DNA from: an uncultured Flavobacteriaceae bacterium
GTDB lineage: Bacteria > Bacteroidota > Bacteroidia > Flavobacteriales > Flavobacteriaceae
Assembly (NCBI GenBank): GCA_905182575.1
Contig: CAJJCA010000021.1
Span: 1-46,882, forward strand
Direction of reading: 5' to 3'
DNA: 46,882 nucleotides
The notes below the pieces were generated by a model. The model was given only the letters and a program-made list of their open reading frames with translations. It made no database searches and had not been told where the DNA came from. Numbering within the stretch: position 1 is the stretch's first letter; every line of letters begins with the position of its first letter. The translations under genes and the position numbers were made by a program. Shown here piece after piece: positions 1-46,882 of the stretch.

Positions 1-439
1 ATTGAGGGCATAGGGAAACTCTTGAATCGAATCTACCGAAGAAGAAAGTTGGAGGGACAACAAAGACCGTTGAACCAATTTGTATTTTTTTTGAAAAAAT
101 TTATTAAGTCCTTCATTCAAAGACTTCCTTCTGAAGACTGGTCAGAAAACCTAAACGACCCGTGTTGATTCCTAAAATAGGAATTTGACTGTCTTTTACA
201 AAAGTAATGGAGCGAAGCAAGGTGCCGTCCCCTCCGATAGAAAACAAAAAGTCGATTCTTGAATCGATGGTTCCTTCAGGATTAAAGACATCGTATGTTT
301 TTGGTTTTTCCGTAAGATGGTTGATTAATCTTTTATCCAAGCTGAGCGGGTGTCCCTCTTTTTCAAGATATGCAATGGTCGCTTTAGCATACTCTATGGT
401 AGCGGGGGTGTCAAAAGCACAATAGATTGCAATATTCAT
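1..439 (-). CDS. nadK: NAD kinase (partial, frame-shifted)
   Basis: ATP-dependent phosphorylation of NAD to NADP in the cytoplasm. Starting at the ATG at 439, the first 108 codons carry the GGDGT nucleotide-kinase motif (residues 69-73) and the NTGRLGFL segment (92-99) of the family. The frame closes at about 113, but the next frame continues with a typical NadK segment (NEGLNKFFQKKYKLVQRSLL) to the window edge, so there is one frame change near 113-118. The gene is also cut by the left end; about half of the usual ~290 residues is present. It is divergent from pdxJ, an arrangement common in flavobacteria. Family identification is firm; the frame change looks like a sequencing indel. Confidence 0.93.
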
Positions 440-518
440 TGGTCTGTTATTTCGATGTAAAATTACAAAACTTTATCTGGAAGACCTTTTGATAATTAAA
501 ATTTAGATCAAGCCATCA

Positions 519-526
519 TAAGTTTG
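519..526 (+). promoter_or_regulatory. Bacteroidota -7 element upstream of pdxJ
   Basis: TAAGTTTG matches the TAnnTTTG -7 consensus of the Bacteroidota primary sigma factor and lies 26 bases before the pdxJ ATG. No convincing -33 TTG partner is seen at the expected distance. Confidence 0.5.
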
Positions 527-552
527 TAATTTTACACCTTATTGTAAAAGTA

Positions 553-1270
553 ATGACCAAATTAAGCGTAAATATTAATAAAATTGCAACTCTTAGGAAT
601 TCAAGAGGAGGCAATGTCCCTAATTTACTTAAAGTTGCGGCGGATCTTCAAGCATATGGAGCACAAGGAATCACGATTCATCCAAGACCAGACGAGCGCC
701 ATATTCGCTATGCAGATGCAAAAGCACTGCCTGAAGTTGTTCATACAGAATTTAATATTGAAGGAAACCCAAATCCAAAATTCATTGAACTTGTCAAGCA
801 AATTAGACCTACTCAGGTTACATTAGTTCCAGATGGAGAGGATGCGATCACCTCAAACGCGGGTTGGGATACGGTAAAACATAAAGACTTTTTAAGTGAA
901 GTAATTCAAGAATTTAAAAGTTTGGACATAAGAACCTCAATTTTCGTTGATCCTGTTGAGGAGATGGTAAAAGGAGCTGAAAAAACAGGAGCCGATCGGA
1001 TAGAGCTTTATACAGAGTTTTTTGCAGAACACTACCTGAGAAACCCAGATCCATGCGATTGCTCCCTATTTGAGCGCTGCTATTTGCGCAAATGATTTGG
1101 GCATAGGAATCAACGCGGGGCATGACTTAAGTCTAGAAAACATAGCTTTTTTCTCAAGAAATATTCCCCAACTGTTAGAAGTTTCCATTGGGCACGCTTT
1201 GGTGAGTGAATCCTTATACTTGGGCTTTGAAAATGTCATCCCGATGTACCTGCAGAAACTAGTTAAATGA
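553..1270 (+). CDS. pdxJ: Pyridoxine 5'-phosphate synthase (frame-shifted)
   Basis: Condenses 1-deoxyxylulose 5-phosphate with 3-amino-2-oxopropyl phosphate to pyridoxine 5'-phosphate, the last ring-forming step of DXP-dependent vitamin B6 synthesis. The N-terminus has NINKIATLRN (7-16) and the HPRPDERHI segment (43-51) typical of the phosphate and substrate pocket; the C-terminal part carries NDLGIGINAGHDLSLENI. One frame change near 1050 separates the halves: the second frame reads HAIAPYLSAAICAND across it. Reconstructed length is about 238 residues, normal for PdxJ. The stop overlaps the ATG of the following hydrolase (ATGA at 1267), so the two are probably co-translated. Confidence 0.95.
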
Positions 1271-2042
1271 GTCTTTTACACTCAAATATCATAGGAGACT
1301 CAGGAAAAGAATTACTTATTTTACACGGGTTTTTGGGGATGAGCGACAATTGGAAAAGACAAGCGCAAAACTTTGCGGCAAAAGGCTTTAGAGTGCACTT
1401 GATTGACCATAGAAATCATGGCAGAAGCTTTTGGAGCGATCAGTTCTCTTATGGAGAACTTGTGAAGGATTTGTACAATTATGTCCATCATCATAATTTG
1501 AAATCAGTGATTTTGTTGGGGCATTCTATGGGTGGAAAAACGGCCATGCTTTTTGCCGCACTTTACCCCCAACTCGTTTCAAAACTAATCGTAGCAGATA
1601 TTGCTCCTAAATACTATAAGCCCCACCACCAATCAATTTTAGAGGGTTTGAGCAGTATCGATTTTGATATTGTTAAAACAAGAAATACAGCAGATATCCA
1701 ATTAAAAAAATATATTTCTGATGACAGACTACGCGACAATTTCTATTGAAAAATTTATATTGGATTACTCCCGATAAATTAGGATTTAGGATGAATGTAG
1801 CCGTTTTAAAAAATTGTGGAGAACAATTGGGAGCTGCCCTCGATTCTGAAGCTAATTATTCTAAACCGACTTTATTCATAATTGGAGAAAATTCTAATTA
1901 TGTAAAAGAAGCAATCGATGGAGAACTGATTTTGGAACATTTTCCCCAATCTGAAATTATTGGAATTCCTGATGCAGGGCATTGGCTTCATGCCGAGCAG
2001 CCAAAACTGTTTTTTGAAAAAGTCATTGGCTGGTTGTCCTAA
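1267..2042 (+). CDS. Alpha/beta-fold hydrolase, YbfF-like esterase (frame-shifted)
   Basis: Predicted cytoplasmic carboxylesterase of the alpha/beta hydrolase fold; natural substrate unknown. HGFLG at residues 20-24 supplies the oxyanion hole, GHSMGG (85-90) the nucleophile elbow with Ser87, and DAGHWLHAEQP near the end the catalytic His. The frame changes near 1746: the first part ends RLRDNFY and the next frame resumes KNLYWITPDKLGFRMN, as in flavobacterial homologues. Total about 258 residues, the usual size. It starts on the pdxJ stop codon. The family is certain; the esterase label is by similarity only. Confidence 0.88.
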
Positions 2043-2128
2043 AACCATAAGACTTTTTATGTTTTTTACATTAAAGTATGAAAATGTGATAAAATATAAC
2101 AAAATGGAAATTACCTTTTTACGATAAT

Positions 2129-2136
2129 TACATTTG
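2129..2136 (+). promoter_or_regulatory. Bacteroidota -7 element upstream of the acetyltransferase
   Basis: TACATTTG fits TAnnTTTG and sits 13 bases before the ATG at 2150, which gives a very short leader. It would drive the GNAT and aspartate kinase pair. Confidence 0.5.
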
Positions 2137-2149
2137 CAATCTATTTATT

Positions 2150-2633
2150 ATGGACGTAGAAATCAGAAAAGCAGTAAAGGCTGATGCTGAGGGAATTTTA
2201 GCGTTAATTCAAGAGTTGGCAACTTTTGAACAAGAACCAGACGCACTTATTTTAGATAAAAAAAACATTGAAGAGGATGGGTTTGGTGCAAATCCTTTGT
2301 TCAGCTGTTTTGTGGCAGTTTTCAAAAGAAAAATCATCGCAATCGCACTTTTTTTATCCGCGATATTCTACTTGGAAAGGAGCTACACTGCATCTGGAAG
2401 ATCTTGTTGTGACTGAAAAAATGAAAGGAAAAGGAATTGGCACAAAGCTTTATAAAGCTTTTCTTTCTCATGCTGATTCCCTTGGGGTCGATCGGGTAGA
2501 GTGGGTTGTGCTCGACTGGAATACCACTGCAATTCAGTTTTATGAGAAAAGCGGCGCAAAAGTATTGTCAGATTGGAATATTGTCCAGATGGATCGATCA
2601 AGCATTAAGAACTATATATTAGAAAATAAATGA
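2150..2633 (+). CDS. GNAT family N-acetyltransferase (frame-shifted)
   Basis: Acetyl-CoA-dependent N-acetyltransferase resembling the spermidine/thialysine (SAT-type) branch; acceptor unknown. The N-terminal part (MDVEIRKAVKADAEGILALI) is the usual first strand and helix. The second frame carries LHLEDLVVTEKMKGKGIGTKL, which contains the acetyl-CoA-binding R/Q-x-x-G-x-G/A-type turn (KGKGIGTKL), and the C-terminal WVVLDWNTTAIQFYEKSGAK. The frame change lies at the T-run around 2347-2353, where FYPRYSTWKG continues the protein. Total about 161 residues. Its stop overlaps the aspartate kinase ATG (ATGA at 2630), which suggests coupling. Confidence 0.88.
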
Positions 2634-3890
2634 GAGTATTCAAATTTGGTGGCGCTTCTGTAAAAGATGCTGCTGGAGTAATTAATATTTTAAGTGTTTT
2701 AAAACACACAGGCTTTTCAGAAACCTTGATTGTCGTTTCTGCAATGGGAAAAACCACAAATGCCTTAGAGGAAGTAGTGAAGAACTATTTTGATGAGACC
2801 CCACGGTATCTTGAATATCTTGAGAAGATAAAACAAAATCATTACCAAATCATAGCCGAACTTTTTCAGCAGGACTCCGCCCAAACCAAAGAAAATATTA
2901 ACCAATTATTTGAGGAGATTATTATTTTTTTAAATAATAATAAAACTAAAGATTACAGTTTAATTTATGATCAAGTCGTTAGTTTAGGAGAATTGGTTTC
3001 TACGACGATTATCAGCAATTATATAACCTCTCAAGGGATTAAAAATCGCTGGTTAGATGCCAGAAAATGCATAAAAACTGACAGCTATTATCGCGATGCC
3101 AATCTGGATTGGGAGGCAACTCAAAAATCAATTTTAAAAGCTGCCGACGGCAATTCAACCCTGATTTCTCAAGGTTTTATTGGAAGTGATTCCGAGGGAC
3201 TTACGACTACCTTGGGACGAGAAGGCTCTGACTATAGTGCTGCAATTTTTGCCTATGCCCTTGATGCGGAATCGGTTACCATTTGGAAAGATGTCCCTGG
3301 GGTTTTAAATGCTGATCCTCGGGTGTTTAAAGACACCCAATTGTTACGTCAAATTTCTTATCGTGAAGCGATTGAATTGGCATATTATGGAGCTTCTGTT
3401 ATCCATCCCAAAACGCTTCAGCCCCTTCAGCGAAAAGAAATCCCTTTGTTTGTTAAGTCATTTGAAAATCCAGCAGATGACGGAACTTCGGTATCTAAAG
3501 GCAAAACTTTAGAGCCATTGGTTCCTTGCTTTATATTGAAGAAAAAATCAAACCCTTTTGAAACTCTCCTCCTTAGATTTTTCTTTTATTGTGGAAGAAA
3601 ATATTAGTGAAATATTTGCTCTTTTACATAAATTTCAAATGCGGGTAGAGATGATTCAAAATTCCGCGATTAGCTTTTCGATTTGCATTTATAATAAATA
3701 TGATAAGTTGGAGGGCCTGTTAGAGGCTTTGGCTTCAAAATTTAAAGTGAAGGTCGTTGATGAGGTTTCCCTTTACACCATTAGACATTTCGATAAACCT
3801 GCAATTAATTTCATTAAAAATAGAGATGCAAAAGTATTGTTAGAGCAGCGTACCTTAAAAACCGCTCAGTTTGTAATTAAAGATAATTAG
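2630..3890 (+). CDS. Aspartate kinase, monofunctional (frame-shifted)
   Basis: Phosphorylates L-aspartate at the head of the lysine/threonine/methionine/DAP pathway. It begins with KFGGAS (residues 5-10), the amino-acid-kinase nucleotide-binding motif, and has TTLGREGSDYSAAIFA in the middle, the substrate loop of the family. A frame change at about 3540-3550 (A-run) separates this from the C-terminal regulatory part, which resumes SSLDFSFIVEENISEIF and has the look of ACT-type regulatory sequence. Total about 420 residues, normal for a stand-alone lysC-type enzyme; there is no homoserine dehydrogenase fusion. The following gene is convergent (3900). Confidence 0.93.
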
Positions 3891-3899
3891 GAAGAAAAA

Positions 3900-4838
3900 C
3901 TAGAAGTAGATTTTTTTAATTTTTTCTAAAATTGTTGTGGCAAGCAACAAATGACTTTCAACAGTCCATCCGGCGACATGGGGACTGAGGATTACATTTT
4001 TTGCAGCAATCAAATAAGCCAAAGCATCGGGCAATTGATCGTTTTTGAAAACGGTAGAAAACGATTTGCTTTCATAAGCCAAGACGTCCAATCCTGCACC
4101 TAAAATCTTCCCCGTTTTTAGTCCTTCTACAAGCGCCTCAGATGCAACTGCAGATCCTCTTGCGGTATTTAACAACCAAAATGGATTTTTCATTTTATCA
4201 ATAAAGGCAGCGTCAATTATGTTTTGAGTCAAAGGAGTTTCGGGCGTGTGAAGGCTGATCACCTGACATTTTTCTTGGAGGTCCTCCAGAGCAAGCTGTT
4301 GGGCATTTTCATCACCAACGTTGGGAAGAAGGTCATGGCAAAGAACATTAACCTCAAATCCTGAAAGTTTTTTTGAAAAGCTTTTACCCATATTTCCATA
4401 GCCAATGATGCCAATGGTTTTTCCTGATAATTCTTCCCCACGGTGTTGCTCTCTTTCCCATTTTCCGCTTTGAACAGATTGATGAGCGGGGAGGAGTTTG
4501 TTGAATAAGTTTAATAACATTCCAAGGGTGTGTTCTCCCACTGCATTTCGATTTCCTTCGGGGGAATTAACCAGATGAATGTTGTGCTTTTTCAAAGCAT
4601 CAATGTCTATATTTTCCAATCCTGCTCCGATGCGTCCTATGAATTTTAGTTTTTTAGCATTTAACAAAAAAGCCTCGTTTACAGGAAATCTACTTCGGAT
4701 GATTAAGCCATCATATTGATCGATTTTTGCGAGTATTGACGTTAGATTATCTTTATAGGCCAAGTCATTTTGAAAGCCTAATTTTTTTAAACCTTCGACT
4801 AGGGCAGGATGATTTTCATCGACGTGTAAGACTTTCAT
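3900..4838 (-). CDS. D-2-hydroxyacid dehydrogenase (phosphoglycerate dehydrogenase-like)
   Basis: Complete 312-residue NAD-dependent D-2-hydroxyacid dehydrogenase. The Rossmann motif GYGNMG is at 146-151 and the catalytic triad is recognisable as Arg227 (NTARG), Glu256 (DVLAYE) and His287 (SPHVAGWT). No ACT/serine-binding domain follows, so this is the short form; 3-phosphoglycerate is a plausible substrate but the sequence does not prove it. It is the last gene of the minus run from ribF, 12 bases after mgtE. The gene has no frame change. Confidence 0.87.
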   Translation of the reverse strand: MKVLHVDENHPALVEGLKKLGFQNDLAYKDNLTSILAKIDQYDGLIIRSRFPVNEAFLLNAKKLKFIGRIGAGLENIDIDALKKHNIHLVNSPEGNRNAVGEHTLGMLLNLFNKLLPAHQSVQSGKWEREQHRGEELSGKTIGIIGYGNMGKSFSKKLSGFEVNVLCHDLLPNVGDENAQQLALEDLQEKCQVISLHTPETPLTQNIIDAAFIDKMKNPFWLLNTARGSAVASEALVEGLKTGKILGAGLDVLAYESKSFSTVFKNDQLPDALAYLIAAKNVILSPHVAGWTVESHLLLATTILEKIKKIYF

Positions 4839-4850
4839 GTTGGATTTTAT

Positions 4851-6207
4851 TTAAAAACCTAAAAATATTTTGGCGATATAGAAAAATAAGAAAATACCAA
4901 AAATATCATTACAAGTGGTTATGAATGGACCAGTTGCAATGGCCGGATCGATTCCCTTTTTGTTTAAAAAAATTGGAATAAACGTGCCAATTAATGCGGC
5001 GATGATAATGACGCCCATCATGGAACCAGCGATAAAAAGGCGCTTTTTATGTCTTGATTGATGATGAGTCCAAAGATGATTAGGATGACCGCCAAAGCAA
5101 ATCCGTTGATCAAGCTTAGACTCACTTCTTTGATGAGCAAGGATAACAACGATCCTTTGACCACATCATTGGCAAGACCTTGGACAATAATTGCCGAAGA
5201 TTGTACGCCAACATTTCCTGCCATTGCAGCAATTAGAGGCGTGTAGAAAAACAGATTCCGCAACTCGGGATTTTCCATTACGGCTTCAAAATCTTTTAAA
5301 ATAAAAACACTTCCCAAGCCACCGAGTAATCCCAAAAAAAGCCAAGGAAGTCTTGCTCTTGTTAGTTGAAATATGGTGTCATCTGCCTCTACATCATTGG
5401 AAAGACCGGCGGCCAATTGATAATCTTTTTCTGCCTCTTCTTTTATTAAATCAACAATATCATCAATAGTAATTCTACCCATAAGCCTTTTTTATCATTG
5501 ACAACCGGAATGGCTTCCAGATCATATTTGGTCATGATTTTAGCCACTTCTTCACCAGAAACATCAGCGGTGACAAAATCTACTTTAGGGATGTAAACGT
5601 CTTTTACAATGGCCTTGGAATTGGCTGTAATTAAATCCTTAAGAGAGAGCCTGCCTTTGAGTCTGTTCTTATCATCCACAACGTAAATGGAGTGAACCCG
5701 TGTGACTTCTTCGGCTTGAGCCCGCATCGCGTTGAGGCATTTTAAGACACTTAGCCCCTCTTGTACAACGACCATCTCTTTTGCCATGAGGCCTCCCGCA
5801 GTGTTTTCATCATAAGCAAGCAACTCGCGAATATCATCCACATGGCTGGTGTCACTTATTTCGGACATCACCCGCTCTTGGCGTTCTTCAGATAATTCAG
5901 CCATCAAATCTGCTGCATCATCCGAATCTAACTCTGATATTTCCTCTGCAATTTCTTTGACGGATAGTTTTTCAAGAATTCGCTCTCGAGTATCTTCATC
6001 AACCTCTGCAAGTGCTTCTGCTGTTTTTTCACTGTCCAAAAGCTTGATAAGATAGATCCCTTGGTCAGTAGAAAGTTCGTAAATTATTTCGGCAATATCG
6101 GCATAATGAAAGTCTTTGAGTTTAACACGTAGTTTGGCATCAGCACCCTTTTCAATGAGTTCTTGAATAGAATCAATTACTGTTTTGTTGATTTCAAACC
6201 TTTGCAT
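4851..6207 (-). CDS. mgtE: Magnesium transporter MgtE (frame-shifted twice)
   Basis: Homodimeric Mg2+ channel gated by its cytosolic domains. In order: an N-terminal helical MgtE_N domain (rich in EISELDSDDAADLMAEL-type repeats), a CBS pair (with VTRVHSIYVVDDKNRLKGRL), then a five-helix membrane domain (RLPWLFLGLLGG onward). One frame change lies near 5480, where VVNDKKGL resumes MGRITIDDIVDLIKEE; a second near 5045 resumes KKRLFIAGSMMGVIII. The true C-terminus is TTCNDIFGIFLFFYIAKIFL, a segment conserved in MgtE, ending at 4851. Total about 452 residues, the family norm. Its start overlaps the rsmA stop by 14 bases. Confidence 0.94.
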
Positions 6208-6975
6208 TGCCTATTAATTTTGTCAATTCGATGAACTGATCACTTGATAACCTTTCGGGTCTTAGGTCAAAGATACTATCTTCTAAAATAGTTTTAGGAA
6301 TATCCAGACTTTTTAGACTGTTTCTTAGCGTTTTCCGACGCTTGTTGAAAACCTGTTTTGACCACTCTAAACAATAGTTTTTCATCAAAATCAATCACTA
6401 AATTTTCTTTTCGTCTCAATGCAATTACTCCTGAATTTACTTTAGGCGGAGGTGAAAACACATTGGGGGGAACATCAAAGAGATAGTTTGTCTCGTAGTA
6501 GACTTGACTTAAGACAGAAAGGATTCCGTAGGTTTTATTTCCAGGATTTCCACAAATTCTGAGTGCTACTTCCTTTTGAAACATTCCGCAAAAAAAAGGA
6601 ATACGAACTCTGTTTTCTAAGAGTTTTAAACAAAATCTGACTGGAGATGTTGTAAGGGAAATTTCCAATGATTGCAAAATCTCCTGAAGGAAAAATAGTG
6701 GTTAAATCTATTTTTAAAATATCACCAAGGTGAATGTGATTTTTAAGCTCAGGAAATTTTTGATGAAGATAGATTACGGATTCTTGGTCAATTTCAATGA
6801 GATCTAAAGTTCCTTTTTTTAAATTTAAAAATTGGGTCAAAACCCCCATGCCAGGGCCAATTTCCAAAACTTTATCGTAGTCTACAAAATCCAATTGATC
6901 CGCTATTTTTTGAGCGATATTTAAATCGGTTAAAAAATGCTGTCCTAATCTTTTTTTTGCAAATACGTCTTTCAT
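6194..6975 (-). CDS. rsmA: 16S rRNA (adenine1518/1519-N6) dimethyltransferase (frame-shifted twice)
   Basis: KsgA/RsmA dimethylates two adenines in helix 45 of 16S rRNA during 30S maturation. Visible motifs are GQHFLTD near the N-terminus, the SAM-binding EIGPGMG and the N-x-P-Y active-site motif as NFPYN. The frame changes at an A-run near 6630 (resuming [20 protein letters not shown]) and again near 6350 at AAAACAGG (resuming [18 protein letters not shown]). The total of about 260 residues is normal. It overlaps the DUF4286 gene upstream by ATGA and mgtE downstream. An rRNA maturation enzyme is unlikely to be a double pseudogene, so the breaks are probably base-calling errors. Confidence 0.95.
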
Positions 6976-7286
6976 GAATGTTGACTTAGAACTTCAAGCT
7001 GGGTGCTAAATTGTAATACATTTTCTCCAAATAATTTTAGCGATTGTAATTTTAACTTTTGTTTATTTTCTTTCAAAAAACGATCAAGATCATCATGGTT
7101 ATTGGCGGAATATTGGATAGCATAAACTTTTTCTGCTGCTTCAAATCCATCATAAACCCTCAACACCAAAGCTGAGGCAAAAACACCAGTAGCCATCATT
7201 TCTGGGAGGTGTGTTTTGTTGAGCCATTCCAGCCATTGACCTTCAATTTCTGGCGCTACGTGATTGGTAACATTGTAAAGAATCAT
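6972..7286 (-). CDS. DUF4286 family protein
   Basis: Intact 104-residue cytoplasmic protein beginning MILYNVTNHVAPEIEGQWLE. It matches the small DUF4286 family, which in flavobacteria commonly lies between serS and rsmA, as here. It has a ferredoxin-like (dimeric alpha/beta barrel) feel with a conserved N-terminal NVT segment and a WLxW patch. No biochemical role is established. It starts 3 bases after the serS stop and overlaps rsmA by 4 bases, so translation is probably coupled with both. Confidence 0.85.
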   Translation of the reverse strand: MILYNVTNHVAPEIEGQWLEWLNKTHLPEMMATGVFASALVLRVYDGFEAAEKVYAIQYSANNHDDLDRFLKENKQKLKLQSLKLFGENVLQFSTQLEVLSQHS

Positions 7287-7289
7287 GGG

Positions 7290-8561
7290 TTAATTAATGA
7301 GATCAAAACCAGTGTAAGGAACAAGTGCTTTTGGGATTCGAATTCCATCTTTTGTTTGAAAGTTTTCTAATAATCCAGCGACAACTCTTGGCAACGCCAG
7401 TGCGCTTCCATTTAAGGTGTGAACGGGTTGTTTTTTGCCTTCTTTGTCTTTATATCTCAACTGTAATCGTTCTGCTTGGAAGCCGTTGAAAGTAGATATT
7501 GAGCTTATTTCTAACCATCTTTTTTGAGCGGCCGAATAGATTTCAAAATCATAAGTCAATGAGGCAGTAAAACCAAGATCGCCTCCGCAAAGTCTTAAAA
7601 CTCGGTAAGGAAGTTCTAGTTCTTTTAATATTTCTTTTACATGTTCCACCATTTTATCCAAAGCCGCCATTGAGTTTTTAGGTTCTTCAAGTCGAACAAT
7701 TTCTACTTTATCAAATTGGTGAAGTCTGTTAAGTCCTCTCACGTGAGCACCATAACTTCCTGCTTCTCTTCTAAAGCAAGGGGTGTATCCTGTCAAACAA
7801 ATGGGCAAATCTCCTACATTAAGTAGCTGATCTCTAAACATATTGGTCAAAGGAACTTCAGCAGTTGGAATTAAATAAAGTCCATCATTTTGTACATGAT
7901 ACATCTGACCTTCCTTATCGGGCAATTGACCCGTCCCAAAACCCGATGCTTCGTTTACCAAATGTGGGACTTGGTATTCTGTGTAACCAGCACCAGTATT
8001 TTTATCTAAAAAATATTGAATTAAAGCGCGTTGCAACCTAGCACCTTTTCCTTTGTAAACTGGAAATCCAGCCCCTGTTATTTTATTTCCTAATTCAAAA
8101 TTTATAATGTCATATTTCGTGGCCAATTCCCAGTGGGGGAGTGCAGCTTCCTCTAATTCAGGAATTGTTCCCGATTGAAATATTTCTTCGTTATCTTCTT
8201 CAGAATTACCGCTAGGAACACTTTCATGTGGTACATTCGGAATCTTGAGTTCGCACTTCCATCAAAGCTTTTTCAGCCTCTTGAAGTCCAACTTGTAGAT
8301 TTTTGAAAGCTGCTTGAGTGTTATGGTTTCTTTTTTTAAGACGTTGGCTTCTTCTGCCTTTCCTGTCTTAAATAAAGAACCAATTTCTTTGGCCAGCTTG
8401 TTGCTTTTCGCCAAAACTTCATCTAACTCAGCTTGTAAAGCCCTTCGCGATTGATCTAATTCAATGATCTTGTCGATGAGTTCAGGTTGAGCAAAGTTTC
8501 TTTTGGCAAGACCTTGTTTTAGGGCCTTTTGATTTTCTCGAATGTAGATGAGCGGTAACAT
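7290..8561 (-). CDS. serS: Seryl-tRNA synthetase (frame-shifted twice)
   Basis: Class II aminoacyl-tRNA synthetase charging tRNA-Ser. The N-terminal coiled-coil tRNA-binding arm (residues about 1-110) starts MLPLIYIRENQKALKQGLAK. The catalytic core has motif 2 (FRREAGSYGAHVRGLNRLHQ) and a motif 3-like C-terminus (GIRIPKALVPYTGFD). Frame changes occur near 8322 (resuming QAAFKNLQVGLQEAEKAL) and near 8240 (resuming IPNVPHESVPSGNSEEDNEE). Across all three frames the product is about 424 residues, the expected length. It is essential and single-copy in nearly all bacteria, so the breaks argue for sequence errors. Confidence 0.96.
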
Positions 8562-8580
8562 GACTTAAATTTTAGTGTTA

Positions 8581-8588
8581 CAAAGGTA
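8581..8588 (-). promoter_or_regulatory. Bacteroidota -7 element upstream of serS
   Basis: On the minus strand this reads TACCTTTG, matching TAnnTTTG, 19 bases before the serS ATG at 8561. It lies in the 54-base gap after ribF, so serS and the genes below it may have their own promoter. Confidence 0.45.
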
Positions 8589-8615
8589 TAAGAATGCTTT
8601 TGATTTTCTCATTTT

Positions 8616-9546
8616 TTACTTGTATTCGGCAATGATTTTCTCACAATTAATGCGATCTTTTTTTAATTGCTCACTTTTCATTTGTCGAGTTGAATTTAAC
8701 TTCTTCTCGTATTTTTTCTAAAACTTCAAGAGATATTTCTAGATCGTAGAGATTTAAATTTTAAATTAAAAAAATGAATTTCGGTCTGTGTCGTTTTTCC
8801 TGAAACCGTTGGGCGCATTCCGATGTTCATCATCCCAAAAAACTCGATTCCTGTTAGTTCACTTCTTACAAGGTAAACGCCGTTTTGAGGCCGTAGTTTA
8901 TAATCTTGTTTGACTTGAATGTTGGCGGTTGGAAATCCAAACTTTTTTCCAATTCCATCTCCTTTAACGACTGTTCCTGTTAGACCGAAAGGTCGTCCCA
9001 GAAATTGATTGGCGGCTTTTAAGTCACCATTATTTAAGGCATTTCGAACTCTAGTAGAGCTAACTGCTATCGATTCGATGTCTTGAGAAGGAATCTCATC
9101 TACAGTGAAATTATAATCCAAACCAAAAGACTTTAAATCATCAATAGTTGCTTCTCTGTTTCTCCCAAACCGATGATCGTACCCAATGACTAATTGAGAG
9201 ATTCTTAATTGATTTACCAGAAGATCACGGGTGAATTCGAGGGCTGTCAATCGAGAAAAAGCTTTTGAAAAAGGATGAACTATGAGCACGTCGACGCCCA
9301 TTTTTTCTAAAAATTGCTGTTTTTCTTCAAGGGTGTCAATCATCTTTAAATCACTGTCTTTCTGAAGAACCATTCGAGGATGAGGAAAGAAAGTAAGGAC
9401 AATTGAACATAAATTATTTTTTTTTGCAACTTTCACTAAATCATTGATAATTTTTGATGACCAATATGAACACCATCGAAGGTTCCAATGGTTAGAATTG
9501 AGGCGTTTTGAGCGGAATAGTTTCCTATGTTTTGAACTACTTGCAT
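8616..9546 (-). CDS. ribF: Bifunctional riboflavin kinase / FAD synthetase (frame-shifted several times)
   Basis: Converts riboflavin to FMN and FMN to FAD. The start ATG at 9546 opens a segment with LTIGTFDGVHIGHQK, the adenylyltransferase HxGH-type motif. The frame changes at the A-run near 9450, resuming IINDLVKVAKKNN, then runs through YDHRFGRNRE, the ISSTR-like VSSTRVRN, and the kinase PTAN motif (GFPTANIQ). Two further changes near 8760 and 8685 lead to the true end, MKSEQLKKDRINCEKIIAEY, at 8616. Total about 310 residues, the family norm. It probably heads the minus-strand run. Confidence 0.95.
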
Positions 9547-9549
9547 TAA

Positions 9550-9557
9550 TAATTTTG
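9550..9557 (+). promoter_or_regulatory. Bacteroidota -7 element upstream of the secreted metalloprotease
   Basis: TAATTTTG fits TAnnTTTG, with a TTTG at 9531-9534 as a possible but closely spaced -33 element. It overlaps the start region of ribF on the other strand. Confidence 0.4.
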
Positions 9558-9566
9558 TCAAGTAAG

Positions 9567-9574
9567 CAAAAGTA
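9567..9574 (-). promoter_or_regulatory. Bacteroidota -7 element upstream of ribF
   Basis: On the minus strand this reads TACTTTTG (TAnnTTTG), 20 bases before the ribF ATG. It sits back to back with the element at 9550-9557. Confidence 0.45.
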
Positions 9575-9620
9575 CGGTTAAATTGCACAAACTTTTAAAG
9601 CAACAATTAAAAATAGAAAC

Positions 9621-12600
9621 ATTAAAAAAAATAAATTCAACTCCTGCCTAACTTGGCTTTCCTACTTTATATTTTTTATTTTCTGTGGAGTATCTGTTAA
9701 CGCTCAAAAGTATTGGACCAAGGCATCTGTTGAGGAAATTGAGCAAACGCTTGAAGTAAAAGAAGAGAGTTGGAGGTTTTTTAAATTTGACCAACAGCAG
9801 TTGAAAACTGAAATTTCTAGTTCAAAATCTAAAAAAACGAGAACTTCCTCAGGTCAGATCTTACTGACGATTCCCAATGAAAATGGAATTGAAGAGGAGT
9901 TTATTCTCTTAAATTCTCCCGTACTTTCCCCAAAACTTCAAAAAATACACCCTGATATTAAGACTTTTATTGGCAGGAGTAAATCTCGTCCCAATGTTAA
10001 GGCGAGGGTTTCCTATTCGGCCATGGGATTAAATGCGTGGATCATGCTCGCTGATGGAAAGCATCATTTTATTCAGCCTTTAAGGAAATTAGAAAATACT
10101 TATTTTTCTTATCCTCGTTCTCAAAAACATGCTGCTTCATTTAGTTGTAAGACAGCAAGTGAAATTGAGAATACAGTAGAGGAAGTCAAAAGAAGATAAT
10201 ATTTATGAAGAAAAAATAAACGATTTAAAATCATTTAGAATTGCAGTTTCAGGTTCGGGTGGGTATACCAAGTTTTGGGGAGATGATGATCCTGAAAACG
10301 GAACAAATGAAGAAGATGCATATGCAGCAGTAGTAAGCACTATCCATAGAGTAAATGAAGTTTTTGAAAATGATTTTGGAATTCATTTAGAATTGGTTTC
10401 TGATGTTAGTTTGATTTATCCAGACTCCGATACCGATCCCTACACGAGTAATTTAAACAGTGAATTACAATCCACGCTAGATGAGGTTATTGGTTCTGAA
10501 AATTATGATTTAGGACATCTTTTTGCTTTCTCAGGAAGTGGTAACGGTGACGCTGGGTCAGTTGGAAATGTTTGTAAGGAAGGGAAGAAAGGAAGCGCTT
10601 TTTCATCTCACCCTTTTCAAGGTTCTAATTCTGATCCTTTCATGAATGATTATTTTGATATAGATTTTGTTGCTCATGAAATAGGGCATCAATTTGGAGC
10701 TTTTCATACTTATTCCTACACCTACGAAAATGGAAGTAAAAGTGCAGAGCCTGGGAGTGGAACTACCATCATGGGTTATGCGGGGATTACTGGGTCAGAT
10801 AATGTTGCCCGTCACAGTGATCCATATTTTCATTATTACAGCATTCAAGACGTATTAAGCTATATTGAGTCTAATACTTGTTTTACTTCTTCAACGAATG
10901 AAAATCAAGCTCCTGTAATTGAGGCAGGGCCAAATTTGACAATACCCAGTGGCACAGCTTATGAGTTGATCGCCACTGCTGAAGATCCTGAAGGAGCTCC
11001 ACTTCATTATTGCTGGGAGCAATTAGACAAAGGTCAAGTAAGTCATGACAACTTTGGACCCAACAGACCTGTTGGCCCTCAAGCACGTTCTTTGCCTCCT
11101 AGTCTAAGTCCAACAAGAACAATACCTAGAATGGAATCTGTTTTGACGGGCAATCTTACCCAGAATAATCCCAGTGTCAATCAAGCGTGGGAAACAGTTT
11201 CAAATGTAGAAAGAAGACTGACATGGGGACTTAGTGTAAGAGACCGATATGCGCAAACAATTGGTCAACAAGGACAAGTAAGTTTTGATACTCGAGTGCT
11301 TACTGTAAATGCAGCTGCGGGACCTTTCATGATTACCTCTCAAAATGAAAATGGAGTAATATGGGAAGCTGGCGCAAGGGAACAAATAGCATGGGAGGTA
11401 GCCAATACTGATGTAGCGCCTATCAATACTCAAACTGTAAACATTCTTTTGTCAACTGATGGCGGTCAAACTTTTCCAACTACCTTAGTTTCGGGTACGC
11501 TAAATGATGGAATCGCTCACATCATCGTTCCGGATACTATAACCACCAATCAGGCTAGAATTAAAATTATCCCTAACAATTCAATTTATTTTACCGTTAA
11601 CACTCAGGACATTGAAATCAAAGAAATGCCTTTTGTGATCTCTTTAGATACCCATTCACATGAGGTTTGTAATCAAAATATTGTAACATATAATTTTGAA
11701 TACAAAACCTTTTCCGGATTTAATGAGGCTGTGAGTTTAAGCCTTGCGGACTTACCAGCTGGAGTTGTGGCTCAATTAAATCCAACCAATATTTCAGCAA
11801 CTGGAAGTACAGGAAGTATTCAGTTGTCTGGGCTTAATGCTATTGGTTCTCAAGATTTTATATTTAATTTAGTTGCAGTTGGCGCAAGCGCCTCAAGAAC
11901 GATTCCCTTGGAGTTAATGGTTAGAAATGAAAGTATTGATCCCGTTCAATTGTCGCTTCCGTCGGATCAAACAGCCGAGGTTGGTCGAACAATTATTTTA
12001 AGTTGGACAAAAGACATCAATGTTAATTCTTATAGGCTTGAACTATCCAAAAGCGAAGATTTTGAAGATATAATCTTAACTAAAAACACATCGCTTACAA
12101 GTTTTACTTTAAACAATTTGGCTTTTGCAACGGATTATTATTGGAGGGTAAAATCAATTAATTCCTGCGAGGAAAGTGATTTCACCACGAATAAGTTCAG
12201 CACCATTATTGTCAATTGCAACACTTATGCTGCTGCTGATCTGCCCCTCAGGATCAAAGATTCTAATAATTTCAGTGGAGTAACGAATGTAGATATTAAC
12301 ATTGTTGATTTGGCCATAATTGAAGATTTAAATGTTCATGTTTCAATAGATCACACTTATATTGGTGATATTTCGATTCACCTTTTAACACCTGACAATA
12401 CACTAATAAAACTTTCCCAAAATTTAGGGGAAAGCTTAAACGATTATACCAATACTATTTTTGATCAAGAAGCTGAAAATCCTATTATTTTTGCAATCCC
12501 ACCATTTACAGGTTCCTATCGACCTTTTGAAAGTCTTTCGTCTCTGAGAGGTAAAAATCTAAACGGAAGGTGGAGGCTGATTATTGAAGACAACTTTGAT

Positions 12601-13497
12601 GGGGTTTCGGGTTTCCTCAAAGATTTCTCCATAGCAGTCTGTTATAAAGGAGATGTCTTGTCGGATTCTGATCTTGACATGATCGCAGACATCGATGACA
12701 ATTGTCCCAATACTGCAAATACAGATCAATTGGACAGTGATGGAAATGGGATTGGCGATGTTTGTGATATAAATTCTCAAGGAAACTTTACGATTTCTAA
12801 AAAAGATGTGACTTGCATTGGTAAAAGAAACGGAGAAATAACCGTTAATGCAACAGCGCAGTTTAGTTATAACTTGAGCGTTATTGGATCTAATGGTCAA
12901 AAGGCTGAATCTTCTTTCAGCGCTCAAAATGAAATCATGATCAGCAATATTCCTGTCGGAGATTATAGTGTTTGCATAACAGCAATTGAAGATCCTAATT
13001 TTGAGAGATGTTTTATTACGACAATAAATGCCCCCGATCCGCTTAGTGTTCAGACCCAGTTAAATGTAGCAAAGAAATCCGTTAGTGTCGAATTGGAAGG
13101 TGCTTCAAAATACAACCTTAAAATCAATAATCAACAGTATTCACTGAGCTCTGGCAGACACGACTTTTCTCTGGAAGAGGGCTTGTCTACGATCGAAGTC
13201 ACTACTGAATTGTCTTGTCAAGGAAGTGTTAAGCGAGAAATATATCTCTCTGATCAATCGAGCTTATACCCTAATCCAGCGCGAGATGTTGTGAATGTTT
13301 TGGTGGGCGGAAAAGAAAACCAGGTGAAAATATTACTTTATAAAACGGATGGTACTTTACTTAATGAAACTGATTTGCAACTTTCTGAATTGGAGCGGGC
13401 ATATCAAATTCCTCTTGACGGTCAAGCATCAGGACTTTATTTCATTGTGATTAAAAAAGGGGGCGTTTACGAAAATTTAAAATTGTTAAAGCTGTGA
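9621..13497 (+). CDS. Secreted reprolysin-like (M12B-type) metalloprotease with P domain and T9SS sorting domain (one frame change, start uncertain)
   Basis: A signal peptide (hydrophobic stretch ending VSVNAQ near 9700) is followed by a propeptide. The frame changes near 10195; the catalytic domain then runs from FRIAVSGSGGYTKFWGDDD and has the zinc motif HEIGHQFGAFH (about residue 352) and a Met-turn (TTIMGY, about 384). Then follow a PKD/cadherin-like segment, fibronectin-like domains, a proprotein-convertase P domain (about 12235-12650), thrombospondin type-3 Ca2+ repeats (DSDLDMIADIDDNCPNTA) and a type A T9SS C-terminal domain (LYPNPARDVVNVLV). Total about 1290 residues. No in-frame ATG exists before the signal peptide; ATT at 9621 may be a miscalled ATG. 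Substrate unknown. Confidence 0.88.
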
Positions 13498-14171
13498 ATT
13501 TAAAACCCTATTTTCTATTATTAATTTTAATCTTGGGTTGCAAGAAAGAAGTAATTCCTCTTCCTGAAGCTGCTGTTTTAATTGGGCCTGAAAACAATAA
13601 CTCTTGTACGACTGCCTTGCCAATTGACGCAGCTAGGAGTCAAGTGACTTTTGACTGGGAGTTGGCTTTAAATTCTGATTCCTATCAACTTGTAATTCAG
13701 GATTTGACCACTGGAACGCAGACCTTAGAGGTAACATTTCGAGTCTCTGAAAGTACAGTTTTAAAAAGTGGGCGTCCTTATTCGTGGTGGGTGATTTCAA
13801 AATCTGAACGCACTGAGGAAGTTGCCAAAAGCGAAGTTTGGTCTTTTTACCTTGAAGGAGTTCAAGAAGAATCCCATCTTCCTTTTCCAGCCAAGCTGAT
13901 TAGTCCTAATACAAACGAACAAGTGAGTCTTGAGAATGGAGAATTTACTTTTAGATGGGAAGGGTTAGACTTGGACGGAGACATCGTATCCTATGACTTT
14001 TATTTAGGGGAAGATCCAGAAAGTTTAACTTTAAATAGCAGTAGGTTGACCAATTCCTTTGTAAGTATTACTCTAGAAAGTGACACTTATTATTATTGGA
14101 AAATTTATACTCGAGATCAGATTGAGAACGGGTCCAATTCTCAAATAAATGTTTTTAAGACAGAACCTTAA
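13494..14171 (+). CDS. Putative lipoprotein with fibronectin-type repeats
   Basis: 225 residues beginning at a GTG that overlaps the protease stop, so translation is probably coupled. A short hydrophobic signal ends in LILGC with a lipobox cysteine at about residue 16. Two similar beta-sandwich segments follow, each with a W-x-L/W pattern (FDWELALNSDSYQL; FRWEGLDLDGDIVSYDFYLG) and a closing YYYWKIYTRD strand, as in fibronectin type III-like modules. No enzyme motif is seen. It may be an outer-membrane partner or anchor for the secreted protease (inference from position only). Confidence 0.7.
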   Translation: MNLKPYFLLLILILGCKKEVIPLPEAAVLIGPENNNSCTTALPIDAARSQVTFDWELALNSDSYQLVIQDLTTGTQTLEVTFRVSESTVLKSGRPYSWWVISKSERTEEVAKSEVWSFYLEGVQEESHLPFPAKLISPNTNEQVSLENGEFTFRWEGLDLDGDIVSYDFYLGEDPESLTLNSSRLTNSFVSITLESDTYYYWKIYTRDQIENGSNSQINVFKTEP

Positions 14172-14783
14172 TCTTTTTTTCCATTAAAGTTGTTCATTGT
14201 ATTTTCGAGCCCAGCGAATGAAAAGGAAAAAATAATTTCAATACTCCTTTTAATGACTGGCGCTATGGAAGTTAGCTCTTCCGGCGAAAATTTTCCTAAA
14301 ACAAAATCGACCTGATTGAAGGTTGGGTTTTCACTTTTTATTCCGAAACGTAACCTCGCATAAACGGGGGTGTTCAACTGAGCTTGGATGTCTTTGAGAC
14401 CGTTGTGTCCTCCGTCACTGCCCTTGCCTTTGAGTCTTAAGTCTCCAATGGGTAGATGTAAGTCATCGGTAATGATTAATATATTCTCTAGAGGAATATT
14501 TTCTTTAAGCGCCCAATATCTAACCGCTTTTCCACTTAGATTCATAAGATGTAGAGGGCTTTAAAAAAATTAATTTTTTACCTTTATGATTCTTACTTCC
14601 TTTTTGCCCGAGTTTAGCTTCGGTCATTTCAACTTCAAATTGATCGCTTAATTCATCAATAACTTTGAAACCTATGTTGTGACGGGTGTTGTTGTACTCA
14701 CTTCCAATATTTCCTAACCCCACAATTAAATACTTATTCATATCAACAGGTTTTGATTTTCTGAAGAACCATTTGTATAACAT
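14168..14783 (-). CDS. pth: Peptidyl-tRNA hydrolase (frame-shifted)
   Basis: Releases tRNA from peptidyl-tRNA that has dropped off the ribosome; essential in most bacteria. The core begins MNKYLIVGLGNIGSEYNNTR with the catalytic His in RHNIGF; the second frame carries DDLHLPIGDLRLK and GGHNGLKDI. The frame changes near 14540, where KPST leads into MNLSGKAVRYW. A 14-residue leader (MLYKWFFRKSKPVD) precedes the usual start, as in many flavobacterial homologues; the internal ATG is an alternative start. The stop overlaps the convergent lipoprotein gene by 4 bases. Confidence 0.94.
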
Positions 14784-14794
14784 CCTATAAAATT

Positions 14795-14831
14795 AAAAAA
14801 AGCATCCCAATATACGAGATGCTTTTTTTTA
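14795..14831 (-). terminator. Intrinsic terminator after rplY
   Basis: The stem AGCATC/GATGCT (14801-14806 with 14818-14823) is flanked by an A-run on the left and a T-run on the right, so it can act on either strand. It lies 20 bases after the rplY stop and just upstream of pth. Confidence 0.7.
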
Positions 14832-14850
14832 AATTGAAAACAATTTTAAT

Positions 14851-15486
14851 TTATTCAGCAGCAGCAGCTTCTCCACTTTCTTCTGTAGCACCTTCCGCAG
14901 CAGCTTCAGCAGCTTCTTCATCTTCTGTTTTAACAGAAGCACGAGAAGTTCTTACCTGGCAAACAACCGTATTGTCTGGGTGAAGAATTGTAAAAGCATC
15001 ATTTTGAAGTTCGGAAGAAGTAATCTTGTTCCCTAGTTCTAGTTTAGAAATATCAACCGTGATAAAATCCGGTAGATTTGCTGGCAAGGAACGAACTCTT
15101 AACTTTCTCTTGTTTAAGCTCAAAACTCCACCACTAATAAGAACCCCGGGTGCAGCACCTTCAAAGTTCAATGGAATATTCATGGAGATTTCTTTGTCAT
15201 CAAACAATTGATAAAAGTCAACATGAAGGATTTTGTCAGAAACAGGATGAAATTGAATGTCCTGTAGAATTGCGTTTATTTTGGTGTCATTATCCAAAAC
15301 GAGCAAAACTGTGTGCGCATTAGGCGTGTAAACTAATTTGCTGAAATCAAGTTCTTTTGCAGAAAAATGAAGTGGCTCTCCCCCTCCATAAATCACGCAA
15401 GGAACCATCTCAGCATTACGTAAGGCCTTTGTAGCTTTCTTGCCTACGCTTTCTCTTTTAGATCCGTTAATTGTAATAGATTTCAT
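14851..15486 (-). CDS. rplY: 50S ribosomal protein L25 (Ctc form)
   Basis: 5S rRNA-binding large-subunit protein of the long Ctc/TL5 type: an N-terminal L25 domain ([20 protein letters not shown], residues 1-90), a C-terminal beta domain (about 95-185) and an acidic Ala/Glu tail. At 211 residues it is normal for the two-domain form and intact. It starts 19 bases after prs ends, and prs-rplY-pth order is a common bacterial arrangement linking nucleotide supply and translation. Confidence 0.95.
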
Positions 15487-15505
15487 TATAGTTATTGATT
15501 AAAAA

Positions 15506-16438
15506 TTAAATTATGTATTTTTCACTTATTGATTTGTTGTGATGCACGTTGTACATGATTTCAGCGAAAAGCTTCGCACAACTCAACACTTTTACTTTTT
15601 TACTTTCTTTTTTTGGAGGAATAGAGTCTGTAACAATAAGTTCTTCCAATTTTGAATTTTCAATTTTTTCGTAAGCGTCACCCGAAAGGAGTGCGTGCGT
15701 ACAAATTGCTCTCACTGACAGTGCACCTCTTTCCATCATCAAATCAGCTGCTTTTGTAAGCGTTCCTGCGGTGTCAACCATGTCATCGACAAGGACAACA
15801 TTTTTGCCAGTCACATCGCCAATTAATTCCATGTGCGAAATGACATTGGCTTTTGCCCTTTGTTTGTAACAGATGACAACGTCAGAGGCTAAGAATTTTG
15901 AATAAGCATAAGCTCTTTTCGAACCCCCCATGTCTGGTGAAGCAACCGTAAGGTTGTCCAAATTCATTTTTTTTAGGTGAGGAATGAAAATTGAAGAAGC
16001 AAATAAATGATCTACAGGTTTTTCAAAAAATCCTTGAATCTGATCCGCATGAAGGTCCATAGTCATTATGCGGGTTGCACCTGCAGCCTCTAATAACTTA
16101 GCGATCAATTTTGCTCCTATCGGAACCCTAGGTTTGTCTTTTCTGTCTTGACGCGCCCATCCGAAATAGGGTATTACAGCAGTAATGTGTCTTGCAGAGG
16201 CCCTCTTGGCTGCGTCTAACATCAGAAGCATTTCCATGAGATTGTCCGAAGAAGGGTGGGTAGAACCAATGATAAAGATTCTTGCACCACGAACAGACTC
16301 CTCAAATGAGGGTTGAAATTCACCATCACTATAATGGGAGAAATTAACGTTTCCTAATTCTTGGCCAAAATGCTCAGAAATGGATTTTGATAATTCCTTA
16401 GATTGAGTACAACTAAATATTTTTACTGGAGTTTCCAA
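15506..16438 (-). CDS. prs: Ribose-phosphate pyrophosphokinase (PRPP synthetase)
   Basis: Makes PRPP from ribose 5-phosphate and ATP for purine, pyrimidine, histidine and NAD synthesis. The 310-residue protein is intact. It has the flexible-loop and Mg2+ region YFGWARQDRKDKPRVPI (91-107), the MDLHADQIQGFF signature (127-138) and the PRPP-binding loop DDMVDTAGT (218-226). It is first in a minus-strand unit with rplY, and divergent from tRNA-Leu. Confidence 0.97.
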   Translation of the reverse strand: METPVKIFSCTQSKELSKSISEHFGQELGNVNFSHYSDGEFQPSFEESVRGARIFIIGSTHPSSDNLMEMLLMLDAAKRASARHITAVIPYFGWARQDRKDKPRVPIGAKLIAKLLEAAGATRIMTMDLHADQIQGFFEKPVDHLFASSIFIPHLKKMNLDNLTVASPDMGGSKRAYAYSKFLASDVVICYKQRAKANVISHMELIGDVTGKNVVLVDDMVDTAGTLTKAADLMMERGALSVRAICTHALLSGDAYEKIENSKLEELIVTDSIPPKKESKKVKVLSCAKLFAEIMYNVHHNKSISEKYII

Positions 16439-16460
16439 TGTTTCCTATTTTTCAGGTTTG

Positions 16461-16468
16461 CAAATTTA
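16461..16468 (-). promoter_or_regulatory. Bacteroidota -7 element upstream of prs
   Basis: Reads TAAATTTG on the minus strand, matching TAnnTTTG, 22 bases before the prs ATG. Confidence 0.5.
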
Positions 16469-16533
16469 GAAATAAATTTAAGTCATTAAAGCTTATTCTT
16501 TAATAATTTAGAACGAAACTTCATTTATTTTAT

Positions 16534-16541
16534 TAGTTTTG
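16534..16541 (+). promoter_or_regulatory. Bacteroidota -7 element upstream of tRNA-Leu(CAA)
   Basis: TAGTTTTG lies 10 bases before the mature 5' end of the tRNA, which fits a short 5' leader. Confidence 0.55.
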
Positions 16542-16551
16542 CTGCCCTCAA

Positions 16552-16633
16552 GCCTTGGTGGCGGAATTGGTAGACGCGCTGGATTCAAAATCCAGTTCTT
16601 TCGGGAGTGTGGGTTCGATTCCCACCCAAGGTA
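16552..16633 (+). tRNA. tRNA-Leu (anticodon CAA)
   Basis: A class II tRNA with a long variable arm. The acceptor stem GCCTTGG pairs with CCAAGGT (terminal G-U), discriminator A; the D arm contains GGCGGAATTGGTAGAC; the anticodon stem-loop CTGGA-TTCAAAA-TCCAG gives CAA at positions 34-36; the T arm is GTGGG-TTCGATT-CCCAC. The 3' CCA is not encoded. Confidence 0.97.
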
Positions 16634-16635
16634 CA

Positions 16636-16667
16636 AAAGGCTCCACATAAATGTGAAGCCTTTTTTT
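16636..16667 (+). terminator. Terminator after tRNA-Leu(CAA)
   Basis: AAGGCTCCACAT pairs with ATGTGAAGCCTT (one C/A mismatch) around a 2-base loop and is followed by seven T. It lies 3 bases after the tRNA. Confidence 0.8.
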
Positions 16668-16805
16668 ATTTTACACCTAAAATATTTTGAAATTTAATGT
16701 TGCCTAGAACAGGTATAAAAAAAATTCTAAACCTAAATCTAGACCTTGTTCTTGATATTTCATCTCTCAAATCGTTTAACTTTTACGACTAATAAAATCA
16801 AACGA

Positions 16806-16813
16806 TAGTTTTG
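16806..16813 (+). promoter_or_regulatory. Bacteroidota -7 element upstream of the secreted phosphodiesterase
   Basis: TAGTTTTG, 48 bases before the ATG at 16862, matches TAnnTTTG. Confidence 0.45.
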
Positions 16814-16861
16814 CCTTATTTTTAACAAAACTATTTTTTAAACCTTAATAGAACCAAGACA

Positions 16862-17611
16862 ATGTGTAAGAATAATGTTATAATTATCAGTGCTTTATGC
16901 TTATTGGTGTTTAATCAACTAGCAGGACAGCAAAAAATTCACTCTCATAATGATTATCATCAAAACATTCCTTTTTGGCTGGCTTATGGTTGTGGTCTTG
17001 ATTCGATTGAAGTAGATGTTTTTCTCAAAGACAACGATTTAATGGTTGCCCATCATGAAAATGAGATCATCGAAAACAGGACTATTGAAAGTCTTTACCT
17101 GAATCCGATTCGTGATTTACTTTCATTAAATCTTTACAAACAAGCCCTTCAGTTACTAATTGATATTAAGACAGCTCCCTATGAAACAATCGACCGACTC
17201 GCTCTAATTTTAAAAAAATATCCAGACATTACCAGTAACCCATTAGTTTTAATTGTCATCTCTGGGAGTCAGCCCAAAATTGTGGATTATCCTAATTATC
17301 CCAATTATATAAAATTTGATTACCAAAAATTAATTAAAATTACCGATCAAAACATTTTAGATAAAGTGGGATTAATAAGCCTTAGTTTAAGGGAGTTTTC
17401 AAATTGGAATGGTTTGTCGGATTTAAGTGCTGAAGATCAGGTAAGAATAAAAGAAGTAATCCAAAAGGCACATTCTTATGGTAAACCCTTTAGGTTTTGG
17501 GCGACACCAGATACGGAAAAAGCATGGAAAACTTTTGCGCAATTCGGAGTGGATTACATCAATACTGACAAACCATGTCAGGCTTCAAATTTTTTAAACC
17601 CCAAGCCTTAA
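16862..17611 (+). CDS. Secreted PI-PLC / glycerophosphodiester phosphodiesterase superfamily protein
   Basis: 249 residues with a signal peptide (hydrophobic 7-20, likely cleaved near LAGQQ). HSHNDYH at about 27-33 supplies the first catalytic-type histidine; IEVDVFLKDNDLMVAHHEN (about 50-68) gives the acidic metal ligands and second histidine typical of the TIM-barrel phosphodiesterases. FRFWATPDTEKAW and FGVDYINTDKP close the barrel as in the GDPD and AIM6-like group. The likely substrate is a glycerophosphodiester or phosphoinositide-type head group in the periplasm; this is not provable from sequence. It is intact. Confidence 0.8.
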   Translation: MCKNNVIIISALCLLVFNQLAGQQKIHSHNDYHQNIPFWLAYGCGLDSIEVDVFLKDNDLMVAHHENEIIENRTIESLYLNPIRDLLSLNLYKQALQLLIDIKTAPYETIDRLALILKKYPDITSNPLVLIVISGSQPKIVDYPNYPNYIKFDYQKLIKITDQNILDKVGLISLSLREFSNWNGLSDLSAEDQVRIKEVIQKAHSYGKPFRFWATPDTEKAWKTFAQFGVDYINTDKPCQASNFLNPKP

Positions 17612-17631
17612 ATAAGTATTTATAATTAAAT

Positions 17632-18667
17632 CTATAATGGTTTCACACAACGGAATCCAGTATGCTGGGAGCCAGTGTCGGGGGAGGATTTCATTCTAGA
17701 AGCCACCCTGTATCCGGCACAATAATCATCATTACACAAAAAGGAACCGCCACGAATTACCCGCTGATCAATATAAGGATTGTAAGGGTCATAGCTCTCT
17801 TCGGGACCTTGAGGGTTCTTGACTTTCCCACTATTTAATTCTTTGTAATAGTCAAAATTGTACCAATCCGAACACCATTCCCAGACATTTCCTGCCATGT
17901 CATAAAGCCCATATGGATTTGGCTCATATGATTTTACTGGGGCCGAATAAAAAAACAAATCTTTGACGGCATTGTCATAGGGAAAACTACCTTCCCAGCT
18001 ATTTGCTTTAACAGCACCTGTCGAAATGTGCTCATCTCCCCATGGATAGATTTTGTCTTTCAGGCCGCCTCGGGCAGCCCATTCCCATTCGGCTTCTGTA
18101 GGCAATCTTTTTCCAGCCCATTTGGCGTAAGCATTCGCGTCGTCCCAAGAAACATGAACCACAGGGTGATTCTCCTTTCCTAAGATATCACTCCCTTTTC
18201 CTTTGGGGTGTCTCCAGCTGGCTTTGGGTTTCCATTCCCACCAGGCGCTGTAATTATCTAAGTTCTACAGGACCATTTGTCGTTTTAAAAACCAAAGAGG
18301 AAGCTTGAAGTAATGAGTCGTGAGGCTTTGGAGTATCGGGAGGTAATTGCACCTTCATTAATTCCCAATCAACATCTTTTTCGGCAGTTGTTTCATAGTC
18401 CGTCGCCTCAACAAAGACAGCAAACTGAGCATTGGTTACCTCTGTTTGATCGATCCAATAACCATTCAGATTAACTTCGTGAACTGGAGATTCATCGGCT
18501 CTGGCTTGGGGTCCTTCGCTACCCATCTTGAATTTTCCTCCTGAAATCCAAACCATACCCTCTGGCTTTTCACCTGAAACTGATTGTGATTTTTTCACGT
18601 TAGATTTACATCCAATCAACAATAGAAATGTTGAGATTAAAAATATATAGGAATATGTTTTTGCCAT
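17632..18667 (-). CDS. Formylglycine-generating enzyme (SUMF1/FGE) family lipoprotein (frame-shifted)
   Basis: A lipoprotein signal (LLLIGC, Cys at about 20) is followed by an FGE-sulfatase domain: [35 protein letters not shown], then [19 protein letters not shown] and [15 protein letters not shown]. The two cysteines that form the copper-binding active site of true FGEs are present in [15 protein letters not shown] (C-x4-C), with the closing GFRCV. It therefore looks catalytically competent for converting a sulfatase Cys or Ser to formylglycine in the periplasm. A frame change near 18262 resumes [20 protein letters not shown]. Total about 345 residues. No sulfatase lies in this window. It is divergent from the metal cluster. 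Confidence 0.87.
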
Positions 18668-18694
18668 TTATATTTTATTTTAATCACAAATATG

Positions 18695-18702
18695 CAAAAT
18701 TA
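18695..18702 (-). promoter_or_regulatory. Bacteroidota -7 element upstream of the FGE lipoprotein
   Basis: TAATTTTG on the minus strand, 27 bases before the ATG at 18667. It is interleaved with the opposite-strand promoter at 18715. Confidence 0.45.
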
Positions 18703-18714
18703 AAGATTAACATC

Positions 18715-18722
18715 TATCTTTG
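18715..18722 (+). promoter_or_regulatory. Bacteroidota -7 element upstream of the metal-type cluster
   Basis: TATCTTTG fits TAnnTTTG, 30 bases before the ATG at 18753. Transcription from here would exclude the upstream non-ATG start at 18720, which supports 18753 as the start. Confidence 0.55.
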
Positions 18723-18752
18723 TTTAAAGGAGCTTTTAAGATAAACAGTTTT

Positions 18753-19070
18753 ATGGATCGTAAGCTGAAAAATACTTTTTTCACAATTTTATTGACATCA
18801 ATTTTGATGTTGCCTTATTTGGGATCCTTTTCTCATTTGTTTGAAGACCATAAACACAAAACTTGTTCTGATTTTACGACACACATTCATGCAATTGATT
18901 TTGATTGTGATATTTTAGAATATAATTTTACTCCACAACTTAATTTATCTTTAACTGGTTTTAGGGCCTTGACGCCATACAATCCAAAACATGTTTTTTC
19001 GCATCTTTATCTAAGATTTCCCTCGAAAAAAATACTGAGAAACTTACTCAGGGGGCCACCTCAAGTTTGA
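18753..19070 (+). CDS. Small secreted or membrane-anchored His/Cys-containing protein
   Basis: 105 residues from the ATG at 18753 (MDRKLKNTFFTILLTSILML). A hydrophobic N-terminal segment is followed by SHLFEDHKHKTCSDFTTHIH, a cluster of His, Cys and acidic residues that could bind a transition metal, and a basic C-terminus ending LRGPPQV. Similar short proteins precede TonB receptor genes in other flavobacteria (recollection of context, no named family). It is probably the first gene of a unit with the His-rich lipoprotein and TonB receptor. Function unknown. Confidence 0.65.
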   Translation: MDRKLKNTFFTILLTSILMLPYLGSFSHLFEDHKHKTCSDFTTHIHAIDFDCDILEYNFTPQLNLSLTGFRALTPYNPKHVFSHLYLRFPSKKILRNLLRGPPQV

Positions 19071-19097
19071 TTTTTATCCGTGATTAAATACTCTATT

Positions 19098-19115
19098 CGA
19101 CTTATAAATAAGTCG
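19098..19115. promoter_or_regulatory. Perfect inverted repeat between the first two genes of the metal-type cluster
   Basis: CGACTTATAAATAAGTCG is a perfect dyad: 8-base arms around a central AA. As RNA it could form a 7-bp hairpin with a 4-base loop. It has no following T-run, so an operator or mRNA-processing hairpin is more likely than a terminator. Confidence 0.5.
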
Positions 19116-19149
19116 GATAACATCTTCTCTATTAATAAAAATTAAAACT

Positions 19150-19773
19150 ATGTTTAAAAATTTACATACAAAACCTATTACTGCCCTATTTCTATTTATT
19201 TTAATTTTCGCTTGTTCTAAGGATGAAGATCCTGTCCCTGCAAATGAGGAAGAAGTAATCACTTTGGTTACTCTGGAGGTGAGTAAGGTAGGTTCTTCTG
19301 AGATCATCAAATATAATTTTGAAGTTGAGGGTCATGATCATGACGATCATGAGGAAGAAAAAGATGACGATCATGATGGTGAACATACTGAGATTGAACT
19401 AGAAGCCAATTCAAGTTATAACGTATCAATGTTTATTTATAATGATACTGATCCAAATAACATTGAAAACATTACTCTAGAGGTCATAGAGGAGAAGGAC
19501 GAGCATCAAATTTTTTATGCAATCACTGATGAATTAAGTGGTTTTTCAATTAAATCTGCTTCCGATGATACTTTAGATAGTAACGGTAATCCATTATTTA
19601 ATAAAACAACTTGGACTACAACTGGTGAAACTTCTGGTGATGTTGTGGGATACCTTATCCATGAGCCCACTTCAAAAACTGGAAATACTAGAACTGATTT
19701 TGGTGGTGCAACCGATTTTGAAATTGAGTTTGAAGTGCATGTTAAAAGAAATTTTACTTCACATTATAAGTAA
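19150..19773 (+). CDS. His/Asp-rich lipoprotein, probable metal-binding accessory of the adjacent TonB receptor
   Basis: 207 residues. The signal ends LILIFAC with the lipid Cys at 22. Residues 61-79 are a run of His, Asp and Glu (five His) suited to Zn2+ or similar cations. The rest is a beta-rich domain with a repeated pattern (ITLVTLEVSK, NSSYNVSMFIYND, ENITLEVIEEKDEHQIFYAI, DFEIEFEVHVKR) that I recognise as a flavobacterial lipoprotein family often named type 1 periplasmic binding fold superfamily. It lies 22 bases before the TonB receptor start, which supports a shared metal-uptake role (inference). It is intact. Confidence 0.78.
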   Translation: MFKNLHTKPITALFLFILIFACSKDEDPVPANEEEVITLVTLEVSKVGSSEIIKYNFEVEGHDHDDHEEEKDDDHDGEHTEIELEANSSYNVSMFIYNDTDPNNIENITLEVIEEKDEHQIFYAITDELSGFSIKSASDDTLDSNGNPLFNKTTWTTTGETSGDVVGYLIHEPTSKTGNTRTDFGGATDFEIEFEVHVKRNFTSHYK

Positions 19774-19795
19774 TCTTAAATCTCAAAAATATTTA

Positions 19796-22216
19796 ATGAA
19801 TAAGTCTTATAGTGTTTCAAAAACTGCGGCCAGCTTATCAATTTTGGCCGCAGGCTTTTGTTACTGTCAAAAGTGTGATTTGCAATTTGAGGGGCAAATT
19901 TTAGATTTACATGATGACTCCCCAATCAGTTTAGCAGTTGTTCGAGTTCTTGATAATGATCAAACTGCTTTTACAGACTATAATGGTTTTTTTAAACTTA
20001 AAAACCAATGTTCAGGAAAGATTAATTTAAAAATTTCTCACCTCAACTGTGAAGATTTATATCAAGAATTAAATTTAAATAAATCAGTTTTTAAAAAGTT
20101 TTATTTAGAACACCACATTGAATCTCTAAATGAAGTAATAGTGGAGGAGAGTAAAATAAAAGAACTTTCATCCACAGCTCATAACTATCTACTTTCGGGT
20201 TTACAAAAAGATCGGTATAGTGGAAGTGGATTGGCGAAAGCTTTAGAGCAAATTAGTGGAGTAAACATCTTGACTACAGGAAATGTGATATCTAAACCCA
20301 TGATTCATGGCATGTTTGGGAGTCGTGTAGGTATAATTTATGATGGTGTACAGATAGAAAATCAACAATGGGGGCAAGATCATGCTCCTAATATTGATCA
20401 AAATGCTTTTGAAGAAATTCTTTTAGTCAAGGGAGCAGGGGTGTTAAAGTACTCAGGTGATACTCCTGGCGGAGTTATAGTACTCGAAAATAAGCTTCCA
20501 AAGATTAATGATTCGTTGTATGGTAAATCAATTTTAAGTGGAATTAGTAATGGTCGTGGTTTAAATATTGTGAGTTCATGGACTAAATCCTATAGTAATG
20601 GAAATTATTTTAAAGCTCAAGCAATGATTAAAAGGATTGGTGATTTTTCTGCTCCAAAATATATACTTTCAAATTCTGGCACCAACGAAAATAACATCTC
20701 ATTATCATTTGGAAAAAATAAAATTCTTAGACAATGGAAAACAAATTTCAGTTATTTCAGTCAAGAAATTGGCATACTAAGAAGTTCACATATAGGAAAT
20801 GTTAATGATTTAGTTTACGCTATTGACTTAGCTAAACCCACAATTATCAAGCCCTTTGATCATCAAATAGATCTACCAAAACAGGTAAATAAGCATTATA
20901 CAACAGGTATTCAATATTCTAAAAGATATAAGTCAAATGGTAAGTTAAATGCTAAATACAGTTGGCAAAGAAATAATCGAAAGGAGTATGATGTTAGAAG
21001 GGGAGAATTAAAAAACAAGCCTGCCATTGATATAACATTAAATACTCACGATTTACTTTCTAACTATCAATGGGAGAAATCAAATTGGTCACTAGACTCA
21101 GGTGTATTTTTTCAAATTCAGGATAATTATTCTAACCCAGACACAGGAACAAGACGACTCATACCTGATTATCTTAAAACAGAGTTAGGAACATATTTTA
21201 CTGCCGGTTTAACTCCATCGAATAATTTTAGTCTTGGATTTGGATTCCGTTTTAGTCATCAAAATAATCACACAAAAAAATACTACAAAAATAAGCGATG
21301 GAATGAGGGAAATTATCAAGACAAGCTGGGTGCTTTTGTAATTAATGAGGTTTTAAATCAAAAGCTAGTAGAGCAAAGGTTAATTTTTAATAATCTATCT
21401 ATAAATACTGGAGTAAAATTTGCTCTATCAAACAGGTTAAATTTAAGTTTAAATTTATTCCATACCGAACGTGCTCCTGACATTGCAGAAATGTTTAGTG
21501 ATGGACTTCATCATTCACTGGCGACTATTGAATATGGCAATCCTTTTTTAAGAAGTGAAACAACACAAAAATTTTTAGTAAATTTCGAAAAAGAGATTGG
21601 AAATTTCACATACAACATTAGTCCATATTTAACAAATGGTCAAAATTATATTATTATTGAGCCTACTGGTATCGAATACACTATAAGAGGTTCTTTTCCG
21701 GTTTGGGAGTATAGAGCTGTAAATTCTACAATAAGGGGGGTGGATTTAGACTTTTCTTTTAGTTTAAATAATAGTATTAAACTTAGAAATAGTTCTTCCT
21801 GGATTGAAGGATTTGAAAGAACAAGTAAAGCCCCTTTAATTAATATACCCCCTTTTACATCGACTAACTTTATTCAATTTTCAATACCAAAATTTAAATC
21901 ATTTTTTATGATCGTTTCTAATAAAATTACTTTAAATCAAAATCAATTTCCAAATCATAATTTTGAAACTTCTGTTGTTGAAAATGGAGTAAGATTGAAT
22001 AAGCTTGTTGATATAAGTACTCCTCCAAGGAGTTATCATCTTTTTGGAGCTGAGTTGCACTGGGGCCCTTATCCATTTTTTTCTGACAAAGTGAGTTTAT
22101 CTCTTATCTTTGAGAATATCTTTAACTCATCCTACAGAAATTATCTCAATAGATTACGTTATTATGCTGATGAACAAGGTAGAAATATGATGTTACAGAT
22201 TAAGATAAGTCATTGA
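19796..22216 (+). CDS. TonB-dependent outer-membrane receptor (probable metal uptake)
   Basis: 806 residues from the ATG at 19796, chosen over an upstream in-frame non-ATG start that would overlap the lipoprotein gene. A signal peptide is followed by a carboxypeptidase-regulatory-like beta domain (CDLQFEGQILDLHDDSPISL, about residues 29-115), a plug domain (GLAKALEQISGVNILTTGN; IIYDGVQIENQQWGQDHAPN) and a 22-strand-type barrel ending in an aromatic-rich strand (GRNMMLQIKISH). The GQDHAP plug motif and the His/Asp-rich lipoprotein next door recall ZnuD-like zinc and other cation receptors. It is intact, one of the few long genes here without a frame change. Confidence 0.88.
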   Translation: MNKSYSVSKTAASLSILAAGFCYCQKCDLQFEGQILDLHDDSPISLAVVRVLDNDQTAFTDYNGFFKLKNQCSGKINLKISHLNCEDLYQELNLNKSVFKKFYLEHHIESLNEVIVEESKIKELSSTAHNYLLSGLQKDRYSGSGLAKALEQISGVNILTTGNVISKPMIHGMFGSRVGIIYDGVQIENQQWGQDHAPNIDQNAFEEILLVKGAGVLKYSGDTPGGVIVLENKLPKINDSLYGKSILSGISNGRGLNIVSSWTKSYSNGNYFKAQAMIKRIGDFSAPKYILSNSGTNENNISLSFGKNKILRQWKTNFSYFSQEIGILRSSHIGNVNDLVYAIDLAKPTIIKPFDHQIDLPKQVNKHYTTGIQYSKRYKSNGKLNAKYSWQRNNRKEYDVRRGELKNKPAIDITLNTHDLLSNYQWEKSNWSLDSGVFFQIQDNYSNPDTGTRRLIPDYLKTELGTYFTAGLTPSNNFSLGFGFRFSHQNNHTKKYYKNKRWNEGNYQDKLGAFVINEVLNQKLVEQRLIFNNLSINTGVKFALSNRLNLSLNLFHTERAPDIAEMFSDGLHHSLATIEYGNPFLRSETTQKFLVNFEKEIGNFTYNISPYLTNGQNYIIIEPTGIEYTIRGSFPVWEYRAVNSTIRGVDLDFSFSLNNSIKLRNSSSWIEGFERTSKAPLINIPPFTSTNFIQFSIPKFKSFFMIVSNKITLNQNQFPNHNFETSVVENGVRLNKLVDISTPPRSYHLFGAELHWGPYPFFSDKVSLSLIFENIFNSSYRNYLNRLRYYADEQGRNMMLQIKISH

Positions 22217-22220
22217 TTAT

Positions 22221-22781
22221 ATGAAGTTTTGTTTTTATTTTTTTTTATTTTTTTTTGGGATTCAAACATTCCTTTTTAGTCAAGTATATAGAGATGATTA
22301 TATTGAACCAATTAGCGATCCTTCGGCAGAAGGCCAGCGTTTTTTTGTTGAAGACTTATTGGATATTGCAGGATATGTTCCCGAAGGCATCCAGATTTAC
22401 CAAACACTTCCTAACAAAGCAAGGGTGTTTAGGGTTAAATTGGACAGCGTAACAGGAGGATTTATTTTTGTTCGTTGGGACAAGGTTAAAAAAGAAAATT
22501 ACATTGCCAACAATAAAATTAGCGGATGTTTATTTCAATCTAAATGCAGCTAAAGAGATCATGCGTAAACAAACTCAAAAAGCTTATTTCGAAGTTAAAG
22601 ATAAACTTCTTCAGGCCCCAGATCAAGAGCAGATTAGTGAAGAGAGCTTGGAGGGTTTGAGAGAAGATTTTGACCTTAATAACGAAAAGAAGGATTCTAT
22701 TAAAACTCAATTGCTCCAGAAAAAAAAGTTAAAAATGAGGGATTGGTGATGAAGAAAGACGAGGAAGAAAAGAAAAAATAA
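22221..22781 (+). CDS. Unknown exported protein (frame-shifted twice)
   Basis: Starts 4 bases after the TonB receptor stop, so it is probably translated with it. A signal peptide (hydrophobic, rich in Phe, ending FLFSQ) precedes a segment with EGQRFFVEDLLDIAGYVPEG and a beta hairpin (GGFIFVRWDKVKK). The frame changes near 22507, resuming IKLADVYFNLNAAKEIMRKQ, and near 22735, resuming NEGLVMKKDEEEKKK with the stop at 22781. The C-terminal half is charged and helical. About 186 residues. I do not recognise the family; the gene position suggests a periplasmic helper of the receptor. Confidence 0.6.
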
Positions 22782-22787
22782 TTTTTT

Positions 22788-23228
22788 TTAAATAATGGTA
22801 ACGGTTAATGTTTCTCCTTCAATCTTTGCAGTATAGCAAATCAAACTGCCTGAGCAACCATCGTCAAATGATCTTCCGTGCTGAGAACACGTGAACTTAC
22901 CGTTGCCATGTGACCATTTGTTTTGTGTTCCTTGATGGGGACATACATTACTAAAAGCTCTTATTTCCGTCTCACTAATCCTTAGTAATAATAAGTCTTT
23001 CTCGAGGTAATTTTTCCAACCACCGATGTCAGAAAGGCTAGAAAAACTGGAACTACTCAAATCAATAGTCGCTGTTGTGGAGGTTTTATCATCCGATGAT
23101 GAAGTATCATTAGCTGGAAGTGAGGTGTCATCTCCAGAACTACAAGCCTCTAAAACTGAAATTCCAAACATTGATAAAGCAACAGGAGCACAGGCTGTTT
23201 TCAAAAAATCACGTCTTTTGTTTTCCAT
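22788..23228 (-). CDS. Rieske [2Fe-2S] domain lipoprotein with Tat-like signal
   Basis: About 146 residues from the ATG at 23228 (MENKRRDFLKTACAPVALSM). The twin arginine followed by DFLK resembles a Tat signal, and LEAC gives a lipobox. After a Ser/Asp/Thr-rich linker comes a Rieske domain with both cluster motifs, CPHQG and CSQHG, spaced C-x-H-x15-C-x2-H. Folding of the cluster before export would explain a Tat signal. No oxygenase or bc-complex partner is nearby; it may be an electron carrier or a ferredoxin-like quinone-independent module. It is divergent from the second TonB receptor. Confidence 0.85.
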   Translation of the reverse strand: MENKRRDFLKTACAPVALSMFGISVLEACSSGDDTSLPANDTSSSDDKTSTTATIDLSSSSFSSLSDIGGWKNYLEKDLLLLRISETEIRAFSNVCPHQGTQNKWSHGNGKFTCSQHGRSFDDGCSGSLICYTAKIEGETLTVTII

Positions 23229-23314
23229 TGATATTTTTTTTATCAAATATAGTTAGTTTTAGTTTAACTTTTGATTAAAAATAGTAAACAATTTATGAGT
23301 TTAAAGCTATCATT

Positions 23315-25693
23315 ATGATTAATTTAGCAAAAAAAATGCGCTGTTTTTTAATTTTAGTACTACTATTAAATTCCGTTTTTTCGATTGCCCAGAACTCAGG
23401 AAAATTAACAGGAAAAATTTTAGATAAGCAAACCCAACTCCCACTTGAAGGTGCAATAATTATTCTCGAAGACACCACCATGGGAATTGCTTCAGATGCC
23501 GATGGTTACTTTAGTTTAGAGGATGTCCCTACAAAATCCTATAATATTACGGTGAGTTATTTGGGTTATCAGACGCAAACCGTCTATAATATAATCGTTA
23601 AAACATTTGGAACACCTTCGCTTCAGGTATTGTTGGAAGAATCCTCCAATGAGTTGGATGAAGTTGTTGTGCTTCAAAGCCCTTTTAGAACCAGTATAGA
23701 AACACCACTTTCTACGCAAACCTTTTCTGCAGTGGAGATTGAAACCTATCCTGGAGGGAACAATGATATTACCAAAGTGATTCAAAGTATGCCCGGTATT
23801 TCTCCTTCTATAGGTGGTTTTAGAAATGACATCATTATTCGTGGAGGTGCTCCAAACGAATCGGTTTATTATTTAGATGGCATCGAAATTCCAAACATAA
23901 ATCACTTCAGTACCCAAGGAAGTAGTGGAGGTCCAGTAGGGCTGCTCAACGTCTCTTTTGTGAGAGAAGTTTCGCTTTCAAGCTCAGCTTTTGGAGCGGA
24001 ATACGACAACCCTTTATCTGGGGGTATTGTCATTTGAACAACGAGAGGGAAATGCAGAACGATTCGGCGGAAACTTTAGATTTGGCGCTAGCGAAGCCGC
24101 ATTAACTCTTGAAGGCCCTTTGTTCCGAAAAGACAAAAGTAAACCTTCTCCAACAACACTATTGTTCTCTGTGAGAAGGAGTTATCTTCAGTTTCTTTTC
24201 GAATTAATTGGGCTTCCTATTCGTCCAGATTATTGGGATTTTCAGTGGAAATTAAATCATGAAGTTGATGCTTATAATACCCTCACTTTTTTAGGAATTG
24301 GATCTATAGATGATTTCTCGGTTAAATCACCTGATGATTTTGATAAAGAGCAGCAAGCAGCCATTGATCAAGTTCCGATTATCCAGCAACAAACAAGAAC
24401 AATGGGTATTTCGTGGAAAAAGAAATTTAAAAATGGAAAACAAAATGACTACCGCGATCAGTTCTAATCGATTACAAAATATTTTTTCTCGTTATAAAGA
24501 TAATACGCAAAAGTCAGGTTTACTGTTTCAAAATGACTCTTATGAGCAAGAAACAAAACTACGTTTTCAGACCCTTCACTACTTAACGGATTGGAAAATA
24601 GCAGGAGGTTTCAATGTTCAGCAATCAGATTATGGGAACAATACGAATGATTTATTTGAAAATACAGATTATAGCACTATTATTAATTTCATAAAATATG
24701 GATTTTTTGGAAAGGCGGAACGAACTTTTGCCAACAATCGATTGGGAGTTTCTTTTGGTTTAAGAGCTGATACAGACACCTTTTCCAGGGGGTCATCCAT
24801 TCACTCACAGACCGCCTAGGCTTTCTTTTTCTTATAATTTGACGGCAGACCAGCAATGGAAATTAAATGCCTCTGTTGGGAGATACTTTAAAATGCCCAC
24901 CTATACCATGCTTGGATTTCAAAATAATAATGGAGAATTTTCAAATAAAGACAGTAAATACACCAAAAGTGTTCACTTCGTAACAGGCATAGAGTTTACT
25001 CCAGGCAAAGCCTCAAGGATTACTCTTGAAGGTTTTTATAAAAAATACGATCAATACCCGATTTCTGTAATCGATGGTGTTTCACTGGCCAATAAAGGCG
25101 GTGGTTTTGAGGTTCTGGGAAACGAAGAAATCACAACCAATGGTAAAGGAAAAACCTATGGATTTGAAGCTTTATACCAACAAAAGCTAAGTAAGAAATT
25201 TTATGGTGTTTTCGCCTACACTTTTTTTTATAGTCAATTTACAGATGTCTCTGGAAACTACCTTCCCTCAGTTTGGGACAGTCGTCATTTAATTTCCTTT
25301 TCAGGAGGATATAAGTTGAAGCGAAATTGGGAAGTGAGTGCAAGGTTCAGATTTGCCGGAAAAACGCCATATGTTCTAACAGATATGAATGCGACATTAG
25401 CATCTTATCCTAGAATTATTTTGGATTATCAAAGTTTGGGAAATGTTTATCTTGATCCTTTCGCGGTAGCAGACATAAGATTCGATAAAAAGTGGAACTT
25501 TAAAGCATATTCATTAAACTTTTATTTTGAAGTTCAAAACTTTCTCGCCAACGCCAATCCCCGTCCAGATGAGTACGGACTCAATAGAGATGAAAATGGG
25601 TCATTGATAAGCCCTAAATCGTTAGTTCAAGTCAATGCTGAGGGAGACACCGCAATTCCCATTCCTTCTTTTGGCTTTGTTATAGATTTTTAG
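23315..25693 (+). CDS. TonB-dependent receptor with carboxypeptidase-regulatory-like domain (at least three frame changes)
   Basis: A signal peptide (MRCFLILVLLLNSVFSIAQ) precedes a CarboxypepD_reg-like domain (GKLTGKILDKQTQLPLEGAI, ending LEESSNELDEVVV) and a plug (ITKVIQSMPGISPSIGGFRN; IIIRGGAPNESVYYLDGIEI). The barrel is split by frame changes near 24030 (resuming SFEQREGNAERFGGNFRFG), near 24440 (resuming TTAISSNRLQNIFSRYKD) and near 24790 (resuming PPRLSFSYNLTADQQWKLN). The end, IPIPSFGFVIDF, has the terminal Phe of outer-membrane barrels. Total about 790 residues. Ligand unknown; there is no SusD partner, so it is not a classical PUL receptor. Confidence 0.88.
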
Positions 25694-25711
25694 AGAAAAG
25701 CGGCCCGGGAC

Positions 25712-26236
25712 TTATTTAAAAATATCCAATAAGCCGTCAGGTAGATCAAGGTGAATCTCCTTGGATTTTCGATCTAGATTTTTTATAAAACTATCATGTA
25801 CTGGGATTAAAATCTCTATACCGTTTGAGTCAATAACAAAAAGGGCTTGAGGTCCAGAATCATTAACATTTTTGATTCTGCCAATTTCTTGTTTCTCCTG
25901 ATCAAATGCCATGAAATCATTGACTTCATGATAATAGAATTGATTTCCTTCCAAAGGTGGGAGCATTGTAAGTGGGAGGTAGAGGTCTTTTTTGATTAAA
26001 AGATCCGCGTCTGTTTCAGAGGCTATCCCTTCAAATTTTAGTCTTAACAAGGAAGTCTTGTGGAGTTGATTGTTAAGAATAAAATAAGGAACCAATCCGT
26101 GTGGTGTCTCCACAAAGATTGATTCCAAATTAGTATATATTTCAGGGTTGTCACTATCAACTTTGGCAAGGATTTCACCTTTGAAACTGTACTTGCCAAC
26201 AATAGTACCTAAAAAGAAGCATTCTTCTTTTAGCAT
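25712..26236 (-). CDS. rimM: Ribosome maturation factor RimM
   Basis: 174 residues, intact. An N-terminal RimM beta-barrel domain (FFLGTIVGKYSFKGEILAKV) binds S19 in the maturing 30S head, and a C-terminal PRC-barrel (FYYHEVNDFMAFDQEKQEIG; IEILIPVHDSFIKNLDRKSK) follows. It lies 21 bases after rpsP, the conserved rpsP-rimM pairing. Confidence 0.95.
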   Translation of the reverse strand: MLKEECFFLGTIVGKYSFKGEILAKVDSDNPEIYTNLESIFVETPHGLVPYFILNNQLHKTSLLRLKFEGIASETDADLLIKKDLYLPLTMLPPLEGNQFYYHEVNDFMAFDQEKQEIGRIKNVNDSGPQALFVIDSNGIEILIPVHDSFIKNLDRKSKEIHLDLPDGLLDIFK

Positions 26237-26257
26237 GATTTTTTGGAGAAAGAAATA

Positions 26258-26923
26258 TTATTCTTTGTCTTTAGCTTCAGCGCTCTCTTCTTTTGCAGGA
26301 GCTTCTTCGGTTACTGCAGGAGCTTCTTCTACAACTGGTGCTTCGGTAGCTTCAGCAACTACTTCTTCGGCAGGAGCTTCTTCAGCAACAGGAGCTTCGG
26401 CAGCAGCTTTTTCAGCTTCAGCGGCTTTAGTTGCTTCCAATTCAGCAGCGGCAGCTTCTTCAACGGCAGCATCTGCAGCAAGTGCATCAGAGATTCTTTT
26501 TTCTCGAATCTCAGTTTCTGCTTGAAGTTTCTTAGCGCTTGAACTGGCTTTGTCTTTGCTTAGTCCATCAACTTTAGCTTGAATTTTAGCTTGTTTTTCT
26601 TCTAACCAAGCGGCTAGCTTATTGTCTGCATCCTCTTGGGTAAGTGCTCCTTTTTTCACACCACCATTCAAGTGATGCTTTAGAAGTACACCTCTGTAGG
26701 AAAGTAAAGTACGAGCAGTATCAGAAGGCTGTGCCCCACTTTCTAACCACTTAACAGAACCGTCAAGATCGACTTCAACTGTTGCGGGATTTGTGTTGGG
26801 ATTGTAAACGCCTAATTTTTCTAGGTAACGACCGTCTCTTTTTGAGCGAGCATCTGCTGCTACGATCCAATAAAAAGGTTTTCCTTTTTTACCGTGTCTT
26901 TGTAATCTTATTCTTACTGGCAT
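26258..26923 (-). CDS. rpsP: 30S ribosomal protein S16 with long Ala/Glu-rich tail
   Basis: The S16 core occupies residues 1-80 (MPVRIRLQRHGKKGKPFYWI, VADARSKRDGRYLEKLGVYN). It continues through a charged helix to a low-complexity tail of Ala, Glu, Pro and Val from about residue 150 to 221. Bacterial S16 is usually 80-100 residues; C-terminal extensions occur in Bacteroidota, but this one more than doubles the protein. It is intact. The repetitive codons of the tail create long spurious frames on the other strand. Confidence 0.95.
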   Translation of the reverse strand: MPVRIRLQRHGKKGKPFYWIVAADARSKRDGRYLEKLGVYNPNTNPATVEVDLDGSVKWLESGAQPSDTARTLLSYRGVLLKHHLNGGVKKGALTQEDADNKLAAWLEEKQAKIQAKVDGLSKDKASSSAKKLQAETEIREKRISDALAADAAVEEAAAAELEATKAAEAEKAAAEAPVAEEAPAEEVVAEATEAPVVEEAPAVTEEAPAKEESAEAKDKE

Positions 26924-26976
26924 ATCATATTAATTTATGGAAGTTCTCGACTACCGGGTTATTAATTCTAGTACTG

Positions 26977-27008
26977 CAAATGTAAATTATTTTTTTTGTT
27001 TAATCAAA
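26977..27008 (-). promoter_or_regulatory. Bacteroidota promoter of rpsP-rimM
   Basis: On the minus strand a TTTG (27005-27008) and a TACATTTG (26977-26984) are separated by 20 bases, matching the -33/-7 architecture of the group. The -7 element lies 53 bases before the rpsP ATG. Confidence 0.6.
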
Positions 27009-27089
27009 CACTTCTGTTTTTTTTAAAACAACTAGGTAAACTAAATTTATGAGTATTAATAATTACTTTTATTATTCAAATATATATAT

Positions 27090-28065
27090 ATGAAAAACTT
27101 AATGCACACTTTTTCTAAAAATTTTATTTATCCATTGTTATTAATAATCTTTTTCAGGATGTAATGCTTTAGCTCCAGAGGTCTATTTGTATTCTTTTTT
27201 TAAGAAAAACGGTCAAGATGGACTTCATTTGGCCTACAGCTTTGACGCTTTAAAATGGGAAGCATTAAAGGGCAATCAATCTTTTATTACACCTGAATTG
27301 GGAAAAAATAAATTAATGAGAGATCCTTGCATAATTGAAGGGCCAGACAATAAATTTCATATGGTTTGGACCATTGGATGGGGAGAAAAGAGCATTGGTT
27401 ATGCAAATTCAACAGATCTGATCCATTGGTCGGAGCAAAAATTGATCCCCGTTATGGAGCATGAAGCTGACGCCTTAAATTGTTGGGCACCTGAATTATT
27501 TTATGACGATACTTCTGGTCAATATCTTATTTATTGGTCGACCACAATTCCTGGGCGATTTCCCAAAACCGATCTACCCCAAGACAACAAAAACCATCGG
27601 ATGTATTACGTCACAACCAATGATTTTCAAAGTTTTAGTGACACCAAGTTATTTTTTGATCAAGGGTTTAATGTAATTGACGGAACAATTCAAAAAATTG
27701 ATTCGCGTTATTATTTATTTTTAAAAAACGAAACTAAATACCCCAAACCGGAAAAAAATATCAGAATTGCGACAAGCAAAAATCTTTTAGGGGCATACTC
27801 ACAAGCTTCGGAACCCATCACTGATGATTGGGTTGAAGGGCCTTCTGCGATTGAAACTCCTGAAGGTTGGATTGTCTATTATGATGAGTACACAAGGGAA
27901 AATATGGGGGCAGTCCTTTCAACTGACCTGAAAAATTGGGAAGATATTTCTGATCAAATTAGTTTTCCCGAAGGAACGAGACATGGGACAGTGTTTAAAG
28001 TGAACAGACCTATTTTTGATCAATTGTTCCAATATTCTGAGCAGTCTCAATCTGCTGAAAAATAA
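27090..28065 (+). CDS. Glycoside hydrolase family 43-like lipoprotein (frame-shifted in the signal peptide)
   Basis: Five-bladed beta-propeller enzyme of the GH43 type, a group with arabinofuranosidase and xylosidase activities. The ATG at 27090 opens a signal peptide; a frame change at the T-run near 27150 is needed to reach the lipobox FSGC. Then come EVYLYSFFKKNGQDGLHLAYS, RDPCIIEGPDNKFHMVWT, NCWAPELFYD and YWSTTIPGRFP, typical propeller blades with acidic catalytic-type residues, and GFNVIDGTI near the active site. About 325 residues. It is probably anchored to the outer membrane or periplasm. It sits alone between ribosomal and protease genes, not in a visible polysaccharide locus. Confidence 0.83.
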
Positions 28066-28099
28066 ATTTTATTCTTTAAACAGTATGTTCGCTCAAGAC

Positions 28100-28130
28100 T
28101 TGTAAGGAAGCTTAAAAAAGCTTATTTTTG
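28100..28130 (+). promoter_or_regulatory. Bacteroidota promoter of tig-clpP-clpX
   Basis: A TTG at 28100-28102 and TATTTTTG at 28123-28130 are separated by 20 bases. The spacer holds two AAGCTT hexamers four bases apart (28109-28124), an inverted repeat that could form a hairpin or bind a regulator. The ATG is at 28154. Confidence 0.6.
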
Positions 28131-28153
28131 CGCCCTAATTTTAGCTATTCTCA

Positions 28154-29482
28154 ATGAAAATTTCACGTAAAGATAATGATGCCCTAAATGCCTTATTAAC
28201 AATTGATATCGATCGAAAAGATTTTTCTGAAAAAGTCGATATTGTATTGGGTGACTACAGAAAACAAGCCAACATCCCTGGTTTTAGAAAAGGTCATGTC
28301 CCTATGGGATTAATCAAAAAGCAATATGAGACTGCCGTTACAGCAGAGGAGGTCAATAAATTATTGCAAGAAAATTTAGAGAAATATTTAAAAGAAGAAA
28401 AAATAGACATCCTCGGGAATCCACTTCCTGTGATGAAAGAAGTACTAGATTGGACTGCTGAAACTCTTTCTTTTGATTTTGAATTAGGGCTGTCCCCTGC
28501 ATTTGAAGTTGACCTTTCTGGAAAAAAGAAAATCACACATTATCAAATCACCGCGGACGATAAGATGATCAATGAACAATTGATAATTATCAAAAGCAAC
28601 ATGGTAAATTGATTCCTCATGAAAATCCAAAAGATGATTTTGAAATTAATGCAGTGTTAAAAAATGAAGCAGCTGAAATAGAAGTAACTGCTACCTTTAA
28701 TTTAACTCAAATCACAGGTAAAAAGTAATCTTGAGGAATTAAAAAAAGCAACGGTTGGTTCCAAACTTTCTTTGGCTTTCAAGAAGCTTTTCAAGGAAGA
28801 TGCAACTGCGGCAAGACTCTTGGGGGTTGCTGAAGATAAGCTCAAAGAGATTGAAGGCTACATAGCAATTGAAATCAAGGAGATCAACGAAAGAGAATTG
28901 GCAGAATTGAATCAAGAACTTTTTGATAAACTTTTTGGACCAGGGACTGTTAAATCAGAAGCTGAAATGAAAGAAAAAATTAAAGAAGGCATTGAAAAAC
29001 AATTCCAACAGCAATCAGAGCAAAAACTATTGAATGATGTTACGGAATATTTAATTGATAATACTTCTTTTGATTTACCTGCAGAATTCCTTAAAAAATG
29101 GATGCAAAACTCAGGCAAAGAACCCCTTACTGCAGTTCGAGCCGAGGAAGAATACGAGCGTTCTGAGAAAGGAATTCGTTACCAATTGATTGAAGGAAAA
29201 TTAATTATGAAGCATGATCTTCAAATTAAATTCGAAGAATTAAAAGATTACGCCAAAGAAATGATCACCCTTCAAATGGCACAATATGGTCAGCCTGCTC
29301 CACCAGAGGAAGAGCTTGACGGAATTGTTGCAAGAGTGATGTCAAACCAAGAAGAAACCCGAAGAATATCTGATCAATTGATGAGCAATAAACTTTTGGA
29401 TTTCTTTAAAGCAAATGCTCCATTGAAAGAGAAAAAAGTCACTTTCGACGCTTTTGTAAAAGAAGCTTACGGTAAGGCCTAA
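28154..29482 (+). CDS. tig: Trigger factor (frame-shifted twice)
   Basis: Ribosome-associated chaperone that meets nascent chains at the exit tunnel. The N-terminal ribosome-binding domain has the signature-like NIPGFRKGHVPMGLIKKQY. Frame changes occur near 28585 (resuming YQKQHGKLIPHENPKDDFE) and near 28725 (resuming NLEELKKATVGSKLSLAFKK). The C-terminal helical arms run to FVKEAYGKA. Total about 442 residues, normal. The middle is the divergent PPIase-like domain seen in Bacteroidota. It lies 43 bases before clpP. Confidence 0.94.
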
Positions 29483-29525
29483 GTTTTTTTATTACTTTTA
29501 ACAAACTAGTTACAACGATATAAAG

Positions 29526-30182
29526 ATGGATTACGGAAAAGAGTTTAAAAAGTACGCAACCAAGCACCACGGCATAAGCGCCATGTACTATGATAAGATT
29601 GTAAGCAGCATGACGCCTTACATCATCGAGGAAAGACAGATGAATGTCGCCCAAATGGATGTTTTTTCACGTCTGATGATGGATCGTATTATGTTTTTAG
29701 GAACAGCGATTGACGATACGGTAGCCAATATAATTCAGGCGCAGCTTTTATTCTTACAGAGTACGGATGCCAAACGAGATATTCAAATGTATATTAACTC
29801 TCCAGGTGGTGGAGTTTATGCAGGATTGGGGATTTACGATACCATGCAATTTATCACACCAGATGTAGCAACAATTTGCACAGGAATTGCTGCCTCAATG
29901 GGAGCTGTGTTGCTTTGTGCTGGTCAAGATGGAAAGCGTTCTGCATTACCACATTCTAGGGTAATGATTCATCAACCTCTTGGAGGTGCGCAAGGACAAG
30001 CATCTGATATAGAAATCACTGCACGTGAAATCTTAAAACTGAAAGATGAATTGTACGAAATTATAGCAAAACATTCAGGACAGAAAATTGAAAAAGTTAA
30101 CCAAAACAGTGATCGTGACTATTGGATGAAAGCTGACGAAGCGAAAGCTTACGGAATGATTGACGAAGTACTTTCTTCCTAG
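29526..30182 (+). CDS. clpP: ATP-dependent Clp protease proteolytic subunit
   Basis: 218 residues, intact. Tetradecameric serine protease; catalytic Ser124 is in GIAASMG and His149 in [11 protein letters not shown], with the acidic member in the [10 protein letters not shown] segment. The INSPGG oxyanion-hole motif is at 90-95. It lies in the conserved tig-clpP-clpX order, 26 bases before clpX. Confidence 0.97.
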
Positions 30183-30208
30183 AAACTAAGAATTTTATTG
30201 TTTAAATT

Positions 30209-31438
30209 ATGAGTAAAGAGGAGTTAAACTGTTCATTTTGTGGACGTGCCAAACCAGAGACTCAATTGTTGATTGCTGGTCTTGATGCTCATATTTGTGA
30301 TAAATGTATTGTTCAAGCACATGGAATTGTTCAGGAGGAAACGACTGAAATGACCACGATTTCTAAAGCTGACATTGAGTTGCATCCACCAAAAAAGTTA
30401 AAAGCTTTTTTAGATGAATATGTGATTGGGCAAGAACCGGCTAAGAAAGTGCTTTCTGTTGCGGTGTACAACCATTACAAAAGGATCAGTCAAGCCAATC
30501 AAAAAAATGACGTTGAAATTCAGAAGAGTAACATTCTTTTGGTTGGACAAACTGGAACTGGAAAAACGCTTTTAGCACAAACCATTTCTAGGTTTTTAAA
30601 TGTTCCACTATCCATTGTCGATGCAACGGTTTTGACTGAAGCGGGATATGTTGGTGAGGATGTTGAGAGTATCTTAACGCGTTTGTTGCAAGCCGCTGAC
30701 TATGACGTAGATCGCGCTCAAAATGGAATTGTTTTCATTGATGAGATTGATAAAATTGCTCGTAAAGGTGATAATCCTTCAATCACTAGAGATGTTTCTG
30801 GAGAAGGAGTTCAGCAAGCCCTGTTGAAGCTTTTAGAGGGAACCATTGTGAATGTTCCGCCAAAAGGGGGGAGAAAGCACCCAGATCAGAAATTTATTGA
30901 AGTAGACACGTCTAACATTCTTTTTATTGCAGGAGGAGCTTTTGACGGAATCAATAGGAGTATCAATAAACGATTGAATCTTCAAGCCATTGGTTACAAC
31001 ACAAGTAAGGAATCTAAAAAAGTTGATACTGAAAATATTTTGCAATATGTCACGCCAAAAGACATTCGTTCTTTCGGATTGATTCCTGAAATTATTGGAC
31101 GCTTGCCAGTACTGACTTATATGAGTCCTTTAGATAAAGAAACTTTAAACTCTATCTTAACTGTTCCAAAAAATGCTCTGGTTAAACAATATGTTCGCCT
31201 TTTTGAAATGGACGGAATCAAATTGAGCTTTACGCAAGGTGCCTTGGATTTTATTGTAGAAAAAGCACTGGATTATAATCTAGGGGCAAGGGGTCTCCGT
31301 TCTCTTTGTGAGGGGATTTTGAGCGATGCAATGTTTGAGCTTCCTGAGTCAGAAGTTAAAGAATTAAAAATAACAAAAGCCTACGCTGAAGAAAAAATAG
31401 GCAAGGTGATACACCCCGCTTTAAAAGTAGTTTCCTAA
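30209..31438 (+). CDS. clpX: ATP-dependent Clp protease ATP-binding subunit ClpX
   Basis: 409 residues, intact. The N-terminal zinc-binding domain has Cys8, Cys11, Cys30 and Cys33; Walker A is GQTGTGKT (113-120); the pore loop is GYVGEDVE; Walker B is IVFIDEIDK. ClpX unfolds tagged substrates and feeds them to ClpP. Its stop overlaps that of the convergent GH3-like gene by 3-4 bases; no terminator is seen between them. Confidence 0.97.
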
Positions 31439-32951
31439 TAATTAATTTTTAATAGTTCTTCTAATAAAACTCGATTGTTAGATAAACGCGGTACTTTGTG
31501 TTGCCCGCCTAATTTTTTATTCTTTGAACAACCATTGGTAGAACAAACCTTTTTTTACCGCATGAACTTTTGGTATTTCAAGGGTTATTTTTTTATATCT
31601 TTTTGCTTCATAATCTGAATTTTCTTCTTTTAAAAATTGATCAAGTAGTTGCGTGAAACAAAGCAAATATTAAAGCTTCTTTAAATTCAATCAACCACTC
31701 GTGTCCCCCTTTTTTATCATCCTCCATAAATATAGGTCCTGCCGTAAAGTCAATCACCTCAACCTCCATCACCTTAGCAGCCTTGCTCAATGCCACTTCC
31801 GCATTATCTACCATCAATTCCTCTCCAAAAACATTGATGTGGCTCTTTGTCCTTCCTGTAACTTGAATTCTATAGGGACTCAAGCCAGTGAACTTGACGG
31901 TGTCACCAATTTTGTACCTCCAAAGCCCAGAATTGGTGGTGATTACCATAGCATAATTTGTGTTTAACGCAACTTCACTTAAGGGTATAATTGCTTCAGC
32001 TTCGCTTGAGATTTCGGATTTAACAGGGATAAATTCATAAAAAATCCCATAATCCAGCATCAATAATAATTCATTAGAATCGTTTCGATCTTGAATTCCG
32101 AAAAAGCCTTCGGAAGCGTTAAAGATCTCATAATAGTTCATTTCCTTATGATTCATTATTTTCTCAAACTGACTTTGATAAGGTTGAAAGCTCACCCCAC
32201 CGTGAAAGTAAACTTCAATATCAGGCCAAACCTCATTGATATTGGCTTTTCCTGTTTTGGCCAACACATTTTGAAGTAAAACAAGCATCCAAGAAGGAAT
32301 ACCAGCAAGACTTGTTACTTTTTCACTAATGGATTCTTGAATTATCGCCTCCATTTTGGTTTCCCATTCAGACATTAGAGACACTTTTTGGCTTGGGGTG
32401 CTTCCCAGTTCAGCCCAAAAAGGTAAATTATCTATGATGATGGCGGACAAGTCACCAAAATAAGAGTCAGTATTTTGATAAAGTTCATTACTTCCGCCCA
32501 GACGCAAACATTTACCAGAAAGAATCTGAGCCTCTTCATTATTGTTGAAATAAATCGACAGCATGTCTTTCCCAGCCTTGTAATGACAGTTTTCTAGGGA
32601 CTCCGTACTGATTGGGATAAACTTGCTTTTTGCATTGCTGGTTCCACTTGATTTGGCAAACCACTTGATGGGACTTGGGCAGAAAATATTTTGCTCCCCT
32701 TGTCGACACCTTTCTATTTCAGGATAAATGTCCTCATAGCTAACGATGGGCAATCGGTTCTTGAAATCTGAATAATTTTTAATGGAAGCGAATTCATGTT
32801 CGATTCCATATTCTGTTTTATGAGCCCATCTTAATAGGCCTTGAAGGAGCTCTTGTTGTACCTCGTTTGGATACTTCATAAAAAGCTCCATTTGGTGAAT
32901 ACGTTTTTTGAGAAACCAAGATGCTACAGAATTGAATAAGGGGATTGGCAT
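31435..32951 (-). CDS. GH3 (auxin-responsive promoter) family acyl-adenylating enzyme (frame-shifted)
   Basis: A member of the adenylate-forming GH3 family, known in plants to join amino acids to auxin or jasmonate; the bacterial substrate is unknown. [17 protein letters not shown] is the ATP-binding P-loop-like motif, [10 protein letters not shown] and [14 protein letters not shown] are the core motifs, and [15 protein letters not shown] precedes the mobile C-domain. A frame change near 31640 resumes [19 protein letters not shown], and another near 31525 leads to [19 protein letters not shown], with the stop at 31435. Total about 505 residues. It is divergent from the DUF2797 gene, with a 48-base gap. 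Confidence 0.88.
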
Positions 32952-32999
32952 AAGAAATGGTATCTTTATAATGTAAAAATAGTAAAACTTTTAGCAATA

Positions 33000-33792
33000 A
33001 TGTTTCAAGGTGTTTTAAGAAAAATGATAACTGAGGAAGGAAGTCCAATTAAGTACTTTCTTAATTTAGAAAATGATTTCATTGCATTCAACCAATATCT
33101 AAACCGAACGATATCGCTCAGTTTTGATGGTACAGAGTGCATAAGCTGTAAGGTTGAAAAGCCGATTTTTAGACAGGGATTTTGTAAAAACTGTTTTTTT
33201 GAGCAACCGGCTGCCGGTGATTGGATCATGCGGCCAGAACTGAGTAAAGCTCATCTGGGAATAGTTGATAGGGACTTGGAATTTGAGAAGAAAGTCCAAC
33301 TGCAACCCCATCTTGTTTACCTTTCGCTGAGCAGTCATCTAAAAGTAGGAGTCACTAGGGATAATCAAATCCCTACGCGTTGGATTGATCAAGGAGCCCA
33401 TGAAGCGGTTAGTATTTTGAGTGTTCCCAATCGCTACTTGGCGGGAGTTGGAGAGGTGGCTTTAAAGACAATTTTGTCTGACAAAACCAATTGGAGAAAA
33501 ATGCTTCAGAATGATTTTGAACCCATTGATTGGAGTGAAGCCATCCATCAAGGCAGTAGATTACCTTCCAAAAGATTTAAAACCTTATATCATAGCCGAT
33601 CCTAAAATAATTAAGCTTGAGTTTCCAGTACTTCAATATCCAGAAAAAGTAAAAAGCCTTAACCTTGAAAAAGAAAATTTTTATTCAGGAGTTTTAAAAG
33701 GAATCAAAGGACAATATTTGATTTTTGAAGATCAGACGGTTTATAACATTCGATCAAATGAAGGGACAAAAGTCAAGATTGAAATCACTTAA
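33000..33792 (+). CDS. DUF2797 family protein (frame-shifted)
   Basis: About 264 residues. A zinc-ribbon-like Cys set (CISC, then CKNCFF) lies near residues 47-67. A domain of unknown role follows, with HLVYLSLSSHLKVGVTRDNQ and PTRWIDQGAHEAVSI; the latter resembles a GIY-YIG-like layout in this family (weak inference). The frame changes near 33550, resuming AVDYLPKDLKPYIIADPK and ending NIRSNEGTKVKIEIT. Cytoplasmic, no signal. The family name is recognised; no function is known to me. Confidence 0.83.
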
Positions 33793-33799
33793 TTTTTAT

Positions 33800-34528
33800 C
33801 TATATTTTTGAGGAATCACTCAGTAATTCATTTAAATCTTTGAACTCCTTTGCTGAAAGATAGCGCCATTTTCCTACTTTTAAATCCAAGTTTACATTCA
33901 TAATCCTTACCCTTATCAATTCTGTCACACGATAATCTAGGTACTCACACATCCTTCTAATCTGACGGTTCAATCCTTGGGTGAGTATGATTTTAAACTC
34001 ATTTTTATGGGTTTGTTTTACAAAGCATTTCTTGGTGACCGTATCCAAGATAGGAACACCGTTAGACATTTTATGGAGGAACTCTTTGGTGATGGGTTTG
34101 TTTACGGTAACAATGTATTCCTTCTCATGATTATTCCTTGCCCTTAAAATCTTATTGACAATGTCTCCATCATTGGTCAAGAAAATCAACCCTTCACTCG
34201 CTTTGTCAAGTCTTCCAATGGGGAAAATCCTTTTTGAATAGTTGATGTAGTCTATGATGTTGTCTTTTTCAACACGGGTGTCCGTGGTGCAAACAATTCC
34301 TTTGGGCTTATTAAAAGCAATATAAACGAGTTTGTTTTTGGGATTACTTATTGCTTCGCCGTTAACTACGATTTTATCCTCCGCGCTTACTTTTAAGCCC
34401 ATTTCAACAGGCTCACCATTGACCAGTACTCGACCGTCAGCAATCAGTCTGTCAGCCTCTCTTCTTGAGCAGTAGCCTATTTCACTGAGGTATTTATTGA
34501 TTCGGGTTACGGTTTGATTATTTTCCAT
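33800..34528 (-). CDS. rluF: 23S rRNA pseudouridine(2604) synthase
   Basis: 242 residues, intact. An N-terminal S4 RNA-binding domain ([20 protein letters not shown]) precedes an RsuA/RluB-type catalytic core with the nucleophile Asp108 in [10 protein letters not shown]. The HEKEYIVTV and [16 protein letters not shown] segments match RluF rather than RsuA. It is the third gene after sppA and yhhQ, with an 11-base gap. Confidence 0.92.
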
Positions 34529-34539
34529 TTATATGTTTA

Positions 34540-35240
34540 TCAAATGAGAAGTTCTTCGCCTTCTTTGAGATTAAATTTTCTTTTAAAAAGCCAAACAAAT
34601 AGGTAGAGCAGTGGGGTGTCAAAAGCAGCAACGAGTACTTTAAATATAAAACCAGAGAGCACCAATCCAAAGAACAAATCCCAGGGGAGTATTTCGAAGA
34701 GGCACAACAATGAAATGACGGTGAAAGTGTCTAAGAATTGAGAAGCAAAAGTGGAAAAGTTATTCCGCAACCACAAATGTTTTCCTTTGGTGAATTTTTT
34801 CCAAAAGTGATAAATTCTAATGTCAACAAATTGGGCGGCTAGATAGGCCAACATTGAGGCCAACACAGCCAAAGGAGACAATGAAAAAACTTTTTCAAAA
34901 TCATTATTACTTAAAGGTGAATTTTCCATTACAGGAACTGCACCTGCTAAAAGAACAATACCCATCGAGAAAAAGGAAGCAAAAATTCCAGCGATAACGA
35001 CTTGATTTGCCTTTTTCTTCCCATAAATTTCTGAAATTAAATCCGTAATCAAAAACGTCAATGGATAGGGAAGAATCCCCACAGAAAGTTCAAAAAGTTT
35101 TATTCCAAAAATCTCCATATCGAAAGGATACCAATAGAAGAATTTTTGAAAAATTAAATTTGAAACTACTAAAGAAGTGATAAATAGGCACCAAGGTAGA
35201 GGTAAATCTTGGCTGCAAGTTCTTGTTTTATAACCTTCAT
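34540..35240 (-). CDS. Queuosine precursor transporter, YhhQ/VUT family (frame-shifted)
   Basis: Inner-membrane transporter with about six helices, thought to import preQ0/preQ1 for tRNA queuosine. The ATG at 35240 abuts the sppA stop (TAA then ATG), so translation is coupled. The N-terminus (MKVIKQELAAKIYLYLG) changes frame near 35190, resuming ITSLVVSNLIFQKFFYWYPF, then PYPLTFLITDLISEIYGKKK, the family signature, and LRNNFSTFASQFLDTFTVI. About 233 residues. Substrate by family only. Confidence 0.88.
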
Positions 35241-36993
35241 TTATTCAATTTTTAAATGGTAGGGAATTCTTGTTTGAATCCCGTCTAATTTATTAAAGTC
35301 GAGGTAAGTTGAAGTGAATTTTTCAAGAGGATTATTAAATATTTTAGTTTTAATAAGTGGAAGTACACCTGACAGCATGCTCCCCAAATCTTGTTTTATT
35401 TTAGGAAATTCAATAACATTATAAGTTGTTATTTCAGCCAATGATGCAGCCGATTTAATGGCAGCTTGCAAACCACCAAGCGCATCAACCAGTCCAATTT
35501 CCAGAGCTTCTTTTCCGGACCAAACTCGACCTTGTGCGATCTCTTCAACTTGTTCGAGATTCATTGATCTTCCTTCAGCAACATGAGATTTAAATTTCTC
35601 ATAAATCTTTTCGATAGCCGCCTTTGTCGTTTTTCTGTATCCTTCTTGTAAAGGTTCAAACACGCTGTATCCCATTGCATTTCGGTGGGTACTGACTTGT
35701 TCGGCATTGATTCCAAGCTTATCTGCCAACCCCTGTTAAATCACCAGCAGCAAAAACACCAATCGACCCTGTGATGGTCATTGGGTCAGCAAAAATCTTA
35801 TCCGCATTTGATGCAATATAATATCCTCCCGAAGCAGCAACATTTCCCATAGAAACTACAATCGGTTTTAAAGAATCTAATTGTTTAAGCGAATTCAAAA
35901 TTATTTCAGAGGTCAGCGCATCTCCACCGGGAGAATTAATCCTGAGAACCATCCCCTTTATGTTTTCATTTTCATTTATTTCCTTAATTGCCTCTAAAAA
36001 TACTTTTTGTCCAATAACTGTTTCGCTTCCCTCACCATACATGATGTTTCCCTGAGCATATAAAATTGCAATACGATCATTTACTTGCTTATTATAAGGG
36101 GTGATTTGACCATCAAGTTTTTCAGAATCAATGCTGTTAATTTCGCTGGAATGGTCTAATGCAATCGCATCCTTGATCCGATTTAGGTATTCATCTTCGT
36201 GAATGATGCCGTCAATGATTCCGTTTTGCAGCGCTTCATTAGCATCGTTAACCAATAAATTTTCCGCAATCTCATCTAACTTTACGGGGCTAATGTTTCT
36301 ACTTTCAGCAACTTCTTCGCGAAAGGTTCCCCAGATGGAAGTTATTAATGACTTTATCTGCATCCGGTTTTCTTCACTCATTTTATCCTGAAGAAAAGGC
36401 TCTACCGCACTTTTGTATTTACCATGGCGAATGACTTCCATTTTGATACCATATTCGTTTTGAAATTTATTATAAAAAAGTACTTCAGAGGAAAGACCTT
36501 TGATCTCCATTCTCCCAAGAGGATTAATAAAAATACTGTCAGCAACCGATGATAAGTAGTATCCCTTTTGGGTAAGAAAATCAGCATAGGCATAAATAAA
36601 CTTCCCAGAGGATTTAAAATCAATTAATGTTTTTCTGATCTCACGCGCCTGTGCCCATCCAGCACTTGAGAATCCAGCTTTGAGGCTGATTCCTTTGATC
36701 TTTGGGTTGGACTTTGCGTTGTTTATGCTTCCGATGATTTGATTAATTCCGGTAACATTTGGATTAAGATCTAAGGATTCTTCAAATGGATTTAATTGAG
36801 GTGCACGATCATTGATTACTTTGTTTAAATCGAGACTTACAACACTGTTTTCTTCGAGATTAATCGGTGCACTCGAACTGATTGTTGCAGCGGTTGCTAT
36901 AGCTGCGATTCCCATAAAAAAGAAAATCAAAATAATTCCCAAGGCAACAAGACTTCCTAAGAACGAAGCGAAAAAACTTTTAAAAAAACTCAT
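35241..36993 (-). CDS. sppA: Signal peptide peptidase SppA, 67-kDa type (frame-shifted)
   Basis: Membrane-bound serine/lysine protease that degrades cleaved signal peptides. One N-terminal transmembrane helix is followed by two tandem SppA domains. The general-base Lys is probably in RHGKYKSAVEPF, and the Ser nucleophile in NVAASGGYYIAS. The frame changes near 35725, between SIGVFAAGDL and LADKLGINAEQVSTHRN. About 584 residues. I chose the ATG at 36993 (MSFFKSFFASFL) because a -7 element overlaps an alternative GTG start at 37014. It is first in a unit with yhhQ and rluF. Confidence 0.92.
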
Positions 36994-37013
36994 ATTCTTC
37001 TCAAATTTAGTCA

Positions 37014-37021
37014 CAAAGATA
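37014..37021 (-). promoter_or_regulatory. Bacteroidota -7 element upstream of sppA
   Basis: TATCTTTG on the minus strand. It covers the first base of an upstream GTG codon, so a transcript from here would begin after that codon; this favours the ATG at 36993. Confidence 0.5.
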
Positions 37022-37056
37022 GGCTTTGTTGTTTTGTTTTACGAAATTTGCCGCCA

Positions 37057-37509
37057 ATGATTAAAATGACTACAACCTATATTTCTTTGGGATGCAATCA
37101 AGGAGTTCGAATAGAAAACCTTCACAAGGCAATGCTCGAAATTCAAAAGAAAGTGGGTGCAATTAAAAGAGCTTCTTCCATTTATGAAACCCCAGCTTGG
37201 GGTTTTGAAGGCCCCGATTTTTTAAACGCTTGTTTGTGTGTCCACACAGAACTTTCAGCTGAGGAATTGCTTACCCAGCTTTTAGAAATTGAAATTTCAA
37301 TGGGAAGGGTACGTTCATCTGAATTAAAATACACCTCTCGTTCCATTGATTTGGATGTGCTTTTTTATGCGGATCAAATTATATCAACTGAATTTCTAAC
37401 TGTTCCCCATCCTCGATTAGCGCTTCGTAATTTTATCTTATTCCCCATGGCTGAAATTGAGCAAGAAATGCCAGATCCAAAATTAGAAAAATCTATTTTA
37501 GAATATTAG
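37057..37509 (+). CDS. folK: 2-amino-4-hydroxy-6-hydroxymethyldihydropteridine pyrophosphokinase
   Basis: Transfers pyrophosphate from ATP to the folate precursor pterin. 150 residues from the ATG at 37057 (MIKMTTTYISLGCNQGVRIE); SIYETPAWGFEGPDFLNAC and the signature RSIDLDVLFY are present, followed by PHPRLALRNFILFP. The TAG at 37507-37509 is followed in the same frame by 18 more sense codons (KSIPKRLGEELSVKE at the end) before a TAA at 37564, so the stop might be a miscall. It is divergent from sppA and convergent with the SpoU gene. Confidence 0.93.
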   Translation: MIKMTTTYISLGCNQGVRIENLHKAMLEIQKKVGAIKRASSIYETPAWGFEGPDFLNACLCVHTELSAEELLTQLLEIEISMGRVRSSELKYTSRSIDLDVLFYADQIISTEFLTVPHPRLALRNFILFPMAEIEQEMPDPKLEKSILEY

Positions 37510-37569
37510 GCTTCCGATAAAAGTATTCCGAAAAGATTAGGAGAAGAATTAAGTGTTAAAGAATAATAG

Positions 37570-38105
37570 TTAAAGTTGCTTGACCTTGCTATAGAAATCC
37601 CAAACTACAACTCCAGTCGCAACAGAAATATTTAGAGAATGCTTGGTACCTTCTTGAGGGATTTCGATCACACCTTCACATTGATTCACCGTATTTTGTG
37701 TTACGCCCTTAACCTCATTCCCCAGAATAAAAGCATACTTAACCCCTTTGATGGGTGTGAACTTTTCTAAAGATAGAGAAGCTTCAGCTTGTTCGATCGC
37801 GAACAATTGCACCTCTTTTTCTTTCAACGAAGCGATAAGTAGATCTATTTCCTCATGATACTCCCAGGCAACGGATGCTGTCGCACCCAATGCAGTTTTC
37901 TGAATGTCTCGGTGGGGTGGAGTAGCCGTGATCCCACAGAGATGAATCTTTTCAATCATAAAAGCATCGGCAGTTCTAAATACGGAACCAATGTTATTTA
38001 GACTTCTAATATCCTACGATTAATAACTAATAAAAGATCACTTGCAACTTTTTTAAACTCTTCAATTGACTTTCGATTTAACTCACTGTTTTTTAACTTT
38101 CGCAT
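37570..38105 (-). CDS. TrmH/SpoU family RNA 2'-O-methyltransferase (frame-shifted)
   Basis: SAM-dependent RNA ribose methyltransferase of the SPOUT fold. The ATG at 38105 opens MRKLKNSELNRKSIEEFKK. The frame changes near 38005, resuming RSLNNIGSVFRTADAF, which contains motif 1 (N-x-G-S/A-x-x-R) with the catalytic Arg. Motif 2 is FILGNEVKGV and motif 3 is IPQEGTKHSLNISVATGVVV, forming the trefoil knot. About 178 residues, short, without an extra RNA-binding domain. Target nucleotide (tRNA or rRNA) not known. Confidence 0.9.
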
Positions 38106-38225
38106 TGGATCAAAAATAAGAAATTAAGTCTCCTGATTTTCATTCTATTTTAATTTAAGTAATCTGTACTTATTTATTTCATAAGTTTTTATAGAATAAT
38201 TACATTCGCATAAACCCATAACTGC

Positions 38226-40833
38226 GTGGCGAAGTCGAGCAAAGTGACCCCTTTAATGAAACAGTACAACCAGATCAAGGTGAAATATCCCTGATGCCTT
38301 GCTGTTATTTCGTGTTGGAGATTTTTATGAGACTTTTGGGCAAGACGCAGTGAGGGCCTCTAAGATTCTTGGAATTATCCTTACCAAAAGAGGGGCGGGA
38401 AGTTCCAGTGAAACTGAACTTGCTGGTTTTCCACACCATTCCTTGAACACCTATTTGCCAAAATTGGTAAGAGCAGGATGTCGGGTTGCGATTTGTGATC
38501 AGCTCGAGGATCCCAAAATGACTAAAACAATAGTCAAAAGAGGGGTGACTGAATTGGTGACTCCCGGTGTTGCTTTGAATGATGAAGTCTTAGAACATAA
38601 AAAAAACAATTTCCTAGCAGCGCTTTGTTTTGGAAAGAAAAATATTGGAATTTCTTTTTTAGACATTTCTACAGGTGATTATTGGGTGTCAGAAGGCAGT
38701 GCAGTTCAGATTGAGCAGTTGCTTCAAAATTTTTCTCCTACGGAAGTATTGGTTGCCAAGCCTTCCAAGAAAATCTTTGCGGAACAAATGGGTTCGCACT
38801 ACAATATTTTCTATTTAGAAGATTGGGTGTTCGAGCAGACCTTTGCCAATCAAAAATTGACAGACCATTTTAAAACTTCTGGACTGCAAGGTTTTGGAGT
38901 CCAAGATTTGGATGCCGGTGTTATTGCTGCCGGAGCAATTTTGCATTATCTGTCAGAAGCCCACCACAATAAACTGCCTCACATCACTTCCATCCGACGG
39001 ATTTTTGAGTCTGAATATGTATGGATGGATCGGTTTACGGTTCGCAATCTCGAATTGTTTCAATCCAACAACCCTGGAGGTGTTGCCTTGATTGACGTTT
39101 TAGATCAAACGCTTACTTCCATGGGTGGCCGAATGCTCAAGCATTGGCTGGCATTTCCACTAAGAGATCTTAAGCAAATTGAAGAGCGCCTAGATATTGT
39201 TGATGCACTTTTTAAAGATGATAATGCATTTGAAACCCTGTCTGATCGTTTAAGAAAAATGGTCGACATTGAGCGGATTATTTCTAAAATTGCAACCTTA
39301 AAAATAAGTCCAAGAGCCTTGGTGCAATTGGGAAATTCTTTGGGAGAAATTGCGGAAATAAGATCTTATTTGTCAGAGCAAGAGGATAAGGTACTAAAAA
39401 CGTTTGGTAAAGGTTTTTTAGAAAACAAGAAAGTTATTGAATTAATTCAATCCACGCTCAAGGAAGACGCGCCGGTCTTATTAAACAAAGGAGAAGTTAT
39501 TGCCCAAGGAGTTTCTGAGGAATTGGATGAGCTTCGTGATTTATTACAATCGGGTAAAACCCATTTGGATGACATGCTGGCTCGGGAGACCGAACGCTCG
39601 AAAATTCCTTCCTTAAAAATCGCCTTTAATAATGTTTTCGGATATTATATTGAGGTTAGAAATACCCATAAGGACAAAGTTCCCGAAGATTGGATCAGAA
39701 AACAAACCTTGGTCAATGCTGAGCGTTATATTACTGAAGAGTTAAAGGAGTATGAATCTAAAATTTTAGGTGCAGAAGAAAAAATAAGAAGCATAGAGGG
39801 TGCTTTGTATCAAGATTTGTTGATGGCACTTCAGTTGGAATTAAACCCGCTTAAAACCAATGCCCGCCTTTTGGCCCGTTTGGATGTGTTGTGGTGTTTT
39901 TCGGCTTTAGCCCTTAAAAATAATTACGCAAGGCCTCAGTTTTCTAAAAGCACTGCCCTAGAGATAAATGCAGGTCGACATCCCGTTATTGAACATCAAT
40001 TGCCTCCTGACAAACCTTTTATTGATAATGATTTGTTACTCAACCGCGAGCAACAACAAATTATAATGATTACTGGGCCTAACATGTCTGGGAAATCTGC
40101 AATTTTAAGACAAACCGCTTTGTTGGTCTTGATGGCACAAATGGGTTCTTTTATTCCAGCCGCTGCTATGAAAACAGGCGTAGTGGACAAGATATTTACT
40201 CGTGTTGGGGCGAGTGATAATATTTCGATGGGCGAGTCTACTTTTATGGTAGAAATGAATGAAACGGCTTCTATTCTTAACAATATTACTGAAAACAGTT
40301 TGGTGCTGTTGGACGAAATTGGAAGAGGGACGAGTACCTACGATGGGATTTCGATTGCTTGGGCGATTGCCGAATACTTACACGAACACCCTTCGCGCGC
40401 CAAAGTGCTTTTTGCGACCCACTATCACGAACTGAACGAGATGCACCACGCCTTTAATCGCATCAAGAACTTTAATGTTTCAGTAAAGGAACTAAAAGAT
40501 AAGGTGCTTTTTTTAAGAAAATTGGTTCCCGGAGGCAGTGCGCATAGTTTTGGAATTCATGTTGCCCGGATGGCTGGAATGCCACAATTTGTTGTTAAAA
40601 CAGCCGCCCAAAAACTCAAATTATTAGAGAAATCGCATGGAGTAGAAGCCCGTGCTGATCAATTAAAAACGGATAAGGAGGAAATGCAACTGAGCTTTTT
40701 TAATCTGGATGATCCACTCCTAGAAAACTTAAGAAATGAAATTAATAATTTGGACATCGATACCCTTACTCCCATTGAGGCGTTGATGAAATTAAATGAG
40801 ATAAAAAGGATGCTGGGAAATTCTAAAAAATAA
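38226..40833 (+). CDS. mutS: DNA mismatch repair protein MutS (frame-shifted near the N-terminus)
   Basis: About 869 residues. It probably starts at the GTG at 38226 (AKSSKVTPLMKQYNQIKVKY); the frame changes near 38292, where one extra T precedes DALLLFRVGDFYETFG. That segment holds the F-x-E-type mismatch-reading motif (FYE). Walker A GPNMSGKS is at about residue 617, with DEIGRGTSTYDGISIAW (Walker B/ABC signature) and ATHYHELNEM downstream; domains I-V are present. It recognises mispairs with MutL. The preceding SpoU gene is divergent, with a 120-base gap. Confidence 0.95.
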
Positions 40834-40869
40834 ATCTCTTTTAATTTAAAAATAGACTAATAATTTTTA

Positions 40870-40877
40870 TAAATTTG
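40870..40877 (+). promoter_or_regulatory. Bacteroidota -7 element upstream of the tRNA-Gly/tRNA-Leu pair
   Basis: TAAATTTG, 10 bases before the mature 5' end of tRNA-Gly, the same spacing as at tRNA-Leu(CAA). Confidence 0.6.
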
Positions 40878-40887
40878 CCTGCCACTA

Positions 40888-40959
40888 GCGAAAGTAGCTC
40901 AGCGGTAGAGCATCACCTTGCCAAGGTGGGGGTCGCGGGTTCAAATCCCGTCTTTCGCT
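40888..40959 (+). tRNA. tRNA-Gly (anticodon GCC)
   Basis: The acceptor GCGAAAG pairs with CTTTCGC, discriminator T. The D arm is GCTCAGCGGTAGAGC; the anticodon loop TTGCCAA gives GCC; the T arm is CGGG-TTCAAAT-CCCG. CCA is not encoded. Confidence 0.97.
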
Positions 40960-40977
40960 CAATAGTATTTAAGTCCT

Positions 40978-41062
40978 GCTCGAGTGGTGGAATTGGTAGA
41001 CACGTTGGACTTAAAATCCAATGACCATTGCGGTCGTGCGGGTTCAAGTCCCGCCTCGAGTA
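40978..41062 (+). tRNA. tRNA-Leu (anticodon UAA)
   Basis: Class II tRNA 18 bases after tRNA-Gly. The acceptor GCTCGAG pairs with CTCGAGT (terminal G-U), discriminator A; the anticodon arm TTGGA-CTTAAAA-TCCAA gives TAA; the variable arm and the T arm (GCGGG-TTCAAGT-CCCGC) are well formed. It forms the left border of the accessory segment and is a candidate integration site. Confidence 0.97.
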
Positions 41063-41396
41063 CTTTAAGACTCCTTGTTAACTCACTTGATTTTACATGA
41101 CGTTACGGTTTTTTATTTTAATTCTGGCAACTTTTTTGGCTACGATTCTATGCAATACGGCACTAGGGAGCCATTTGAAGTGAAAACCCCAAAAAATCCA
41201 GCCTAAAACTCTCAATTCAACACCCCACCCCTTCAAAATAAATCTACTTTCCTTTTGGGGATACGCTGGTGAAATGGGTATATAGACAAACTAATACTTC
41301 TTTCTAAGTCAAAATTACCTGAGATGAAAGAGTTAGGTTAGGATTTACCCCCTTTTTTGGAATAATACGTATCTTAAGTTTTTTAAAACAGATTGT
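41063..41396. other. Gene-poor stretch after tRNA-Leu(UAA)
   Basis: 334 bases without a convincing gene. A 28-codon frame at 41098-41184 encodes a hydrophobic peptide (RFFILILATFLATILC) but has no recognisable relatives. The rest holds short poly-C and poly-T tracts and many stops in all frames. No direct copy of the tRNA 3' end is seen here. It may be island-border or decayed sequence. Confidence 0.5.
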
Positions 41397-42118
41397 ATGA
41401 TCGATGTAAATTTTAATTTTTTCACTGAAGTTAAAGAAGGTCAGGACCCTGATGCAAAAAGCCCGACTTTAAAAAGATACCATAAAATTTTATGGAGTAA
41501 ATCACTCCCAAATGGCAAAATATTTAATCTTAACGACGATGACCCGGAATTATCTAAGAATTACTTATATCACAAATCTGAATTAGGTTATTTTGTATTT
41601 GGTAGTGACGCCATAACGAATTCTTATAGAAGTCACAAAAGGAAAAAACACATTACAGAACAAATCCCTGATGAGGTAAATGAAATGTTTCTTCAAGGGA
41701 GTAATATTGCTTCGTACAGTATTTTCCCTAAGAACAAGATAAATAATGGGCAGACTATCAATATGGCTAGAGGGGTTGTTAGGTTAATTGACGATAGATT
41801 TGATTTAACCTTAGAATGTATAAAAAGGTTTTATAAAAATCTCCAAGTCCTCTTTATAGCACTTTATTCAAATATAAGGACTTCTTTGATCTGTTTGAAT
41901 CCTACGATAATTATGTAGAGTATTTTTTATTCCAAGACTTAGTTGATAATAAAGGTGAGATTAAATTTTATTTACCTTTTGATGATTTTAAAACTCCACC
42001 TTGTTTTAATTCAGTGGAAGATTATTTAATTTACAAGACCAAAGCTTTAGACTTCAATACTCTGAGAAAATCAAGAATTAATAAAGAAGTTAACAATGTT
42101 AAAATCATCAAAAAATGA
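41397..42118 (+). CDS. DUF6994-like protein (frame-shifted)
   Basis: About 240 residues beginning MIDVNFNFFTEVKEGQDPDA. Conserved-looking segments are TLKRYHKILWSKSLPNGK, FVFGSDAITNSYRSHKRKKH, SYSIFPKNK and IDDRFDLTLECIKRFY; a frame change near 41842 resumes SPLYSTLFKYKDFFDLFES and ends VEDYLIYKTKALDFNTLR. I recall this pattern from the family labelled DUF6994 (number from memory). No signal peptide, membrane segment or enzyme motif is seen. Its stop overlaps the next ATG (ATGA at 42115). Such genes are scattered in accessory DNA, often near defence genes (inference). Confidence 0.68.
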
Positions 42119-42417
42119 CAAAAAATCAAAGACTTTATAATGAGCTAAGAAAGTTTGTTGATATAAAAAAAGTCCTAGATTATGACAATGAATTTTTCGA
42201 CAATAAAAAGCGTTCGTATAAATTTATGATTCCATTTCTTGAAAAATATATAAATATTAAACTAGTTAGAAATAAGATTACAGACCCAAAAGCCCACTCG
42301 CATTTAGTTGACCTTGAATTCAAGACAGCCAATCCCAAAAAATATCGAGAATTAAATAAAGTAAAAGGAATGCCTAGACACGCTGACAAACATTTTCTTT
42401 TTAAGGACAATAAATAA
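42115..42417 (+). CDS. Small unknown protein overlapping the DUF6994-like gene
   Basis: 100 residues, Lys-rich and cytoplasmic, beginning MTKNQRLYNELRKFVDIKKV and ending MPRHADKHFLFKDNK. The 4-base overlap with the previous gene implies coupled translation, so the two may form a functional pair (for example protein and regulator, or toxin and antitoxin). I recognise no family. The single frame is intact. After it come 138 bases without a gene. Confidence 0.55.
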   Translation: MTKNQRLYNELRKFVDIKKVLDYDNEFFDNKKRSYKFMIPFLEKYINIKLVRNKITDPKAHSHLVDLEFKTANPKKYRELNKVKGMPRHADKHFLFKDNK

Positions 42418-42555
42418 CACTGAAAGTAGTATTACTATATAATAAAAGGTGTAAAATTATTATAGGTAAACAAATCAATGTAATATATCTTGGTTGATTA
42501 TTTGAAGGCAGAGTAGCTGTTTTTAAATCAAGTTTAATTTTTTTTATATTTAGAT

Positions 42556-42871
42556 ATGAATAAATCACTTTCGGGGTCACTTAAAAAATCTTTTCCAACT
42601 TATTTTGATAATGCATCTTCTACCCTCGTTAATGATGATGTATTAAATGAAATATTGCCATATTTTAATGGAAAATTTGGTAATGCAAAGCCAAATGACG
42701 CGAATGCTATGTCTAATGAGTTTTTTGATTACTTTAATTCAAATCCTCCAGTAAAAGGTTTAAAAACTCTTGACTATCCGAATAGAGATGAAAAAAAAAT
42801 ATGTTCAAGAATTTTATAAAGAACATATAATGGAAAACAAAGACAAGAAAAAAACAACTATTTACACCTAA
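42556..42871 (+). CDS. Small protein with a cysteine desulfurase-like N-terminus (frame-shifted)
   Basis: About 105 residues. Residues 14-43 (PTYFDNASSTLVNDDVLNEI, then LPYFNGKFGNA) match the opening of NifS/IscS-class cysteine desulfurases, which begin with a YFDNAATT-like motif, V-x-x-x-V-L and L-P-Y-F...GN. The rest does not: there is no PLP-lysine or active-site Cys region, and the protein becomes charged and ends KDKKKTTIY. A frame change at the long A-run near 42795 joins NRDE to KKYVQEFYKEHIMENKD. It ends 12 bases before the helicase start. Either a truncated remnant of a desulfurase, or a small module that borrowed this segment. Confidence 0.5.
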
Positions 42872-42883
42872 AAAAAAGTCATT

Positions 42884-45800
42884 TTGAAAAAGGGGAAGTA
42901 TTTACAAATATTCAATTATCTAAGAGAATTCTCGAAGTTGAGAGCCAAATCAGTCCGAGACATTGAAGCTCAGGAAACCCAATATCCCGAAAAGTTTTGG
43001 CTAAATAATATTCCAGAAAATGAACTATTTGAAAATATAATTAGATCAGGCTTTGATTCAAACAATGAGTATTGGCTGAAAATAAGAAAACCCAAAGGAC
43101 CTGAAAAACCCGAATTCAATAAGCTTTCAGAAAGTTTGGAGTTATGGATAGATAGAGCAACTTTATTTAATGAGGACGCCTTACCAGAACTAAAAGAATC
43201 TGTTGAGGTTAATGGGGAAACAATTGAATTACATACACTCCTGGAGGTAAATAAAGAACTACAGGATTATATTGAGCAAAATTGGATTGATGATTTAATT
43301 GACTTCAACACGAAGGATAAGGTTTACAACATCAAAAATATTGAATACGAAAAGCTCAATTCAGTGTATAAAACCCTATTTAGGATTTTTAATAAAACAG
43401 AACAATTTGGAGAGGAATATGAATTGGTTATTGGTGTAGGATTATTAAATTTTAAGGAAAATGATTCGAGTCCAAAGATATTTAGACATATTTTAACCCA
43501 ACGAGTAGATATCAACTTTGAATACTCTCAAAAAAAATCCGAAATACTAATTACTCCAAATTTAGAATCCACGCCACAAATAGAAACAGATTCCATTTTA
43601 GACTTGAACGATCAGTTTGAGTCACAAAATATAATTGATGCAGAAAAAGCCGTTCAAAACTATTTCAAAGAAAAAAATGTAGAAACCGTTTTTGATGAAA
43701 TAGACACAGATAATGTCCTTCAAATATTTGCAGAACGTTTTTCACCAGAAGGAAGCTATAAATCACTAATTGACAAACCCTCAACCACTAACTCAATGCC
43801 TATTGTTTCGTATTCACCTGCACTTTTATTAAGAAAAAGGAATACAAGAAGCTTAACCTCTTTGTACGATACGATTATAGAAAATATCGAAAATAAAGGG
43901 GCATCAATTGAAATTCCTACAATGAATGAGGTCATTGGAGTTGATTCGGAATTTGAAAACGATATTGACAATGACATAAATTCAAATAATAGAACAAATG
44001 TTGAGCCCATCTTTTTCCCAAAAGAGTTCAATGATGAACAAATTGAGATAATAGAGAAAGCTAAAAACAATAATAATGGGCCGTGTTCAGGGACCTCCAG
44101 GAACAGGAAAGTCACATACAATTGCAAACCTAATTTGTCACCTGCTTGCTAACGGTAAAAAGGTGCTTGTTACGGCCTACACCAAGAGGGCTTTGGAAGT
44201 TTTGAAAGAAAAACTCCCGGAAGAGTTTCAGGACTTAACAGTCAACTTATTGAGCGGCGACTCATCTTCTGTTCAAGATTTACAATCAAGTGTAAATTCA
44301 ATAAATGAAGAGCTTTCAAGTGCTAGTTTATCTACTTACAAACGTCTCATTGATAAATATGAGACTGAATTAAAAGTAACTAGACAATCAATCGCGGAAA
44401 GCGAATATAAACTAGTAGCCATAAAAGAAAAGGCTACACGTAATCAAGAAATTAACAAGGAATATAAAGGAACTTTAGCTGAGATAGCTCAAAATATTGA
44501 AAGAGACCTGGCGAATTTTGACTGGTACGAAGATGATTTCTGCGACATAGGAAATACCGAAATAATTGAAGATCTGAAGACTTTTATTGCTCTTAATAAG
44601 CAATATAATGAGATAGATGAAGAGGATTTTAGCTATTCAATTCCTGAACTAAATCGACTTCCTCCAACCAAGCTGATGTCTGATTACTTCCACACTAAGT
44701 CAGAAAGTAAAAACCGAATATAACTTAGACGAAAATCCAGAGAAAATTAAGTGCTCGTCTATCACTGAGATTATTCAAGAATTAAAAGAGCTACAAGGGT
44801 TTAAATAATTCTGTAGAAAAGATTCAAATTGATTTTGCAGATCTAATCATTGTTGGAAATTCTAAATTATGGAATGAAAAAACAGAAGAAACTAAATCAA
44901 TAATTTCGCGTACTGAAGAACATGATGTCCGCCAAATTGATAAAAATATTGAAATTAAATACCCAAGCGGACAAGAGCTTAAAGCAATTAAAAAATGATG
45001 CCCAAACACTTTTTACTTATTTAATAAGACGGTCATCAATTATCAGGGGTTTCTTTTTCTTGGGAAAGACCATTCTTGATCCAAACAAATTAAAGAAAAA
45101 CTTTATTTCATAGAAGCTGTGACAATTAATGGGAGTCCTTGCGATACAAAAGAGGAGTTTATTGATGTATTAACTGATATTTCGTTTACGCAAGACTTCG
45201 ATGACTTAGCAGATATATGGAAGAAAAAAGTTCCTGATGTTGATTCCATTTATAAGAAATTAATGATTTTTTAAAAATATTAATTCTGAGGTCATAACAC
45301 TCAACGGGTTAGTAGAAGACATAAGTGGGCTGACAGATAAAATAGAAGAAGTACTCAAATCTCAAAATTAACCCTTGATGACAAGGCTGACTTAATAGAG
45401 TAAAATAAAACAAGCTGAGTTTAACCAATTGTCAATTCAGATAGCTGCAATTAAAACACTTCTAGATGTTTCAATTATTCATCTGATTCCTGAAAACACC
45501 TCTACTGTGGCCAGTTAGAGAAATATTTTTTGAATCTTACGCTAAATCTGATCACGCAGCTTTCGCTAAGACTATTGACAAAATTGAGCAGTTAGCTAAG
45601 GATAAATTTAATTTCGAGAGATTTCAAAAACTTAAATCAGACTTAAGTAATAATATCCCTAAGATTCTAGAAACGGTTGAAAAAGGTTCTTTTTTAGAAA
45701 CTGATTTAGAAAAGCTCAAATCCTGCAATTTTTTGTCGCCATGCTGAGAGTGAACTTAAAAAGTTGACGGATAAAAACGAAAAACTACTTATCAGAGACC

Positions 45801-46882
45801 TTAGTGAGTTGGAGAAAAAAGAACAAAAACTAATTGCAAAACTTGCATCCAAAAAAGCATGGTATCATGTTGTTGACGGATTACAAGAAAACCGATCCTT
45901 AAGACAAGAATTGAACGGCATGGGTATCGGCGGTTAAGAAAATTGGCAAAACAGGTAAAGGGAAAAAAGCTTTGAAGTTTAGGAAAATCGCTCAAAAGCA
46001 TATGCAGCAGTGTAAAGATTCTATTCCCTGTTGGATTATGCCTCTTTATAAGGTTGCAGAAACAATTCAACCTGAACAGGAGATGTATGATTATGTAATT
46101 ATTGATGAAGCAAGTCAATTAGGGCCTGACGCACTATTTCTATTTTATATTTCTAAAAAAGTCATAATTGTAGGTGATGATAAACAAACTTCTCCTGAAT
46201 ATATAGGTGTAAATACTGATACAATGAAGCCCTCATATAAAACGCCATTTAAATGGAATTCCTCACTCTGACTTTTATGGGCCTGAATTCAGTTTTTTTG
46301 ACCACGCCAAACTCTTTTGTGATGGAGATAACGGTTTTAAGAGAGCATTTCAGGTGTATGCCTGAAATAATTGAATTTTCAAACAGAAATTTTTATGCGC
46401 CTGATGGAAATGGACTTTATCCACTAAAACAATATTCACAGAAAAGACTTGAACCATTAGAATCTGTTTTTTGCAAAAGCGGATACACCGAGGGGAAGAG
46501 CCTCCGCAATCATTAATGAACCTGAGGCAAATGAAATTGTAAATACTATTGAAAATTTGATATGTGACGAAAGCTACAATGGTAAAACATTTGGGATTAT
46601 CACCCTCCAGGGCAATAAACAATCTGACTTAATTGAAAACTTAACCATAAATAGGATTGGAGAAAAAGAATTTCATAATCGAAAAATTGTTTGTGGAAAT
46701 TCGGCTTCCTTTCAAGGAGATGAAAGGGATATTATCTTTTTAAGCCTAGTAACCGCTCATAATCACAATAGGTCAGGCATTAGTTAAACCCCAAGATGAA
46801 AGGCGTTTCAATGTGGCTGCAAGTAGAGCCAAGGAACAAGTTTGGCTATTTCACTCTATTCAGTTAGAAGATTTAAGCAACA
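42884..46882 (+). CDS. COG1112-type superfamily I helicase, partial at right edge (many frame changes)
   Basis: A very large SF1 (Upf1/RecD-like) helicase. It starts at a TTG at 42884 (KYLQIFNYLREFSKLRAKSV); an upstream in-frame stop is at 42869. The N-terminal ~400 residues precede Walker A, VQGPPGTGKSHTIANLI (about 44080). A long coiled-coil insertion (44200-45900) follows, then AVKKIGKTGKGKKALKFRK, CWIMPLYKVAETI, Walker B YVIIDEASQ, motif III VGDDKQTSPE, motif IV-like LREHFRCMPEIIEFSN, motif V SFQGDERDIIFLSLV and motif VI RRFNVAASRAKEQVWLF. The gene needs about 15 frame changes, most after 44700. More than 1,330 residues are visible and any C-terminal nuclease domain lies beyond the window. 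Confidence 0.85.

Follow-up and report, generated by a model that had tools for sequence, protein, structure and literature searches.

A putative helicase-nuclease gene of predicted anti-phage function at a variable site in an uncultured Flavobacteriaceae genome

The right end of a contig from an uncultured Flavobacteriaceae bacterium, where core genes give way to a pair of tRNA genes, a few small genes and a very large helicase, raises the question of whether these genes together form a multi-gene defence system or whether the helicase stands by itself among unrelated neighbours. The stretch of DNA that was analysed, here called the window, comprises all 46,882 nucleotides of contig C21 of assembly GCA_905182575.1, such that the end of the window (46882 bases) is also the end of the contig; the features at its right end are listed in Table 1.

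Table 1. Features at the right end of the window, with positions counted from its first nucleotide
Feature	Coordinates	Strand	Basis or remark
tRNA-Gly(gcc)	40888..40960	+	ARAGORN; Rfam RF00005
tRNA-Leu(taa)	40978..41063	+	ARAGORN; Rfam RF00005
R1, dispersed intergenic repeat of ~100 bp	41183..41290	+	DNA search
DUF6994 gene, frame broken	41397..42118	+	Pfam PF22507, E 1.1e-50
100-aa gene, family unknown	42115..42417	+	overlaps the end of the DUF6994 gene by ATGA
R2, second dispersed repeat	42447..42550	+	DNA search
87-aa desulfurase-like ORF, fragment	42556..42819	+	PADLOC DndA E 4.2e-5; NifS E 4.5e-5
SF1 helicase of the helicase-nuclease family, frame broken, cut by the contig end	42884..46882	+	Pfam, frame-aware alignment

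What follows tRNA-Leu varies within the genus and is accessory. An ORF taken by eye for mutS ends at 40833, and tRNA-Leu is the last feature in common with those relatives, 9 of 11, whose contigs extend to it, with genome G004 having R1 in common too, beyond tRNA-Leu. Homology to the nearest relative, which is 95% identical at the DNA level, stops at 41285, the 3′ end of R1, and at the same site this relative carries other genes, with an alcohol dehydrogenase after tRNA-Leu and not the helicase; the accessory content that the initial annotation placed beyond mutS and the tRNA pair is thereby borne out. The GC content of 41300–46882 is 0.318, compared to 0.366 for positions 1–41000, and the lowest value among 71 segments of 5.5 kb within 1–40500 is 0.327. 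The two repeats are dispersed elsewhere, R1 having 18 copies in its own genome and R2 occupying 9 places there (E <1e-5), each count including the copy shown here, and R1 is found in 5 of the 22 genomes of the genus; neither could be sustained as a structured single strand, the folding being not clearly above that of shuffled sequences (z 0.30 and -1.38). An association with tRNAs was also proposed, both for this island and for helicases of this type. A tRNA-targeted integrative element gains no support from the DNA present here, which stops short of the right border of the variable region: the eight ORFs scanned with Pfam include no integrase, the 3′ end of tRNA-Leu is not repeated elsewhere in the window, and at the relatives' loci the helicase does not adjoin tRNAs. 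There are no tandem repeats in 40800–46882, and Rfam returns both tRNAs and one match under the gathering score from 40850–42900.

That the large gene encodes an SF1 helicase is well founded, although it is not the single open frame that its initial description implied. All five of the SF1 core motifs searched for are found in the window, but across three frames, with GPPGTGKS (44091–44114) and DEASQ (46104–46118) in frame 3, RRFNVAASRAK (46801–46833) in frame 1, and HFRCMPE in frame 2. The order is that of an N-terminal region (42884 to ~44050), a RecA1 domain with the Walker A motif, a long insert, and a RecA2 domain to motif VI. Pieces of the window match AAA_11 above the cut-off in one case and AAA_12 under the cut-off in two, in agreement with the earlier assignment to the COG1112 type. 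The segment 42884–46882 aligns to residues 1–1329 of a 1806-aa relative in one open frame, at which point the contig stops, and its identity is 0.56 to this relative and 0.65 to a second one. The best PADLOC model for the four helicase-core pieces is PDC-S37 in two and a Mokosh model in two, while the N-terminal piece has no PADLOC match. A search of the genome's other contigs, run without a positive control, found no continuation of the gene.

Frame-aware alignment places 14–16 frame changes in the 4.0 kb of the helicase, a count that is uncertain in the least conserved stretch, and no in-frame stops. Frame changes are also present in 13 of 32 core genes, with 19 changes in 32.8 kb (0.58 per kb) and again no in-frame stops; this comparison used relatives' ORFs of at least 100 aa and matches of at least 75% identity, with 1–2.3 kb and ~19.1–22.7 kb uncovered, and a second one used limits of 70% and 60%. 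The density in the helicase is thus about six to seven times that in the core genes, and this excess, together with the fragmentary state of the neighbouring desulfurase ORF, would also fit a true pseudogene, a defence gene that was acquired and is now decaying in this lineage. We consider such decay unlikely, since 15 of 16 and 13 of 14 changes in the two counts are single-base steps of one sign, full length is retained across 1329 residues free of stops, and the five motifs are intact. Moreover, the first 1.2 kb contain no frame change and the remainder, running up to the contig end, holds all of them, and the core genes rsmA and pth (both read by eye) are frame-broken as well. The breaks therefore look like assembly errors that are denser near the contig end, and we infer that the gene is intact in the living cell. 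Single-base errors and the contig end, rather than a new multi-gene module, would then be the reason that the helicase is unreadable in the assembly, and frame breaks in GCA_905182575.1 should not be taken as biology.

The smaller genes were likewise recognised correctly at the outset, with the overlapping small gene and the desulfurase-like fragment both present and the DUF6994 family assignment secure, although the DUF6994 frame is broken into two pieces (profile positions 1–147 and 141–226). Among the papers listed by a literature search, DUF6994 appears solely in a Pfam database paper. The 100-aa gene has zero matches in PADLOC, Pfam and NCBIfam, and neither it nor the N-terminal helicase piece has relatives in viral_contigs in a search sensitive to close relatives alone. 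Residues 16–46 of the 87-aa ORF resemble the start of a cysteine desulfurase, matching the first ~31 profile positions only of DndA, SspA and NifS (E 4e-5 to 1e-4), with no Pfam family match; a Dnd/Ssp phosphorothioation system is not supported by this short similarity, and no partner was matched among those ORFs of the region that were scanned. All of these genes are on the same strand and close together, and DUF6994 is itself rare and sporadic (2/395 genomes of the order sample, including this one, and three matching plasmid records), which would be consistent with a new defence module composed of the DUF6994 gene, the small gene, the desulfurase-like gene and the helicase. Nevertheless, we regard a module of this kind as very improbable. 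None of ten helicase loci, one of which (L121) has almost no flank, holds any of the three partner genes at E 0.01, in a search whose positive control worked and covered DUF6994 only, and the four-gene combination is therefore unsupported as a system. In addition, L107, a stretch of 3.7 kb and the only further DUF6994 locus that was read, lacks a similar small gene and no helicase was noticed in its ORF list, and the two dispersed repeats are interspersed among the genes of the proposed module. The neighbours of the helicase do not seem to be part of a shared system, and the apparent module is more likely one predicted gene of a known type among unrelated accessory genes.

The relatives of the helicase are more informative, and ten of their loci were read, with seven proteins scanned with Pfam, eight with PADLOC (applied as single-protein models and not as the full system caller), and nine aligned for motifs. 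In all seven Pfam-scanned relatives the domain order is AAA_11, AAA_12, MTES_1575, with ~370 N-terminal residues lacking a Pfam match followed by an SF1 core that contains a long insert and then by the Vsr-like MTES_1575 nuclease. A C-terminal nuclease had been suggested as a feature to look for, and it is present in these relatives; the window contig ends before that region. All nine aligned relatives retain GPPGTGK[S/T], DEASQ and, from motif VI, NV..SRA, as well as ECDGD in the nuclease. In close members the N-terminal region carries the signatures EEYEL..GVGLL and LRKRNTR, the insert in the SF1 motor of the family is ~500 residues long, and several members extend further at the C-terminus with a region that no Pfam family matches. 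AlphaFold2 models of the N-terminal and C-terminal regions (mean pLDDT 50.8 and 28.9, respectively) are too poor for a fold search.

The distribution of the family is sporadic. The N-terminal piece is found in none of the 21 further genomes of the genus (completeness 65–99%), and the helicase is found in 4/395 genomes of the order sample and 8/395 of the phylum sample, own genome counted in each. The N-terminal piece also has matches of ~24% identity in three plasmid records, one from Deinococcus and two from Streptomyces, and seven phage records match parts of the relative L061, the best covering 29%. As for neighbours, type I R-M and McrBC genes surround L106, a distant relative whose N-terminal match is weak (E 1.2e-4), an AbiEii gene and a DUF6088 gene are found ~2.3 kb downstream of L061, and BrnT and ParE toxin genes are ~3 and 7 kb distant from L120, while no defence neighbours were recognised by eye at L104, L105, L119, L122 and L123. 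Several relatives are among metabolic genes (e.g. L104 adjoins amino-acid synthesis genes), and the 18 PDB sequences matched include UPF1/NAM7, SEN1, DNA2 and SMUBP2, such that a housekeeping role, as a DNA-repair or RNA helicase of the UPF1/SMUBP2/DNA2 type, has to be weighed. It appears improbable given that the gene is too rare in these samples, has a nuclease fused to it in relatives, and is missing from the closest relative's site.

From these comparisons, the gene probably encodes a helicase-nuclease that stands alone, belongs to a known kind and has a predicted anti-phage role; it is rare, ~1.8 kaa in length, and located in a variable site. The protein may load on foreign DNA via its N-terminal region, its long insert, or both, the SF1 motor, as its retained motifs suggest, would translocate or unwind, and a C-terminal Vsr-like (MTES_1575) nuclease, predicted for this genome from the relatives, would cut the DNA; a helicase-nuclease of this kind would work with neither a methylase nor any other conserved partner gene. 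We also entertain, more tentatively, a distinct, unnamed single-gene defence family of Flavobacteriales and of remoter lineages in the phylum, which would have an N-terminal region of its own, would by itself degrade incoming DNA, and is certified by none of the ProA, Hhe and Mokosh models. For testing, the relatives, which come from Flavobacteriales and from remoter branches of the phylum, offer a limited number of single-gene helicase-nucleases.

Among known systems, PDC-S37 (PDLC05009), a PADLOC phage-defence candidate, is the top model in all eight relatives scanned. Residues 368–1508 of L061 align to positions 280–1377 of the 1550 in the model, through the SF1 core and the nuclease, although the first ~250–310 model positions are unaligned in L061, L104, L105, L122 and L106 (in the best stretch spanning the core); PDC-S37 is itself a candidate system, and a search by name in the paper library found no paper on it. 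The anti-phage protein ProA (NCBIfam NF058533) is similar through both helicase and nuclease (L061 367–1516 to 635–1752 of 1903) but differs in its first 634 positions, which are unaligned, and with 252 bits for L061 and 142–250 for five other relatives against a cut-off of 1500, membership is rejected; no paper on ProA was among those listed by literature searches. Hhe (PDLC02194, NF042953), a DUF4011 helicase, has the RecA2 and nuclease regions in common with the relatives, but DUF4011 is absent from their Pfam matches and their scores (154 bits for L061, 119–163 for five others) are far from its cut-off of 2000, and membership is again rejected; both cut-offs were applied to the relatives, the window gene being incomplete. 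The accessible part of PMC9122126 contains nothing on Hhe, whereas in Pseudomonas aeruginosa, according to the portion available of PMC10250203, a defence hotspot is flanked by a large DUF4011 gene that is conserved, so some DUF4011 proteins are core genes in that species. Mokosh (MkoA/MkoC), to which the helicase was first compared, shares the SF1 core and supplies the top-scoring PADLOC models for two of the window's small pieces, but types I and II are listed with a PLD-like domain (PMC10952713, part available). The relatives bear MTES_1575 instead, with a PLD domain in none of the seven scanned with Pfam (the window itself is without the C-terminus), and PDC-S37 outscores the Mokosh models in 8/8, which argues against membership of Mokosh. 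Finally, giant HEPN-transglutaminase-SF1 helicase-Vsr-wHTH proteins (MTES_1575) have been proposed, in the accessible text of PMC3710099, to act directly on invading DNA; the relatives' Pfam matches do not include HEPN, transglutaminase or wHTH domains, but the two groups are alike in joining an SF1 helicase to a nuclease of the Vsr family in one protein, with no modification genes.

All of the features that the initial annotation placed at the right end of the window, namely mutS and the tRNA pair followed by a DUF6994 (Pfam PF22507) gene, an overlapping small gene, a desulfurase-like fragment and a helicase, were located. The window is the entire contig C21 (46,882 bases), and the helicase is thus truncated by the contig end. 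The GC content after the tRNA pair is 0.318 compared to 0.366 in the core, where the lowest value among 71 windows of 5.5 kb is 0.327.

Features at the right end of contig C21
Feature	Position	Remarks
mutS	end at 40833	ORF identified by eye
First tRNA of pair	40888-40960	
Second tRNA of pair (tRNA-Leu)	40978-41063	
R1 repeat	41183-41290	3′ of the tRNA pair
DUF6994 gene		after R1; frame broken
100-aa gene		ATGA overlap with the DUF6994 gene
R2 repeat	42447-42550	after the 100-aa gene
Desulfurase-like ORF		after R2; ~31 residues similar to the start of cysteine desulfurase
Large SF1 helicase	42884 to window end	

The DNA of G004, the nearest relative found, corresponds to the window through tRNA-Leu and R1 to 41285 and then diverges, with an alcohol dehydrogenase gene next after the divergence point. 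Among twelve regions compared from 11 relatives, nine reach tRNA-Leu, and in seven (G004, G016, G019, G007, G006, G013 and G015) the sequence continues for at least ~1 kb to the right of it. By eye, the ORFs there fall into at least five arrangements, and the helicase piece is absent from all seven genomes; the site is thus variable in the genus, which bears out the proposal of an accessory, variable spot at tRNA-Leu. No second tRNA-Leu end is present in the window, so integration at the tRNA is unsupported here.

R1 (~100 bp, certain copies partial) occurs at 18 places in its own genome (the window, L002-L008 and L011-L020), and elsewhere in the genus at 16 in G012, 7 in G004, and one each in G011 and G013, with none at E 0.001 in the remaining 17 of the 22 genus genomes. 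Genes matching tyrosine recombinase domains lie less than ~2 kb from R1 copies at L087, L092 and L097 (raw proximity, uncorrected for chance), and a match near the L094 copy is below its cut-off. R2 is found at nine places in its own genome at E < 1e-5 (among them the window, L087, L089-L091, L094 and L095), and at L087, L089, L090 and L095 is directly ahead of ORFs with signal-peptide-like starts, as judged by eye. In G004, R1 and R2 are ~45 bp apart, ahead of the alcohol dehydrogenase gene (R2 at L063:531-640); a ~490 bp segment of this locus (L063:1881-2376) shares 95–97% identity with stretches of contigs C1 and C13 in the window's genome, and contig C3 there carries a shorter match.

The N-terminal helicase region is present in 4/395 genomes of the order sample (own genome counted; the match in G407 is weak, E 1.2e-4) and, using an alignment of four N-terminal regions as query, in 8/395 of the phylum sample (own genome and G123 counted). 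The N-terminal piece is absent from the 21 other genomes of the genus (completeness 65–99%), and three plasmid records (Deinococcus, Streptomyces) match it at ~24%. Ten relative loci were read (L061, L104, L105, L106 and L118-L123). All seven relatives scanned with Pfam (L061, L104, L105, L118, L119, L122 and L123) share the order AAA_11, long insert, AAA_12 and MTES_1575 (Vsr-like) nuclease, with no Pfam domain in the first ~370 residues, and GPPGTGK[S/T], DEASQ, motif VI NV..SRA and ECDGD are conserved in all nine relatives aligned (L121 omitted). In L105 (6526-11721, G087) the C-terminal part is in a separate frame directly after a 1491-aa ORF, either through error or as a natural split.

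The relative in L061 (a Flavobacteriia MAG, JACFND010000016.1) is a single open frame of 1806 aa, and tblastn aligns its residues 1-1329 to 42884-46881 as pieces spread over several frames, leaving residues ~800-956 uncovered. Frame-aware alignment shows 16 frame changes relative to L061 (identity 0.56) and 14 relative to L104 (0.65), a count that is uncertain in the least conserved stretch; all but one in each case (15/16 and 13/14) are of one kind, and neither alignment contains in-frame stops. The first 1.2 kb is free of frame changes, and those beyond it extend to the contig end. To weigh decay against assembly error, the core genes (window 1-41000) were compared with G004 (95.3% DNA identity over 14.6 kb), and 13 of 32 genes contain a total of 19 frame changes in 32.8 kb (12 of one single-base sign, four of the opposite sign and three two-base), with no in-frame stops in the 32 genes. 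Counting tblastn pieces gives 18 breaks, also in 13/32 genes, the two lists having 11 genes in common and naming 15 jointly. Among the genes with breaks are rsmA and pth (identified by eye), which are unlikely to be absent from a living cell. Because the kind of error is alike in the core genes, we favor assembly error, worse toward the contig end, and this is probably why the helicase is unreadable here. The helicase could instead be a decaying gene, in which an excess of frame changes over the core is possible: its 14–16 changes in 4.0 kb correspond to a density roughly six- to sevenfold that of the core on average. When the core genes are binned by start position, those of the first 10 kb, at the opposite contig end, carry 9 frame changes in 10.8 kb; each of the next two bins carries 5, over 8.3 kb and 13.7 kb respectively. 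Given the core-gene frame changes, the gene calls and completeness estimate (70.7%) of this assembly may be unreliable.

The proposed four-gene module is unsupported, since a search of the ten helicase loci at E 0.01 (L121 being just 5.9 kb, with small flank) gave no hit to the DUF6994, small or desulfurase ORF; the positive control for this search covered DUF6994 only, recovered in L107. This locus (G281:C2 near 158968) carries the sole other DUF6994 gene in the 395 genomes of the order sample, preceded by an ORF with a putatively Cas9 N-terminus-like start (by eye). No tRNA adjoins the helicase in the ten loci; L105 has one ~4 kb away. Defence-like neighbors present a mixed picture: the L106 helicase, which belongs to the most distant pair of relatives, is surrounded by McrBC and type I R-M genes, AbiEii and DUF6088 genes follow the L061 helicase at ~2.3 kb downstream, BrnT and ParE toxins lie ~3 kb and ~7 kb away in L120, and L118 has an IS200-type transposase nearby; inspection by eye recognized no defence gene in L104, L105, L119, L122 or L123. 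Of the island first proposed, then, the accessory spot is real and contains a defence-type helicase, which seems to stand alone and to belong to a predicted kind that is already known.

Judged from its parts, the protein would be self-sufficient and restriction-like, first loading onto DNA, then translocating along it as an SF1 enzyme and cutting with the Vsr-like nuclease. Motifs and architecture are the observed part of this mechanism; its DNA target, trigger and anti-phage activity are inferred, and two structure predictions were too poor in quality to inform it.

The phage-defence candidate PDC-S37 is the top PADLOC model for all eight relatives scanned (239 bits across 368-1508 of L061). 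For four helicase-core pieces of the window the top models are PDC-S37 (two) and Mokosh models (two), and the N-terminal piece matches no PADLOC model. The NCBIfam model ProA covers the same part of L061 as PDC-S37, but scores 252 bits where the cut-off is 1500, and Hhe scores 154 bits where it is 2000; five further relatives score 142–250 bits (ProA) and 119–163 bits (Hhe). Nothing on PDC-S37 or ProA was found in the literature searched. Mokosh is described with a PLD-like domain (PMC10952713), whereas the seven relatives lack PLD in the Pfam scan. A 2013 paper (PMC3710099) proposes that giant proteins combining an SF1 helicase and a Vsr nuclease, with no methylase, act directly on invading DNA.
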